Source: Methylomarinovum tepidoasis (GTDB lineage Bacteria; Pseudomonadota; Gammaproteobacteria; Methylococcales; Methylothermaceae). Taken from it: 64,000 nucleotides of DNA. The stretch's first letter is position 1. Every line of letters starts with the position of its first letter. Shown here piece by piece: positions 1 to 64,000 of the stretch. Location: contig NZ_AP024718.1 of assembly GCF_030294985.1 (NCBI RefSeq), positions 248,001-312,000 on the forward strand. Direction: 5' to 3'. A program made the translations under genes and the position numbers. Below the pieces are notes generated by a model that did not search any database, had not been told where the DNA came from, and saw only the letters and a list, made by a program, of their open reading frames with translations.

Positions 1-1
1 G

Positions 2-505
2 TACGGCCTGCCGACCACCGGCCTGCGATTCTTCACCGTCTACGGCCCCTGGGGGCGGCCGGACATGGCCCTGTTCAAGTTCACCCGCAACATCCTCGAA
101 GGCCGCCCCATCGACGTCTACAACCACGGCCACCACCGGCGGGATTTCACCTACATCGACGACATCGTCGAGGGCGTGGTCCGCACCCTCGATCATGTGG
201 CCGAACCCGATCCGGACTGGTCCGGCGACCGCCCCGATCCGGGCACCAGCCGCGCCCCTTACCGGATCTACAACATCGGCTGCCACAATCCGGTGGAACT
301 GATGCGCTTCATCGAGGTCCTCGAAGACGCCTTGGGCAAAAAGGCGCAGAAGAACTTCCTGCCGATACAGAAGGGTGACGTACCCGCTACCTACGCCGAC
401 GTCAGCGATCTGATGCGGGACGTGGGCTACGCCCCTTCGGTGACCATCGAGGAAGGCATTCCCCGGTTCGTGGCCTGGTATCTGGAGTACTACGGCAACC
501 GATGA
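2..505 (+). CDS. NAD-dependent epimerase, UDP-glucuronate 4-epimerase type (3' part only)
   Basis: The reading frame enters from the left edge, so only about 167 C-terminal residues of a family usually near 335 residues are present; the N-terminal Rossmann half with the NAD site is outside. The visible part carries the extended SDR signatures: an [15 protein letters not shown] segment after the catalytic region, [17 protein letters not shown], and a [11 protein letters not shown] stretch typical of UDP-glucuronate 4-epimerases, which interconvert UDP-glucuronate and UDP-galacturonate for surface polysaccharides. The stop overlaps the mobB start by 4 bases (ATGA). Substrate assignment is by family resemblance; another UDP-sugar epimerase is possible. 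Confidence 0.85.
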
Positions 506-1014
506 GTGAGGTTCCCCTGCTGGGACTGGCCGCCTTCAGCGGCACCGGCAAGACCACCCTGCTGACCCGCCTGATCCCCTTGCTGAAGGCCGAGGGACTT
601 AAGGTCGGGCTGATCAAGCACGCCCACCACGCCTTCGACATCGACCACCCCGGCAAGGACAGCTACGAGCTGCGCCGGGCCGGGGCCACGCCGGTGATGG
701 TGGTCTCCCGGCGGCGGCGGGCGATCGTGTACGACTATCCCGACGAGGGCGAGGTGGATCTGTTCTCCCAGCTGGCCTATCTGGATGCCGCCGGCCTCGA
801 CCTGATCCTGGTGGAAGGCTTCAAGCGCGCCCCCATCCCCAAGATCGAGCTGCACCGCCCGATCTTAGGAAAACCGCTGCTGTTTCCCGAAGATCCCCAT
901 GTCATCGCGGTCGCCAGCGATGCACCCCTGCCCTGTCCCTGTCCGCTGCCGCAACTCGATCTCAACCGGCCACCGCAGATCGCCGCCTTCATCCGCCATG
1001 ACTTCCTCCGCTGA
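502..1014 (+). CDS. mobB: molybdopterin-guanine dinucleotide biosynthesis protein MobB
   Basis: A 170-residue P-loop protein of normal MobB length. The Walker A motif ([11 protein letters not shown]) lies near residues 11-21 and is followed by the family block [24 protein letters not shown]. MobB is a GTP-binding accessory to MobA in attaching GMP to molybdopterin, giving the bis-MGD cofactor of DMSO-reductase-family enzymes in the cytoplasm. Its start overlaps the upstream epimerase by 4 bases and its 3' end overlaps moeA by 17 bases, so the three genes are probably translationally coupled. No mobA is in view. Confidence 0.93.
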
Positions 1015-2242
1015 TCCCTGCCGCTCCCCCGGGCTGGTGCCTCTGGCGCAGGCTTTGGAGCAGATATTGAGCGGCATCGCGCCCTTGCCGGGCGACGAAT
1101 GGGTCCCCGTGCACGATGCCGGCGGCCGCATCCTGGCCTGTGACCTGCAGGCCCCGATGCCGCTGCCCGCCTTCACCAATGCGGCGATGGACGGTTACGC
1201 CGTCAGGGCACAGGACCGCGGCCGGCTGAAGGTCATCGGCACCGCCTGGGCGGGCAAAGCGTTTCCGGGCCGGGTCGAGGCGGGCACCTGCGTGCGCATC
1301 TTCACCGGCGCCCCCCTGCCGGAAGGGGCCGACGCCGTGGTCATGCAGGAGCAGGTCGCGCGGGAAGGGGATACCGTCATCCTCAGCGCCCCGGTGCGCC
1401 CGGGGGAGAACGTACGCCACGCCGGCGAGGACCTCGAACGCGGCGCGGTGCTGCTCTCCAAAGGCAAGCGGCTGCAGGCCGCCGACCTGGGGCTGCTGGC
1501 CGCCGCCGGGGTGAGCCAGGTACCGGTGTGCCTGCGGCCCCGGGTCGGCTTCTTTTCCAGCGGCGACGAACTGCGCCCGCTGACCGAAACCCTGCAGCCG
1601 GGGCAGATCTACGACAGCAACCGTTACACCCTCGAGGGACTGCTGCGGGAACTGCCCGTCGTCGCCTGCGATCTCGGCGCCCAGCCGGACGATCTCGAAC
1701 GCCTGGGCGCCTGCCTGCGCCTGGCCGCAGAACACACCGACGTCCTCATCAGCACGGGCGGTGCTTCCGTAGGCGAGGCGGACCTGCTACGGCAGGCCCT
1801 GATCCAGGCCGGGGGGGAAATCCACCTCTGGCGCCTGGCCCTCAAACCCGGCAAGCCTTTGATCTTCGGACGAGTGGGCAGGACCTGGTATTTCGGCCTG
1901 CCGGGCAATCCGGTGTCGGTACACGTGACCTTCCGCCAGCTCGTCCGCCCGGCCCTGTGGCGCCTGGCCGGCGGCCGGCCGTACCGTACCCTGCGCCTGC
2001 AGGTTCCCTGCACCCACCCTCTGAAGAAAGATCCCGGCCGCCTGGAGTTCCAGCGGGGACGGCTGCACTACGGTGACGACGGAAAGCTGGCGGTCACCGC
2101 CCTGAGCCGCCAGGGCTCGCACCAACTCGCCGCCCTCAGCCGTGCCAACTGCTACATCGTCCTGCCGGCCGACAGCCGCGGGGTGAACGCCGGGGAGACC
2201 GTCACCGTGGAACCGTTCACCACCGATCTGGTCGATGACTGA
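998..2242 (+). CDS. moeA: molybdopterin molybdenumtransferase MoeA
   Basis: A 414-residue protein matching MoeA length. MoeA inserts molybdenum into adenylylated molybdopterin. I chose ATG 998, inside the end of mobB, because the MoeA domain begins just after it (LVPLAQALEQIL) and the longer frame from 899 adds residues antisense to nothing known in the family. Conserved blocks include PLPAFTNAAMDGYAV (Asp65 region), GAPLPEGADAVV, GENVRHAGED, SSGDEL, STGGASVGEADLL and LPGNPVSVHVTF. It sits between mobB and bioD, overlapping both, so it is an operon member. There are no obvious missing motifs. Confidence 0.95.
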   Translation: MTSSADPCRSPGLVPLAQALEQILSGIAPLPGDEWVPVHDAGGRILACDLQAPMPLPAFTNAAMDGYAVRAQDRGRLKVIGTAWAGKAFPGRVEAGTCVRIFTGAPLPEGADAVVMQEQVAREGDTVILSAPVRPGENVRHAGEDLERGAVLLSKGKRLQAADLGLLAAAGVSQVPVCLRPRVGFFSSGDELRPLTETLQPGQIYDSNRYTLEGLLRELPVVACDLGAQPDDLERLGACLRLAAEHTDVLISTGGASVGEADLLRQALIQAGGEIHLWRLALKPGKPLIFGRVGRTWYFGLPGNPVSVHVTFRQLVRPALWRLAGGRPYRTLRLQVPCTHPLKKDPGRLEFQRGRLHYGDDGKLAVTALSRQGSHQLAALSRANCYIVLPADSRGVNAGETVTVEPFTTDLVDD

Positions 2243-2870
2243 CGGGCTTTTCGTCACCGGCACGGACACCGGCGTCGGCAAGACCTGGGTGGCCTGCCGC
2301 CTGTTGCGCCACGTGGTGGGGCGCGGCGTGGCGGTGCAGGTCCGCAAACCGGTGGAAAGCGGCTGCCGCCAGGGGGATGCCGGCCTGGTTCCCGCCGACG
2401 CCCTGGCCCTGCAGCGCGCCGCAGGCAGCGACGAACCGCTGGCGGCCATCTGCCCTTACCGCTATGCCGCCGCCGCCTCGCCGCCACGGGCGGCGGCTTT
2501 GGCGGGAAAGACTTTGTGTCTGCAGGAACTAATAGCCGCCTGCCGCCCGCACAAGGGGCGCTGGCGCCTGGTGGAAGGTGCCGGCGGCTTCTGTTCCCCC
2601 ATCGCCGCCGACGGCCTCAACGCCGATCTGGCCGCCGCCCTGGGGCTGGCGGTGCTGGTGGTCGCCCCCGACCGCCTGGGAGCCATCAATCAGGTGTTGC
2701 TGACGCTGGAAGCCATCGAACGCCACGGCCTGACGGCAGCCGCCGTCTTCCTCAACGCCATCGAGCCCCCGCCTCCGCAGCTGAACAACGCTGCCGAACT
2801 GCGGCAGTGGACCTGTGTGCCGGTCGTCGGCCAGATCCCGGCGCTGGCGGATCTCGTCGTCAGCCGCTAA
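2235..2870 (+). CDS. bioD: dethiobiotin synthase BioD
   Basis: A 211-residue ATP-dependent carboxylase that closes the ureido ring of biotin, making dethiobiotin from 7,8-diaminopelargonate and CO2. The P-loop GTDTGVGKT is at residues 9-17, followed by KPVESGC (substrate and phosphate contacts) and VEGAGGFCSPIAADGLNADLA (second nucleotide-binding region). The start overlaps the moeA stop by 8 bases. Placement after molybdenum cofactor genes, away from bioABFH, is unusual but the coupling looks deliberate; no other biotin gene is in the window. Confidence 0.94.
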   Translation: MTDGLFVTGTDTGVGKTWVACRLLRHVVGRGVAVQVRKPVESGCRQGDAGLVPADALALQRAAGSDEPLAAICPYRYAAAASPPRAAALAGKTLCLQELIAACRPHKGRWRLVEGAGGFCSPIAADGLNADLAAALGLAVLVVAPDRLGAINQVLLTLEAIERHGLTAAAVFLNAIEPPPPQLNNAAELRQWTCVPVVGQIPALADLVVSR

Positions 2871-2906
2871 AGCCGATCAGGGGAAAAAGGGGGCGGGTCA
2901 TGGGTT

Positions 2907-2968
2907 TTCGGGGCGTACCCGGCCTGGATGGGCGGGTTTCGAGCGTCCAGGGATGGATTCACAGCGCC
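2907..2968. repeat. dispersed palindromic repeat, copy A
   Basis: About 61 bases here match, at roughly four positions in five with one gap, the core of the palindrome at 62641-62701. Shared blocks are TTCGGGGyGTA, GGCCTGGAyGG, TCCAGGGAwGGATTCAC. The copy lies between convergent bioD and gpsA and supplies the gpsA stop codon (TGA on the minus strand, read from TCA in GGATTCAC). The outer long arms seen in copy B are not preserved here. It looks like a REP/BIME-type intergenic repeat; I see no transposase. Confidence 0.6.
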
Positions 2969-3963
2969 TCGGGCTTGGGTTCGCGCAACAGCAGATTGCG
3001 CACCGCGGTCTGGGGCGCCACGCCCTCATAGAGCAAGGCATGGACCTGTTCCACGATCGGCATCTCCACCCCATGGTGGCGGGCCAGGTCCCGGATTAGC
3101 CGGGCGGTGCCGATGCCTTCGATCTCCTGGCCGATTTCCGCCTTCACGGTTTCGATATCGTGCCCCTGCCCCAGCCCCAGACCGAGACGGCGGTTGCGCG
3201 ACTGGTCGTCGGTGCAGGTCAGAATCAGATCCCCGACGCCGGCAAGCCCCATCAGGGTCTTGGGCTTGGCCCCCAGGACGTCGCCCAGACGCATCATCTC
3301 CGCCAGCCCCCGGGTGACCAGGGCCGCCCGGGCATTGGCGCCGAACCCCATACCGTCGGACACCCCGGCAGCGATCGCCAGGACGTTCTTGACCGCCCCG
3401 CCGAGCTGGACGCCCAGCAGATCGTCGTTGGTATAAACCCGGAAGAAAGGATTGCGCAGCAGCGCCGCCACCGCCTCGGCGAAGGCCATGTCCGGGGAGG
3501 CGGCGGTGATTGCCGTCGGCAGCCCCTTCATGACCTCGATCGCAAAGGTGGGCCCCGACAGGGCGGCCAGGGAAGCCTCGGGGCCGAAACAGTCACGGGC
3601 CACCTGGTGCAGAAAACGGCCGCTGTGCGGGTCCAGGCCCTTGGTTCCCCAGACCAGCCGGTAAGGCGGCTGCAGGCAGGAGCGCAGCTTGGCCAAACAG
3701 GCGGCGAAAGCGTGGCTCGGCACCGCCAGCAGCATCAGCTCGCGCCCCGCTGCGGCACGCGCCAGATCCGCCTCACAAACGATGGCGTCGGAAAGCGGCA
3801 GGCCGGGCAGATAGCGGTCGTTGCGGCGGGTTTCGGCGATCGCTTCGATGCGCTCGGCGCTGCGGTCCCACAGACTGACGGAAAAGCCGTTGCAGGCGAT
3901 CAGATGGGCCAGTGCGGTTCCCCAGGAACCGGCCCCGAGCACACAGACCGAGGAGATCGCCAT
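2959..3963 (-). CDS. gpsA: NAD(P)+-dependent glycerol-3-phosphate dehydrogenase GpsA
   Basis: A 334-residue soluble enzyme that reduces dihydroxyacetone phosphate to sn-glycerol 3-phosphate for phospholipid synthesis. The N-terminal dinucleotide-binding motif VLGAGSWGTALA is at residues 8-19; later come WGTKGLDP, LSGPTFAIEV and GGAVKNVLAIAAGVSDG with the catalytic lysine. It is the last gene of the minus-strand group arsR-rhodanese-secB-gpsA, 8 bases after secB; the secB-gpsA pairing is conserved in enteric and pseudomonad genomes. Its stop codon falls inside a dispersed repeat. Confidence 0.96.
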   Translation of the reverse strand: MAISSVCVLGAGSWGTALAHLIACNGFSVSLWDRSAERIEAIAETRRNDRYLPGLPLSDAIVCEADLARAAAGRELMLLAVPSHAFAACLAKLRSCLQPPYRLVWGTKGLDPHSGRFLHQVARDCFGPEASLAALSGPTFAIEVMKGLPTAITAASPDMAFAEAVAALLRNPFFRVYTNDDLLGVQLGGAVKNVLAIAAGVSDGMGFGANARAALVTRGLAEMMRLGDVLGAKPKTLMGLAGVGDLILTCTDDQSRNRRLGLGLGQGHDIETVKAEIGQEIEGIGTARLIRDLARHHGVEMPIVEQVHALLYEGVAPQTAVRNLLLREPKPEAL

Positions 3964-3971
3964 CAGAGCGC

Positions 3972-4427
3972 TCAGTTGGGCTTGGAAGCCGCCTGCTGCT
4001 GGGCCTCTTGCTGCATCTTCTGGGCGTAGATGGCCTCGAAGTTGACCGGCGGCAGCACCATGGGCATGAAACCGCCCTTCAAGGACAGGTCGGACACCAC
4101 CTCACGGGCGTAGGGAAACAGCACGTTGGGACAGTAGATGCCAAGCAGCGGCCCCATTTCCTCCTGGGCGAATCCCTGGATGGCGAAGATGCCCGCCTGG
4201 GCCACTTCCACCAGATAGGCGGTCTTGTCGCCCAGCTTGACGGTGACTGTCACCGTCAGCACCACCTCGAACAAATTTTCCTCCGCCAGCGGCGCAGCGC
4301 TGCTGGAGAGGTTGAACTCCACCTCAGGCTCCCATTTCGCCCGGAAGATATCCGGGGAGTTGGGGGTCTCGAAGGAAACGTCCTTGACGTAGATTTTCTG
4401 GATCGCAAACTGTTTTTCTTCCGCCAT
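3972..4427 (-). CDS. secB: protein-export chaperone SecB
   Basis: A 151-residue acidic protein of SecB length and sequence: FAIQKIYVKDVSFETPNSP at the N terminus, VEFNLSSSA, EVVLTVTVTVKLGDKTAYLVEV, and GIYCPNVLFPYAREVVSDLSLKGGFMPMVLPPVNFEAIYAQ. SecB is a homotetrameric cytoplasmic chaperone that keeps preproteins unfolded and hands them to SecA. The spacing to the rhodanese gene (9 bases) and gpsA (8 bases) indicates one transcript. The C-terminal tail rich in Gln and Ala after residue 135 is a common variable end. Confidence 0.97.
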   Translation of the reverse strand: MAEEKQFAIQKIYVKDVSFETPNSPDIFRAKWEPEVEFNLSSSAAPLAEENLFEVVLTVTVTVKLGDKTAYLVEVAQAGIFAIQGFAQEEMGPLLGIYCPNVLFPYAREVVSDLSLKGGFMPMVLPPVNFEAIYAQKMQQEAQQQAASKPN

Positions 4428-4436
4428 GTAAAATCC

Positions 4437-4889
4437 TTATTCGCCTTGTTTCGATTTGACCACCGGCAGACCGCCCTCTTCCCAGGCCGTCATACCCCCT
4501 TTCATCAGATAGACTTTGGGAAAACCGGCGGCGACCAGCTTCCTGCAGGCCGTGATCGCCCGGTTTCCGGACTGGCAGGTGACGATGACCGGCCGCTCCC
4601 GGTATGGGTCCAGTTCTCCCAGTTTCTTGTCCAGATCCCCCACGGGGATCAGCACCGCATCGGCCACGTGCCCCTTGACCCACTCGTGAGGCTCGCGCAC
4701 GTCGAGAACCACGGCGTCTTCATCGTTGATCAGCAGCACCGCCTGTAGCGGGGTGATCACCTGATACTTGCGCAGCAGACTCTCGACCAGATCCCGGATC
4801 AGCAGCACCATCACCACCACGAAAGCGATAACCAGGTACAGATGATTCCCGACGAATTCAAACAGCCGTTCCAAGGTTATTCCGTCCAT
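4437..4889 (-). CDS. membrane-anchored rhodanese-domain protein (YibN type)
   Basis: A 150-residue protein with one N-terminal membrane segment (about residues 17-33, LYLVIAFVVVMVLLI) followed by a single rhodanese domain. The active-site loop CQSGNR has the catalytic Cys105, with the CH2A-like VVLDVREPHEW upstream. Rhodaneses move sulfane sulfur through a cysteine persulfide. The E. coli equivalent yibN also lies upstream of secB. Here the gene directly before it encodes an ArsR protein with two cysteines spaced as in persulfide sensors, so a role in sulfide or persulfide handling at the membrane is plausible inference. Confidence 0.88.
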   Translation of the reverse strand: MDGITLERLFEFVGNHLYLVIAFVVVMVLLIRDLVESLLRKYQVITPLQAVLLINDEDAVVLDVREPHEWVKGHVADAVLIPVGDLDKKLGELDPYRERPVIVTCQSGNRAITACRKLVAAGFPKVYLMKGGMTAWEEGGLPVVKSKQGE

Positions 4890-4914
4890 GTCGTTGTCCG
4901 TTTCTCTGTGTCAG

Positions 4915-5238
4915 TCAATCGATATTGGTGGACCCGTCGTGCTGGCAAAAGACGTCCCGGATCATCTCGATCAGCTTCAGGGTGCGCTGATCGTCGATGC
5001 GATAGAAGACGCGATTGGCCCGCTTGTCGAAGGTCAAAAGCCCTTTGTCCCGTAAGACGGCAAGGTGCTGGGAAACGTTGCTCTGAGTCGTCCCCACCTG
5101 CGCGACGATCTCCTGCACGCTGGCCGGCCCGCGCCCTAGGATGCATAAGATTTTCAGCCGCAAGGGATGCGACATCGCCTTCAGGCATTTGGCCGCCTTG
5201 GCGATGTCCTCCTCCCCGGCGATCAGCGTTTCACTCAT
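4915..5238 (-). CDS. ArsR/SmtB-family regulator, SqrR/BigR-like
   Basis: A 107-residue winged-helix repressor. The fold is seen from KAMSHPLRLKILCIL (helices 2-3), through the recognition helix region TTQSNVSQHLAVLRDKGLL, to the wing KRANRVFYRI. It lacks the metal-site CxC of ArsR/SmtB. It has three cysteines, Cys18, Cys32 and Cys98; Cys32 and Cys98 are 66 residues apart, the same spacing as I recall for the redox pair of SqrR (41/107) and BigR (42/108), in the same structural positions. It heads the transcript that continues into a rhodanese gene 25 bases downstream. Persulfide sensing is inference. Confidence 0.85.
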   Translation of the reverse strand: MSETLIAGEEDIAKAAKCLKAMSHPLRLKILCILGRGPASVQEIVAQVGTTQSNVSQHLAVLRDKGLLTFDKRANRVFYRIDDQRTLKLIEMIRDVFCQHDGSTNID

Positions 5239-5288
5239 TAAAGCCCTCGCGCGCTTCCCCCCCGCTGGGATCGGCGGTTTTCAACACG

Positions 5289-5308
5289 AATCGGGTATTA
5301 TAACGATT
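5289..5308. promoter_or_regulatory. candidate operator and -10 element upstream of the arsR-type gene
   Basis: An inverted repeat AATCG-N10-CGATT spans these bases in the region between the divergent regulator (minus) and envC-like gene (plus). Read on the minus strand, a perfect TATAAT hexamer (5297-5302) lies between the arms, so a repressor bound here would cover the -10 box. No good -35 hexamer is visible at the right distance. An autoregulatory site is inferred from position only. Confidence 0.4.
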
Positions 5309-5333
5309 TCCCCATCCCTGCCCCAGCCAAACC

Positions 5334-6458
5334 GTGATCGTCCGTCGCCTCCTCCCGGCCCTGCTGGCCCTGTCGCTGCATCCTCCCGGCGGGTGGAGCA
5401 AAACGTCCGCCCCGTCGATCCCCGCCCAACGGCTCACCCGGGAAATCCGGCACCTGGCCGACGAGCAGCGCCAGGCGGAAACCGAACTGGCCCGAGCCGA
5501 AAAGCAAATCGCCCGGCTCAACCACCGCCTCGGCGAGCTGGAACAGGAACGCCACCGACTGCAACGACGACAACGGCAGCTGCACCGGGAACTGGAAACC
5601 CTGCACCAAAAGCTCCGCGACCGGCGCCGCCGGCTGGCAGCCCAGATTCGCGCCGCTTACCTGCTCCAGCGCCACGGCGGCCTGCCGCTGCTTTTCAGCG
5701 ACCGCAGCCCCGGCGAGATCCAACGACTGCTGGTCTATTACCGCCATCTGACCCAGGCTCAGGCCACCGGCCTGCGACAGCTGCAGACCCAACTGCGCCG
5801 CTTGCAGACCCTGGAGGCGCGCAACCGGCGGCTCCTCGCCCGCCTGGAGACGCTGGCGGGCGAACGCCGGGAAACCCTGGCCGCCCTGAAACGACAGCAA
5901 CAGGCGCGCCGCCAGGCACTCACCGCGCTGCAGCGGCAACTTGCCGACCGCCGCGCCCGCTTGCGCAAGCTCAAGGCGGACCAGAACCGGCTGCAACACC
6001 TGGTGCGCTCGGTCAGCCGGACAGCAGAGGCTTCCGCACCCAAGACGGATTTTCTTCATCGCAAGGGCAAGCTGCCGTGGCCGGTCGCCGGCAGACTGGC
6101 CGTCCGCTTCGGCGCCAGACGCGGCAGCGGCCGCTGGGAGGGCGTGATCCTGAAAGCGCCTTCAGGCACTCCGGTAAAGGCGGTCCACGCCGGCAAGGTC
6201 ATCTTCGCCGGCTGGATGCCGGGCTACGGCAACCTGCTGATCATCCGCCACGATCACGGCTTTCTGACGCTGTACGGTTTCACCCGCGAGCTGTACAAGC
6301 AAGCCGGCGACCGCGTCGAGGCCGGGGAAACAATCGCCACCGTGGGCAACAGCGGCGGGCGCACCCGTCCCGGCCTCTATTTCTCCATCCGCCGCGGCAG
6401 CCGGCCCGTCGATCCGGAACGCTGGTGCCACGGCGCCAGACACGGGCGGAGAGGCTGA
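5334..6458 (+). CDS. EnvC-like murein hydrolase activator with degenerate LytM domain
   Basis: A 374-residue protein with GTG start, an N-terminal export signal (MIVRRLLPALLALSLHPPGGWS), a long coiled coil over about residues 25-230 rich in Arg, Gln, Leu and Glu, and a C-terminal M23/LytM domain (about 245-374). The LytM domain lacks the zinc ligands: the usual HxxxD site reads GRWEGVIL and the HxH site reads GLYFSI. EnvC behaves the same way and acts by recruiting and activating amidases at the division septum rather than cutting peptidoglycan itself. It is followed by ctpA, a frequent neighbour. Confidence 0.88.
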   Translation: MIVRRLLPALLALSLHPPGGWSKTSAPSIPAQRLTREIRHLADEQRQAETELARAEKQIARLNHRLGELEQERHRLQRRQRQLHRELETLHQKLRDRRRRLAAQIRAAYLLQRHGGLPLLFSDRSPGEIQRLLVYYRHLTQAQATGLRQLQTQLRRLQTLEARNRRLLARLETLAGERRETLAALKRQQQARRQALTALQRQLADRRARLRKLKADQNRLQHLVRSVSRTAEASAPKTDFLHRKGKLPWPVAGRLAVRFGARRGSGRWEGVILKAPSGTPVKAVHAGKVIFAGWMPGYGNLLIIRHDHGFLTLYGFTRELYKQAGDRVEAGETIATVGNSGGRTRPGLYFSIRRGSRPVDPERWCHGARHGRRG

Positions 6459-6550
6459 AGACGGGGAAAATGTGTCATACTAACAGGCGGTTGAAAACGC
6501 CTCTGTCAGGTCTTTCAACCTCGCCAAGAATTCGAATGAAGGAAGCATCG

Positions 6551-7861
6551 ATGCGTAGTACCAAAAGCAACCTGTTCCTGCTGGCCCTGGGCACCTTCCT
6601 GGGCATCCTGTTGGGTACCTGCGGCAGCGTTCTGGCCGAGCGCGGCGCCCGCCAGGCCGATACCATCCCCTTCACCGAACTTAGGACCTTCACGGAAGTC
6701 TTCAGCCGCATCGAAAGCGACTACGTGGAGCCGGTGGAAGATAAAACGCTGCTGGAGAACGCCATCCGCGGCATGCTCTCAGGGCTCGACCCCCATTCGG
6801 CCTATCTGAGCCCGGACGAGTACAAGGAGCTGCGCATCGGCACCACCGGCCAGTTCGGCGGCCTCGGCATCGAAGTGGGCATGGAGAACGGCTTCATCAA
6901 GGTCATCTCCCCCATCGACGACACCCCGGCGCAACGGGCCGGCATCAAGGCGGGCGACCTGATCATCCGCCTCGACGACAAGCCGGTCAAGGGCATGACC
7001 CTGCAGGAGGCGGTCAAGATCATGCGCGGCAAGCCCGGCACCAAGATCACCCTGACCATCGTCCGCGAAGGGGTGGACAAACCGCTCAAGATCACCCTCA
7101 CCCGGGCGGTCATCAAGATCAAGAGCGTCAAACACAAACTGCTGCAGCCCGGCTACGGTTACGTGCGCATCACCAGCTTCCAGTCCCGCACCGGGGAACA
7201 GCTGCACAAGGCGATCGCCGAGCTGAAAAAGGAGGGGGCGCTCAAAGGGCTGATCCTCGATCTGCGCAACAATCCCGGCGGGGTACTGAACGCCGCGGTG
7301 GCAGTCAGCGATGCCTTCCTGGAATCGGGCAAGATCGTCTATACCGACGGCCGGATCGAAGAAGCCAAGATGGAGTTCAAGGCCACCCCGGGCGATCTCA
7401 TCAAGGACGTGCCGATGGTGGTGCTGATCAACGCCGGTTCGGCCTCGGCTTCGGAAATCGTCGCCGGCGCCCTGCAGGACCATCACCGCGCCATCGTCAT
7501 GGGACAGAAATCCTTCGGCAAGGGCTCGGTGCAGACCATTCTACCGCTGAGCAACGGCGGTGCCATCAAGCTCACCACGGCGCGTTACTATACCCCGTCG
7601 GGACGATCGATCCAGGCCGAAGGCATCGTGCCCGACATCGTTCTGGGCATCGTGCGCCTGGAGCCGGTCAAAGAGGCGGAGGAGTTCAAACCGATCACCG
7701 AAGCCAGCCTGAGCCGTCACCTGGAAAACGGCGCCCGGAAGGAAAAGCAGGAAAAGGACGGCCGCAAGGAAAGCGAGGCCCTGCTCAGGGACTACTACCT
7801 GCACGAGGCCCTGAACGTCCTCAAGGGCATCAACATCGCCAGGGAAGCCGGCAGGCGGTAA
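6551..7861 (+). CDS. ctpA: carboxyl-terminal processing protease CtpA (S41 family)
   Basis: A 436-residue periplasmic serine protease. Start ATG 6551 is chosen because GAAGGA lies 8-13 bases upstream and a signal/anchor sequence follows at once (NLFLLALGTFLGILLGTCGSVLA); ATG 6536 is an alternative. After an N-terminal helical part (ESDYVEPVEDKTLLENAIRGMLSGLDPHSAYL) comes a PDZ domain (about residues 95-180) with FGGLGIEVGMENG, then the S41 core with the Ser/Lys pair in GSASASEIVAGAL and GQKSFGKGSVQT. CtpA enzymes trim or degrade cell-envelope proteins including peptidoglycan hydrolases, which fits its EnvC-like neighbour. Confidence 0.94.
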   Translation: MRSTKSNLFLLALGTFLGILLGTCGSVLAERGARQADTIPFTELRTFTEVFSRIESDYVEPVEDKTLLENAIRGMLSGLDPHSAYLSPDEYKELRIGTTGQFGGLGIEVGMENGFIKVISPIDDTPAQRAGIKAGDLIIRLDDKPVKGMTLQEAVKIMRGKPGTKITLTIVREGVDKPLKITLTRAVIKIKSVKHKLLQPGYGYVRITSFQSRTGEQLHKAIAELKKEGALKGLILDLRNNPGGVLNAAVAVSDAFLESGKIVYTDGRIEEAKMEFKATPGDLIKDVPMVVLINAGSASASEIVAGALQDHHRAIVMGQKSFGKGSVQTILPLSNGGAIKLTTARYYTPSGRSIQAEGIVPDIVLGIVRLEPVKEAEEFKPITEASLSRHLENGARKEKQEKDGRKESEALLRDYYLHEALNVLKGINIAREAGRR

Positions 7862-7864
7862 CGC

Positions 7865-7894
7865 AAAAGGGGGGCGATGTCGCCCCCTTTTTTC
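7865..7894 (+). terminator. intrinsic terminator after ctpA
   Basis: A GC-rich hairpin, GGGGGCG-ATGT-CGCCCCC, is followed by TTTTTT and preceded by an A run, starting 4 bases after the ctpA stop. The T run on the plus strand fits termination of ctpA; the A run makes it potentially active on the minus strand too. Confidence 0.85.
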
Positions 7895-7902
7895 CGGCCA
7901 GG

Positions 7903-7936
7903 AACCGGATCGGTATACACCGATCCGGTTTTTTAT
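7903..7936. terminator. second, strongly symmetrical terminator between ctpA and the DUF934 gene
   Basis: A perfect 12-bp stem AACCGGATCGGT / ACCGATCCGGTT closes a 4-base loop (ATAC) and runs into TTTTTATTTT on the plus strand. The 3' end abuts the stop codon of the convergent minus-strand gene. It may back up the ctpA terminator; its minus-strand T run is short (TTCC follows). Confidence 0.8.
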
Positions 7937-7938
7937 TT

Positions 7939-8433
7939 TCAGGCCGACAGCCGTCGCTGCTGCATCAGTCCCGGCCCGTCGGCGGCCGGCTGGTATTTCA
8001 CCGAGAAGGTTTCGAAAGCCTTCAGGGCGTCCTCGAGGGATTCCGGACCCCGGTATTCGAAGGCGTTGACGCCGACCCGGGCCAGATAGAACATCTGGTC
8101 GTAGAGGAAATCGCCGCCGACCCGGATCTCCCCCGTGAAGCCGTAGCGCTGCCGCAGCAGACAGGCGATGGAAAAGGCCCGGCCGTCGGCGAAACGCGGC
8201 AGCTCCAGCATCACCATCTGGATCCGGGGCAGATCCGGGGCCAGCACGCCGAGTTCCTCCGGCGCCTGGCAGTCGAGACGCACCCCAACCTCGCCCTCGC
8301 GCTGCAGCAGCGATTCCCGTTCCACCAGCCAGCGGCTGAAGGGGACGGTCACCTTGCCGTTGGGGGGCACCACCTCGTCGCTCAGATGCACCCAGGCGTC
8401 TTCGATGATCTGCCGGTCCTTAATGATTCGCAT
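7939..8433 (-). CDS. DUF934 protein associated with sulfite reductase
   Basis: A 164-residue protein of the DUF934 family, found next to cysI in many proteobacteria lacking cysJ. I set the start at ATG 8433, which has AAGGAG seven bases upstream; the GTG at 8439 is too close to that ribosome site. Its start lies inside the end of cysI, so translation is coupled. Characteristic stretches are GKVTVPFSRWLVERESLL, LDCQAPEELGVLAPDL, IQMVMLELPRFADGRAFSIACLLRQRYGFTGEIRVGGDFLYDQMFYLARVGVNAFE. Its molecular role is not known to me; a partner or electron-delivery role is inferred from context only. Confidence 0.88.
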   Translation of the reverse strand: MRIIKDRQIIEDAWVHLSDEVVPPNGKVTVPFSRWLVERESLLQREGEVGVRLDCQAPEELGVLAPDLPRIQMVMLELPRFADGRAFSIACLLRQRYGFTGEIRVGGDFLYDQMFYLARVGVNAFEYRGPESLEDALKAFETFSVKYQPAADGPGLMQQRRLSA

Positions 8434-10069
8434 AGACACGCTCCTTGAACGGGGTCACGCCCACGCGGCGCACGGTGGCCAGAAACGGCTCGTCCTCCAA
8501 GCGCAGATCCACGTAGGTCTTGATGAGGGTTTCCACGGTGTCGGCCACCTGATCCTTGGCCACCGCCGGCCCCAGGCGCTCGCCGAGGCTGGCGTCATCG
8601 GCCGACGAACCGCCGAGGGTGATCTGATACCACTCCTCGCCTTTCTTGTCGACGCCGAGAATGCCGATGTGGCCGACGCTGTGGTGCCCGCAACCGTTCA
8701 TGCAGCCGGACAGGTTGACGCGGATATCGCCCAGATCGTAGAGGTAGTCGAGATCCTCGAAGCGCCGATAGATATCCCCGGCCACCGAAATCGAGCTGGC
8801 ATTGGCCAGGGCGCAGTAGTCCAGCCCCGGACAGCAGATCATGTCGGTGAGCTTGCCGATATTGGGGGTGGCGAGGTCGATCTCCTTGAGCGCCTGCCAC
8901 AATTCGAACAGATCGGTCTGGCGGACGTCGGCGAAGACCAGATTCTGGGTGTGGGTGGTGCGGGTGACGCCGAAGCTGTAGCGCTCGCACAGATCGGCCA
9001 CCCGCTCCAGCTGCTCGGAAGTCAGGTCCCCGGGAGCCACCCCGGGCGGCTTGAGGGACAGGAACACCACCCGGTAACCGGGTACTTTGTGCGCTACGGT
9101 GTTGTGAGCGTACCAGGCGGAAAATTCCGCCTGCCGGCTGCGCTCGTCTTCCCAGGTCTTTTCCGCCGCGTCGGGATCGTATTGCGGCCTGACGAAGCGG
9201 GCTTGATACCAGGCGATGATGTCCTCTTCCAGGGGAAAGGTGCCTTGGATTGCTTGCCATTCCTTCTCCACCGCCTCACGGAAGGCCTCGACCCCCATTT
9301 CCTTGACCAGGATCTTGATCCGGGCCTTGAACTTGTTGTCGCGGCGACCGTGGAGATTGTAGACCCGCAGGATGGCCTCCAGATAGGTGAGCAGATCCCG
9401 CTTGGGCAGGAACCGCCGGATCACCTTGCCGATGATGGGAGTGCGCCCCAGACCGCCGCCGACGATGACTTCGAAGCCCACCTCACCCACCGCGTTCCTG
9501 ACCAGGCGCAGGCCGATGTCGTGGACCCGCACCGCCGCCCGGTCACTGGGGGCGCCAGTGACGGCGATCTTGAACTTGCGGGGCAGAAAGGCGAATTCCG
9601 GATGCAGGGTAGACCACTGGCGGATGATTTCGCAATAGGGGCGCGGGTCCTCGACCTCGTCGGCGCAGACCCCGGCGAGGGGATCGGAGGTGGTGTTGCG
9701 GATACAGTTGCCGCTGGTCTGGATCGCGTGCATCTGGACGCTGGCCAGATCTTCGAGAATCGCCGGCACCTCCTCGACCTTGGGCCAGTTGAGCTGGATG
9801 TTCTGGCGGGTGGTGAAGTGGACGTAACCCTTGTCATAAGTACGGGCGATATGGGCGATCATGCGCAGCTGCCGGGCCGCCAGATGGCCGTAGGGCACGG
9901 CGATGCGCAGCATCGGCGCATGGCGCTGGATGTAGAGACCGTTCTGCAGCCGCAGGGGCAGATATTGTTCTTCGGTCAGCTTGCCTTCGAAATAGCGGCG
10001 GGTCTGGTCGCGGAACTGGGCTGCCCGCTCGTCGACCAGACGCTGATCGTGTTCGTCGTAAGTGTACAT
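8420..10069 (-). CDS. cysI: sulfite reductase (nitrite/sulfite reductase hemoprotein), CysI type
   Basis: A 549-residue siroheme enzyme. I chose ATG 10069 (protein MYTYDEHDQRLVDERAAQFRDQ) since family members begin MYxYDExD; a GTG 33 bases upstream would add 11 residues. The siroheme/4Fe-4S cysteines are visible as CPGLDYC and SGCMNGC, with the HFTTRQNIQLNW block in the N-terminal half. It reduces sulfite to sulfide for cysteine synthesis. No cysJ flavoprotein is adjacent; the partner is DUF934, overlapping by 14 bases, as in ferredoxin-dependent-type arrangements. The electron donor is therefore uncertain. Confidence 0.93.
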   Translation of the reverse strand: MYTYDEHDQRLVDERAAQFRDQTRRYFEGKLTEEQYLPLRLQNGLYIQRHAPMLRIAVPYGHLAARQLRMIAHIARTYDKGYVHFTTRQNIQLNWPKVEEVPAILEDLASVQMHAIQTSGNCIRNTTSDPLAGVCADEVEDPRPYCEIIRQWSTLHPEFAFLPRKFKIAVTGAPSDRAAVRVHDIGLRLVRNAVGEVGFEVIVGGGLGRTPIIGKVIRRFLPKRDLLTYLEAILRVYNLHGRRDNKFKARIKILVKEMGVEAFREAVEKEWQAIQGTFPLEEDIIAWYQARFVRPQYDPDAAEKTWEDERSRQAEFSAWYAHNTVAHKVPGYRVVFLSLKPPGVAPGDLTSEQLERVADLCERYSFGVTRTTHTQNLVFADVRQTDLFELWQALKEIDLATPNIGKLTDMICCPGLDYCALANASSISVAGDIYRRFEDLDYLYDLGDIRVNLSGCMNGCGHHSVGHIGILGVDKKGEEWYQITLGGSSADDASLGERLGPAVAKDQVADTVETLIKTYVDLRLEDEPFLATVRRVGVTPFKERVYANH

Positions 10070-10289
10070 GGTTTGGCTGTCCCGCAATCCTGACTGGGAC
10101 ACTCGATTATGCGCGGCTTCGTTATGAAAAAAAACACTGGAAACGGGATATTTCCAAAACGAATCGTAATAACATCCGCTTTGGACTTCCGCCGGGCAGC
10201 TAAAATTGCCTATGATATACGGCTTGTTGCGCTTGCGTTCAATTCGTCACCGAACGAAAAAATCCTAACACGTTGAAGGGGGATCCACC
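10070..10289. promoter_or_regulatory. divergent promoter region between cysI and nhaD
   Basis: This 220-base region is noticeably richer in A and T than its surroundings and holds the start signals of two diverging transcripts. It contains poly-T on the minus strand near 10127-10134, and TAAAAT and TATGAT hexamers near 10201-10216 on the plus strand, but I cannot pair any -10 with a convincing -35. No ORF with coding character is present. Confidence 0.45.
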
Positions 10290-11660
10290 TTGATCAGGTT
10301 CATACTCGCACTCATCACCCTGCTGGCGGTGCCCGGCATCGCCGCCGCCTCCCAGTGGGAAACCCTGAACATGGTCGCCACCGAACGCGGCCTTTACTGC
10401 GTGCTCATCTTCGTCATCGCCTACGTGCTGGTGATGGCGGAAGAGTTCACCGAACTGAAAAAATCCAAACCGGTCATCATCGCCGCCATCATCATCTGGG
10501 GGGAAGTGGCCTACATGGCCGCCACCCAGGGACCGGAAAGGGTCGAACAACTGGACGGCGCCATCGTCCACCATCTGGCGGAATATGCGGAGCTGATGCT
10601 GTTCCTGCTGGTGGCCATGACCTACATCAACGCCATGGCCGACCGCAACGTCTTCGAGCGTCTGCGTTCCTGGCTGCTGAGCCGCAACTTCGGCTACCGC
10701 AAGCTGTTCTGGATCACTGGCGTCATCACCTTTTTCCTGTCCGCGGTGGCCGACAACCTGACCTCGGCGCTGCTGATCGGCGCGGTGGTGCTGGCGGTGG
10801 GCAAGGACAACCCCCGCTTCGTCGCCCTGGGGCTCATCAACCTGGTGATCGCCGCCAACGCCGGGGGGGCTTTCAGTCCTTTCGGTGACATCACCACCCT
10901 GATGGTATGGCAGGCGGAGAAAGCCACCTTCTTCCAGTTCTTCGAACTGTTCATTCCCTCGGTGGTCAACTATCTCGTTCCGGCCATCGCCATGAGCCTG
11001 GCGGTTCCCGACAAGATGCCGGAACAGTCCACCAGCGGGCTGGTGCCCCTGAAGATCGGCGCCTACACCGTCTGCGGCCTGTTCGGCGTCACCATCGCCC
11101 TGGCCGTCAGTTTCCACCAGTTTCTCCACCTGCCGCCTTTCATGGGAATGATGCTGGGCTGGGGCATCCTGGCCATCTACGGCTACTGGATCAAGTTCCA
11201 GGAACACGATCTTCTTCACGAGCAGCGTTTCGACATTTTCGACATGGTCCGGGATGCCGAATGGGACACCCTGCTGTTCTTCTTCGGCGTCATCTTCTGC
11301 GTCGCCGGCCTCGACCACATCGGCTACATGGATCTGGTGGCGGAATGGATGTACGGCGATCTGGGACCGACCGTGGCCAACATTCTGGTCGGTTTCCTGT
11401 CCGCCATCGTCGACAACATCCCGGTGATGTTCGCGGTGCTGACCATGGATCCGGAGATGGATCTCTATCAGTGGCTGCTGGTGACCCTGACCGCCGGCGT
11501 CGGCGGCTCGATGCTGTCGATCGGCTCTGCCGCCGGGGTGGCGCTGATGGGGATCTCGAAGGGCAAATACACCTTCTTCTCCCATCTGCGCTGGAGCCCG
11601 GCGATCATGGCCGGCTATTTCGCCAGCATCGCGGTCCATTACTGGCTCAACGCCCCGTAA
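10290..11660 (+). CDS. nhaD: NhaD-type Na+/H+ antiporter
   Basis: A 456-residue polytopic membrane protein of the ion transporter superfamily. The start is TTG 10290 with GAAGGGGG nine bases upstream. The first 21 residues (MIRFILALITLLAVPGIAAAS) look like a cleavable signal, as reported for NhaD of halophiles. Family motifs are the paired acidic loops SAVADNLTSALLIG and SAIVDNIPVMFAVLTM, and NAGGAFSPFGDITTLMVWQ; about a dozen hydrophobic segments are visible. It should expel Na+ (or Li+) in exchange for protons at alkaline pH. It is monocistronic with its own terminator. Confidence 0.92.
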   Translation: MIRFILALITLLAVPGIAAASQWETLNMVATERGLYCVLIFVIAYVLVMAEEFTELKKSKPVIIAAIIIWGEVAYMAATQGPERVEQLDGAIVHHLAEYAELMLFLLVAMTYINAMADRNVFERLRSWLLSRNFGYRKLFWITGVITFFLSAVADNLTSALLIGAVVLAVGKDNPRFVALGLINLVIAANAGGAFSPFGDITTLMVWQAEKATFFQFFELFIPSVVNYLVPAIAMSLAVPDKMPEQSTSGLVPLKIGAYTVCGLFGVTIALAVSFHQFLHLPPFMGMMLGWGILAIYGYWIKFQEHDLLHEQRFDIFDMVRDAEWDTLLFFFGVIFCVAGLDHIGYMDLVAEWMYGDLGPTVANILVGFLSAIVDNIPVMFAVLTMDPEMDLYQWLLVTLTAGVGGSMLSIGSAAGVALMGISKGKYTFFSHLRWSPAIMAGYFASIAVHYWLNAP

Positions 11661-11685
11661 CCGCTTTCGCAGAAAACCGCCACGA

Positions 11686-11711
11686 ACCCCGGCCAAGCGC
11701 CGGGGTTTTTC
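11686..11711 (+). terminator. intrinsic terminator after nhaD
   Basis: AACCCCGGC-CAAGC-GCCGGGGTT stem-loop followed by TTTTT, 25 bases after the nhaD stop and ending at the stop codon of the convergent ampG gene. The stem is GC-rich and perfectly paired. Confidence 0.88.
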
Positions 11712-12939
11712 ATGCCAGCCAGCGGCGGAAACGTAGCAGTACCAGCAGGCCCGGCAGCGCGATCAGGGCGCAGAAGAGGAAAAACCCCGGCCATCCCAGC
11801 CATTCGGCCAAAAGCCCCGTGGGGGCGGCGACGATCACCCGGGGAATCCCCATCAGGCTCGACAGCAAGGCGTACTGGGTCGCAGTGAAACGGCGGTCGG
11901 TCTGACTGGCCATGAAGGCGACGAAGGCGGCGGTTCCCAGTCCGGCCGACAGGTTCTCGAAGGTCACCACCCCCATCAGCCCGATCAGATCGCGCCCCCA
12001 CCAGGCCAACAGGGCGAAACCGGCGGTGGACAGCGCCTGCAGTACCCCGAAGCCCCATAGGGAGGCGTACAGGCCCAGACGCAGGATCAGCACGCCGCCG
12101 ATCAGGCCACCGGCGATGGTGGCCCAGAAGCCGAACAGCTTGACCACCGCCCCGATCTCGGTCTTGCTGAATCCCAGATCGAGATAGAAGGGCATGGTCA
12201 TGTGGCTGGCCATGGTGTCGCCGATCTTGTAGAGCAGGATGAAGGCCAGGATCCAGACCGCATCGTCACGGCGGAAGAACGCCAGGAAAGGCTGAACCAC
12301 CGCCTCCGCCAGGGTCCTGGGGGCACCGTGGACGCTCTGCGGCTCACGGGCCCACAGCGTGATCACGGCCCCGGTCGCCATCAGCAGACCGCACAGGGCG
12401 TAGACTTGGCGGAAACCGATGAAATCGGCCAGGATCAGCCCGCCGCCGGACGTGAGCAGCATTCCCAGACGATAACCGTTGACGTACAACGAAGCCCCCA
12501 GCCCCTGTTCCAGATCGGCAAGAGACTCGCGCCGGTAGGCGTCGATGAGGATGTCCTGGCTCGCCGACAGGAAAGCGACCAGCAGGGCGACCAGCACCAC
12601 TCCCCAGGGCGCATGGGCCGGATCCACCCACCCCAATCCTGCGATGGCCCCGGCCAGGCTCAGCTGCACCAGCAACAGCCAGCCCCGCCGCCGCCCCAAC
12701 AGCGGCAGGGCGTAGCGGTCGAACAGCGGTGCCCACAGGAACTTGCCGGTATAAGGCAGGCCCACCAGGGCGAACAGGCCGATGGTGGCCAGATCGACCG
12801 CGGACTCGCGCATCCACGCCTGCAGCAGGGAACCGGTGAGCAACAGCGGCAGGCCGCTGTAGAAGCCCATGAAAAAGGCCACCACCATGCGGCGGCTCCA
12901 CAGCACCCGCCAGGGACGGGACTCAGAAGGGGTAGTCAT
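11710..12939 (-). CDS. ampG: AmpG-family muropeptide permease (MFS)
   Basis: A 409-residue MFS protein with about twelve membrane segments. AmpG-type blocks are FFMGFYSGLPLLLTGSLLQAWM, GLPYTGKFLWAPLFDR, LSASQDILIDAYRRE and FENLSAGLGTAAFVAFMASQTDRRFTATQYALLSSL. AmpG imports anhydromuropeptides released by peptidoglycan turnover into the cytoplasm for recycling. Its start overlaps the end of xthA by 17 bases, so both are read from one transcript. Length and motif order match the family; substrate is by homology. Confidence 0.9.
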   Translation of the reverse strand: MTTPSESRPWRVLWSRRMVVAFFMGFYSGLPLLLTGSLLQAWMRESAVDLATIGLFALVGLPYTGKFLWAPLFDRYALPLLGRRRGWLLLVQLSLAGAIAGLGWVDPAHAPWGVVLVALLVAFLSASQDILIDAYRRESLADLEQGLGASLYVNGYRLGMLLTSGGGLILADFIGFRQVYALCGLLMATGAVITLWAREPQSVHGAPRTLAEAVVQPFLAFFRRDDAVWILAFILLYKIGDTMASHMTMPFYLDLGFSKTEIGAVVKLFGFWATIAGGLIGGVLILRLGLYASLWGFGVLQALSTAGFALLAWWGRDLIGLMGVVTFENLSAGLGTAAFVAFMASQTDRRFTATQYALLSSLMGIPRVIVAAPTGLLAEWLGWPGFFLFCALIALPGLLVLLRFRRWLA

Positions 12940-13699
12940 AATCGATGATCAGGGGCGCGTGATCGGAAAAACGCTGTTCCTTGTAGATCTCCACCCGCCG
13001 GATCCTGTCCTTCAGGGAAGGGGAGACGATCTGATAGTCGATACGCCAACCCACGTTCTTCTCCCAGGCCCGGCCCCGGTTGGACCACCAGGTGTACTGG
13101 TCCGGTTCCTGGTTGAGGACACGGAAGGCGTCCACCCAACCCTCCTGTTCCAGGACCCGGTCCATCCAAGCCCGCTCCTCGGGCAGGAAACCGGAGCGGT
13201 TCTGATTGGCGCGCCAGTTCTTGATGTCGATCTTCTTGTGGGCGATGTTGAAGTCGCCACAGAAAATGTAATCGCGGCCGCTGCGGGCGCATTGGCGCAG
13301 GAATTCGAGAAACCGTTCCAGAAAACGGAACTTGAACGCCTGCCGTGCCTCCCCGGAAGTGCCGGAGGGAACGTAGACCGAAGCCACGCTCAGGCGTCCG
13401 AAGCGGCCTTCCAGATAGCGTCCCTCCACATCCATCTCGGGCCAGCCGAAACCGTAGATGACCTCGTCCGGTTCCTTACGGGCATAAAGGGCCACGCCAC
13501 CGTAGCCCTTCTTGTTCCGGGCCGGATAGTAATGACAGTGGAACCCCTCGGGCCAGAAGACCGGATCCTGCAGCTGCGGCAGCTGGGCCTTGATCTCCTG
13601 GAGGCAGACCAGATCGGCGTTCTGCCCGGCCAGCCAGGTGAAGAAGCCCTTCCGGGCCGCCGCCCGGATGCCGTTGACGTTCAAGGTGATGACGCGCAT
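12923..13699 (-). CDS. xthA: exodeoxyribonuclease III (AP endonuclease XthA)
   Basis: A 258-residue Mg2+-dependent DNA repair nuclease that cuts at abasic sites and removes 3' blocks. The exonuclease III motifs are in order: LNVNGIRAAARKGF (Asn7), CLQEIKAQ (Glu34 metal ligand), GVALYARKEPD, SVYVPSG, FCGDFNIAH (catalytic Asp/Asn), and FSDHAPLIIDYD (Asp/His at the C terminus). The gene is divergent from pilB with 88 bases between. Confidence 0.95.
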   Translation of the reverse strand: MRVITLNVNGIRAAARKGFFTWLAGQNADLVCLQEIKAQLPQLQDPVFWPEGFHCHYYPARNKKGYGGVALYARKEPDEVIYGFGWPEMDVEGRYLEGRFGRLSVASVYVPSGTSGEARQAFKFRFLERFLEFLRQCARSGRDYIFCGDFNIAHKKIDIKNWRANQNRSGFLPEERAWMDRVLEQEGWVDAFRVLNQEPDQYTWWSNRGRAWEKNVGWRIDYQIVSPSLKDRIRRVEIYKEQRFSDHAPLIIDYDYPF

Positions 13700-13716
13700 G
13701 GACGCTCCCGGGAAGT

Positions 13717-13744
13717 GGACAAAGTCACCATATCATCTATAGTT
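13717..13744 (+). promoter_or_regulatory. sigma70-type promoter for the pilB operon
   Basis: TGGACA (13717-13722) and TATAGT (13739-13744) are separated by 16 bases; each hexamer matches the consensus at five of six positions. The pilB ATG lies 43 bases downstream. The surrounding region is the only A/T-rich stretch between xthA and pilB. Confidence 0.6.
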
Positions 13745-13787
13745 AAAAACACCTAAATCCTGACATATCAGCCCCGGAAACCCAAAT

Positions 13788-15512
13788 ATGGCGACAGCGA
13801 CGGCAACGCCCCCACTCCTCAGCGGCCTGGCCCGGTGTCTGGTCGATGCCGGGCTGCTGACCGAAGAAGCGGCCGGCCAACACCAGGAACAGGCACGCAG
13901 GCAGCAGATCCCGTTGAGCGCCTATCTGGTCGCCAACAAGGTCCTCGCGCCGCTGGAAATCGCCCGTACCGCCTCCCAACAGTTCGGGGTCCCCCTGTTC
14001 GATCTGAACGCCATGGACATGGCACAGGCCCCGATCGATCTGGTGAGCGACAAGCTGATCCAGAAACACCACGTGTTGCCTCTGTTCCGGCGCGGCAGCC
14101 ACCTGTTCGTGGCCGTTTCGGACCCGACCAATTTCCAGGGACTGGACGAGATCAAGTTCCACACCGGTCTCAATACCGAAACCGTGGTGGTGGAGGAGGA
14201 CAAGCTCGCCAAGGCCATCGACGTCGCCCTGGAAGCGGCCGACAGCAGCATGCAGGAGCTCCTCGACGAGGATCTCGACAACCTCCAGGTCACCAGTGAA
14301 GAGGAAGAAACCGCCGCGGCCAGCGTCAGCGAATCCGACCTGGAAGACGCCCCCATCGTCCGCTTCGTCAACAAGGTCCTGCTGGATTCCATCAAGAAGG
14401 GAGCCTCCGACATCCACCTGGAACCCTACGAAAAGAACTTCCGCATCCGCCTGCGCATCGACGGCATTCTGCACGAGGTCGCCTCCCCCCCTCCCTCCCT
14501 GGCGACCCGCATCATCTCCCGCATCAAGGTGATGTCGCGCATGGACATCGCCGAACGCCGCCTGCCCCAGGACGGGCGCATCAAGATGAAGCTGTCGCGC
14601 AACAAGGCTATCGATTTCCGTGTCAACACCTGCCCCACGTTGTTCGGGGAGAAGGTGGTGCTGCGTCTCTTGGACCCCACCAGCGCCCAGATCGGCATCG
14701 ACAAGCTGGGCTTCGAGCCGGAACAGCAGGAACTGTTCCTCAAGGCCATCCACAAACCCTACGGCATGATCCTGGTCACCGGCCCCACCGGCAGCGGCAA
14801 GACGGTGACCCTCTACACCGCCCTCAACATCCTCAACACCCCGGACCGCAACATTTCCACCGCCGAAGACCCGGTGGAAATCACCGTCCCCGGCATCAAT
14901 CAGGTCAACGTCCACCCCAAGGCCGGTCTGACCTTCGCCGAGGCCCTGCGCGCCTTCCTGCGCCAGGACCCGGACATCATCATGGTGGGGGAAATCCGCG
15001 ACCTGGAAACCGCCGAAATCGCCGTCAAGGCGGCTCAGACCGGCCACATGGTGCTCTCCACCCTGCACACCAACGACGCCCCCCAGACCCTGAACCGCCT
15101 GGCCCAGATGGGGGTACCGCCGTTCAACATCGCCTCGTCGATCAACCTGATCCTGGCCCAGCGGCTGGCCCGGCGCCTGTGCGAATACTGCAAGCAGGAA
15201 GCCCAACTCCCGCCAGAGGTCTTGGTCAAGGCGGGATTCCGGGAGGACGAGCTGGACGATCTGATTCTCTTCGGCGCCAACCCGGAAGGCTGCGACCACT
15301 GCACCAAGGGTTACAAAGGCCGGGTGGGCATCTACCAGGTCATGCCCATCTCCGCCCCGATCCAACGGCTGATCCTCGAAGGTGCCAACGCCATGCAGCT
15401 CGCCGATCAGGCCCGTCAGGAAGGGATCAACGACCTGCGCGCTTCGGGCCTCAACAAAGTCCGTGAGGGGATCACCACCCTGGAAGAAATCGACCGTGTG
15501 ACACAGGAATAA
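13788..15512 (+). CDS. pilB: type IV pilus assembly ATPase PilB
   Basis: A 574-residue hexameric extension motor of type IV pili. An N-terminal MshEN-type domain (about residues 1-160) is followed by the secretion ATPase domain with Walker A GPTGSGKT (about 331-338), Asp and His boxes, Walker B MVGEIRD near 403, and a C-terminal zinc-binding insert with CEYC (about 465) and CDHC (about 502). It starts the cluster pilB-pilC-pilD-coaE in the order typical of Pseudomonas. No strong ribosome site precedes ATG 13788. No pilin gene is present here. Confidence 0.96.
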   Translation: MATATATPPLLSGLARCLVDAGLLTEEAAGQHQEQARRQQIPLSAYLVANKVLAPLEIARTASQQFGVPLFDLNAMDMAQAPIDLVSDKLIQKHHVLPLFRRGSHLFVAVSDPTNFQGLDEIKFHTGLNTETVVVEEDKLAKAIDVALEAADSSMQELLDEDLDNLQVTSEEEETAAASVSESDLEDAPIVRFVNKVLLDSIKKGASDIHLEPYEKNFRIRLRIDGILHEVASPPPSLATRIISRIKVMSRMDIAERRLPQDGRIKMKLSRNKAIDFRVNTCPTLFGEKVVLRLLDPTSAQIGIDKLGFEPEQQELFLKAIHKPYGMILVTGPTGSGKTVTLYTALNILNTPDRNISTAEDPVEITVPGINQVNVHPKAGLTFAEALRAFLRQDPDIIMVGEIRDLETAEIAVKAAQTGHMVLSTLHTNDAPQTLNRLAQMGVPPFNIASSINLILAQRLARRLCEYCKQEAQLPPEVLVKAGFREDELDDLILFGANPEGCDHCTKGYKGRVGIYQVMPISAPIQRLILEGANAMQLADQARQEGINDLRASGLNKVREGITTLEEIDRVTQE

Positions 15513-15515
15513 GCC

Positions 15516-16748
15516 ATGGCAGCCAAAGCAGCAGAGAAGGAAACCCTGGAAATCTTCACCTGGGAGGGGCTCGACAGAAACGGCAAGCGCGTCAAGGGCG
15601 AGCAGCCCGGCAAGAGCGAAACCCTGGTCAAAGCCCAGCTGCGCCAGCAAGGCATCAAGCCGGTCAGGGTCAGGAAGAAACCCAAACCCCTGTTCGGCAC
15701 CCGCAAGAAGAAGATCACCACCAAGGACATCGCCGTCTTCAGCCGCCAGCTGGCCACCATGCTCGCCGCCGGGGTGCCGCTGGTGCAGGCGTTCGACATC
15801 GTCGGCCGCGGCCATGAGAATCCCGGCATGCAGGAACTGCTGCTGGGGATCAAGGCCGACATCGAGGCCGGCAGCACCCTGACCGAAGCCCTGAGAAAAC
15901 ACCCCCTCTACTTCGACGAGCTGTTCTGCAACCTGGTGGAAGCCGGGGAACGGGCCGGGGTGCTGGAAACCCTGCTGGACAAGATCGCCACCTACAAGGA
16001 AAAGACCGAATCCCTCAAGGCCAAGGTGAAAAAGGCCCTGACCTATCCCGCCGCGGTGGTGGTGGTCGCCTGCATCGTCACCGCCATCCTGCTGATCTTC
16101 GTGGTGCCGCAGTTCGAGGAGCTGTTCAAGGGCTTCGGCGCCGATCTTCCCGCCTTCACCCAGCTGGTGATCGAAATGTCCCGCTTCATGCAGGCCAACT
16201 GGTACTATCTGCTCGGGGCCCTGGTCGCCGCCATCTTCGGTTTCAACTACGTCTACAAGCGCTCCCAGACCTTCCGCCATTTCCTGGACCGGATGTTCCT
16301 GAGAATCCCCATCATCGGCCCGCAGATCCTGCACAAGTCCGCCATCGCCCGCTTCGCTCGCACCCTAGCCACCATGTCGGCCGCCGGCGTGCCGTTGGTG
16401 GAGGCGCTGGAGTCGGTGGCCGGGGCCGCCGGCAACGCCGTCTACAGCGACGCCATCCTGGAGATCCGCGAGCAGGTCGCCACCGGCCAGCAGCTGCAAC
16501 AGGCGATGCGCCAGACCAATCTGTTCCCCCACATGGTGGTGCAGATGGTCGCCATCGGGGAGGAATCCGGCTCCATCGACAGCATGCTGTCGAAAGTGGC
16601 TGACTTTTACGAAGAAGAAGTGGACAATGCCGTCGACAACCTCAGCAGCCTGATGGAACCGATGATCATGGCCTTCCTCGGCATCGTCGTCGGCGGCCTG
16701 GTGGTCGCCATGTATCTGCCGATCTTCAAACTGGGATCCGTCGTCTGA
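15516..16748 (+). CDS. pilC: type IV pilus inner-membrane platform protein PilC
   Basis: A 410-residue type II secretion F-family protein with two repeated cytoplasmic T2SSF domains (about residues 70-195 and 275-395) and three membrane helices (around 175-195, 225-245 and 385-405). Family blocks FSRQLATMLAAGVPLVQAF and FARTLATMSAAGVPLVEAL show the internal duplication. PilC couples PilB to pilin polymerisation. It begins 3 bases after pilB and overlaps pilD by one base. Confidence 0.95.
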   Translation: MAAKAAEKETLEIFTWEGLDRNGKRVKGEQPGKSETLVKAQLRQQGIKPVRVRKKPKPLFGTRKKKITTKDIAVFSRQLATMLAAGVPLVQAFDIVGRGHENPGMQELLLGIKADIEAGSTLTEALRKHPLYFDELFCNLVEAGERAGVLETLLDKIATYKEKTESLKAKVKKALTYPAAVVVVACIVTAILLIFVVPQFEELFKGFGADLPAFTQLVIEMSRFMQANWYYLLGALVAAIFGFNYVYKRSQTFRHFLDRMFLRIPIIGPQILHKSAIARFARTLATMSAAGVPLVEALESVAGAAGNAVYSDAILEIREQVATGQQLQQAMRQTNLFPHMVVQMVAIGEESGSIDSMLSKVADFYEEEVDNAVDNLSSLMEPMIMAFLGIVVGGLVVAMYLPIFKLGSVV

Positions 16749-17614
16749 TGCTGGCGCTGCTGCAGCAGGTTCCGGCCCTGTTCTACGGCGCCGTCTTCGT
16801 TCTCGGCCTGCTGGCGGGCAGTTTCCTCAACGTGGTCATCCACCGCCTGCCGGTGATGCTGGAGCGCCGCTGGCGTCAGGAATGCCGGGCCTTTCTCGGC
16901 CTCCAGGAAGAGCCGGTCACGGAGCGCTTCGATCTGGTCCAGCCGGCTTCCCGTTGCCCCCACTGCGGCCATCCGATCCGTGCCTGGGAGAACATCCCCC
17001 TGCTCAGCTGGCTGCTGCTGCGGGGCCGTTGCAGCCAGTGCCGGGCACCGATCTCCCTGCGTTATCCCGTGGTCGAGTTGTTGACCGCCCTGCTGTCGCT
17101 GGCGGTCGCCTGGCGTTTCGGCGTCTCGCCCCAGACGCTGTGGGGGCTGGCGCTGACCTGGAATCTCGTCGCCCTCAGCGCCATCGACATCGACCACCAG
17201 CTGCTCCCCGACGCCATCACCCTGCCCCTGTTGTGGCTGGGGCTGCTGCTCAACGTCGCCGGCCTGTTCACCGATCTGCGTTCGGCGGTCATCGGCGCTG
17301 CGGCCGGTTATCTGATCCTGTGGAGCGTGTATCAGGTCTTCCGCCTGCTCACGGGCAAGGAGGGCATGGGGTACGGGGACTTCAAACTGCTCGCCGTCTT
17401 CGGCGCCTGGCTCGGCTGGCAGATGCTGCCCCTGATCATCCTGATCTCCTCCCTGGTGGGCGCGATCACCGGCATCGCCCTGATCCTGCTGTTGGAGCGG
17501 GACCGCGGCCAGCCCATCCCCTTCGGCCCCTATCTGGCGGTGGCCGGCTGGGTCGCCCTGCTCTGGGGCCGGGAATTGACCCAGTGGTATCTGCGCCTGA
17601 CCGGCATCGCCTGA
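16748..17614 (+). CDS. pilD: prepilin peptidase / N-methyltransferase PilD
   Basis: A 288-residue A24 aspartic membrane protease that cleaves type IV prepilin leaders and methylates the new N terminus. The zinc-binding loop cysteines Cys70, Cys73, Cys95 and Cys98 are all present. The catalytic aspartates are in DIDHQLLPD (Asp147 or Asp149 region) and GYGDFKLL (Asp211). The N-terminal GSFLNVVIHRLP block is typical. It overlaps pilC by one base and is followed directly by coaE. Confidence 0.95.
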   Translation: MLALLQQVPALFYGAVFVLGLLAGSFLNVVIHRLPVMLERRWRQECRAFLGLQEEPVTERFDLVQPASRCPHCGHPIRAWENIPLLSWLLLRGRCSQCRAPISLRYPVVELLTALLSLAVAWRFGVSPQTLWGLALTWNLVALSAIDIDHQLLPDAITLPLLWLGLLLNVAGLFTDLRSAVIGAAAGYLILWSVYQVFRLLTGKEGMGYGDFKLLAVFGAWLGWQMLPLIILISSLVGAITGIALILLLERDRGQPIPFGPYLAVAGWVALLWGRELTQWYLRLTGIA

Positions 17615-18220
17615 ATGCTGAAGATCGGCCTGACCGGCGGCATCGGCAGCGGCAAGAGCACCGTGGCCCGGCTGTTTCAACGTCACGGCGTTCCTGTCAT
17701 CGACACCGACGAGATCGCCCGCGACCTGGTGCGGCCGGGCCGTCCGGCCCTGCGCGCCCTGGTCGATGCCTTCGGCCCCGACATCCTGACCGCAGACGGT
17801 GAACTGGACCGGGCCCGCCTACGCGAGATCGCCTTCAACGATCCTGCCGCCAAGGCCCGCCTGGAGGCCATCCTCCACCCCCGCATCTTCTCGGAACTGG
17901 AACGCCGCCTGCAGGCGCTCGAAGCCCCTTATGTCATCATCGCCATCCCCCTGCTGGTGGAGACCGGCGCTTGGGGGCGGGTCGATCGGGTTCTGGTGGT
18001 GGACTGCCCCGAAGCCCTCCAGATAGAACGGGTCAGACGCCGCGACGGCTGGGACGAGGCGCTGATCCGCCGGGTTCTGGCCAGCCAGGCCGGCCGCCTC
18101 GAAAGGCTGGCGGTCGCCGACGACGTCATCGTCAACGACCGGGATCTGGCCCATCTGGCGCGCCAGGTGGCGGAACTCCACCGTCTGTATCTGCGTCTCA
18201 GCGGAACGGACGATCCCTGA
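17615..18220 (+). CDS. coaE: dephospho-CoA kinase CoaE
   Basis: A 201-residue P-loop kinase catalysing the last step of coenzyme A synthesis. The P-loop GLTGGIGSGKSTVA is at residues 5-18, with DTDEIARDLV for substrate binding and HPRIF and IPLLVE blocks. The ATG immediately follows the pilD stop, and the pilD-coaE link is conserved in gammaproteobacteria. hemW follows after 4 bases. Confidence 0.95.
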   Translation: MLKIGLTGGIGSGKSTVARLFQRHGVPVIDTDEIARDLVRPGRPALRALVDAFGPDILTADGELDRARLREIAFNDPAAKARLEAILHPRIFSELERRLQALEAPYVIIAIPLLVETGAWGRVDRVLVVDCPEALQIERVRRRDGWDEALIRRVLASQAGRLERLAVADDVIVNDRDLAHLARQVAELHRLYLRLSGTDDP

Positions 18221-18224
18221 AGAC

Positions 18225-19373
18225 ATGCTGCAGACCCCGCCCCTGAGCCTGTACGTCCACCTGCCCTGGTGCGTGCGCAAATGCCCCTACTGCGACTTCA
18301 ATTCCCACCCGGTAGCCGGGAAATTGCCGGAGCGCGCCTATGTCGAGGCCCTGCTGGCCGATCTGGACCAGGATCTTGAAACCCTCGAGGTACGGCCGCT
18401 GATCGCCATCTTCTTCGGCGGCGGCACCCCCAGCCTGTTCTCCCCGGAAGCCTTCTCCCGCCTGCTGGCGGGCATCCGGGCCCGGCTGCCCTGGGCCGAC
18501 GACATCGAGATCACCCTCGAGGCCAACCCCGGCACGGTGGAAAGTACCAAATTCGAGGCTTTCCGGGCGCTCGGCGTCAACCGGCTGTCGCTGGGCGTCC
18601 AGTCCTTCCAGGACGACAAACTCCAGCGCCTGGGACGGATTCACACGGCCGCAGAGGCCGTCCAGGCGGTGGAGACCGCCCGGCGGGCCGGCTTCGAACG
18701 CATCAACCTCGATCTGATGTTCGGCCTCCCCGGACAGACGCCGGCCGACGCGCGCCACGACCTCGACACCGCCCTCGCCCTGGAACCGGCTCACCTGTCG
18801 TGGTATCAGCTGACCCTGGAACCCAACACCCTGTTCGCCAAACATCCCCCGCCGCTGCCCGACGACGACCGCCTGTGGACGATCCAGACGGCCGGCCTGG
18901 AGCGTCTGGCCCGGGCGGGCTTCGAGCGCTACGAGATTTCAGCCTACGCCCGCCCGGGCCGGCGCTGCCGCCACAACCTCAACTACTGGCGCTTCGGCGA
19001 CTATCTCGGCATCGGCGCCGGGGCCCACGCCAAGCTGACCTTCGCCGCCGAAAACCGGATCGTCCGCAGCCATAAGATCCGTCACCCGTGGCATTACCTG
19101 GAGAAGGCCGGGACGCCCACCCGCCTCGGCGGCCACCAGGACATCGCCCCCGCCGAGCGGCCGCTGGAGTTTCTGATGAACGCCCTGCGGCTGCGGGAGG
19201 GCTTTTACCGCGGCGAATTCGAAGCCCGCACCGGCCTGCCCTTCTCCCACCTGGAGCCGGCACTGGCCCCCCTGCTGGAACAGGGCCTGCTCGAGGGCGA
19301 TGGCGACACGCTCCGCTGCAGCGACACCGGCTGGAATTTTCTCGATACCGTGCTGGCCCGTCTCACCACCTGA
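18225..19373 (+). CDS. hemW: HemW, radical-SAM heme chaperone
   Basis: A 382-residue radical SAM protein. The 4Fe-4S motif is CVRKCPYC (Cys16, Cys20, Cys23), the CX3CX2C arrangement, within YVHLPWCVRKCPYCDFNSH. FFGGGTPSLF, EANPGTVE and NRLSLGVQSFQDDKL follow, and a HemN-like C-terminal domain is present. It has the arrangement of HemW rather than coproporphyrinogen dehydrogenase HemN, being shorter and lacking the HemN N-terminal extension. HemW delivers heme to respiratory proteins. Confidence 0.9.
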   Translation: MLQTPPLSLYVHLPWCVRKCPYCDFNSHPVAGKLPERAYVEALLADLDQDLETLEVRPLIAIFFGGGTPSLFSPEAFSRLLAGIRARLPWADDIEITLEANPGTVESTKFEAFRALGVNRLSLGVQSFQDDKLQRLGRIHTAAEAVQAVETARRAGFERINLDLMFGLPGQTPADARHDLDTALALEPAHLSWYQLTLEPNTLFAKHPPPLPDDDRLWTIQTAGLERLARAGFERYEISAYARPGRRCRHNLNYWRFGDYLGIGAGAHAKLTFAAENRIVRSHKIRHPWHYLEKAGTPTRLGGHQDIAPAERPLEFLMNALRLREGFYRGEFEARTGLPFSHLEPALAPLLEQGLLEGDGDTLRCSDTGWNFLDTVLARLTT

Positions 19374-19420
19374 GCGATACGCGGTAAGATAGGCGCTCAT
19401 CAACCCGATTCTCGTCACCG

Positions 19421-20062
19421 ATGTACCCCTATCAACGCCAATTCATCGAGTTCGCCATCCAAGCCGGCGCCCTGCGCTTCGGCCGCTTCCAGCTCAAATC
19501 GGGCCGGATCAGCCCCTATTTCTTCAACGCCGGCCTGTTCAACAGCGGTAAGCGCCTGCGCCGGCTCGGCGGTTTCTACGCCGACGCCCTGGAAAACAGC
19601 CCCTTGAGCTGCGACATGCTGTACGGACCGGCCTACAAGGGCATTCCCCTCGCCTGCGCCACCGCCATCGCCCTCGCCGAACGTTACGACAAGGATTACC
19701 CTTACGCCTTCAACCGCAAGGAGGCCAAGGACCACGGCGAAGGCGGGCTGATCGTCGGGGCCCCGCTGCAGGGCCGGGTATTGATCGTCGACGACGTCAT
19801 CACCGCCGGCACCTCGGTGCGCGAATCGGTGGAAATCATCCGCCGGGCCGGCGCCGAACCCTGCGGCGTGCTGATCGCCCTCGACCGGGAGGAGCGGACC
19901 GACGACGGCCTGTCCGCCATCGCCGCCATCGAACGGGATTACGGCCTGCCGGTGCAGGCCATCGTCACCATGGGCGACGTCATCGCCTGGCTGGCCGAAA
20001 GCGGGCGTTTCCAGGCGGAGCTGGAAGCCATCCGCGCTTACCGCCGCGACTACGGCGCTTGA
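19421..20062 (+). CDS. pyrE: orotate phosphoribosyltransferase PyrE
   Basis: A 213-residue type I phosphoribosyltransferase that makes orotidine 5'-phosphate from orotate and PRPP. Diagnostic features are [13 protein letters not shown] near the N terminus, [24 protein letters not shown] and the PRPP loop [13 protein letters not shown]. Position near argB, the algC homologue, dut and coaBC matches the Pseudomonas order, where pyrE is also linked to that group. Confidence 0.96.
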
Positions 20063-20092
20063 TCGGCCGCAGGAAACGGCTACGCTTAAAGT

Positions 20093-21988
<1,896 letters not shown>

Positions 21989-24397
21989 TCACTTTTCTCC
22001 CTGGTCAAATGGCAACGGCAACGCCAGCTCGAGGGTTTCGAACCAGTCCCGGAACCGTCCCTGGATGCGTTCCAGCGCCGCGGTATCGTCGGCCTCGAAA
22101 CGGAATTGCAGCGCCGGGCGGGCGTAGGCCGCCCGTACCGCCCCCCAGCCTGTGGCGAAATCGATGCGCACCCCGAAACCGGCATCGACCTTGGCATCGT
22201 CGAAGAACCTGTCCGCCGTCTGCTGGAGTAGTTTCAACGTGCGCTCGGTTTCCTCCAGCGATTCCAAAGGGGTCTCCAGATAAGGGGTGACGACGCTCTG
22301 GGGCAGTCCGGCGAAGAGCTCGTCCGAGGTCAGGGGATCGGCCGAGAGCACCTCCACCAGCCGGGCGGCGCCATAGATGGCGTCGTCGCTGCCGATCCAG
22401 CGTTCCCGGAACCACAGATGGCCGCTGAAGCTGCCCCCCAGCGCCGCCCCGGTTTCCTGCAGTTTGGCCTGCAGCTGGCACGGCAAAGGCAATGCCGTCA
22501 CCGGCCGGCCGCCGTGCTGGACCACGTAGCGGGAAGCATGGCGGCTGCACTCGGTGTCGAATACGATGTCGCTCCCCGGCTCCCGCGACAGCACGTCCCC
22601 CGCCAGCAACATCAGCACCCGGTCGGCGGGCACCCAGCGTCCCTGGGCGTCGACCACCGCCAGGCGGTCGCCGTCGGCGTCGAACGCCAGGCCCAGTTCG
22701 GCCTCGCCGTCGGCCGCCACCCGCCGCCCCAGGGCTGTGAGCGCGTCCTGCCGGGCCGGGTCGAACAGCCCCTCGCTGTGGATTTCCTCCACCTCGCACC
22801 CCAGGGTGCGCAGCAGGGCAGTCACCGTCTCGCCGACGGTACCGACACCGCGATCGACGATGACCTTGAGCGGCCGGCCGAGCTGGACGTCGTCCATTAC
22901 CGTGCCGATGTAGTCGGCCAAAAGGTCGCGGTTTTCCACCTGCCCCATCCCGCTGGCGAACCGTCCTTGCGCCAGACGCTGCCGCAGTTCCAAAAGACGC
23001 TTGCCGGACCAGGCCTCCCCGGCGATGGTCAGCTTGAGGCCGCCGTATTCCAGCGGGCAGCTCCCGCCCGTGACCACTAGGCCGGAGCGGACGTTGAGGT
23101 AATGGCAACCGAAGTGGACCAGGGGGGCGGGAACGGCGCCGAGATCGATGACGTCCCGACCGCTGGCGCACAACCCCTCGACAAGCGCGGCGGCCAACGC
23201 CTCGCTGCCCTCGCGCCGGTCCCGCCCCACCACCACGGCCTGCTCGCCCTGGGCCTGGATTTCGGTGCCGATCGCCTGGCCGAGGGCCTGAAACACCTCC
23301 ACCGGCAGTTCCGCAAGCGGCGCCCTGAGGTCGCAGGGTTGGAAAACGCGCTTTGCGGGAACCTGGATGGTCGTCTCGGACACCTCCACATCCCCGGATC
23401 CGGTACTGTCCGCACTCACCTTCACAGCACCGGAATCGGTTCGGGTTTTTCGCTCGACCTCCCGACGTAACGCCTCGTCCTCCTCCTTGAGTTCCGCACG
23501 GTCCACAGGAGGCGACAAAAGCAGCAACCGGTCAATCAACGGTTGCAGTTCTTTCGCTTTGAGCGGATAAAATTCCTGCCTTCTCCCCAACCGCCAATCA
23601 TCGAGGAAGCGCAGCAGCATGGCCACGTCCGCCTGCAACGACCGGCTGATCCGGCGCCATCCGAAATATCCAGTCAACACGATGACCGCCACTGCCGCCG
23701 CCCACAAGACCAGCGCGTAAACAGGCCCCGAATCCTTCCCAACCGGCCAATAGACGATCTCCCATTCCGTTCCTGGCACCTGAATCCTGCCCTCCGGCGT
23801 CATACCTTTGAGCGCAGCATCGCCACGAAACGCCAGCATCGCCTTGCCCTGCATCAGGGCGTAGGCGCCAGTGGGGGGCGGTGTCAGATCGCGCTGTAGC
23901 CATTTCGGGTCCAGCGCCACCAGCAGCACCGCCAGCGCCTGGTCGCCGCTGCGGATCGCGCGGGCGAGAGCCAAATGCCGCTGAGGGGAGCCGAGACCGT
24001 GCATCGCCAATGGCGGCGCGGCGCTCACGGCCCGTTGGGCCAGGTCCAGATCGGCGAAACTGAGCACGCCCTGGCCGACATCGGTGCCTACGGGAAGCAG
24101 ACGCACCCACAAGGCGTCCGGGAGCATCCGTTGCAACCGGGCTTCGATGGCGTCCCAGGGCTGCCCGGCCAGCTCGGTTTCCCAGCGGGGATCGCGCGCC
24201 AGGGCATCGACCAGCTGCTGCGTCCCCTCGGCCCGGGCGCCGATCTGGGCGGCGACCGCCTTGGCGTAGGCGGCCCAGTGCGATGCCTGGTCTTCCTGGG
24301 CCTGACGCCAGGAGAAGAAATACACCCCGCCCACCGTCAGCGTCAGCGCCAGCACGGCGACGATGAGAAGGACAATCAACCAGCGTGCCAGACCCAT
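21989..24397 (-). CDS. AlgC-like phosphohexomutase homologue with membrane sensor domain; active site degenerate
   Basis: An 802-residue protein in the syntenic algC position. Start ATG 24397 leads straight into membrane helix 1 (about 6-28); a periplasmic domain and helix 2 (about 226-246) follow, then a linker and a phosphohexomutase domain (about 351-797). The Mg loop is kept (DADGDR, 573-578). Other sites differ from P. aeruginosa AlgC as I recall it: the phosphoserine motif TGSHNP reads TGGSCP (443-448), the sugar loop GEMSGH reads GSFSGH (655-660), the phosphate loop RASNTTP reads RAAYARP (755-761), and KTGHS reads LPLPC (636-640). It may be inactive as phosphomannomutase/phosphoglucomutase. 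Confidence 0.82.
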   Translation of the reverse strand: MGLARWLIVLLIVAVLALTLTVGGVYFFSWRQAQEDQASHWAAYAKAVAAQIGARAEGTQQLVDALARDPRWETELAGQPWDAIEARLQRMLPDALWVRLLPVGTDVGQGVLSFADLDLAQRAVSAAPPLAMHGLGSPQRHLALARAIRSGDQALAVLLVALDPKWLQRDLTPPPTGAYALMQGKAMLAFRGDAALKGMTPEGRIQVPGTEWEIVYWPVGKDSGPVYALVLWAAAVAVIVLTGYFGWRRISRSLQADVAMLLRFLDDWRLGRRQEFYPLKAKELQPLIDRLLLLSPPVDRAELKEEDEALRREVERKTRTDSGAVKVSADSTGSGDVEVSETTIQVPAKRVFQPCDLRAPLAELPVEVFQALGQAIGTEIQAQGEQAVVVGRDRREGSEALAAALVEGLCASGRDVIDLGAVPAPLVHFGCHYLNVRSGLVVTGGSCPLEYGGLKLTIAGEAWSGKRLLELRQRLAQGRFASGMGQVENRDLLADYIGTVMDDVQLGRPLKVIVDRGVGTVGETVTALLRTLGCEVEEIHSEGLFDPARQDALTALGRRVAADGEAELGLAFDADGDRLAVVDAQGRWVPADRVLMLLAGDVLSREPGSDIVFDTECSRHASRYVVQHGGRPVTALPLPCQLQAKLQETGAALGGSFSGHLWFRERWIGSDDAIYGAARLVEVLSADPLTSDELFAGLPQSVVTPYLETPLESLEETERTLKLLQQTADRFFDDAKVDAGFGVRIDFATGWGAVRAAYARPALQFRFEADDTAALERIQGRFRDWFETLELALPLPFDQGEK

Positions 24398-24399
24398 GG

Positions 24400-24858
24400 T
24401 CAATGCCGCCCGGTATGCCCGAAACCGCCACTGCCCCGCCGGCTGGGCGTGAACTCGGTCACGGTTTCGAACGCCACCTGCACCACCGGCACGAACACCA
24501 TCTGGGCGATGCGCTCTCCCACCTCGATGGTGAAAGGCTCGGAACCCCGATTCCAGCATGACACCATCACTTCGCCCTGATAGTCGGAATCGATCAGCCC
24601 CACGAGATTGCCGAGAACGATGCCGTGCCTGTGGCCGAGGCCGGAACGGGGCAGCAACACCGCCGCCAGGGAGGGATCGCCGATGTGAATGGCCAGGCCG
24701 GTGGGGATCAGGGTGGTTTCCCCGGGCGCCAGGGTCAGCGGCGCCTGCAGGCAGGCTCTCAGATCCAGTCCGGCCGCCCCCTCGGTGGCGTAGTGCGGCA
24801 GGGGAATCTCCCGGCCCAGACGGTCATCGAGAATCTTCAGTTCGATTTTCTTGTCCAT
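24400..24858 (-). CDS. dut: dUTP diphosphatase Dut
   Basis: A 152-residue homotrimeric dUTPase that hydrolyses dUTP to dUMP. The five motifs are in order: [39 protein letters not shown] and the flexible C-terminal arm [10 protein letters not shown]. Its 5' end overlaps the end of coaBC by 35 bases, and the algC-like start follows 2 bases after its stop, so the genes form one coupled transcript. Confidence 0.96.
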
Positions 24859-26047
24859 AACGTTCGCCGATCAAGGTTATCAGTCGCCGGGCCAGCGCCT
24901 TCTTGGAGGCCGTACCCAAATCCCGTTCCCCGCCGGGCCAAAACACCCACAGGGTGTTGTCGTCCCGGTCGAATCCCTGGCCGGGACCGACCGGGTTGGC
25001 GGCGATCAGGTCCAATCCCTTGCGCGCCAGCTTGTCCCGGGCGTATTCCCGCACCCGTTCGGTTTCGGCGGCGAAACCGACAGTGAAAGGGCGCGGCCGA
25101 TGGGTGGCGACGGCGGCCAGGATGTCCGGGGTCCGGACCAGCTCCAGCTGCAGCCGGTCGCGGTGCTTCTTGAGCTTCTGCCCCGCTACCGTCACCGGGG
25201 CGTAGTCGGCCACCGCCGCCGCGCCGATGAAAACGTCGCAGTCGGCCACCCGCGCCATCACCTGTTCATACATCTGCGCCGCGCTTTCCACCGCCACCAC
25301 CGCGACACCGGCCGGTGAGGGCAGAGACACCGGACCGCTCACCAGCACCACCTCGGCCCCGGCTTCCCGGGCGGCCTGGGCCAGGGCGTAGCCCATCTTG
25401 CCGGAGCTGCGGTTGCTGAGGAAACGCACCGGATCGATGGCCTCTCGGGTCGGGCCGGCGGTGATCAGCACCCGCCGCCCCGCCAGCGGCCCGCCCCGCC
25501 AACAGGCTTCGAGGTGTTCGAAAATCTCAGCCGGCTCCAGCATCCGTCCCGGCCCTGCCTCGCCACAGGCCTGAGCACCCTCGGCCGGTCCCCAGATGTC
25601 GACGCCCCGCTGCCGCAGCACGGCGACGTTTTCCCGGGTCGCCGGATGCTGCCACATGACCCGGTTCATCGCCGGCGCCACGGCGACGGGCGCTTCGGTC
25701 GCCAGGCACAGAGTGGTCAAAAGATCATCGGCCATGCCTATTCTGAGTCTAGCCAGAAAATCGGCGCTCGCCGGGGCGATCACCACCTGTTCGGCCCAGC
25801 GCGCCAGTTCGATATGCCCCATGGCCGCCTCCGCCCGGGGGTCGAACAAGCCGGTCCGCACCGGCCGGCCCGACAGAGCTTGCAGGGTCAACGGCGTGAT
25901 GAAGCGGGTGGCGGCCTCGGTCATCACCACCTGGACCTCGGCGCCGGCCCGCCGCAGCAGGCGCACCAGCTCGGCGGTTTTGTAGGCGGCGATGCCGCCG
26001 GTGATACCGAGCAGAATCCGGCGCCGGGACAGTGTTCGAAATTCCAT
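24824..26047 (-). CDS. coaBC: bifunctional phosphopantothenoylcysteine decarboxylase/synthetase CoaBC
   Basis: A 407-residue two-domain enzyme of coenzyme A synthesis. The N-terminal flavin-dependent CoaC half has [10 protein letters not shown], the PAMNRVMW substrate motif and the [10 protein letters not shown] loop with the active-site cysteine; the C-terminal CoaB half begins with [29 protein letters not shown] and ends with VGFAAET and [11 protein letters not shown]. It joins cysteine to phosphopantothenate and decarboxylates the product. It starts only 15 bases from the divergent radC start, so their promoters must overlap one another or the coding regions. Confidence 0.95.
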
Positions 26048-26062
26048 CTATGCTTGCAGACT

Positions 26063-26740
26063 ATGAAAACGATTCGCGACTGGCCCGAGGGCAAGCGCCC
26101 CCGGGAGAAACTGCTGCAACGCGGGCCCCAGGCCCTGTCCGACGCCGAGCTGCTGGCGATTTTCCTGCGCACCGGCATCCCGGGCAAGACCGCCGTGGAC
26201 CTGGCCCGCGAACTTTTGGCCCGCTTCGGCTCCCTGCGCGCCCTGCTGCAGGCCGACGCCAAGACCTTCACCGCCTGCAAGGGACTGGGCAGCGCCAAAT
26301 ACGTGCAACTGCAGGCGGCGCTGGAGATGGCCCGCCGTCATCTGTACGAGAGCCTGCAGCGGGGCAAAGCCCTGACCTCGCCCCAGGTGACCCGCGCCTT
26401 TCTGGTGCGCCAGCTGCGCGATCAGCCCTACGAGGTCTTCGCCGCCCTGTTTCTCGACACCCGCCACCGCCTGATCGCCTACGAACCGCTGTTCCGCGGC
26501 ACCATCGACGGGGCCAGCGTCCATCCCCGCGAGGTGGCGCGCCGCGCCCTGGAACTGAACGCCGCCGCCGTCATCTTCGCCCACAACCACCCCTCCGGCG
26601 ACCCCAGCCCCAGCGGTGCCGACCGCCAGATCACCGCCCGTCTGGTGCAGGCGCTGGGGCTGTTCGACATCCGCGTGCTCGACCACGTCGTGGTCGGCGA
26701 CGGGGAAACCTTTTCCTTCGCCGAACACGGCTGGCTTTAG
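26063..26740 (+). CDS. radC: RadC family JAB-domain protein
   Basis: A 225-residue UPF0758 protein. ATG 26063 is chosen because the family begins MxIxDWPxxxRPREKLL; the longer open frame to 25514 is antisense to coaBC. An N-terminal helix-hairpin-helix region (about 30-90) is followed by a JAB/MPN+ metal-binding domain with [16 protein letters not shown] (HxHx10D) and a conserved [16 protein letters not shown] end. It is no longer considered a core DNA repair gene; the real function is unknown. It ends overlapping purC by 4 bases, convergently. Confidence 0.93.
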
Positions 26741-27630
26741 CCCTCCCCCAGCAGACGCCGCTGGGCCTCGCGGTACTTCTCCGCGGTCTTGGCGATGATC
26801 TCCGGCGGCAGCCGGGGGGCCGGGGGCCGTTTGTTCCAACCGATGGATTCGACGTAATCGCGCACGAACTGCTTGTCGAAGCTCGGCGGGCTGACGCCGA
26901 CCCGGTACCGCTCCGCCGGCCAGAAACGGGAAGAATCCGGCGTCAGGGCCTCGTCGATCCAATACAGCTCGCCTTTCTCGTCGAGGCCGAACTCGAACTT
27001 GGTGTCGGCGATGATGATGCCGCGCTCCAAGGCGTAGGCGGCCGCCTCGGTGTAGATCCGCAAACTGACCTGGCGCACTTTTTCGGCCGTTTCCCGGCCC
27101 AGCAGTTCGACGGTGCGCTCGAAGTCGATGTTCTCGTCGTGGGTGCCGATCTCGGCCTTGGTGGAAGGGGTGTAGATGGGCTCGGGCAGTTTCTCGGCCA
27201 GGCGCAGCCCCGGCGGCAGTTCGATGCCGCAGACCCCGCCGGTGCGCTGATAATCCTTCCAGCCGGAACCGATCAGGTAGCCGCGCACGATGGCCTCCAC
27301 CGGCAGCGGCTTCAGGCGGCGCGCCACCACCGCCCGGGTTTCCACCTGGTCGCGCTCTGCCGCGTCCGGGAGAATGTCCGCCAGCGGCACGTCGAGCAGA
27401 TGGTTGGGGATCAGGTGCGACAGGCGCTGGAACCAGAAGCTGGACACCGCCGTCAGCACCTGCCCCTTGCCGGGGATCGGATCGGGGAACACCACGTCGA
27501 AAGCGGACAGCCGGTCGGTGGTGACGATCAGCAGGCGCTCGGCGTCGATGGCGTAGATGTCGCGGACCTTGCCGCGACCCAGCAGCTCGAGGGACCGGAG
27601 ATTGGATTCGAACAGGGTCTCGGGGGGCAT
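26737..27630 (-). CDS. purC: phosphoribosylaminoimidazole-succinocarboxamide synthase PurC
   Basis: A 297-residue SAICAR synthase, of the longer type (about 300 residues) rather than the 237-residue E. coli form. I set ATG 27630 (protein [16 protein letters not shown]) because an AGGA lies about 10 bases upstream; an upstream ATG 27663 lacks a ribosome site. Motifs include [56 protein letters not shown], and [30 protein letters not shown]. It catalyses ATP-dependent condensation of CAIR with aspartate. Confidence 0.95.
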
Positions 27631-27695
27631 GGGCGTTTTTTCCTGGTCGGGCAAACGTGTCATAATGCTGATTTTACTGGAGATTGCAAGCACCA

Positions 27696-28532
27696 ATGAG
27701 CTGGTTAGGCAAAGTCTTGGGCGGCACCTTCGGCTTCATGCTCGGCGGTCCCCTGGGCGCGCTGCTGGGCGCCGCCGTCGGCCATCAGTTCGACCGCGGC
27801 CTGGGCGAGTTCCAATCCCTGCCGCGCATGGACGCAGGACAACAGGAACGCATCCAGATGGCCTTCTTCACCGCCACCTTCTCGGTCATGGGCCACCTGG
27901 CCAAGGCCGACGGCCGCGTCACCGAGGAGGAGATCGCCGTCGCCCGTCAGATCATGGACCGCATGGACCTGCCGCCGCATTTGCGGGAAACCGCCATCCG
28001 CCTGTTCCGCGAGGGCAAGTCGCCGAACTTTCCCCTCGACGCCACCCTCGACCAGTTCCGCCAGGAAGTGGGGCGGCGCGCGTCGCTGATCCGCCTGTTT
28101 CTGGAGATCCAGCTCCAGGCTGCCTACGCCGACGGCCGTCTCCATCCCACCGAGGAGCGCCTGCTGCTGCACATCTGCCAGCGGCTGGGCTTCTCCCGCT
28201 TCGAGTTTCAGGCCCTGCGCGCCTTCATCGAAGCCCAGCTGCGTTTCACCCAGGCTTACGCCCAGCATCAGTACCAGCAGCGCCACGGTCACCGTCCGCC
28301 CCCCCGGCGCCAGCAGCCCAGTCTGAGCGATGCCTACGCCCTGCTCGGCGTCTCTCCCGATGCCAGCGACGCCGAAATCAAAAAAGCCTACCGCCGCCTC
28401 ATGAGCCAGCATCATCCCGACAAGCTGGTGGCCAAGGGCCTGCCGGAGGAGATGGTCAGGATCGCCACCGAAAAAACCCAGAAGATCCGCGAAGCCTACG
28501 AGATCATCCGCAACCATCGGCAACACCGTTGA
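27696..28532 (+). CDS. djlA: co-chaperone DjlA (TerB domain plus C-terminal J domain)
   Basis: A 278-residue membrane-anchored DnaJ-like protein. ATG 27696 gives the family-typical [30 protein letters not shown], a glycine-rich N-terminal membrane segment. A TerB-like helical domain follows (about residues 50-180; [18 protein letters not shown]), then a Gln/Arg/His-rich linker and a C-terminal J domain (about 210-278) with the HPD motif in [15 protein letters not shown]. DjlA stimulates DnaK ATPase at the inner membrane. Confidence 0.93.
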
Positions 28533-28575
28533 GCTGTGCTAGATTAAGCGGAAACCCCTCGATACGGAGGCTGCC

Positions 28576-28905
28576 ATGAACGAACTCGATCCGATCGTCG
28601 GCAACTGGTATCTGGATCTGGAAACCGATCAGAAATTCGAGGTCGTCGCCGTCGACGAGGATTCCGGCGCCATCGAAATCCAGTACCACGACGGCAACAT
28701 CGACGAACTGGACTTCGACGCCTGGCAGGAGCTGAACCTGGAACCCATCGAGCCCCCGGAGGACTGGGCCGCCCCCCTGGACGACGTGGAGCCGGACGAC
28801 ATTCCCTATTCGGAGATGGGTCTGGAGGAGGGCGGCGAGGAATGGGAGGACGGGGACTTCCCTGCCCGCGGCGATGACGACGCCTTCCACGAAGAGCGGG
28901 AATGA
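28576..28905 (+). CDS. small acidic protein, DUF6763-like
   Basis: A 109-residue very acidic protein (NELDPIVGNWYLDLETDQKFEVVAVDEDSGAIEIQYHDG near the start; EDWAAPLDDVEPDDIPYSEMG later). The ribosome site ACGGAGG precedes ATG 28576. I recognise it as a short family common in gammaproteobacteria that I associate with DUF6763; the family assignment is from memory. The stop overlaps the start of the next gene by 4 bases (ATGA), suggesting joint expression with the GH13 enzyme. Function unknown. Confidence 0.75.
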   Translation: MNELDPIVGNWYLDLETDQKFEVVAVDEDSGAIEIQYHDGNIDELDFDAWQELNLEPIEPPEDWAAPLDDVEPDDIPYSEMGLEEGGEEWEDGDFPARGDDDAFHEERE

Positions 28906-30602
28906 ACGGCCGTTTCCCCTCCGAATACCGCCAGCGCATCCGCAACCGCCTGGCATTCCTCTACGGCGAGGCGCAGGCCGACGCGCTCACCGACCACCTG
29001 TTGGAAAAGCTGGCCGGCTTCGCCCCGGAAACCCATCCGGCGCCGCCCTCGCTTTGGCGCGAGCGCGACCTGCTGCTCATCACCTACGGCGACAGCATCC
29101 GCAGCCGGGATGAAACGCCGCTGCGCACCCTGCACCGGTTTTTGACCGCGCATCTGGGCGATGCGGTCAGCAGCGTCCACATTCTGCCCTACTTCCCCTA
29201 CAGCTCCGACGACGGTTTTGCGGTCATCGACTATCTGCGGGTCAATCCCGCACTGGGCGACTGGCCCGACGTGGAGGCCATCGCCCGCGACTTCCGCCTG
29301 ATGACGGATCTGGTCATCAACCACGTCTCCAGCCGGCACGCCTGGTTCCAGAACTATCTGCGCGACCTGGACCCGGGCCGCGACTATTTCATCGAAGTCG
29401 ATCCCGGCACCGATCTGTCACAGGTGGTCCGCCCCCGCACCACCCCGCTGCTGACCCGTTTCGAAACCGTGCGCGGCCCGCGCTGGCTCTGGACCACCTT
29501 CAGCCCGGACCAGATCGACGTCAACTTCCAGAACCCCAAGGTCCTGTTCGAATACCTGGACATTCTGCTGTACTACCTGGGCAAAGGCTCCCGGATGATC
29601 CGCCTCGACGCCATCGCCTACCTGTGGAAGAAGATCGGCACCCCCTGCATCCATCTGCCGGAAACCCACGAGGTGGTCAAGCTGCTGCGGGACGTGGTGG
29701 CGCAGGCGGCCCCGGACACCCTGCTCATCACCGAAACCAACGTCCCCCACCGGGAGAACATCAGCTATTTCGGTCAGGGGGACGAGGCCCACGTGGTCTA
29801 CCAGTTCCCCCTGCCGCCCCTGGTGCTCCACGCCCTCTACACCGGCGATGTCGGCTATCTCAACCATTGGGCGGCGAACCTGGAACCGCCGCCCCCGGGC
29901 TGCACCTTCCTCAACTTCCTCGCCTGCCACGACGGCATCGGCCTGCGGCCCCTGGAGGGGATCGTCCCGCCCGAGGAGATCGACCGCCTGGTGGCCGGGA
30001 TGCAGGAACTGGGCGGGCTGGTTTCCTGGCGCGCTACCCCCGACGGCGGCCGCGCCCCCTACGAGCTCAACATCGCCTGGTTCAGCGCCATGCAGGGCAC
30101 CGCCAAGGGCCGCGACGGCCTGGCCGTCGAACGGCACCGCTGCGCCCACGCCATCATGCTGGCGCTGCAGGGCATCCCCGCCTTCTACATCCTCAGCCTG
30201 CTGGGCACCGAAAACGACCGCGAAGGCGTCGAGCAAACCGGCGCCCCCCGGGCCATCAACCGCCACAAATGGGACCTGGACGCGCTCCAGGCCCGCCTGG
30301 CCGATCCCCACTCCCCCCAGGCCCGTGTGTTCACCGAGCTGCGCCGTCTGGCCGGACTACGCCGCCGGCAGCCAGCCTTCCACCCCGACGCCCCGCAGCA
30401 GGTCCTCGACCTGGATCCTGCCATCTTCGCCGTCCGCCGCCAGACGGAAAGCCAGACTCTGCTGGCGTTCCACAACGTCACCGCCACCCCCCGCCTGATC
30501 CCGCTACCCGGCGGCCAGTGGCACGAGCTGTTGAGCGGCGAACGGGTGGAGGCGGAAATCGCCCTGCCGCCCTATGGGGTAGCTTGGCTGGCGCTGGCCT
30601 AG
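28902..30602 (+). CDS. GH13 subfamily 18 phosphorylase (sucrose- or glucosylglycerate-phosphorylase-like)
   Basis: A 566-residue alpha-amylase-fold enzyme resembling sucrose phosphorylase. Catalytic residues are visible: nucleophile Asp236 in RMIRLDAIAYLWKK, acid/base Glu278 in LLITETNVPHRENISYFG, and transition-state Asp344 in ACHDGIGLRP. An N-terminal HILPYFPYSSDDGFAVIDY block and EQTGAPRAINRHKWD are family hallmarks. GH13_18 members phosphorolyse sucrose, glucosylglycerate or related glucosides. The facing GpgS-like gene, overlapping by 4 bases at the 3' ends, makes glucosylglycerate the favoured substrate; this is inference. Confidence 0.85.
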   Translation: MNGRFPSEYRQRIRNRLAFLYGEAQADALTDHLLEKLAGFAPETHPAPPSLWRERDLLLITYGDSIRSRDETPLRTLHRFLTAHLGDAVSSVHILPYFPYSSDDGFAVIDYLRVNPALGDWPDVEAIARDFRLMTDLVINHVSSRHAWFQNYLRDLDPGRDYFIEVDPGTDLSQVVRPRTTPLLTRFETVRGPRWLWTTFSPDQIDVNFQNPKVLFEYLDILLYYLGKGSRMIRLDAIAYLWKKIGTPCIHLPETHEVVKLLRDVVAQAAPDTLLITETNVPHRENISYFGQGDEAHVVYQFPLPPLVLHALYTGDVGYLNHWAANLEPPPPGCTFLNFLACHDGIGLRPLEGIVPPEEIDRLVAGMQELGGLVSWRATPDGGRAPYELNIAWFSAMQGTAKGRDGLAVERHRCAHAIMLALQGIPAFYILSLLGTENDREGVEQTGAPRAINRHKWDLDALQARLADPHSPQARVFTELRRLAGLRRRQPAFHPDAPQQVLDLDPAIFAVRRQTESQTLLAFHNVTATPRLIPLPGGQWHELLSGERVEAEIALPPYGVAWLALA

Positions 30603-31810
30603 GCGTTGTCCTCCTCGACCGCCTGGTAAAGCCGTTCGAGGAAATCGGGCAGAGCGCTCACCACCCGGTTCCAGCTGGGAATGAAAGGGGTTTCCATCGG
30701 GTTTTCCAGAAACTGTTCGCCGGCGAGCCAGATGTGCTGGGCGAACAGTTCCACCATCTGCTCCTCGGCGTGACGGTCGAAAGCCAGGCCGTTGATGCGG
30801 GCTTCGCTGTAGTAGCGATCGACGAAATCCAGGGCGATGCGGTAGTAGGTGGCCTTGAGGGCGCGAAAGGTTTCCTGGTGGAGGACACAGCCCATGGTCG
30901 CCAGTTTACGGTAGAGCGCCTTGCAGATGTCCATGCTCATCTTCGCCAGGCCGGCCTCCGGATTGTCCTGGGACACCGGCTGGTGCTTGTGGTCGTAGGC
31001 GTCGGCGATCTCCACCTGACAAAAATGGCTGTGGGCCTGGTTGCGGTGGACTTCCGACAGCACCCCGATCTCCAGGCCCCAGTCGCTCGGGATGCGGATC
31101 TCCCGCACCACGTCCACGCGCATGGAGAACTCCCCCGCCAGGGGATAGCGGAAGCTGTCGAGGAATTCCAGATAGTCCAGCGGGCCGATGACGGTCTTCA
31201 GCGCCCGCACCAGGGGCGTCAGCATCAGCCGGGTGACGCGGCCGTGGATGCGGCCGTCGGCGACGCGGTAGTAATAGCCCTTGCAGAAACGGTAGTTGAG
31301 GGCCGGATTGGCCACCGGATAGAACAGTCGCGCCGGCATCTCGCGGCTGTAGGTGAGAATGTCGCAATCGTGCAGGGCGATGACGTCGGCCTTGCCGGAG
31401 GCGATGACGTAGCCGTAACAGTACCAGACGTTGCGTCCCTTGCCCGGCTCCTGGGGCGCCAGCCCCTGGGAGGCGAGCAGCTGGTCCAGTTCCCGCAGGC
31501 GCGGCCCGTCGTGCCACAGGATGCGGTGATGCTGGGGCAGGCGGTCGAAAAATTCCCGGGCGTGGCGGAACTGGTCCTCGTCGGCCCGGTCGAGTCCGAT
31601 GACGATCTCGTTCAGATACGGCACCTGGGCCAGTTCCTCCAGGATCGCCGGCAGCGCCCGGCCTTCCAGCTCCGAATACAGCGACGGCAACACCAGCGAC
31701 ATGGGCCGGTGGCGGGAGAAGCGGATCAGCTCCTCCTCCAGATCCTCAAGCGGCCGGTCCGACAGACGGTGCAGCGTGGTAACGACGCCGTTCTGAAAGA
31801 AATCTCCCAT
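30599..31810 (-). CDS. glycosyltransferase, glucosyl-3-phosphoglycerate synthase-like (GpgS)
   Basis: A 403-residue GT-A glycosyltransferase of the GpgS/GT81 kind. The DxD-type metal motif is HDCD (Asp148-Cys-Asp150) after KGRNVWYCYGYVIASGKADVIAL, with a SLVLPSLYSELEG donor-binding N terminus and YPLAGEFSMR and DWGLEIGVLSEV acceptor-side blocks. GpgS makes glucosyl-3-phosphoglycerate from an NDP-glucose and 3-phosphoglycerate, the precursor of glucosylglycerate. No phosphatase gene (GpgP) is adjacent. It lies at the end of a minus-strand run hupE-uvrA-uma2-gpgS and is convergent with the GH13 gene. Confidence 0.82.
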   Translation of the reverse strand: MGDFFQNGVVTTLHRLSDRPLEDLEEELIRFSRHRPMSLVLPSLYSELEGRALPAILEELAQVPYLNEIVIGLDRADEDQFRHAREFFDRLPQHHRILWHDGPRLRELDQLLASQGLAPQEPGKGRNVWYCYGYVIASGKADVIALHDCDILTYSREMPARLFYPVANPALNYRFCKGYYYRVADGRIHGRVTRLMLTPLVRALKTVIGPLDYLEFLDSFRYPLAGEFSMRVDVVREIRIPSDWGLEIGVLSEVHRNQAHSHFCQVEIADAYDHKHQPVSQDNPEAGLAKMSMDICKALYRKLATMGCVLHQETFRALKATYYRIALDFVDRYYSEARINGLAFDRHAEEQMVELFAQHIWLAGEQFLENPMETPFIPSWNRVVSALPDFLERLYQAVEEDNA

Positions 31811-31839
31811 TCACTCCTCCCCGTTACATCCCCAGCCGG

Positions 31840-32403
31840 TCAAAACACGTCTTCATACAGCTCACCCATGCCGATGGTCAATTCCAGGGCGGCCAGCGGG
31901 ATCTCCCCGTCGTCGGCGTCGTAGCCGTGCAGCAGCCAGTCGTCACCGAAACGGCGATAGACATCCACCGCGATGCGATTCGGATCGATGAGCCAGTATT
32001 CCTGCAGATCGGGCGACTGGCGGTAGCAATGGAACTTGCGGCCGCGGTCGAAAAGCTCGGTGGAAGGGGAGACCACCTCGGCGACGAACAGGGGGTGACG
32101 CTTGTAGAGGCGCTCGTCCCGGTCGCGCCGGTCGCAGGTGACGAACACGTCGGGATAGAAGAAGGCGTCGGCGGCATCGATGCGCAGTTTCATGTCCGCC
32201 ATGAAGGTGCGGCAGGGGGTGCCGCGCAATTTTGCCTTCAGGAAACTGGCCAGATTCAAGGCCACGATGTTATGGCGGTCGGTGCCGCCTACCATGGCCC
32301 AGATCTCACCGGCCAAGTATTCGTGCTTGATCTCGAAGCTTTTCTGCTCGAAGTCGAGGTATTCCTCAGCCGTGAGCCTGGATTCTCGCTTGACCGCGGT
32401 CAT
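31840..32403 (-). CDS. Uma2-family (DUF820) putative endonuclease
   Basis: A 187-residue PD-(D/E)XK-fold protein of a family abundant in cyanobacteria and scattered in other bacteria. Features: [13 protein letters not shown] at the N terminus, [74 protein letters not shown]. The start ATG has GGAGGCG upstream and lies 38 bases inside the uvrA end. Function of Uma2 proteins is not established; the uneven distribution suggests past horizontal transfer. Confidence 0.85.
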
Positions 32404-35245
32404 CGCACGCCTCCGCAGACGTTTGCCGCCATTCTAACAGTTTGGGACGGAGAAAACGGCCGGTATGGGAAGCCGGGTTTTCCGCCACCTGCCACGGCGT
32501 TCCGGCGGCGATCACCCGGCCGCCGCCGGCCCCGCCCTCCGGGCCCAGATCGACGATCCAGTCGGCGGTCTTGATGACATCAAGGTTGTGCTCGATGACG
32601 ATCACGGTATTGCCCTGGTCGCGCAGGCGGTGCAGCACCGCAAGGAGCTGGCGGATGTCGTGGAAATGCAGGCCGGTGGTGGGCTCGTCGAGGATGTAGA
32701 GGGTGCGGCCGGTGTCGCGCTTGGACAGCTCGCGCGCCAGCTTGACCCGCTGGGCCTCGCCGCCGGAGAGGGTGACGGCGTTCTGCCCCAGGGTGATGTA
32801 ACCCAGCCCCACGTCCATCAAGGTCCGAAGCTTGCGTGCGATGACCGGCACCGCGTCGAAGAAGCCCAGGGCCTCCTCCACGGTCATTTCCAGAACCTCG
32901 TGGATGGTCTTGCCCTTGTAGCGAATCTCCAGGGTTTCGCGGTTGTAGCGCTTCCCCTTGCAAACGTCACAGTGGACGTAGATGTCCGGCAGGAAGTGCA
33001 TCTCCACCTTGATGACGCCGTCCCCCTTGCAGGCCTCGCAGCGCCCGCCCCTGACGTTGAAGCTGAAGCGCCCCGGGGTGTAGCCGCGGGCGCGGGCTTC
33101 GGGGGTGGCGGCGAACAGCTCGCGGATGGGGGTGAAGAGGCCGGTGTAGGTGGCCGGATTGGAACGGGGCGTGCGGCCGATGGGGCTCTGGTCGATGTCC
33201 ACCACCTTGTCCAGATGCTCGAGGCCGTCGATGCCGTCGCAAGGCGCCGGGGTCAGGTCGGCGCCGTTGAGGCGGCGAGCCACTGCCGGATACAGGGTGT
33301 CGTTGACCAGGGTGGACTTGCCGGAACCGGAAACGCCGGTGACACAGGTGAACAGGCCGACGGGGAAGGCCACGTCGATACCTTTGAGATTGTTGCCGCG
33401 GGCACCGCGCACCACCAGCTGACGCTTGGGGTCGGGCGGCCTCAGGGAATTCGGCACCTCGATGCGTTCGGCCCCACTCAGATAGCGGCCGGTGAGGGAC
33501 TCGGGCACGGTGCAGACGGCCTCGGGCGGGCCTTCCGCCACCACCCGTCCCCCGTGAACGCCGGCGCCGGGACCGATGTCCACCACGTGATCGGCGGCGC
33601 AGATGGCGTCCTCGTCGTGCTCCACCACGATCACGGTGTTACCCAGATCGCGCAGGTGGATCAGGGTGTCGAGCAGGCGCTGGTTGTCGCGCTGGTGCAG
33701 GCCGATAGAGGGCTCGTCGAGGACGTACATCACCCCCACCAGCCCGGCACCGATCTGGCTCGCCAAGCGGATGCGCTGGGCCTCCCCGCCGGAGAGGGTG
33801 TCGGCGCTGCGGTCGAGGCTCAGATAGTCGAGGCCGACGTTGACCAGGAACGACAGACGGGTGCGGATCTCCTGGACGATCTTCTCCGCCACCCGGCCGC
33901 GCCGCCCCGGCAGGCGCAGATCCTCGAAAAAGGCCAGACAGTCGCGGATCGACAGGGCGGTCAGCTGCGGCAGACTGCGGTCGGCGACGAAGACGTGGCG
34001 CGCCGCCAGGCCCAGGCGGGTGCCGCCGCACTCGGGACAGGGCCGCGAGGCCAGATACTTGGCCAGTTCCTCGCGCACCACGTTGGAATCGGTCTCCCGG
34101 TAGCGCCGTTCCATGATCGGGATCACCCCCTCGAAGGGATGGCGCTTGACCTTGCCGCGGCTGCCGAAGTAGCGGAATTCGATCACCTCCCCGCCGCTGC
34201 CGTGGAGGATCACCCGGCGTACGGCCTCGGGCAGCTGTTCGAACGGCATTTCGAGATCGAACCCGTAGTGGGCCGCCAGGGAGCGCAGCAGGGCGAAGTA
34301 GAAGGCGTTGCGCCGGTCCCAGCCGCGGATCGCCCCCGCGGCCAGGCTCAGCTTGGGATTGGGGACGATCTTGTCGGGATCGAAATAGGGCTGCATCCCG
34401 AGGCCGTCACAGGCCGGACACGCCCCCTTGGGATTGTTGAAGGAGAAGAGGCGCGGCTCCAGTTCCTCCAGGGCGTAGCCGCATTCGGGACAGGCGTACT
34501 GATCGGAGAAGGTCAGCACCTGGGTGGGATCGTCCATACTCACCACGGTGACGATGCCGCCGGTGAGCTTGAGGGCGGTTTCCAGGGATTCGGCCAGCCG
34601 CGGGCCCAGATCGTCGCGGATGCGGAAGCGGTCCACCACCACCTCGATGGTGTGTTTTTTGCGCAGGTCCAGCCGGGGCGGGTCGTCCAGGTCGTAGATC
34701 TCACCGTCGATGCGGGCCCGGATGAAGCCCTGGCCGCGCAATTCCTCCAGCAACTGCACGTATTCCCCCTTGCGCGCGCGCACCACCGGCGCCAGCAGCA
34801 TCCACCGGCTTCCCGCCTCCAGGGCGAGGATCGCGTCCACCATCTGGCTGACGGTCTGGGCCTCCAAAGGAAGGCCGTGTTCGGGGCAGCGGGGGGTGCC
34901 GGCGCGGGCGAACAGCAGGCGCAGGTAGTCGTAGATTTCCGTCACCGTACCCACGGTGGAACGGGGGTTGTGGGAGGTGGATTTCTGCTCGATGGAGATC
35001 GCCGGGCTCAAGCCCTCGATGTGGTCCACGTCGGGCTTTTCCATCATCGACAGAAACTGGCGCGCATAGGCCGACAGCGACTCCACGTAGCGGCGCTGCC
35101 CCTCGGCATACAGGGTGTCGAAGGCCAGCGACGACTTGCCCGAGCCGGACAGCCCGGTGATGACGATCAGCTTGTCGCGGGGCAGATCCAGATCGATGTT
35201 CTTGAGGTTGTGGGTGCGGGCCCCACGAATGCGGATGTGATCCAT
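32366..35245 (-). CDS. uvrA: excinuclease ABC subunit UvrA
   Basis: A 959-residue damage-recognition ATPase of nucleotide excision repair. Two ABC modules are seen: Walker [29 protein letters not shown] near the N terminus and [17 protein letters not shown] in the second half, each with an LSGGEAQR signature. Zinc-binding cysteines occur in [14 protein letters not shown]...CPACDG and CEACKGDG...CDVCKGK. It is slightly longer than the usual 940 because of a C-terminal tail ([22 protein letters not shown]) that overlaps the Uma2 start. uvrA next to an MFS gene and ssb is a conserved gammaproteobacterial grouping. Confidence 0.97.
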
Positions 35246-35251
35246 ACCGGC

Positions 35252-35857
35252 TCAGAGCATCTCCATCGGCATCAGCAGTTCGTAGAGGATGTGGACCCCG
35301 ATCCCGGCCACCCCAGCGCCGAGGTAGCGGAGCCACCGGTCCCCGGAAGGCAGGCGCTCGGCGGTCAGGCCGATGGCGACCCCGGTCAGGTGCATGGCGA
35401 CGGTGCCGGTGACGAAGCCGAGGGTGAACCAGACCGGCTCGGCCACTTCCGGCATCTCGGTGCCGTGGGCATGGCCGTGGAAGATGCCGAAAAAGCCGGC
35501 CAGCCCCAATCCCACCGCCACGGGGATGTGGCCGTGGGCCGCCAGGGCGATGCCGAGCAGGATCACCGACAGGGTGATGCCCAGCTCCACGAACGGCCAG
35601 TAAATCCCCAGAATGCCCAGGACCCCGCCCAGAATCATGCAGCTGACGAAAGCCGCCGGCACCAGCCAGATCGCCCGCCCACCGAGCTGGGCGCTGAGAA
35701 TGCCGACGCTGACCATCGCCAGCAGATGGTCCAGCCCCAGAATCGGATGCAGCAGCCCCGAAGTGAAGCCGCTGCCGCCGGCGGCATGGGCCTCGGCCAG
35801 CCCCGGCAGCCACAGCAGACAGACGATCGCAGTACGCAGCAAATCCCGTTTCAACAC
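35252..35857 (-). CDS. HupE/UreJ family nickel/cobalt transporter
   Basis: A 201-residue membrane protein. I chose GTG 35857 because AGGGGGA sits about 7 bases upstream and a signal peptide follows (MLKRDLLRTAIVCLLWLPGLAEAHA); the frame is open further upstream without a ribosome site. After the cleavage site come the family motif HPILGLDHLLAMVSVG and FHGHAHGTEMPE, with about six membrane helices. HupE/UreJ proteins import Ni2+ or Co2+ for hydrogenase or urease; no such enzyme is in the window, so the metal is uncertain. It is 6 bases upstream of uvrA. Confidence 0.87.
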   Translation of the reverse strand: MLKRDLLRTAIVCLLWLPGLAEAHAAGGSGFTSGLLHPILGLDHLLAMVSVGILSAQLGGRAIWLVPAAFVSCMILGGVLGILGIYWPFVELGITLSVILLGIALAAHGHIPVAVGLGLAGFFGIFHGHAHGTEMPEVAEPVWFTLGFVTGTVAMHLTGVAIGLTAERLPSGDRWLRYLGAGVAGIGVHILYELLMPMEML

Positions 35858-35963
35858 AACCGGTCCCCCTACATCGAAATCGACCATTTTAACAAGACTG
35901 TCCCGGACCGGCGCCGTTCCCCTTCTGTTAAAATGACCCGATCCATCGACCAACCGAACACCC

Positions 35964-37355
35964 ATGACCCGAACCGAAAAACGCGCCGCCGTCGGTCTGG
36001 CGCTGATCTTCGCCCTGCGGATGCTGGGGCTGTTCATGATCCTGCCGGTGTTCGCCCTGTTTGCCGGCGAGCTGGAAGGCGCCACCCCCAAACTGGTGGG
36101 GCTGGCCATCGGCGCCTACGGCTTCACCCAGGCACTGCTGCAGATTCCTTTCGGGCTGCTGTCGGACCACATCGGCCGCAAAACCGTGATCGCCGCCGGC
36201 CTGCTGCTGTTCGCTGCCGGCAGCGTGGTGGCCGCCGAGGCCCACGACATCTGGCAGGTGATCGCCGGCCGCGCCCTCCAGGGTAGCGGCGCCATCGCCG
36301 CCGCGATCATGGCCCTGGCCGCGGACCTGACCCGGGAGGAACAGCGCACCAAGGTCATGGCCATGATCGGCATGAGCATCGGCCTGGCCTTTGCGGCGTC
36401 GATGGTGGCCGGCCCGGTGGTGGGTCACTGGCTGGGATTGTCCGGCCTGTTCTGGAGCACCGCCGCGCTCGCCGTGCTGGGGCTGATCATCCTGGTCACC
36501 GTGGTGCCGACACCGACGGTGGTACGCTTCCATCGAGATGCCGAGGTCCAGCCGGCCCGCTTCACCAGCGTGCTGACCCATGCCGACCTGCTACGCCTGG
36601 ATTTCGGCATCCTGTGCCTGCACGCCATGCTCACCGCCACCTTCATCGCCGTGCCGCTGGCCCTGAAACAGTACGCCGGCCTGCCGCCGCTGCGCCACAG
36701 TTATGTCTATCTGCCGGTGATGGCGGCGTCCATCGTGCTGATGGTGCCCCTGGTGATCGCGGCGGAAAAGCGCCACAAGATGAAGGTGGTGTTTCTGACC
36801 GCCATCGGCCTCATCGCCCTGGCCCAGCTCGGCCTGCTGCGCTACCACACCGAGCTGGCCGGCATCGTCGCCGGGCTGCTGGTGTTCTTCACCGGCTTCA
36901 ACTTGCTCGAGGCGCTGCTGCCGTCGCTGATCTCCAAGACCGCGCCGGTGGATCTCAAGGGCACCGCCATGGGGGTGTATTCCAGCAGCCAGTTCTTCGG
37001 CGCCTTCCTCGGCGGCGCCCTGGGCGGCTGGGTCCACGAACACTACGGGCTGGCGGCGGTGTTCGCCGCCTGTGCCGCCCTGGCGGGCCTGTGGGGCCTG
37101 GTCGCCCTGGGGATGAAACCACCCCGGCCGGTGAGCAGTCTATTGCTGCACGTCGAGGTGAGCGACCGGCGTCAGGCGCAGAAACTGGCCCACAAACTGC
37201 GCAAGCTGCCCGGCGTGGTCGAGGCGGTGGTGGTCCCGGAAGAAGGGGTCGCCTATCTGAAGATCGACAAACAGCGGGTGAACCGCGAGCGCCTGGAAGC
37301 CCTGGTCGCCCGCTTCGCCCCCTCCTCCCCCGAACCCCAACCGATGGAGAGTTGA
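35964..37355 (+). CDS. YajR-like major facilitator transporter with C-terminal YAM-type domain
   Basis: A 463-residue MFS protein with about twelve membrane segments and an extra C-terminal ferredoxin-like domain (about residues 392-455: LLLHVEVSDRRQAQKLAHKLRKLPGVVEAVVVPEEGVAYLKID). The motif A loop reads GLLSDHIGRKTVI. This combination matches YajR of E. coli, a presumed drug:proton antiporter with a YAM domain; the substrate is unknown. It lies 3 bases upstream of ssb, and the uvrA-MFS-ssb grouping is also found in Pseudomonas. Confidence 0.88.
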   Translation: MTRTEKRAAVGLALIFALRMLGLFMILPVFALFAGELEGATPKLVGLAIGAYGFTQALLQIPFGLLSDHIGRKTVIAAGLLLFAAGSVVAAEAHDIWQVIAGRALQGSGAIAAAIMALAADLTREEQRTKVMAMIGMSIGLAFAASMVAGPVVGHWLGLSGLFWSTAALAVLGLIILVTVVPTPTVVRFHRDAEVQPARFTSVLTHADLLRLDFGILCLHAMLTATFIAVPLALKQYAGLPPLRHSYVYLPVMAASIVLMVPLVIAAEKRHKMKVVFLTAIGLIALAQLGLLRYHTELAGIVAGLLVFFTGFNLLEALLPSLISKTAPVDLKGTAMGVYSSSQFFGAFLGGALGGWVHEHYGLAAVFAACAALAGLWGLVALGMKPPRPVSSLLLHVEVSDRRQAQKLAHKLRKLPGVVEAVVVPEEGVAYLKIDKQRVNRERLEALVARFAPSSPEPQPMES

Positions 37356-37358
37356 ACC

Positions 37359-37847
37359 ATGGCCTCAAGAGGCGTCAACAAAGTCATCCTGCTCGGCAAC
37401 CTGGGCGCCGACCCGGAAACCCGCTACATGCCCAGCGGCGATGCGGTCACCACCCTGCGCGTCGCCACCAGCGAAACCTGGAAGGACAAACAGACCGGCC
37501 AGCAACAGGAACGCACCGAGTGGCACCGGGTGGTGCTGTTCGGCCGCCTGGCGGAAATCGCCGCCGAATACCTGAAGAAGGGCCGCCAGGTCTATATCGA
37601 GGGCCAGCTGCGCACCCGCAAATGGCAGGGCCAGGACGGCCAGGACCGCTACACCACCGAAATCGTCGCCCGCGAGATGCAGTTGCTCGGCGGCCGCGGC
37701 GGCGACAGCGGCAGTGCCTCGTTCCCTGCAGGCGACCACGGCCAGCCCGCCCCGCGTCCCCAGGCCCCGCAGCGGCCGGCGGCGCAACCGGCCCCGAGCG
37801 CCCCGCCTGTGGACGACGGCTTCGAGGACGACGACATTCCGTTCTAG
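37359..37847 (+). CDS. ssb: single-stranded DNA-binding protein Ssb
   Basis: A 162-residue protein with an N-terminal OB fold (about 1-110; [42 protein letters not shown]), a Pro/Gln/Ala-rich linker and the acidic protein-interaction tip DDDIPF at the C terminus. It coats single-stranded DNA and recruits replication and repair proteins. It begins just after the MFS gene and is divergent from uvrA at one remove. Confidence 0.97.
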
Positions 37848-37865
37848 GACGGACCGCGCCATCGG

Positions 37866-38558
37866 ATGGATATCCAGCCGGTTCCCGGTTTCACCCATCC
37901 GGTCAGCTCCCTCACCCACCTGATCGGCGCCGGGGTTTTCGCCCTACTGGCGGTTCCCCTGTGGCGCCGTTGTGGCGGCTGCCGGCTGTGCCGCATCACC
38001 ACGGCGGTGTTTTCCTTCACCGTGGTCCTGTTGCTGTCCATGAGCGGCGTCTATCACCTGCTCGCCACCGAAGGGACGGCCCACGAAGTGTTCCTGCGTC
38101 TCGATCACGCCGCCATCTTCGCCCTCATCGCCGGCAGCTTCACGCCGCTGCAGCCGCTGTTCTTCCGCAGCGGCTGGGGGCGCTGGGGGGTGTTGGCGCT
38201 GGTGTGGAGCCTGGCCATCGCCGGCATCGCGCTGAAGGTGACCTTCTTCGACGCCATCCCGGAAGCCCTGGGGCTGAGCCTGTATCTGGGGCTGGGCTGG
38301 CTGGGGCTGGGATCGGGCATCGCGTTAGGGCGGCGTCACGGCTTCCGCTTCATCGCGCCGCTGGTGTGGGGCGGGCTGGCCTACACTCTCGGCGCCGTCG
38401 CCGACTTCGCCCGCTGGCCGACGCTGGTGCCGGGCGTGGTCGCCCCCCACGCAGTCATGCACCTGGGGGTTCTGGGCGGGATCGGCTGTTTCTGGTGGTT
38501 CTTCTATAGCCGCCTGCCGCAGCGTCACCCGGCCCGGAAACCGTTGGTGATGGGATAG
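37866..38558 (+). CDS. hemolysin III / TrhA family (PAQR-like) membrane protein
   Basis: A 230-residue seven-helix membrane protein. The family signature is visible: GFTHPVSSLTHLIGAGVFALLAVPL at the N terminus, SGVYHLLATEGTAHEVFLRLDHAAIFALIAGSFTPL (His/Asp metal residues) and HAVMHLGVLGGIGCFWWFFY with the C-terminal histidines. TrhA is linked to membrane energetics and fatty acid homeostasis in E. coli. The gene starts 18 bases after ssb. Its end overlaps the convergent nadE by 34 bases. Confidence 0.9.
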   Translation: MDIQPVPGFTHPVSSLTHLIGAGVFALLAVPLWRRCGGCRLCRITTAVFSFTVVLLLSMSGVYHLLATEGTAHEVFLRLDHAAIFALIAGSFTPLQPLFFRSGWGRWGVLALVWSLAIAGIALKVTFFDAIPEALGLSLYLGLGWLGLGSGIALGRRHGFRFIAPLVWGGLAYTLGAVADFARWPTLVPGVVAPHAVMHLGVLGGIGCFWWFFYSRLPQRHPARKPLVMG

Positions 38559-40150
38559 CGCCGGTCACGCCCGAAGGCCCGCGGTGTGATCCGCACCCCG
38601 GGCGGGGCCTGGCGGCGCTTGTACTCGTTGCGTTCCACCAGGTTGACCACCCGCCGCACCACCGCTTCGTCGAAGCCGGCGGCGACGATTTCCTCCACCG
38701 ACAGGTCCTGCTCCACGTACATCTCGAGAATCGGATCGAGCACCGCATACGGCGGCAGGCTGTCCTCGTCCTTCTGATCCGGGGCCAGCTCCGCCGAGGG
38801 TGGCCGCACCAGCACCCGCCCGGGGATGATCTCCCCTTCGGCGTTGATGTGCTCGGCCAGGGCGTAGACCTTGAGTTTCATCACGTCCTTGATCGGCGCG
38901 AACCCCCCGGCCATGTCGCCATAGAGGGTGGCGTAACCGACGCTCATCTCGCTCTTGTTGCCGGTGGACAGCACCAGGCGGCCGAACTTGTTGGAGATCG
39001 CCATCAGGGTGACGCCGCGGCAGCGGGCCTGGATGTTCTCCTCGGTCACATCCCAAGGTCTGCCGGCGAACTCCTTTTCGAGCATTTGCAAAAACGCCTG
39101 GAAGGCCGGCTCGATGGGGATGACCCGGTAGTTCACTCCCAGATTGTCGGCCAGGGCGCGGGCATCGGCCAGGCTGATTTCCGAAGTGAAGCGCGAGGGC
39201 ATCATCACCGCTTCGACGTTCTCCGCCCCCAGGGCTTCGGCCGCCAGGCACAGCACCACCGACGAGTCGATGCCGCCGGACAGGCCCAGCACCGCACCGT
39301 TGAAACCGTTCTTGCGGGTGTAATCGCGAATCGCCAGGACGATGGCCCTACGGATGCTGGGGATTTCCCCGGCCACCGGCGTCACCAGCCCCCCCTCCGG
39401 CACGACCCGTTCCCCGTCCCAGCGGAACTCGGCCACCTCCAGCGCCTCCTCGAACTCCGGCAGCCGCCGCACCACCCGGCCCTCCCAGTCCATCACGAAG
39501 GAGGCGCCGTCGAACACCAGTTCGTCTTGGCCGCCGATCTGGTTCACGTACGCCACCGGCACCCCGGTGGCGGCGATGCGGGCGTGAACCGTGGCTTCGC
39601 GCTCGGCGATCTTGCGGACGTGGAAGGGGGAGGCGTTGAGGTTGACGACGAGGCGGGCGCCAGCGCGCACGCTGGCCTCCACCGGGCCGGGATGCCAGAT
39701 GTCCTCGCAGATCGACAGCCCCACCGGCACGCCTCGGATGAGGCACAGGCCCGGTTCCTGGCCCGGCTGGAAATAGCGTTTTTCGTCGAAGACCCCGTAG
39801 TTGGGCAGGCACCGCTTGCGGTAGAGCAGCCGGATCTCGCCGTCGCGCAGAACCGCGGCACTGTTGTACAGCCGCCCGTCGCACCGTTCGGGAAAGCCGA
39901 CGATCAGCTCGATCCCGCCCACCTGACGGCGGATGCGCTCGAGGCCGTCTCGGCAGGCGCGGAGGAAATCCGCACGCAAAAGCAGATCCTCGGGCGGATA
40001 GCCGGACACCGCCAGTTCCGTGAACACCGCCACGTCGGCCTGCAACGCGTCGCGGGCCCGTTCGGCGGCGGCGACGATCTTGGCGACGTTGCCGTCGATG
40101 TCCCCCACCAGATAATTGAGCTGGGCCAGCGCCACGCGCAGCCGGGTCAT
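38525..40150 (-). CDS. nadE: glutamine-dependent NAD+ synthetase NadE
   Basis: A 541-residue two-domain enzyme. I chose ATG 40150, which overlaps the sucD stop by 4 bases (ATGA); the open frame further upstream is out of register with sucD. The N-terminal nitrilase-type glutaminase has the catalytic triad Glu45, Lys112 and Cys148 (SICEDIWHP). The C-terminal synthetase has the ATP-pyrophosphatase loop [13 protein letters not shown] and [18 protein letters not shown]. It amidates deamido-NAD+ with ammonia from glutamine. Confidence 0.95.
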
Positions 40151-41016
40151 GACAGCGCCTCCTTCATGCGCCGGCCCATGTCCGTGGGAAGATCCACCAC
40201 GGCGACTCCGGCCCGGCGCAGGGCCGTCACCTTGGCCTCGGCGGTCCCCCGCCCGCCGCTGACGATGGCGCCGGCGTGCCCCATGCGCCGACCGGGGGGC
40301 GCGGTGCGGCCGGCGATGTAGGCCACTACCGGCTTGGTGACGTGGTGTCGGATGTATTCGGCCGCCATTTCCTCCTCCTCGCCGCCGATCTCCCCCACCA
40401 GGATGATGCCACGGGTTTCCGGGTCGGCTTCGAACAGGGCCAGGGCGTCGATGAAGGTCATGCCGTGGATGGGATCGCCGCCGATGCCGATGCAGGTGCT
40501 CTGACCCAGTCCCTCGCGGGTGGTCTGCCACACCGCCTCGTAAGTCAGGGTACCGGAACGGGAGACGATGCCGACGCAGCCGCGGCGGTGGATGAAACCG
40601 GGCATGATGCCGATCTTGCATTCGTCCGGGGTGACGATGCCGGGACAGTTGGGACCGATGAGGACGCAGTCGTAGTCCTTCAGCGCCGCCTTGACCCTGA
40701 GCATGTGCAGGGTGGGAATGCCCTCGGTGATGCATACCACCAGGCGCAGGCCGCAATCGGCCGCCTCCAGGATGGCGTCGGCGGCGAACGGGGGCGGAAC
40801 GTAGATGACGCTGGCCTCGGCGCCGGTTTCCCGCACCGCCTCGCGCACGGTGTCGAACACCGGCAGCCCCAGATGGGTCTGACCGCCGCGCCCCGGCGTC
40901 ACCCCGCCGACCAGCCGGGTGCCGTATTCCAACGCCTGCCGGCTGTGGAAGGTGGCCTGTCTGCCGGTGAACCCCTGACAGATGACCCGGGTGTTGCGAT
41001 CGACCAGCACGCTCAT
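40147..41016 (-). CDS. sucD: succinyl-CoA ligase alpha subunit SucD
   Basis: A 289-residue subunit of the TCA-cycle enzyme that interconverts succinyl-CoA and succinate with nucleotide triphosphate. ATG 41016 overlaps the sucC stop (ATGA). Motifs: [23 protein letters not shown] (CoA-binding), [48 protein letters not shown], and the phosphohistidine loop [14 protein letters not shown]. Malate-CoA ligase (MtkB) is a close relative, important in serine-cycle methylotrophs, and cannot be fully excluded. Confidence 0.93.
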
Positions 41017-42185
41017 GACAGTTCTCCTTTGGCCGCGGCGACCACTTTCCGGGCCGCCTCCAGCAGATCGGCGGCGGGGACGATAGCCAGTTGCGCCTCC
41101 TGCAGCAGGCGGCGGCCGGTGTCGGCGTTGGTGCCTTCCAGGCGCACCACCACCGGCACGCTGACGTGCACTTCGCGGACCGCGTCGATCACGCCTTCGG
41201 CGATCAGATCGCAGCGCACGATGCCGCCGAAGATGTTGACCAGAATGGCCTTGACCTTGGCGTCGGAGAGGATGATCTTGAAGGCCTCGGCGACCCGCTC
41301 GGCGGTCACCCCGCCGCCCACGTCGAGGAAATTGGCCGGCTCGCCGCCGCACTGTTTGACCAGGTCCAGGGTCGCCATCGCCAATCCGGCGCCGTTGACC
41401 ATGCAGCCGATGTCCCCGTCGAGGGCCACGTAGCTGAGGCCGTGTTCGCGGGCGCGGCGCTCCTTCTCGTCCTCCTGGGTAGGATCGCGCAGGGTTTCGA
41501 TGTCGGGGTGGGCGTACAGGGCATTGTCGTCGAAATTGAGCTTGGCATCGAGCGCCACCAGATCGCCGTCCGCCGTCACCGCCAGCGGATTGAGCTCGAT
41601 CTGGCTGGCGTCCTTGTCCCGGAACAGCCGCTGCAAACCGTCGAGGATCTGGACGAAGCGGCGGGCCTGGGCGGCGTCGAGCCCCATGGCGAAGGCCATT
41701 TCCCGTCCCTGGTAGGGCTGAAAGCCGGCGGCCGGATGGAGGTGGAAGCGCCGGATCGCCTCCGGCTGCCGGCGCGCGACCTCCTCGATGTCCATGCCGC
41801 CGGAGGCCGAACCGACCACGCCGATGCGCTCAGCGCTGCGGTCGATCGTCAGGCTGAGATACAGCTCGCGGGCGATGTCGGTGGCCCGCTCCACCAGCAC
41901 CCGATGGACCGGCAGGCCGCGGGCGTCGGTCTGGGCGGTCACCAGACGCTTGCCGAGCAACCGGGCGGCGGCTTCGGCCACTTCCTCGGGCGTGCGGGCC
42001 AGCACCACGCCACCGGCCTTGCCGCGGGCGCCGGCGTGAATCTGGGCCTTGACCAGCCAGGGTCCGGGAGACAGCGATTCGGCCGCCTGCCGCGCCGCCG
42101 CCGCGGTTTCGGCCACCTCCCCTGCCGGTACCGGAATGCCATATTCGGCCAACAGGGACTTGGCCTGATATTCGTGGATGTTCAT
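41013..42185 (-). CDS. sucC: succinyl-CoA ligase beta subunit SucC
   Basis: A 390-residue ATP-grasp subunit, of usual SucC length. It begins [20 protein letters not shown], with [31 protein letters not shown]-type region, [31 protein letters not shown] and [18 protein letters not shown]. It pairs with sucD next door and is divergent from pilS with 65 bases between. sucCD is separated from other TCA genes here and coupled instead to nadE. As for SucD, malate-CoA ligase is the alternative. Confidence 0.93.
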
Positions 42186-42250
42186 GGCAAGCCGCCTATA
42201 ATTTGCAAAGTGTCACCATTCTATGCCAACACCCGCATCGAGGCGAGTCC

Positions 42251-43855
42251 ATGACCGACAGCGCCGCCTATCTGCAACCCTGCCCGCACTCGGCCTACCG
42301 GATCGAAACCGCGCCGGCCTGGCGGCTGTTGCGCGTGTTCGCCCTGTATCAGCTGACGGCCGCCTCCCTGCTGCCCATCCTCTTCTTCACCCATCGCGGC
42401 CCCGCCCATCTGGGTGCCTATGCCCCGGATCTGTTCAGCGCCTTGGCCGCCGTCTATGCCGCCGCCACCTGGTTCAGCCTGCCGCTGTTGTGGCTGCGCC
42501 GTCCCGGTTACCGCTGGCAGGCCGCCGGACGTCTGGGACTGGACCTGGTCGTGCTCCCCGGCGTCATCTATGCCTGCGGCGGGCTGGGAAGCGGCTTCGG
42601 CATCCTGCTGGCGGTGTCGGTGGCCGCATCAGGGCTGTTGATCGGCGGCCGCTGCGCCCTGGGTTATGCCGCCCTGGCCGCCCTGGCGGTGCTTGGAGTG
42701 GAAGGCTACGCCGACTGGCGCGGCGGTTTCGAGGCGAGCCACTACACCTATGCCGCCATGCTCGGTATCGCCTATTTCGCCATCGCCGGCCTGGCCGTCG
42801 CCCTGGCCCAGCGGGCCGAAGAGAGCACCGCCCTGGCCGAACGCCGGCAGGTGGACCTGGCCAATCTCCAGCGCCTCAACGCTTTCATCGTCCAGCACCT
42901 GCAAGCGGGGATTCTGGTTCTGGACGACCAGCGCCGCCTCCGCCTCACCAATCAGGCCGCCCTGGCGCTGCTGGGGCTGGCGCAGCCGCCCAGGGATGCC
43001 AGCGGGCTGCCCGGACTGCTCAGCGCCAGCCTGCGGGAATGGCAGGCCCGGGGCGACCCAGAACACCAGGCCGTGCTGACGACCGATCACGGCCCGCTGC
43101 ATCTGCGGGCCAGCCGCCTGTCTCTGGAGGGGGAGACCCTGACCCTGGTCTTCCTGGAAGACGACCGCCTGCACCAGAGACGGGTCCAGGAAAGCAAGCT
43201 CACCTCCCTGGGCCGCCTCACCGCCGGCATCGCCCATGAAATCCGAAATCCCCTGGGCGCCATCGGCCACGCCGCCCAGCTCCTGGAGGAAAGCCCCCAT
43301 CTGGATCCCCAGGATCTGCGCTTGGTGGCGATCATCCGCAAGCACGTCCGCCGCGTGGACGAAACCATCGACAATGTCCTGCAGCTCTCGCGGCGCAGCG
43401 CGGCCAAACGCCAGCGCCTGGAACTTTGCGCCTGGCTGCAACGCTTCCGCACCGACTTCGAAGAGGAAACCCGCAACCGATCCGTCGAGCTGGAGCTGCC
43501 CGATGCGGAGATCTCCGCCCTGGTCGATCCCGGCCAGCTCAAACAGATTCTGAGCAATCTGTGCAGCAACGCGCTCAAATACGGGGGCGGTGCGGTCCGG
43601 ATACGCCTGACTCAGGAAGGCCGACATCCCTGCATCGAGGTGATCGACCAGGGCCCCGGCATCGCTACCGAACACCTGTCCCAGATCTTCGAACCCTTTT
43701 TCACCACCTCCGGCAGCGGCACCGGACTGGGTCTCTACATCGCCCGGGAACTGGCCCAACTCAACCAGGCCCGGCTGGAATACGACAACGGCCCCCAAGG
43801 CAGCCGCTTCCGCATTCTTCTCACCCCCATCAACGAGGTCATCCTGGCGCCATGA
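42251..43855 (+). CDS. pilS: sensor histidine kinase PilS
   Basis: A 534-residue membrane kinase. ATG 42251 has GAGGCGAG upstream and removes an out-of-family extension. Six hydrophobic segments occupy about residues 24-195, then a PAS-like domain (about 205-300), HisKA with the phosphoacceptor His329 in TAGIAHEIRNPLGAIGHAAQLL, and a HATPase domain with NLCSNALKYGGG and GTGLGLYIAREL. PilS senses pilin levels in the membrane and controls pilA through PilR in Pseudomonas. The stop overlaps pilR by 4 bases. Confidence 0.93.
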   Translation: MTDSAAYLQPCPHSAYRIETAPAWRLLRVFALYQLTAASLLPILFFTHRGPAHLGAYAPDLFSALAAVYAAATWFSLPLLWLRRPGYRWQAAGRLGLDLVVLPGVIYACGGLGSGFGILLAVSVAASGLLIGGRCALGYAALAALAVLGVEGYADWRGGFEASHYTYAAMLGIAYFAIAGLAVALAQRAEESTALAERRQVDLANLQRLNAFIVQHLQAGILVLDDQRRLRLTNQAALALLGLAQPPRDASGLPGLLSASLREWQARGDPEHQAVLTTDHGPLHLRASRLSLEGETLTLVFLEDDRLHQRRVQESKLTSLGRLTAGIAHEIRNPLGAIGHAAQLLEESPHLDPQDLRLVAIIRKHVRRVDETIDNVLQLSRRSAAKRQRLELCAWLQRFRTDFEEETRNRSVELELPDAEISALVDPGQLKQILSNLCSNALKYGGGAVRIRLTQEGRHPCIEVIDQGPGIATEHLSQIFEPFFTTSGSGTGLGLYIARELAQLNQARLEYDNGPQGSRFRILLTPINEVILAP

Positions 43856-45213
43856 CTCAATCCACCGCCCTTGTCGTCGACGACGAACCGGACATCCTCG
43901 AACTGCTGGAACTGACGCTCGCGCGCATGAACGTCCAGGCCCGCTGCGCCGCCACCTTGGAAGAGGCCAAGACCTGGCTCGAGCGGGAATCCTTCCAGCT
44001 CTGTCTCACCGACATGCGCCTGCCGGACGGCGACGGCATCGACCTGGTCGCCTACATCCAGGAACGCTTTCCCGACCTGCCGGTGGCGGTCATCACCGCC
44101 CACGGCAACATGGAGGCGGCAGTGCGGGCGCTGAAGTGCGGAGCCTTCGACTTCGTTTCCAAACCGGTGGACCTGCAAATCCTGCGCAAACTGGTGGGCA
44201 GCGCCATTCAGCTGACCGATGCCCCCAAAGACCGCCGCTCCCGCGACTTGCTGCTGGGGAATTCAGCGCCGATGCGCGACATCCGCGGCAAGATCGCCAG
44301 GCTGGCGCGCACCCAGGCGCCAGTGTTCATTCACGGCGAATCCGGCACCGGCAAGGAGCTGGTGGCAAGGCTGATACACGCCAAAAGCCCGCGGGCCGAC
44401 AAGCCCTTCGTCGCCGTCAACTGCGGCGCCATTCCGGCGGAACTGATGGAAAGCGAGTTCTTCGGTCACAGGAAGGGAAGCTTTTCCGGCGCGGTCGCCG
44501 ACCACCTAGGTCTGTTCCAGGCCGCCGACGGCGGCACCCTGTTTCTCGACGAGGTCGCAGATCTCCCCCTGCACCTGCAGGTCAAGCTGCTGCGGGCGAT
44601 CCAGGAAAAGCGCGTCCGCCCGGTCGGCGGCCACGAGGAGATCGCCGTGGACGTACGCATCCTCTCGGCCATCCATAAGAATTTGAAGGCCCTGGTGGAC
44701 GAGGGCCGCTTCCGCCAGGACCTGTATTACCGCATCAACGTCATCGAACTGACCGTCCCACCCCTGCGTCAGCGCCGCGAGGACATTCCCCTGCTGGCCG
44801 ACCGCATCCTCACCCACATCGCCCACGTCAACGGCCTGCCTCCCCTGATGCTGACCGAGCGCGCTCTTGAGGCGCTGTGCCGTTACGATTTCCCGGGCAA
44901 CGTCCGCGAACTGGAGAACATCCTGGAACGGGCCGCCGCCCTGTGCGAGGGGGAAATCCTCGACGCCGACGATCTGCACCTCCCGCCCCCCTCGGCCCCC
45001 GTCTCCGGCATCTCCCCGAAGGACGCCCCCCCCCTGCCCGAGGGCCCCTTCTCGCTGGAGGACTATCTGGGGGAAATCGAGCGACGCGCCATCCTCGACG
45101 CTCTGACGCAGACCCGCTGGAACCGTTCCAAGGCTGCCCGCCGTCTGGGGATGACGCTGCGGCAACTCAAATACCGGTTGCAGAAATGGGGACTCGACGG
45201 CGGGGAGGACTGA
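43852..45213 (+). CDS. pilR: sigma54-dependent response regulator PilR
   Basis: A 453-residue NtrC-family activator. The receiver domain has the phosphoacceptor Asp54 (LCLTDMRLPDGDG); the AAA+ domain has Walker A GESGTGKE and Walker B GGTLFLDEVADLPL; a Fis-type helix-turn-helix ends the protein (RRAILDALTQTRWNRSKAARRLGMTLRQLKYRLQKWG). The sigma54-contacting loop, usually GAFTGA, reads GSFSGA. PilR is expected to switch on pilin transcription at a sigma54 promoter elsewhere. Start ATG 43852 lies within the end of pilS. Confidence 0.94.
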   Translation: MTQSTALVVDDEPDILELLELTLARMNVQARCAATLEEAKTWLERESFQLCLTDMRLPDGDGIDLVAYIQERFPDLPVAVITAHGNMEAAVRALKCGAFDFVSKPVDLQILRKLVGSAIQLTDAPKDRRSRDLLLGNSAPMRDIRGKIARLARTQAPVFIHGESGTGKELVARLIHAKSPRADKPFVAVNCGAIPAELMESEFFGHRKGSFSGAVADHLGLFQAADGGTLFLDEVADLPLHLQVKLLRAIQEKRVRPVGGHEEIAVDVRILSAIHKNLKALVDEGRFRQDLYYRINVIELTVPPLRQRREDIPLLADRILTHIAHVNGLPPLMLTERALEALCRYDFPGNVRELENILERAAALCEGEILDADDLHLPPPSAPVSGISPKDAPPLPEGPFSLEDYLGEIERRAILDALTQTRWNRSKAARRLGMTLRQLKYRLQKWGLDGGED

Positions 45214-45309
45214 CACGGCCAAAACGGCCGATGTGTGACAGGCCTCACGGAAGATCCGGATCGCAGCGACTACCTTTCCTCAAGAACCCTATCAGAAAGG
45301 AGGAACGCA

Positions 45310-45570
45310 ATGCGTCGAATCATCCCGTCCGTTATGCTCTCGGCCACGCTGCTGCTCGCCAGCCCCTTTGCGCTGGCGGTCAACATCAACAAGGCCGATG
45401 CCGCCGCCATCGCCGAGGAACTCAAAGGGGTCGGCAAAACCAAAGCGGAAGCGATCGTCAAGGAGCGGCAAAAGAACGGGCCGTTCAAGAACGGCGAGGA
45501 TCTCGCAGCCCGGGTCAAGGGGATCGGACCTGCGACCGTGGCGAAGAACAAGGACAGGCTGCAGTTCTAA
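45310..45570 (+). CDS. ComEA-like helix-hairpin-helix protein
   Basis: An 86-residue exported protein. An excellent ribosome site (AAAGGAGG) precedes ATG 45310. A signal peptide (MRRIIPSVMLSATLLLASPFALA) is followed by VNINKADAAAIAEELKGVGKTKAEAIV and GEDLAARVKGIGPATVAKNKDRLQF, two helix-hairpin-helix motifs that bind DNA. It resembles the periplasmic DNA-binding protein ComEA used in natural transformation; its place beside pilus regulation genes fits DNA uptake through type IV pili, though this is inference. Confidence 0.9.
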   Translation: MRRIIPSVMLSATLLLASPFALAVNINKADAAAIAEELKGVGKTKAEAIVKERQKNGPFKNGEDLAARVKGIGPATVAKNKDRLQF

Positions 45571-45577
45571 GGTACGA

Positions 45578-45608
45578 AAGGGAAGGTGGACCCTCCTCAC
45601 CTTCCCTT
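45578..45608. terminator. bidirectional hairpin between comEA-like gene and ihfA
   Basis: An 11-bp perfect stem, AAGGGAAGGTG / CACCTTCCCTT, with a 9-base loop, lies between two convergent genes. The T tracts are short (TTCCC on plus, TTTCG on minus), so termination is likely but not certain. Confidence 0.55.
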
Positions 45609-45615
45609 CCCGCCC

Positions 45616-45945
45616 TCAGAAGTCCTCATCCTCAACCTGTTGCGCGGCGGCAACCCGGTGCGAATAGGATGCGATCCGGCTTTTGAGTTTTTGACCGGCC
45701 TTGAAGGTCACCACCCGCCGGGCGCTGACGGGAATTTCCTCCCCCGTCTTGGGATTGCGTCCGGGCCGTTCGTTCTTGTCCCGCAGGTCGAAGTTGCCGA
45801 ATCCTGACAGTTTCACCGGCGTCCCCGCCTCCAGGGTCCGCTTGAGCTCCTCGAAGAACAGGTCCACCAGCGCCTTGGCTTCCTTGCGGTGCAATCCGAT
45901 ATCCTCGAACAGTTTCTCGACGATGTCGGCTTTGGTCAGGGTCAT
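45616..45945 (-). CDS. ihfA: integration host factor alpha subunit IhfA
   Basis: A 109-residue DNA-bending protein of the HU/IHF family. It begins [35 protein letters not shown], and the beta-arm region [44 protein letters not shown] matches IHF-alpha, including the arm-tip proline. It is the last gene of the thrS-to-ihfA series, following pheT by 4 bases, as in E. coli. IHF assists sigma54 activators such as PilR, so it may be functionally relevant to the neighbouring genes. Confidence 0.95.
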
Positions 45946-45949
45946 GGGA

Positions 45950-48340
45950 TCAACTCCTCAGTTTGGCGGCGAAGCGCTGTCGCAAGGTTTCGATCACCCG
46001 GGTCACGGTGCGGTCGACCTCCTCGTCGGTCAGGGTGCGTTCCGGATGCTGCAGCACCAGACCGAGGGCGAGACTCTTTTCCCCGGCTTCAAGGCCGGCG
46101 CCGTGATAGACATCGAACAGAATCACATCGACCAGCCATTCACCGGCCGCCTCCCGTACCGCCGCCACGACCGCGCCCGCCGGCACTTCCTCCTCGACGA
46201 CGATGGCGAGATCCCGGCGCACCGAGGGGAAGCGGGAAAGCGGCCGGAAAACGGGAACCTTTCTGTCCTCCAGCACCGCCTGAGCCATTTCGAAGAGGAA
46301 CACGTTCGTCTCAATACCCAGCATCTCCGCGATCTGCGGATGCAGCATCCCCAGCCAGCCGACCACCCGGCCCGTGGCGGTTTCGACCAAAGCGGCGCTT
46401 TGACCGGGATGCAGGGCCGGATGACGGCGGGCCTCGAAAGTGAAATCCCACCGCCCGGTGGCCGAAAGCAGGGCCTCCACATCTCCCTTGAGGTCGTAGA
46501 AATCCAGCGGCCGCGCCTTCACCCCCCACTGTTCCGGCCACACCGGGCCGCAGGCGATCACCGCCAGCATCTTTTCCTGCCGGATGTCCTCCCCCTCGCG
46601 GTGGAAACGCAAACCAGCCTCGAACAGGCGCACCCGGCTCTGCTGGCGGTTGAGGTTGTGACGCAGGGCCTGCAACAGGCCCGTCCACAGGGTGGTGCGC
46701 ATCACCGCCATGTCGGCGGACAAGGGATTGGCCAGGACCACCGGCGTCAGATCCGGCGCCAACATCTCCTGCAAAGCGCGATCGACGAAACTGTAGGTGA
46801 TGGTCTCTCGGTAATCCCGGTCACCCAGCAAGGCCCGCACCCGGGCGAGCGGCAGCCGCCCTTCGGGAACCGGCTGTAGGGTCATGGGCAGGCGGGGCGC
46901 GCGCACTGGCAGGTTCTGGTAACCGGCGATCCGGGCCAGCTCCTCGATCAGGTCCGCCTCGATATGGATGTCGAAGCGAAAGCTGGGCGCCGTCACCTGC
47001 CATTCATCCTCCGCCGCCGGCGCAATCTCCATCCCTAAACGCCGCAGGATCTCCTCCACTTCGGCGGCCTCGAAGTCCATTCCCAGCAGGCGGGAGATCC
47101 GACGCCGGCGCAACCGAATCGGAGACCTCTGCGGCAGATGCTCGGCGGCGAGGACCTCTACCACCGGCCCCGGCTCGCCGCCGGCGATCTCCACGATCAG
47201 CCGGGTGGCGTATTCGATCGCCCGCGGTTGCAGTTGCGGATCGACCCCCCGTTCGAAACGGTGAGAGGAATCGGTGTGCAGGCCGTGGCGGCGAGCCTTG
47301 CCCATGATCGCCTCGGGGGCGAAGAAGGCGCATTCCAGGAAAATGTCGGCGCTGCCATCGTTCACTGCCGAATCGCGCCCGCCCATGATACCCGCCAGCG
47401 CCAGCGGGCGCCGGGCGTCGGCGATCACCAGCTCGTCACCTGTCAGGGTGATTTCCTGATCGTTGAGCAGCGCCAGCTTTTCCCCGGCCTTGGCCTGCCG
47501 CACCCGGATGCCGTCTTCGATCCCGGCGGCGTCGAAGGCATGCAAAGGCTGCCCCAGTTCCAACAGCACGTAGTTGGTGATGTCCACCACCGCCCCCAGG
47601 CTGCGCAGACCGCTGCGGCGCAGACGTTCCTGCATCCACATCGGCGTCGGCGCCTGGGGGTCGATGCCCTTGATCAGGCGGCCCAGGTAACGGGGGCAAG
47701 CGGCCCGGGCTTCCGCCGCCACCTCGACCGGCAGCACATCCCGGTGACAGGCCGGCACCGGCTCGACCGCCCGCAGCCGCCAGTCGATGCGGTTGAGCAC
47801 CGCCACCTCGCGGGCGACGCCCTCGACGCTGAGACAGTCGGCCCGGTTGGGGGTGAGATCCACTTCGATGACCTGATCGTCGAGCTGCAGCCAAACCCGC
47901 AGGTCCTCGCCCACCGGGGCGTCGGCCGGCAGCTCCCACAAGCCTTCGGCAGCTTCGGCCAGCCCCAGCTCCTTGGCCGAACACAGCATGCCGAAGGATT
48001 CGACCCCGCGCAGTTTCGACTTGCGAATCTTGAAACCGCCCGGCAGCACCGCGCCGATGGTCGCCAGCGGCGCCCTCATGCCGGGATGGACGTTGGGGGC
48101 GCCGCAGACGATCTGCAAGGACTCGCCTCGGCCGACGGAAACCCGGCAGACCCTGAGCCTGTCGGCATTGGGATGAGGCTCGACGGCGACCACTTCGGCG
48201 ACCACCACGCCGGAGAACGGGGGCGCGGCCGGCTCCACGGCGTCCACCTCCAACCCCGCCATGGTCAGCTGTTCGACCAGGCGTGCGGTATCGACTGGCG
48301 GATTGACGTGCTCTCGGAGCCAGGCTTCGCTAAAGCGCAT
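45950..48340 (-). CDS. pheT: phenylalanine--tRNA ligase beta subunit PheT
   Basis: A 796-residue subunit of the alpha2beta2 synthetase. The order of domains is as expected: tRNA-binding EMAP-like domain (about 40-150, [27 protein letters not shown]), B3/B4 editing domain (about 210-385), B5 domains (about 400-475), catalytic-like core, and the C-terminal anticodon-binding FDX-ACB domain (about 700-795). It follows pheS by 13 bases. The usual bacterial length is near 795, so it is complete. Confidence 0.97.
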
Positions 48341-48353
48341 AAGAAATTTGGTC

Positions 48354-49379
<1,026 letters not shown>

Positions 49380-49733
49380 TTAAGCCTGCGCGGCGGCGAC
49401 TTTCGCCAGTTCGGCGAAGGCTTCCTTGTCGTTGACCGCCATGTCGGCCAGCACCTTGCGGTCGATGGCGATGTCGGCCTTGTGGAGCCCGTTCATGAAG
49501 CGGCTGTAGGACAGGCCGTGCTCGCGGGCCGCGGCGTTGATGCGGGTGATCCACAGGGACCGGAACTGGCGCTTGCGCTGCTTGCGGTCGCGATAGGCAT
49601 ACTGGCCGGCCTTGATGACCGCCTGCTTGGCGACCCGGAACACCCGGCTGCGGGCGCCGTAGTAACCTTTGGCCTGTTTGAGAATCTTCTTGTGACGACG
49701 ACGGGCGATAACTCCGCGCTTGACTCGTGGCAT
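49380..49733 (-). CDS. rplT: 50S ribosomal protein L20
   Basis: A 117-residue basic protein with the L20 sequence: [51 protein letters not shown], then [25 protein letters not shown]20 is an assembly protein of the large subunit and, in E. coli, represses its own operon by binding rpmI mRNA. The infC-rpmI-rplT order is kept, so similar feedback is possible, but I did not identify the mRNA pseudoknot site. Confidence 0.97.
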
Positions 49734-49774
49734 GGCTTCAATCCGCTCCTACGGTTCGGGATGGAGGACTTCGA

Positions 49775-49972
49775 TCAGCTGTAAGGCAACAGCTGTTTGG
49801 CTTCGCGCACGTCGGACGGGCTCAGGTAGGCCGGCCGGCGCAGATGGCGCTTGCGCTTGGTGGATTTCTTGGTCAGGATGTGGCGACGGTTGGCATGGTT
49901 GCGCTTGAACTTGCCGGAACCGGTCCGGGTAAAGCGCTTGGCCGCCCCACGGTTGGTCTTCAGTTTTGGCAT
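49775..49972 (-). CDS. rpmI: 50S ribosomal protein L35
   Basis: A 65-residue very basic protein, [45 protein letters not shown] and so on, of exact L35 length. It lies 31 bases after infC and 41 bases before rplT. In enteric bacteria its translation is the target of L20 repression. Confidence 0.97.
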
Positions 49973-50003
49973 CGTCTGCTCCTTAAAAACGGGATAAACT
50001 CAC

Positions 50004-50528
50004 TCACTTCTTTTTCTTCGGCGCCAGCACCATCACCATTTGACGGCCTTCCATCTTGGGATGCTGCTCGACCACCGCGTATTCTTCCAGATCCTTCTCG
50101 ATCCGCTTCAAAAGCTCCATGCCCAGTTCCCGGTGGGCCATCTCGCGGCCGCGAAAACGCACCGTCACCTTGGCCTTGTCGCCGTCTTCCAGGAACCGGA
50201 CCAGGTTGCGCAGCTTGATCTGGTAATCCCCCTCGCCGGTCCCGGGGCGGAACTTGACTTCCTTGACCTGGATCTGCTTCTGCTTCTTCCTCGCCGCCTG
50301 CAGCTTCTTGCTCTGCTCGAAGCGGTACTTGCCGTAATCCATGATCCGGCACACCGGCGGATCGGCCTGGGGGGCGATCTCCACCAGATCCAGCCCGGCG
50401 TCCTCGGCGGCCCGCAAGGCTTCGGCCAACGACACGACGCCGATCTGCTCGCCATCCGCACCGATCAGGCGGACCTTGGGGGCGCGGATATCCCGGTTGC
50501 GGCGGGGTTCTGTTACTTTGGTAGCGAT
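50004..50528 (-). CDS. infC: translation initiation factor IF-3 with AUC start codon
   Basis: A 174-residue factor. An ATG-type start would give only a truncated 143-residue protein from an internal GTG at 50435. The conserved N terminus ([33 protein letters not shown]) lies upstream in the same frame, and the only plausible initiator is ATC at 50526-50528, preceded by GGAGAGAG eight bases away. The frame is closed just above by the thrS stop. Non-canonical AUU/AUC/AUA starts are the known basis of IF-3 autoregulation. The C domain ([40 protein letters not shown]) is complete. Confidence 0.94.
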
Positions 50529-50540
50529 GAGGCTCTCTCC

Positions 50541-52481
50541 TCAGCTGGTTGTTGTTTCTTGTTCATCCACGACGACGGCCTTGGCCGCCACCTGCGCCTG
50601 AAGCCAGGCGGCCACATCGTCCAGATTCATGGCGCCCAGATCCTTGCCCTGCTGGGTACGGACGGCCACCTGGCGGGCGGCCATTTCCTTGTCGCCGACG
50701 ATCAGCAGATAGGGCACCCGGTGCATGGAGTGCTCGCGGATTTTATAGCCGATCTTCTCGTTTCTCAAGTCCGATTCGATCCGAAAACCTTGAGCGGTCA
50801 GGAATTTTTCCACCTCCAGGGCGTATTCGCGCTGATTGTCGGTGATGTTGAGCACCACCGCCTGCACCGGCGCCAGCCATAAGGGCAGCAGCCCGGCATA
50901 GTGCTCGATGAGAATGCCGATGAAGCGCTCCAGCGACCCCAGGATGGCGCGGTGCAGCATCACCGGCGTCTGCCGCGAGCCGTCCTCGGCCACGTAGCTG
51001 GCTCCCAGGCGCCCAGGCATGGAGAAGTCCACCTGGATGGTGCCGAGCTGCCAGACCCGGCCCAGGCAGTCCTTGAGGGCGAACTCGATCTTGGGACCGT
51101 AGAAAGCCCCTTCCCCCGGTTGCAGATCCCACGCCAATCCCTTGCGGTTGAGGGCTTCCTCCAGCGCCTTTTCCGCCTTGTCCCAGATCTCGTCGCTGCC
51201 GACGCGGTTCTCCGGGCGGGTGGACAGCTTGACCAGAACCTCGTCGAAACCGAAGTCGCGATAGACCTCGAACAGAAGGTCGATGAACCGGGACACCTCG
51301 TCCTGGATCTGCGCCTCGGTGCAGAAGATGTGGGCGTCGTCCTGGGTGAAGGCGCGCACCCGCATCAGCCCGTGCAGGGTACCGGAAGGCTCGTTGCGAT
51401 GGCAGGAACCGAACTCGGCCATGCGCAGCGGCAGGTCGCGGTAGCTCTTCAGACCTTGGTTGTAGATCTGCACGTGGCACGGGCAGTTCATGGGCTTGAT
51501 GGCGTAGTCGCGGTTCTCCGAGTGGGTGGTGAAGATCATGTCGCCGAACTTGTCCCAATGCCCCGACTTCTCCCACAGGGAGCGGTCCACCACCATCGGT
51601 GTCTTCACCTCCTGGTAGCCGTTTCGGCGCAGCTTGTCGCGGATGTACTGCTCGATGGTCTGATAGATGCGCCAGCCCTTGTCGTGCCAGAACACCATCC
51701 CCGGCGCCTCTTCCTGGATGTGGAACAGATCGAGCTGTTTGCCGAGGCGGCGGTGGTCGCGCTTCTGGGCTTCCTCCAGGCGGCGCAGGTAATCCTTGAG
51801 CTGTTTCTTGTCGGCCCAGGCGGTGCCGTAGACGCGCTGCAACATCTCATTGCGGGCGTCGCCGCGCCAGTAGGCCCCGGCCACCCGGGTCAGCTTGAAA
51901 GCCTTGAGCTTGCCGGTGTCGGGCACGTGGGGACCGCGGCACAGGTCGGTGAAATCCCCCTGGGAATAGAGGGAGATGACCTCCCCTTCGGGAATCTCCT
52001 CGATGATCCGGGCCTTGTATTCCTCCCCCTGGCGGCGGAAAAACTCGATCGCCTCCTCCCGCGGAACCTCCCGGCGCTCGACCGGCAGGGCGGCCTTGGC
52101 CAGCGCCTGCATCTTCTTTTCGATCTTGTCCAGGTCTTCCGGGGTGAAGGGGCGCTCGTAGGCGAAATCGTAGTAGAAGCCATCCTCGATGACCGGCCCG
52201 ATGGTGACCTGTGCCTCGGGATACAGCTCCTTGACCGCCTGAGCCAGCAGATGGGCGGTGGAATGGCGCACCACCTCCAACCCTTCTTCCTCGCGGGGGG
52301 TGACGATCTGCACCCGGGCGTCATGATCGATGACGTGGCTGAGATCGACCAGGCGGCCGTCCACCTTGCCGGCCACGGCGGCCTTGGCCAGGCCCGGACC
52401 GATGGCCTCGGCCACTTCTTTGACCGTCACCGGATGGTCGAAAGCCAGTTGTTTTCCGTCGGGCAGCGTAATCGTCGGCAT
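50541..52481 (-). CDS. thrS: threonine--tRNA ligase ThrS
   Basis: A 646-residue class II synthetase. I chose ATG 52481 ([43 protein letters not shown]), the conserved TGS-domain start; the frame upstream runs into the tRNA gene. After TGS (1-65) and the editing domain (about 66-225, with [11 protein letters not shown]) comes the zinc-dependent core, with [29 protein letters not shown] and [21 protein letters not shown], then the anticodon-binding domain. infC follows after 12 bases. A terminator lies between its start and the upstream tRNA-Val. Confidence 0.96.
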
Positions 52482-52496
52482 GGCCGTGTCACCACA

Positions 52497-52527
52497 CAAA
52501 AAATAAAAGCATCGCCGGGCGATGCTT
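52497..52527 (-). terminator. intrinsic terminator/attenuator between tRNA-Val and thrS
   Basis: Read on the minus strand, an 8-bp stem AAGCATCG / CGATGCTT with a 5-base GC loop is followed by TTTTATTTTTT. It lies 15 bases after the tRNA 3' end and about 16 bases before the thrS ATG. With so little room for a separate promoter, thrS transcription probably passes this terminator. Confidence 0.75.
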
Positions 52528-52541
52528 CTTGTTCGAGAAAC

Positions 52542-52618
52542 TGGTAGGCGCGATTGGATTCGAACCAACGACCCCCACCATGTCAAGGTGGTGCTCTAAC
52601 CAACTGAGCTACGCGCCT
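52542..52618 (-). tRNA. tRNA-Val (anticodon GAC)
   Basis: A complete 77-nt cloverleaf on the minus strand. Acceptor arms AGGCGCG / CGCGCCT pair fully; the D arm is GCTC-AGTTGGTTA-GAGC; the anticodon stem is CCACC / GGTGG with loop TTGACAT, giving anticodon GAC (valine codons GUC and GUU). The T arm is GTTGG-TTCGAAT-CCAAT, and discriminator A is followed by an encoded CCA end. It has its own sigma70-type promoter just upstream and a hairpin terminator downstream. Confidence 0.97.
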
Positions 52619-52631
52619 AAAGAGATTAAAA

Positions 52632-52660
52632 ATTATGAATCAAAAACCCAGGTTTGTAAA
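52632..52660 (-). promoter_or_regulatory. sigma70-type promoter for tRNA-Val
   Basis: On the minus strand TTTACA (52655-52660) and CATAAT (52632-52637) are separated by 17 bases, each matching consensus at five of six positions. The predicted start site falls a few bases before the tRNA 5' end at 52618. This is also the likely source of transcription into thrS-infC by read-through. Confidence 0.65.
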
Positions 52661-52670
52661 CCCTAAGTTT

Positions 52671-53177
52671 TCAGCGTTTCCGGTGCCAAGGACGGGGGCG
52701 GCCGACAGGCCGCAGCAGCGATCCGCCGATGCACAGCACCAGCAGCAGCAACGCCCCCTCCAGGGCCAGAAAGGTTCCCACCTTCAGCCAGGCGAAGGCC
52801 GGATGGACGAAACGCACCAGCCAGCCGGCCGCCTCGTTGGCGACGGCGCTGAAAAACGCGGTGGCGCCCAGGCCGATCTTCAGCCACACCGGCAACTCCG
52901 TCATGAGCAGCAGATGCACCAGGGTCATGGCCAGCATCCCCTGGGCGAAGAGATGGAAGTGGCTCACTTCCAGCAGGCTCTGATAGGAACGGGGCGGGCG
53001 GAATTCGGCCTCGTTGCCCAGATAGTAGTCCACCACCGATGCCGGACTCAGATCCATGTGGTTGAAGTACATCAACGCGGCGCTGACGGCGAACAGCACC
53101 AGATATCCCAGAAACAGCAGGATGCAGGTATGGAGCAAGACCTTGCGGTAGTGCTCGCCGCTGACGAAGAAGCGCAT
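52671..53177 (-). CDS. four-helix membrane protein of the FMN-binding/porin operon
   Basis: A 168-residue integral membrane protein I cannot assign to a named family. Membrane segments are at about 15-37, 72-92, 99-120 and 134-155. Histidines lie near or within them (His40, His73, His75, His88, His125), which could be heme or metal ligands; that is only a suggestion. The start ATG overlaps the FMN-binding protein stop by one base (TGATG), so it is translationally coupled. Context: third gene of an operon headed by a porin under a Fur-box-like promoter. A redox partner for the periplasmic flavoprotein is the likeliest role, by inference. Confidence 0.75.
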   Translation of the reverse strand: MRFFVSGEHYRKVLLHTCILLFLGYLVLFAVSAALMYFNHMDLSPASVVDYYLGNEAEFRPPRSYQSLLEVSHFHLFAQGMLAMTLVHLLLMTELPVWLKIGLGATAFFSAVANEAAGWLVRFVHPAFAWLKVGTFLALEGALLLLVLCIGGSLLRPVGRPRPWHRKR

Positions 53178-53719
53178 CACTCCCCCTTCCCCGCGATCGC
53201 CACCCGGTACAGCGCCAGCACCTTGCGCACGCTGTCCAGCGCCGCCCGGGAACTCAAAGTGGCCCCGCTGATACCGTCTATTCCGGCGCCGAGACGCAGG
53301 TCGTCCAGGGGAACGTCCCGCAGCCGGGCGAACCAGCGCTGCGGCGGTTGGTATTCCGGCGGCTCGTGAAAGGCCAGCACCTCGACCTGTTTCAGTTCTC
53401 CGTTTGCATCCAGCACGATGAGCAGCGTTTCCGGCTTGGTGCGCACGGTATGGGTTTCGATGGCGGCATAGCCGACGATCCGGCCATCGCGCTTGCCCAC
53501 ATACAAGGTGTACAGACTCGATTCCAGCTTGACCCGGGCCAGGCGTTCGATCGCCCGGCGCTGCGCCTCGGTCAGAAACAGGGTTTTCATTTCGACCGCG
53601 ACCTCCTTGCCGAAGGCCAGCGCCATCGCTTCCTGCTTGCTGTAATAGACCCGGGCCGGGCTGGCAGCCGAGAAGACTGCCAGCACCAGGCCCAGCCAAA
53701 GCGTGACGATACGCCGCAT
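53177..53719 (-). CDS. periplasmic FMN-binding domain protein
   Basis: A 180-residue exported protein: signal peptide MRRIVTLWLGLVLAVFSAASPA, then an FMN-binding domain like that of NqrC/RnfG. The flavinylation motif DGISGATLSS at 148-157 has the acceptor Thr154, to which ApbE would attach FMN covalently. Such proteins carry electrons in the periplasm. It follows the porin by 12 bases and is coupled to the membrane protein. No ApbE, Rnf or Nqr gene is in the window. Confidence 0.88.
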   Translation of the reverse strand: MRRIVTLWLGLVLAVFSAASPARVYYSKQEAMALAFGKEVAVEMKTLFLTEAQRRAIERLARVKLESSLYTLYVGKRDGRIVGYAAIETHTVRTKPETLLIVLDANGELKQVEVLAFHEPPEYQPPQRWFARLRDVPLDDLRLGAGIDGISGATLSSRAALDSVRKVLALYRVAIAGKGE

Positions 53720-53731
53720 AAAACCCCTGTG

Positions 53732-55102
53732 TCAGAAAATGAAACCCAGCCCCAGATTGAACTCGTCCGCCACCTCGCCCTGATCGGCATCGATGTTGCG
53801 GTAGTCGGCCTTGATGACCACGTTGGGAATCGGCTTGTAGTTTACCCCGATCTGCCATAGACGGCGGTCGAGATTGCCGTTCCGGGTGAAACCACCGGCG
53901 ACCTCCGCCTGGGTGTCCCAGCGTTCGTAGCGGAAGAAGGGCGCCAAGTACTGGGTCGACCGGGGCAGGATCCAGGGCATGATGTCGTAACCGGCTTCCG
54001 CATACCAGCCGAACTGCTCGCGGCCGACCGCCTCGCCCACCGCCCGACTGACCTTGCCGGCATCGCCGATGTGGCTCCAGGCGCCCAGCGCCCGCATTTC
54101 CAGGCCGCGGTACTTCCATTGCAGGTGGCCCTCATAGAGTTGGGTCAGCACCGCGGCGCTGCCGATCTCATCCTGGCCGGAATGGCCGATGTAGGCCGAG
54201 CCACCCACGGTCAGGCCAGTCAGCTGAGGTACCTGGTAATCGATCCGCCCCACCCAGGCCAGATTTTCCGCCTTGGCCTTGCTCGCCCCCTGGCGGCCGC
54301 TGCGAATTCCCCGGGCGGAGAATCCCGTGGCGTCCAGGCCATTGACCACATAGGTGGTATAACTCAGCCCCGGCAGGATTTCTCCGAACAGCCCCAGCCC
54401 CATCTCACGCCAGGTGGAGGGAATGATGCGCTGCTCCACCTCCGGGCGGTTGTTGCCGAAGAAGAACGGCGGCTCGTGGATCGGGTTGAGGAATCCCATG
54501 GGCATCAACACCATCCCAGCCCGAATGTTGGCATGGGGATCGAGAAAGAGATCGAGGGCGGCGAATTCGACCGACACCTCACCCTTCTCTTCGGAACCCT
54601 CTCCGGTGGTCCCATGCTCGAATTCTATCTCGCTGTTGAACAGGATCCAGTCGTTGAACTTGTAGCCGGTGTAAAGCACCAGGCGGACGAAGTCGGCGTT
54701 GTCCTTGTTGCCGTTCTGGTCGCCGGTGAAAACCTGGTAGCGCCCTTCGCCGTAGCCGCCGATCGACAGCCCGCGGCCCACCTGATAGACCTTCGAGGCC
54801 GCCGGCCCCAAACCGTACATGCTCTTGTACTTGGGCTCCTCAGGAATCACCAGCAGAGTGCGCATCTTTTCCAGCTCCTGGGCCAGGATGCCGGTTTCCC
54901 GCTTGAGTTCCTTGACCTCCTCGGGCGTGACCTTCGCTTCGACTTTTTCTTTCTCTGCCAGCTTGGCTTTGAGGGCTTCGATCTCCTTTTGCTGTTGCTG
55001 GACGATCTCCCACAACGCCTCAGGCGATGGCATGGGCGCCGCCTGTGCCGTCCCCGCCAGAGCCAGGGCCAAGGCGGCTGTGACCGGGCGTGATGTCTTC
55101 AT
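53732..55102 (-). CDS. outer-membrane porin with N-terminal coiled coil
   Basis: A 456-residue protein. A signal peptide (MKTSRPVTAALALALAGTAQA) is followed by a coiled coil (about 25-80, ALWEIVQQQQKEIEALKAKLAEKEKVEAKVTPEE), common in trimeric and phosphate-selective-type porins, then alternating aromatic beta strands to a C-terminal phenylalanine (FNLGLGFIF). GGYGEGRYQVF, FNSEIEFEHG and GMVLMPMGFLNPIHEPPFFFGNNRPEVEQRIIPSTWREMG are recognisable strand and loop blocks. The ribosome site GGGAGG precedes ATG. The Fur-type promoter suggests induction under iron limitation; the solute is unknown. Confidence 0.82.
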   Translation of the reverse strand: MKTSRPVTAALALALAGTAQAAPMPSPEALWEIVQQQQKEIEALKAKLAEKEKVEAKVTPEEVKELKRETGILAQELEKMRTLLVIPEEPKYKSMYGLGPAASKVYQVGRGLSIGGYGEGRYQVFTGDQNGNKDNADFVRLVLYTGYKFNDWILFNSEIEFEHGTTGEGSEEKGEVSVEFAALDLFLDPHANIRAGMVLMPMGFLNPIHEPPFFFGNNRPEVEQRIIPSTWREMGLGLFGEILPGLSYTTYVVNGLDATGFSARGIRSGRQGASKAKAENLAWVGRIDYQVPQLTGLTVGGSAYIGHSGQDEIGSAAVLTQLYEGHLQWKYRGLEMRALGAWSHIGDAGKVSRAVGEAVGREQFGWYAEAGYDIMPWILPRSTQYLAPFFRYERWDTQAEVAGGFTRNGNLDRRLWQIGVNYKPIPNVVIKADYRNIDADQGEVADEFNLGLGFIF

Positions 55103-55145
55103 CGCGAACCTCCCTTATCCATTGTCACAAATAAAGCGAGCGCTG

Positions 55146-55175
55146 ATTTTAATTCAAATGATAATTGTTATCAAA
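55146..55175 (-). promoter_or_regulatory. sigma70 promoter with Fur-box-like operator for the porin operon
   Basis: On the minus strand TTGATA (55169-55174) and TAAAAT (55146-55151) are spaced by 17 bases. Overlapping the -35 box and spacer is the 15-mer TGATAATTGTTATCA (55159-55173), a 7-1-7 inverted repeat matching the Fur consensus core at all but one position. The porin ATG is 43 bases from the -10 box. This is the only such site in the window. Confidence 0.75.
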
Positions 55176-55218
55176 TTCATTGATTATTGGGTGCGTATTC
55201 CAAAAGAGCAGTCATCGG

Positions 55219-55710
55219 TCAGGCAAAGCGCGGCAACAAGACCTTCAGATGACAGCGGGCGTCATGCAGATGCTCCCGCCAGTGGAGGACGTAACCGGTG
55301 TACCACAGCTGCACCGCAGGCAGGGGATCGGCAGGGTCGTCCCGGTACAGCGCCAATCCCCGGCCGAGCTCGAAGTAAATATCGGTCAAGTCGTCGGCCA
55401 GGCTGCCGCTATGATCGTCAGGATCGGCCGCATCGTCGCCAGGCAGGGGATAACCGTCCCAGTCTCCGAGAAAGTCCTTGAGGCGGCAGAACATGGCGAA
55501 ACGAAAATCCAGATCGGGCAGGGCGAAAAACTGGTACGCCAAATCCAACCGCAGCCGGCGCATCTCGGCGTCGAGCTCCTCCAGCTGCGTCCCGATGGTC
55601 TGCAGCCAGGGCAGGCGCTGATAATCTTCCATGTGATCGACGGTCCGGCAAAAGGCGCCAACCACGCCCAGGAGCTTGGTATAATCGTTATCCACTGTTT
55701 CGGCATCCAC
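55219..55710 (-). CDS. DUF5063-like small protein
   Basis: A 163-residue soluble, helical and acidic protein with conserved-looking stretches VDNDYTKLLGVVGAFCRTVDHMEDY, RFAMFCRLKDFLGDWDGYPLPGDD and LADDLTDIYFELGRGLALYRDDPADPLPAVQLWYTGYVLHWREHLHDARCHLKVLLPRF. I assign it from memory to DUF5063; function unknown. It is read away from thiD and toward the porin promoter, and its stop lies 44 bases beyond that promoter, so it does not share the Fur site as its own promoter. Confidence 0.7.
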   Translation of the reverse strand: MDAETVDNDYTKLLGVVGAFCRTVDHMEDYQRLPWLQTIGTQLEELDAEMRRLRLDLAYQFFALPDLDFRFAMFCRLKDFLGDWDGYPLPGDDAADPDDHSGSLADDLTDIYFELGRGLALYRDDPADPLPAVQLWYTGYVLHWREHLHDARCHLKVLLPRFA

Positions 55711-55761
55711 CTTAAGCGCGATCTCAATCCAAGTTTAGACGATCCCGTCAGGATCCCCAGC

Positions 55762-56526
55762 TTGAAACCCACCGTTCTCGCCATTTCCGGCCACGATCCC
55801 ACCGGTGGCGCCGGCATCCAGGCCGACATCGAGGCCATCGTCAGCCAGGGCTGTCATCCCGGCACGCTCGTCACCTGCCTCACCGCCCAGGACACCCGGA
55901 ACGTCCACCGCCTCTATCCGCAATCCCCCGCCACCCTGGCGGAACAATGGCAGCGGCTGACCGCGGACATTCGCTTCGACGCGGTCAAGATCGGGCTGCT
56001 GGGATCGGCGGAGATCGCCGCCTTGGTGGCCGATAGGCTGCGCCAGGCGCCTGCCGTGACCGTGCTCGACCCCATCCTCAAGGCCGGCGGCGGCTCGGAA
56101 CTGGCCGACGAGGCGCTGATCGACGTCTTGCTCGGCGAGCTTATCCCGCTGGCTACGGTGCTGACGCCCAACCTCGACGAAGCCCGGCGCCTGACCGGTG
56201 AAGCCCTGCCCTCACGCTGCGCCGAGTCCCTGCTGGCACGGGGCTGCCAGGCGGTGCTGATCACCGGGGGCGACGAACCCACACCGTTGATCTACAACAC
56301 CCTGTATCTCCCCGGCAGCCACAAGACCTTCACCTGGGAGAAGCTGCCCGCCAGCGCCCACGGTTCCGGCTGCACCCTGGCCGCCGCCCTGGCCGCCCTG
56401 CTGGCGCGGGGGCTGGAACTGGAAGAAGCGGCCCGCAAGGCCCAGCAATACACCTGGAATGCGATCAAATACGGCTTCCGCCCGGGTCAGGGACAGCCGA
56501 TTCCCGAGCGTTTGTTCTGGAGCTGA
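55762..56526 (+). CDS. thiD: hydroxymethylpyrimidine/phosphomethylpyrimidine kinase ThiD
   Basis: A 254-residue ribokinase-fold kinase giving HMP-PP for thiamine synthesis. The family start LKPTVLAISGHDPTGGAGIQADIEAI is reached from TTG 55762, which has AGGA about 8 bases upstream; no in-frame ATG is near. Other motifs: SQGCHPGTLVTCLTAQDT, VLDPILKAGGG, LTPNLDEARRLTG and the GSGCTLAAALAALLARG phosphate loop. thiE follows after 2 bases. No TPP riboswitch is recognisable in the short upstream gap. Confidence 0.9.
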   Translation: MKPTVLAISGHDPTGGAGIQADIEAIVSQGCHPGTLVTCLTAQDTRNVHRLYPQSPATLAEQWQRLTADIRFDAVKIGLLGSAEIAALVADRLRQAPAVTVLDPILKAGGGSELADEALIDVLLGELIPLATVLTPNLDEARRLTGEALPSRCAESLLARGCQAVLITGGDEPTPLIYNTLYLPGSHKTFTWEKLPASAHGSGCTLAAALAALLARGLELEEAARKAQQYTWNAIKYGFRPGQGQPIPERLFWS

Positions 56527-56528
56527 GC

Positions 56529-57158
56529 ATGCCCCTCCTCTTCCCGTCCACCGGCCTCTACGCCATCACCCCCGCCCTTGACGGCGATTTCGACCGCTGG
56601 CTGGAACGCATCGAGGCGGCGCTGCAGGGCGGCGCCCACGTCCTCCAGCTGCGGGACAAACAGGCCCGCCTGACACCCGGCCAGGCGGCCGCCGTGGCGG
56701 CATTGTGCCGCGAATACGCAATCCCGCTGATCGTCAACGACGACGTGGAACTGGCGCTGAGAATCCGCGCCGACGGCGTCCACCTGGGACGCCACGACGC
56801 CCCCCTGGAGCACGCCCGCCAGCGCCTGGGGACAGGTGCGATCGTCGGCGTCTCCTGCTACGCGGCGCTGGAACGGGCCCGTCGGGCCGAGGCCGCCGGA
56901 GCCACCTACGTCGCCTTCGGCGCCTTCTTCCCCTCGACTTCCAAACCGGAAGCTGTACCTGCGCCTTTGGCGCTGCTGGCGCGCGCCCGCAGCCGGCTGC
57001 GCCTGCCCATCGTCGCCATCGGCGGAATCACGCCGAACAACGCCCGGCAGCTCCTCGAAGCCGGCGCCGACCTGGTCGCCGTCATCGGCGCCCTGTTCAC
57101 CGCAGCCGACCCCCGGGCCGCGGCACAGGCATTCAACCGGCTCTGGCCCACGCGATGA
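56529..57158 (+). CDS. thiE: thiamine-phosphate synthase ThiE
   Basis: A 209-residue TIM-barrel enzyme that joins HMP-PP and hydroxyethylthiazole phosphate. Motifs: LYAITPAL, QGGAHVLQLRDKQARL, PLIVNDDVELALRIRADGVHLGRHDAPLEHAR, VSCYAALERARRAEAAGATYVAFGAFFPSTSKP, and VAIGGITPNNARQLLEAGADLVAVIGALF. It is 2 bases after thiD and overlaps the SoxY-like gene by 4 bases (ATGA), suggesting that the sulfur carrier-like genes are made with the thiamine enzymes. Confidence 0.95.
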   Translation: MPLLFPSTGLYAITPALDGDFDRWLERIEAALQGGAHVLQLRDKQARLTPGQAAAVAALCREYAIPLIVNDDVELALRIRADGVHLGRHDAPLEHARQRLGTGAIVGVSCYAALERARRAEAAGATYVAFGAFFPSTSKPEAVPAPLALLARARSRLRLPIVAIGGITPNNARQLLEAGADLVAVIGALFTAADPRAAAQAFNRLWPTR

Positions 57159-57577
57159 AGCAACGCTGGAGCCGGCGGCGCTGGCTGCAACTGCTGTTGC
57201 TGGGAGGTCTGGGCAGATTGCGGCCGGGATGGAGCGCCGCGACCCCGCTGCCGCAGGCCGTTTACGAGCTGACCTTCGGCGAGGAGGCCAAATTCCATTA
57301 TGGCGTCGGCCTGTCCCTGCCGCGCCGGGCCGAATCGCGCCAGGCGGTGCCGGTCAGCGTCGACTGCCGGCTGCAGGAAACCGATCTGATCGCCCTGTTC
57401 GTCACCCCTTCTCCTACGCCGCTGGCCGCCCGCTTCCTCCTGTCTCCGCGGACCCGCCCGCAGGTACGCACTCACCTGCGCCTGTATCAAGACAGCGAGA
57501 TCGTCGCCGTCGTCCGCGCCCGCGGGCGCTATTTCCACCAAAGCGCCAAAATCGACGTTTCCCAGGGCTGTCGCTGA
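57155..57577 (+). CDS. SoxY-like sulfur carrier protein lacking the terminal GGCGG
   Basis: A 140-residue protein resembling the thiosulfate-binding subunit SoxY. An N-terminal twin-arginine-like signal is visible (RRRWLQLLLLGGL, residues 7-19). The core matches the SoxY immunoglobulin-like fold (AVPVSVDC, PSPTPLAARFLLSPRTRPQVRTHLRLYQDSEIVAVV). SoxY normally ends in a swinging arm GGCGG with the substrate-bearing cysteine; here the tail is VSQGCR, keeping Cys139 but not the flanking glycines. It is coupled to thiE upstream and to the SoxZ-like gene downstream. Whether it still carries sulfur is untested. Confidence 0.72.
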   Translation: MKQRWSRRRWLQLLLLGGLGRLRPGWSAATPLPQAVYELTFGEEAKFHYGVGLSLPRRAESRQAVPVSVDCRLQETDLIALFVTPSPTPLAARFLLSPRTRPQVRTHLRLYQDSEIVAVVRARGRYFHQSAKIDVSQGCR

Positions 57578-57870
57578 TGCGCATCGAACATCGCAGCCTG
57601 CGGCACCGCGACGGCAGCGTGGAAATCCGGCTGTATTTTCCCGGGCACGCGGCCTGGACCAGCCACGACAAACCACCGTCCCGGTATCTGGCTTATCTGG
57701 CGGTGCTGGCAGGGGGAAAACTTCTGGTGGAAAGTCATCTGGGACCGGCCATCGCGCCGGAACCCTTCTTCAGCTTCCGTTTCGATGGGGTCGAACCCGG
57801 CAGCCGCCTGCGGATCGAATGGCGCAACAATGCCGGCGAAGGCGGCGCCACGGAGATCGAACTGCCCTGA
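57577..57870 (+). CDS. SoxZ-like sulfur-oxidation protein
   Basis: A 97-residue protein with the SoxZ plan: an N-terminal RHRDGSVEIRLYFPGHAAW segment, YLAYLAVLAGGKLLVESHLGPAIAPEPFFSFRFDGVEPGSRLRIEWRNNAGEGG, which matches the SoxZ block ending in a wDN-G motif. SoxZ forms a heterodimer with SoxY. Start ATG 57577 overlaps the SoxY-like stop by one base. No soxA, soxB, soxC or soxX is in the window, so this is an orphan pair here. Confidence 0.72.
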   Translation: MRIEHRSLRHRDGSVEIRLYFPGHAAWTSHDKPPSRYLAYLAVLAGGKLLVESHLGPAIAPEPFFSFRFDGVEPGSRLRIEWRNNAGEGGATEIELP

Positions 57871-57871
57871 T

Positions 57872-58219
57872 TCAGGCGTTTTCGCCGGCTTCCTCCTCCA
57901 CCTGCCAGAGCTTTTCCAGCTGGTAGAAGTCACGGGTTTCCGGCAACATCACGTGGACGATGACGTCCCCCAGGTCCACCAGCACCCAGTCGCGCGAGCG
58001 CTCCCCCTCCACGCCGAGGGGCTTGATGCGGTGCTCGGCCAGCTTTTCCACCACGTTGTCGGCCAGGGCGTGAACGTGGCGCTCGGAGGTGCCGGAGGCC
58101 ACCACCATGTAGTCGGTCACCGAGGTTTTGCCGCGCACGTCCAGCACGGTGACGTCGCGGGCCTTGAGGTCGTCGAGGGCGTCGAGCACCCAGTCGAGAA
58201 CAGGATCGTCGGGTTTCAT
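57872..58219 (-). CDS. rsfS: ribosomal silencing factor RsfS
   Basis: A 115-residue protein of the Iojap/RsfS family: [54 protein letters not shown], then [31 protein letters not shown]. It binds ribosomal protein L14 and blocks subunit joining under nutrient limitation. The gene ends the lptE-holA-proA-nadD-rsfS transcript and overlaps nadD by 4 bases; the nadD-rsfS linkage is conserved. It is convergent with the SoxZ-like gene, one base apart. Confidence 0.94.
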
Positions 58220-58848
58220 GCAAGCTCCGTCGAAGTGGATTCAAGCAGCCTTAAGACCGTATCAGGCAACAGATAACGGGGGCTTTTGCCTTCCTGCAGG
58301 CACCGGCGGATGAAGGTACCGGAAATCTCCAGCCGGGTCACCCTCAGGAAATGGATTCGACCCCCGGGAGCGCGCCGCAATTCCCCCGGATCGTCACAGC
58401 GGCGCCGCCGGAGCTCCGGCGCCAGCGCCGCCGGCCAGTCGGGTCGGTAGCCCGGCCGGTCCATGACCAGCAGATGGGCCAGCTGCGGGATTTCCCGCCA
58501 GTGGTGCCAGCCCGGCAGCCCCAAGAAGGCGTCCAGCCCCAGGATCAGAACCAGCGGCACGTCCCCCAGCTCCGCCCGCAGCGAGTCCAGGGTGTCGATC
58601 ATGTAGGAGGGACCGGGCCGCTCCAGCTCCCGGGTGTCGAGCACGAAACCGGGCGGGGCGTCGGCCAGAGCCGCTTCCAGAAACCGGCGCCGGTGCGCGG
58701 CGGAAAACCGTGGCGGGCGGCGATGGGGCGGCTGGCGGCAGGGAACGAAGCGGAGCTGATCCAGCCCCAGGGCTTCCTGCACCTCCAGGGCGGTGCGCAG
58801 ATGGCCGTAGTGGACCGGGTCGAAGGTGCCGCCGTAGATCCCGATCAT
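58216..58848 (-). CDS. nadD: nicotinate-nucleotide adenylyltransferase NadD
   Basis: A 210-residue nucleotidyltransferase that makes deamido-NAD+ from nicotinate mononucleotide. The HxGH motif is [17 protein letters not shown] (His15 and His18 region), [13 protein letters not shown] follows, and the [13 protein letters not shown] loop near the C terminus corresponds to ISSTxIR. Another gene of NAD+ synthesis, nadE, is elsewhere in the window. The start is immediately downstream of proA. Confidence 0.94.
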
Positions 58849-60111
58849 TCAGGTACGGATCTGGCCGTCGCCGAGCACGACGAACTTCTGCGTCGTCAGC
58901 CCCTCCAGCCCCACCGGGCCGCGGGCGTGCAGCTTGTCGGTGCTGATGCCGATCTCCGCCCCCAGGCCGTATTCGAAACCGTCGGCGAAGCGGGTGGAGG
59001 CGTTGACCATCACCGAACTGGAATCCACCTCGCGCAGGAAACGGCGGGCACGGCCGTAGTCCTCGGTAACGATGGCGTCGGTATGCCCGGAGCCGTAGCG
59101 GTTGATGTGGTCGATGGCCTGATCCAGGCCGTCCACCACCCGGATGGCGAGAATCGGCGCCAGGTACTCGGCGCGCCAGTCGTCCTCGGTGGCGGGCCGG
59201 CAGTCGATGATCGCCCGGGTGCGCTCACAGCCGCGCAGCTCCACCCCGTGGCGGGTGTATTCTTCGGCCAGGCGCGGCAGCAGCCCGGCTGCGACCGCCT
59301 CGTGCACCAGCAGCGTCTCCATGGCGTTGCAGACCCCGTAGCGCTGGGTCTTGGCGTTGACGGCGATGCGGACGGCCTTGCCGGCATCGGCGCGCTCGTC
59401 GAGATAGACGTGGCAGACCCCGTCCAGGTGCTTGATGACCGGAATGCGCGATTCGGCGACGATGCGCTCGATCAGGCCCTTGCCGCCGCGGGGGACGATG
59501 ACGTCCACGTACCGGTCCAACCGCAGCAGTTCCCCTACCGCCGCGCGGTCGGTGGTTTCCACCACCTGGACCGCCGCCTGCGGCAGACCGGCGGCTTCCA
59601 GGCCGGTGCGGATGCAGGCCGCCAGGGCCTGATTGGAGTGGATCGCCTCGCTGCCGCCACGGAGGATGCAGGCGTTGCCCGCCTTCAGGCACAGGCCGGC
59701 GGCATCGACGGTGACGTTGGGACGGGACTCGTAGATGATGCCGATCACCCCCAGCGGCACCCGCATCCGGCCCACCTGGATACCGGAAGGACGGTACTTG
59801 AGATCGCTGATCTCGCCGACCGGATCGGGCAGCGACGCGATCTGGCGCAAGCCCTCGGCCATGGCGGCGATGCGGGCGTCGGTCAGGGTCAGACGGTCGA
59901 GCAGCGCCTCGCTCAGGCCGCGTTCGCGCCCGGCGATCAGATCGCGTTGGTTTTCCATCTGGATGCGCTCGCGGCCGGCTTCGATGGCCGAGGCCATCGC
60001 CAGCAGGGCGTCATTCTTGGCCCCGGTGGCGGCCCGGGCCACGGCGGTGGATGCCTCGCGGGCCTGACGGCCCACGGTCTGCATGTAGGCGTGAATGTCG
60101 TCGATGGTCAT
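58849..60111 (-). CDS. proA: glutamate-5-semialdehyde dehydrogenase (gamma-glutamyl phosphate reductase) ProA
   Basis: A 420-residue aldehyde-dehydrogenase-fold enzyme in proline synthesis. Motifs: [79 protein letters not shown] (catalytic Cys), and [42 protein letters not shown]. It overlaps holA by 4 bases and is followed by nadD with no spacer. A proA between holA and nadD is a known gammaproteobacterial arrangement. Confidence 0.95.
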
Positions 60112-61148
60112 GGCTCACTCGCTTCGCTGATCGTTATGGGAATCTCACCACTGGCCAGGATCAGGCACAGATCGCGCAGCCCTTCCCAGGAATCGCCCGC
60201 CGCCTGGCCCTTGATGCAGGCGTCGATCCGGGCCGCCAGCCGCAGCGCCCGGTGCAGCAACGCGGGCGCCAGGCGCTGGCAGGCCGCCTCCAGCCGCGGC
60301 CGGCGCCGGGCCCATATCCCCAGGCGCCGGCAGCTTTCAGCCACCGGCAGGCCCCGGCGGCGGTCGTCCTGCAAGGCCAGCAGGGTGCGGATTTCACGGG
60401 TGACCGACCATAATACCACGGCGGGGACCGTCCCTTCCGCCCGCAAGGTGCTCAGGATGCGGTCACAGCGTCCCGGCTGGCCGGCCAGCCAGGCTTCCGT
60501 CAGGTCGAAGACGTCGAAACGGGCGCTGTCGGCGACCATCCGCGCCAGGTCTTCGGCCTCGATGGTCGTCTCGCCGCAGAGGACATGGAGTTTGTCGATC
60601 TCCTGGGCCGCCGCCAGCAGGTTGCCCTCGGTACGCAGGGCCAGCAGCTGCAGGGCGTCGCCGCTCAAGCGCAGGCCGCAGGCGGCAGCGCGGCGTTCGA
60701 GCCAGGCCAAAAGATCGCGGCCGTGCAGGGTGCGGGTCTGCACCGCCAGGCCGATCCTTTCCAGCTTCTGGAACCATTTGGCCCGCATCGCCGCCGGCGG
60801 GGCGTTTTCCAGCACCAGCAGCAGGATCGTGTCCGGCGGCGGCGCGTCGCTGTAGCGCCCCAGCACCCGCGCGCCCTCCTGGCCCACCTTACCCTCCGGA
60901 ACGCGCACGTCGAGCAGGCGGCTGCTGGCGAACAGCGACAGCGCCTCGGTTTCGGCCGCCAGGTCGTTCCAGTCGAATCCCGGCAGGACGCTGAAGACCC
61001 GGCGCTCCCCGATGCCGTGCCGGCGGCAGGCGCGGCGGATGGCGTCGGCGGCTTCGGTCAGCTGCAGCGGCTCGTCGCCGTAGAGCAGATAGACCGGCGC
61101 CAGTTCCCGCTTCAGCCGGGAAGCCAGCTGGGGATAGTCAATCCGCAT
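60108..61148 (-). CDS. holA: DNA polymerase III delta subunit HolA
   Basis: A 346-residue clamp-loader subunit. The AAA+ fold has a degenerate P-loop ([26 protein letters not shown]), then [78 protein letters not shown] and [14 protein letters not shown]. It opens the beta clamp in the replisome. It overlaps lptE upstream by 11 bases; the lptE-holA pairing is conserved. Confidence 0.93.
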
Positions 61149-61629
61149 GTTCCAGGGCGCGCTGCAGGCGCCGCAGCAGGGTCCGGGCCGCCTCGCGGCG
61201 CATTTCCTCGCGGATCAGGCTTTCCTCCTCGGCCTTGCCGATGGCCTGCAACTGGGTATTGAGATAGATGCGCCGCAGGGTGATGGTCTGAAGCGGCAGC
61301 AGCGGTTTGCCGTCTGCCGTGCGGGCTTCGAAGCGGACCTTATAGATCAACTCGAACTCGATGGCCTTGCCGTGCTCGTCCAGGGACACCACTCGGCGGC
61401 GCTGGTCGATGCCGTGGATGACCACCACGCTGCCGGCCTGGGACGGATCGCCCGTCAGCCGCCCTTCCACCAGCGCCAGAAACATGGCCAGGTCACGGGC
61501 GAAGGGATGATCGAGGCCGATTCCCTGCAGGGCGACGACCCGTTTGTCCGGCGGCAGCTCGACCGCCCCGCGCAAATGGAAACCACACCCCGCCAACAGC
61601 AGGACGATGAGCAACGGCATGAGACGCAT
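61138..61629 (-). CDS. lptE: LPS-assembly lipoprotein LptE
   Basis: A 163-residue outer-membrane lipoprotein. ATG 61629 gives a compact lipoprotein signal (MRLMPLLIVLLLAGC) with the lipid-modified Cys15; an in-frame GTG upstream would add six residues. The mature part shows CGFHLRGAVELPPDKRVVAL, the LptE fold. It plugs LptD and helps place lipopolysaccharide. No leuS lies upstream as in E. coli; instead the gene is divergent from glyQ. Confidence 0.9.
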   Translation of the reverse strand: MRLMPLLIVLLLAGCGFHLRGAVELPPDKRVVALQGIGLDHPFARDLAMFLALVEGRLTGDPSQAGSVVVIHGIDQRRRVVSLDEHGKAIEFELIYKVRFEARTADGKPLLPLQTITLRRIYLNTQLQAIGKAEEESLIREEMRREAARTLLRRLQRALEHAD

Positions 61630-61698
61630 CACGGCGCAATATCCCACTTCATGGACAAAACCGTATAATACCCGCTTTTAATCGACAGGCCAGCGACC

Positions 61699-62601
61699 GT
61701 GAGCCACCCGCAAACCTTCCAGGAACTGATCCTCGCCCTCCAGGACTACTGGGGCCGTCAGGGCTGCGCCATCCTCCAGCCCATGGACATGGAAGTGGGC
61801 GCCGGCACCTTCCACCCCGGCACCTTCCTGCGCGCCATCGGCCCCGAACCCTGGCGCACCGCCTACGTCCAGCCCTCGCGCCGCCCCACCGACGGCCGTT
61901 ACGGCGAAAACCCTAACCGGCTGCAGCACTATTACCAGTTCCAGGTGCTGCTCAAGCCCTCGCCGCTGGAAATCCAGGACCTGTATCTGCGCTCCCTGGA
62001 GAAATTGGGCTTCGATCTCCTGGAGCACGATGTCCGCTTCGTGGAGGACAACTGGGAATCCCCCACCCTCGGAGCCTGGGGCCTGGGCTGGGAGGTGTGG
62101 CTCGACGGCATGGAGATCACCCAATTCACCTACTTCCAGCAGGTAGGCGGGCTCGACTGCCGCCCCGTGTCCGGCGAGATCACCTACGGCCTGGAACGCA
62201 TCGCCATGGTGCTGCAGAACGTCGAAAGCGTCTTCGATCTGATCTGGGCCAGAAACGGCGACCAGGTCATCACCTACGGCGACGTGTTCCACCAGAACGA
62301 GGTGGAGATGTCGGCCTACAATTTCGAATACGCCGACGTGGATTTCCTACTGCGTGCCTTCGACCATTACGAGGCCGAATGCAAAAAACTGCTGCAAGCC
62401 GAGCTTCCCCTGCCGGCCTACGACCAAGTCCTCAAGGCGTCCCACACCTTCAACCTGCTCGACGCCCGTCACGCCCTGTCGGTGACCGAACGTCAGCGCA
62501 CCATCCTGCGGGTGCGGGAACTGGCCCGCGGGGTCGCCCACGCCTATTACGAGCGCCGCAAGGCGCTGGGGTTCCCCATGTTGCGGGAAGAAACGGCATG
62601 A
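61699..62601 (+). CDS. glyQ: glycine--tRNA ligase alpha subunit GlyQ
   Basis: A 300-residue class II synthetase subunit. It starts at GTG 61699. The block [47 protein letters not shown] is typical, followed by [41 protein letters not shown] and the C-terminal [35 protein letters not shown]. It pairs with glyS downstream, but 151 bases with a long palindrome separate the two. A TATAAT lies upstream at 61662-61667. Confidence 0.96.
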
Positions 62602-62623
62602 TCACCACGCTTGCTGGCCTTGG

Positions 62624-62724
62624 GGAAGCAGGTGCAGCACTTCGGGGTGTAAGCGGCCTGGACGGCCGCTTTCAAGCCTCCAGGGAAGGATTCACGGCCT
62701 CCCCGAAGTGTTGTACCTGCTTCC
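62624..62724. repeat. long palindrome in the glyQ-glyS gap (dispersed repeat, copy B)
   Basis: Two 24-base arms, 62624-62647 and 62701-62724, are inverted complements at 22 of 24 positions, and the other two would be G-U pairs in RNA. Inside, AAGCGGCC-TGGAC-GGCCGCTT forms an 8-bp hairpin at 62651-62671. The core (62641-62701) is related to the repeat at 2907-2968. Lying within the glyQS transcript, it would fold as a strong mRNA structure before glyS. Confidence 0.8.
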
Positions 62725-62752
62725 ACACCCCTTCTGCTATCCGAGGATTGGT

Positions 62753-64000
62753 ATGAACACCCGCGACCTGCTGTTCGAACTGGGCACCGAGGAACTGCCG
62801 CCCAAAGCTCTGCACCGCCTGATGACCGCCCTGCGCGACGAAACCGCCTCCCGCCTGGAGCAGGCCGATCTCGCCTTCACCACCATCGACGCCTACGCCG
62901 CCCCCCGCCGCCTGGCCCTATTGGTCCACGACCTGGCCGAACGCCAGCCGGACAAGACCGTCGAACGCCGCGGCCCGGCCCTCAAGGCCGCCTTCGACGC
63001 CGACGGCAAACCGACTCCGGCGGCGCTGGGCTTCGCCAAAAGCTGCGGCGTCGCCGTCGAGGACCTGGAGACTTTGGAAAACGCCAAGGGTGCCTGGCTG
63101 CTGTGCCGCATTCACCAGCCCGGCAAAGCGGCGGCGGAACTGATCCCCGACATCCTGCGCCAGGTTCTGGCCACCCTCCCCATTCCCAAGCGCATGCGCT
63201 GGGGAGCCGGCGAGGCCGAGTTCGTGCGTCCGGTTCACTGGGCGGTGCTGCTGTTCGGCGAGGCCGTGATCGAAACGGAGATGCTCGGCGTCGCTACCGG
63301 CAACGCCACCCGTGGTCACCGCTTCCACTGCCCCTGGCCGCTGACCGTGACCCAACCGGATCACTACGCCCAGCTGCTGCTCGGGGAAGGCCGGGTGATC
63401 GCCGATTTCGGGGAACGCCGTGAGCACATCCGCCAGCAGGCGGAAAAGCTGGCCCGGGAACACGGCGGCTGCGCCCACATCGACCCGAACCTGCTCGACG
63501 AAGTCACTGCCCTGGTGGAATGGCCGGTGGGACTGGTGGGCGCGTTCGAGGAGCGCTTCCTCGAACTGCCCAAGGAAGTGCTGATCACGGTGATGCAGTC
63601 GCACCAGAAATACTTTCCGGTGTTGGACTCCAGCGGCGCCCTGCTGCCCAGGTTCGTCACTTTCGCCAATCTCGACAGCAGGAACCCGGACACGGTCCGG
63701 GCCGGCAACGAGCGCGTCATCCGCCCGCGCCTGAGCGACGCCGAGTTCTTCTGGAACCAGGATCGGAAGATTCCCCTGGAACGGCGCCTGGACAAGCTCG
63801 CCGGCATCATTTTCCAGAAGCGCCTGGGCACCCTGCTGGACAAGACCCGGCGGCTGGAGAAACTGGCCGAATGGCTCGCCCCTCACGTGGGTGCCGATCC
63901 CGCCAAGGCCCGCCGCGCCGCCCGGCTGGCCAAGACCGACCTGGTCACCGACATGGTGGGGGAATTTCCGGAGCTGCAGGGCATCATGGGGCGTTATTAC
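62753..64000 (+). CDS. glyS: glycine--tRNA ligase beta subunit GlyS (5' part only)
   Basis: The first 416 residues of a subunit that normally has about 690; the frame runs off the right edge. The ATG is preceded by CGAGGATTGGT. The family start TRDLLFELGTEELPPKAL is followed by YAAPRRLALLV, RRGPALKAAFDADGKPTPAALGFAKSCGV, FVRPVHWAVLLFG, LPKEVLITVMQSHQKYFPV and RVIRPRLSDAEFFWNQDRK. It completes the glycyl-tRNA synthetase with GlyQ. Confidence 0.95.
   Translation, partial: MNTRDLLFELGTEELPPKALHRLMTALRDETASRLEQADLAFTTIDAYAAPRRLALLVHDLAERQPDKTVERRGPALKAAFDADGKPTPAALGFAKSCGVAVEDLETLENAKGAWLLCRIHQPGKAAAELIPDILRQVLATLPIPKRMRWGAGEAEFVRPVHWAVLLFGEAVIETEMLGVATGNATRGHRFHCPWPLTVTQPDHYAQLLLGEGRVIADFGERREHIRQQAEKLAREHGGCAHIDPNLLDEVTALVEWPVGLVGAFEERFLELPKEVLITVMQSHQKYFPVLDSSGALLPRFVTFANLDSRNPDTVRAGNERVIRPRLSDAEFFWNQDRKIPLERRLDKLAGIIFQKRLGTLLDKTRRLEKLAEWLAPHVGADPAKARRAARLAKTDLVTDMVGEFPELQGIMGRYY

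Follow-up and report, generated by a model that had tools for sequence, protein, structure and literature searches.

A predicted transmembrane Cache-type module fused to a degenerate phosphohexomutase domain at the algC position of Methylomarinovum tepidoasis

What could be the role of an AlgC-type protein in which residues of the catalytic centre have been replaced and the membrane part has been kept? This question is raised by a gene lying between dut and argB in the 64,000-nucleotide stretch of DNA analysed here (the window). Methylomarinovum tepidoasis IN45, from which the stretch is derived, is a moderately thermophilic vent methanotroph of the Methylothermaceae with a complete chromosome of 2,421,873 bp, sequenced at 1058x coverage (PMC10950024). 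The features of the locus are as follows.

21077..21988, minus strand: argB, downstream neighbour of the algC-position gene
21989..24397, minus strand: algC-position gene (ATG at 24397), predicted Cache-TM-pseudo-phosphohexomutase of 802 aa
22007..23359, minus strand: degenerate phosphohexomutase domains I-IV, residues 347-797 (Pfam PGM_PMM_I-IV; fold match 1pcj)
22115..22135, minus strand: phosphate loop RAAYARP (AlgC RASNTTP), Arg kept, Ser-Asn-Thr lost
22418..22435, minus strand: sugar loop GSFSGH (AlgC GEMSGH), Glu lost, Ser and His kept
22478..22492, minus strand: LPLPC replacing KTGHS, lost
22664..22681, minus strand: metal loop DADGDR, retained
23054..23071, minus strand: phosphoserine loop TGGSCP (AlgC TGSHNP), Ser lost
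23360..23515, minus strand: disordered linker, residues 295-346 (pLDDT <50)
23516..23728, minus strand: second transmembrane (TM) helix and cytoplasmic helix-loop-helix, residues about 224-294 (model and alignment)
23732..24307, minus strand: periplasmic Cache-like sensor domain, residues about 31-222 (dCache_1 matches in homologues; fold matches)
24308..24391, minus strand: first TM helix, residues about 3-30 (AlphaFold2 model)
24400..24858, minus strand: dut, upstream neighbour of the algC-position gene
24824..26047, minus strand: coaBC

The order coaBC-dut-algC-argB, which the original prediction had called conserved, is found in the window as well as in relatives, and algC of Pseudomonas aeruginosa occupies the same operon position. 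All that had been observed of the gene itself (reading frame, motif positions and gene order) was borne out in every detail. An ORF at 20093-21133 on the plus strand is convergent with argB, the 3' ends of the two overlapping by 57 bp; its homologue adjoins argB in most of the loci checked, including three without an algC-type gene.

Active-site residues and fold of the mutase half

Residues 347-797 of the protein align to the PMM/PGM of P. aeruginosa (AlgC) with an E value of about 1e-98 (phmmer) and 37-38% identity. Pfam domains I-III of the PGM/PMM family score above the cut-off and domain IV under it (18.4 vs 23.1 bits), and all four are present as homology. The AlphaFold2 model of this part (pLDDT mostly >90) has the phosphohexomutase fold, with the same four domains as AlgC (PDB 1k35, 1pcj), 1pcj being the best match in the PDB with a target-normalised TM score of 0.91.

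The active site of the superfamily is defined by four loops (PMC6443537), which are the loops concerned here, and the role of the phosphoserine in phosphohexomutases has been described (PMC5192239). The DADGDR of the M. tepidoasis protein (residues 573-578) matches the metal loop of the active enzyme, D-x-D-G-D-R; TGGSCP (443-448) does not match the phosphoserine motif T-[GA]-S-H-N-P, nor do GSFSGH (655-660) and RAAYARP (755-761) match the sugar loop GEMSGH and the phosphate loop RASNTTP. These replacements, along with LPLPC for KTGHS at 636-640, had been predicted at exactly these positions, as had the intact metal loop, and the bases of the TGGSCP site read ACG GGC GGG AGC TGC CCG. The Ser of this site had been described as shifted by one. 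In the alignment with AlgC structures the phosphoserine loop is free of gaps and Gly445 stands at the position of Ser108, hence Ser446 corresponds to His109 and not to Ser108, and a catalytic Ser displaced by one residue through misalignment is rejected.

In AlgC numbering, which we take from the alignment and general knowledge of AlgC, the replaced residues are Tyr17 (Cys), Ser108 (Gly), His109 (Ser), Asn110 (Cys), Lys285 (Glu), His308 (Pro), Glu325 (Ser), Ser423 (Ala), Asn424 (Tyr) and Thr425 (Ala), while Arg20, Lys118, Asp242/244/246, Arg247, Ser327, His329 and Arg421 are kept. The protein thus retains 9 of the 19 AlgC active-site positions, as against a mean of 18.8/19 in 65 intact relatives of the same order, a loss that exceeds chance and supports the earlier claim that catalytic residues have gone. 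When active-site and other near-invariant positions are compared (9/18 vs 67/93 kept, p 0.06), the losses in this protein alone are only weakly biased towards the active site; the bias is strong in several other lineages, for example in G033 (7/18 vs 83/93, p 1e-5). The canonical mutase mechanism is very unlikely to operate, judged from these replacements of Ser108 and other catalytic residues; a residual or altered activity may persist because the metal loop, Lys118, Arg247, His329 and Arg421 remain. A search of open papers yielded no report on residual activity of AlgC Ser108 mutants.

Membrane module preceding the mutase domain

The N-terminal half had been claimed to retain a membrane sensor region, and the model and fold matches agree with it in identifying this half as a transmembrane Cache-type sensor module, with a periplasmic Cache fold between two TM helices. 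The first TM helix continues in the AlphaFold2 model into a long periplasmic helix that ends at residue 67, and the second is followed by a HAMP-like helix-loop-helix, with no HAMP match among the Pfam families listed. When residues 1-303 were modelled separately (pLDDT 85, pTM 0.72), the fold search returned almost only periplasmic sensors of the Cache type (KinD, McpB, DctB, Tlp3, CtaA, PctA), with E values of 1e-6 to 1e-3. Of 26 homologous modules, 14 match Pfam dCache_1 (best E 9.7e-8; the scores listed are all under the Pfam cut-off), and the M. tepidoasis protein has no dCache_1 match of its own.

A homologous module also stands N-terminal to the mutase in Pseudomonas (hhalign probability 98, E 2.5e-13), including Pseudomonas AlgC, and in Stenotrophomonas (probability 97.7). 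The Cache-mutase fusion is therefore old and, from these profile alignments, ancestral in Gammaproteobacteria.

The module is present in 203 of the 311 genomes of the order searched. Among the matches listed, the frame containing the module measures 317-408 aa in about 27 genomes, and contig ends may have truncated some of these frames. Twelve stand-alone modules were checked, each in a different genome, and every one is terminated by a stop codon of its own. The stand-alone gene of G032 and G035 is flanked immediately by dut and argB. A separate mutase ORF comes after the module in G305 and G088, and the stretch examined holds no mutase in the other ten, some of these stretches ending soon after the module. 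Stand-alone-module genomes are mostly without the TGSHIP-type mutase described below. Mutase domains were surveyed in 13 such genomes, and in 11 of these the module has no mutase next to it. Three matches are present in eight of the 11, with an ORF of about 460-490 aa as the third; only two, GlmM- and Pgm-like, are present in G131, G296 and G273. Retention of the module both where catalysis has been lost and where the mutase part has gone argues that the module itself is functional. That function is nevertheless dispensable in some lineages, since in five genomes of the order (G039, G054, G019, G060 and G026) dut directly adjoins argB and the locus holds no AlgC-like gene. A fragment is kept at the dut-argB locus of G043, and in G175 (L166), G172 and G177 a stand-alone Cache module gene adjoins a fused Cache-mutase gene in tandem.

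A short acidic-aromatic motif (such as DDDDFDIEGLFDE) occurs in the cytoplasmic tail or linker of L115, L116, L190, L186 and L187, in the fused linkers of G041, G059, G029, G038 and G056, and also in Pseudomonas L083. With a pattern written after the tails were seen, it was counted in 5/42 fused linkers against 0.45 in shuffles. A common docking site at this motif is rejected, the motif being confined to those 5/42 fused linkers and absent from M. tepidoasis.

Repeated loss in Methylococcales and the remaining mutases

The active site has been lost in 19 of the 84 Methylococcales genomes examined, and a tree built from 71 mutase domains shows at least seven changes between the intact and the degenerate state. 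The order-wide survey thus rejects a peculiarity of a single gene; on the evidence of the sequences the M. tepidoasis gene exemplifies a recurrent loss, a result that goes beyond the original prediction. In the Methylothermaceae group eight of ten genomes are without the active site (variants TGGSCP, TGGSAP, TAGSDP and TGSSSP) and two still have TASHNP and RASNTTP; the tree places these losses as one loss within the group. The ten genomes, which are labelled as a single genus, were handled as a family-level group because one of them is probably Methylohalobius, the motifs of the named Methylohalobius locus L035 being those of L014. The active site is also lost in G011 and G018, G033 and G072, G057, G076, G199 and G218, and G304; in G036 and G088 the loss is nearly confined to the Ser. 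The 80 named loci, found with search patterns that favoured a normal metal loop, are intact except for L035 and small variations. That relatives have repeatedly undergone this loss suggests an additional role of the protein outside catalysis.

If the protein is inactive, another phosphohexomutase must supply mannose-1-P and glucose-1-P, as the original prediction had pointed out, and the genome search gave three further members of the family: GlmM (L001) and Pgm (L002), both assigned by NCBIfam, and a TGSHIP-type mutase of 568 aa with intact motifs, which adjoins tyrS (L003, G000:C1:1165781-1167484). The closest solved relative of the last is 4hjh, deposited as a phosphomannomutase (Brucella), and L003 is probably the phosphomannomutase of this genome. 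A gene for GDP-mannose pyrophosphorylase (ManC) is present; GDP-mannose is therefore made, and mannose-1-P and a phosphomannomutase are still needed. The three other mutases can cover this chemistry. Relatives of L003 occur in 129/311 genomes of the order, many of their frames being only about 490 aa.

The TGSHIP-type mutase is found in 19/19 degenerate genomes against 26/65 intact ones (Fisher p 7.6e-7, relatedness ignored). When independent pairs are compared the association is not significant, about two of six pairs agreeing and none disagreeing, and the 19/19 pattern is hence rejected as proof that an alternative mutase permitted the loss.

Proposed role and competing explanations

The observations are probably best explained by a Cache receptor whose mutase domain became a pseudoenzyme and serves as a scaffold output, after the chemistry was taken over by the TGSHIP-type mutase and Pgm. 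The protein would be a receptor-like membrane protein in which a periplasmic Cache domain between two TM helices is connected, through a cytoplasmic helical relay and a flexible linker, to an AlgC-type phosphohexomutase fold that is presumably no longer catalytic. In Methylothermaceae the intact-motif mutase beside tyrS, together with Pgm, may have assumed the chemistry. The active site of the fused enzyme would thereby have been freed from selection, which would have continued to act on the sensor module and on the fold of the mutase domain. The Cache domain would then sense a periplasmic ligand, with the mutase fold acting as a protein-binding or ligand-binding output. A sensor or scaffold role, already suggested in the original prediction and inferred here for M. 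tepidoasis, could also be more general: the AlgC locus of Gammaproteobacteria may encode a bifunctional protein, Pseudomonas AlgC likewise, whose Cache receptor signals independently of sugar-phosphate chemistry and has been uncovered repeatedly in Methylococcales by loss of activity, with the pseudoenzyme as signalling output. This wider proposal is tentative, and we hold it somewhat more doubtful than not.

An unlikely but still serious competitor is a passenger domain, in which only the Cache membrane module matters and the mutase is a relic, its fold preserved to avoid the damage that a misfolded tail would do, and eventually to be deleted as in the relatives with stand-alone modules. Stand-alone modules in many relatives, the long branches of several degenerate mutase domains and the partial loss of conserved positions outside the active site would all fit such a relic. 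It is opposed by a comparison with the sister species (G003), in which the mutase half (dN/dS 0.165, 93% identity) is better conserved than the membrane half (dN/dS 0.244, 83% identity), and by the full-length ORFs of nine of the ten group members, the tenth (670 aa) being incomplete at the end of its stretch. The mutase domain is thus constrained although its catalytic residues are gone, and this purifying selection favours a pseudoenzyme output over a passenger.

The same strong purifying selection, with the metal loop, Lys118, Arg247, His329 and Arg421 kept, would also be expected of a domain that still catalyses, either with Ser446 or another residue carrying the phosphate or on a different substrate. 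Such catalysis is quite improbable, as Ser446 lies at the His109 position of an unshifted loop, the losses extend to the sugar-loop Glu and the phosphate-loop Ser-Asn-Thr, and the loops of each lineage degrade differently. A decaying pseudogene or a sequencing error, to which the loss of near-invariant residues might point, is hardly credible and is ruled out by the complete genome at 1058x, the intact 802-aa ORF, the dN/dS well below 1 and the sister species, 88% identical, which has the same TGGSCP and RAAYARP.

A Cache receptor with a pseudoenzyme output can be set beside several known systems. AlgC is known from textbooks for its part in alginate and LPS synthesis, and most work on it has dealt with a soluble protein of 463 residues; it shares the fold and the N-terminal membrane module with the M. 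tepidoasis protein, which differs in being without the phosphoserine, the sugar-loop Glu and the phosphate-loop residues. GlmM, an active enzyme, provides in its complex with the cyclase CdaA (PDB 7olh, 9g69) a phosphohexomutase fold that binds a membrane protein, but as two separate proteins. The Cache receptors KinD, DctB and PctA likewise have two TM helices around a periplasmic Cache-like domain; the output in M. tepidoasis is predicted to be a dead mutase fold and not a kinase or chemotaxis domain. To our knowledge, no bacterial pseudo-phosphohexomutase tied to a receptor has been described; none was found among open-licence papers, which also gave nothing relevant on transmembrane, Cache or pseudoenzyme aspects of AlgC. 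A precedent for a non-catalytic member of the family is the inactive vertebrate phosphoglucomutase PGM5 (aciculin) (PMC7761743). It is, however, eukaryotic and retains the Ser and substrate binding, whereas the M. tepidoasis protein has lost the Ser and binding residues and has its mutase domain tied to a Cache sensor.

Repeated loss of catalysis with the Cache module kept points to a second, hardly studied function of AlgC, for the testing of which the degenerate AlgC-type genes offer natural separation-of-function variants. At L031 (G036) and L189 (G088) the Ser is replaced by Gly and nearly all other active-site residues are intact, and these loci appear to represent early stages of loss.
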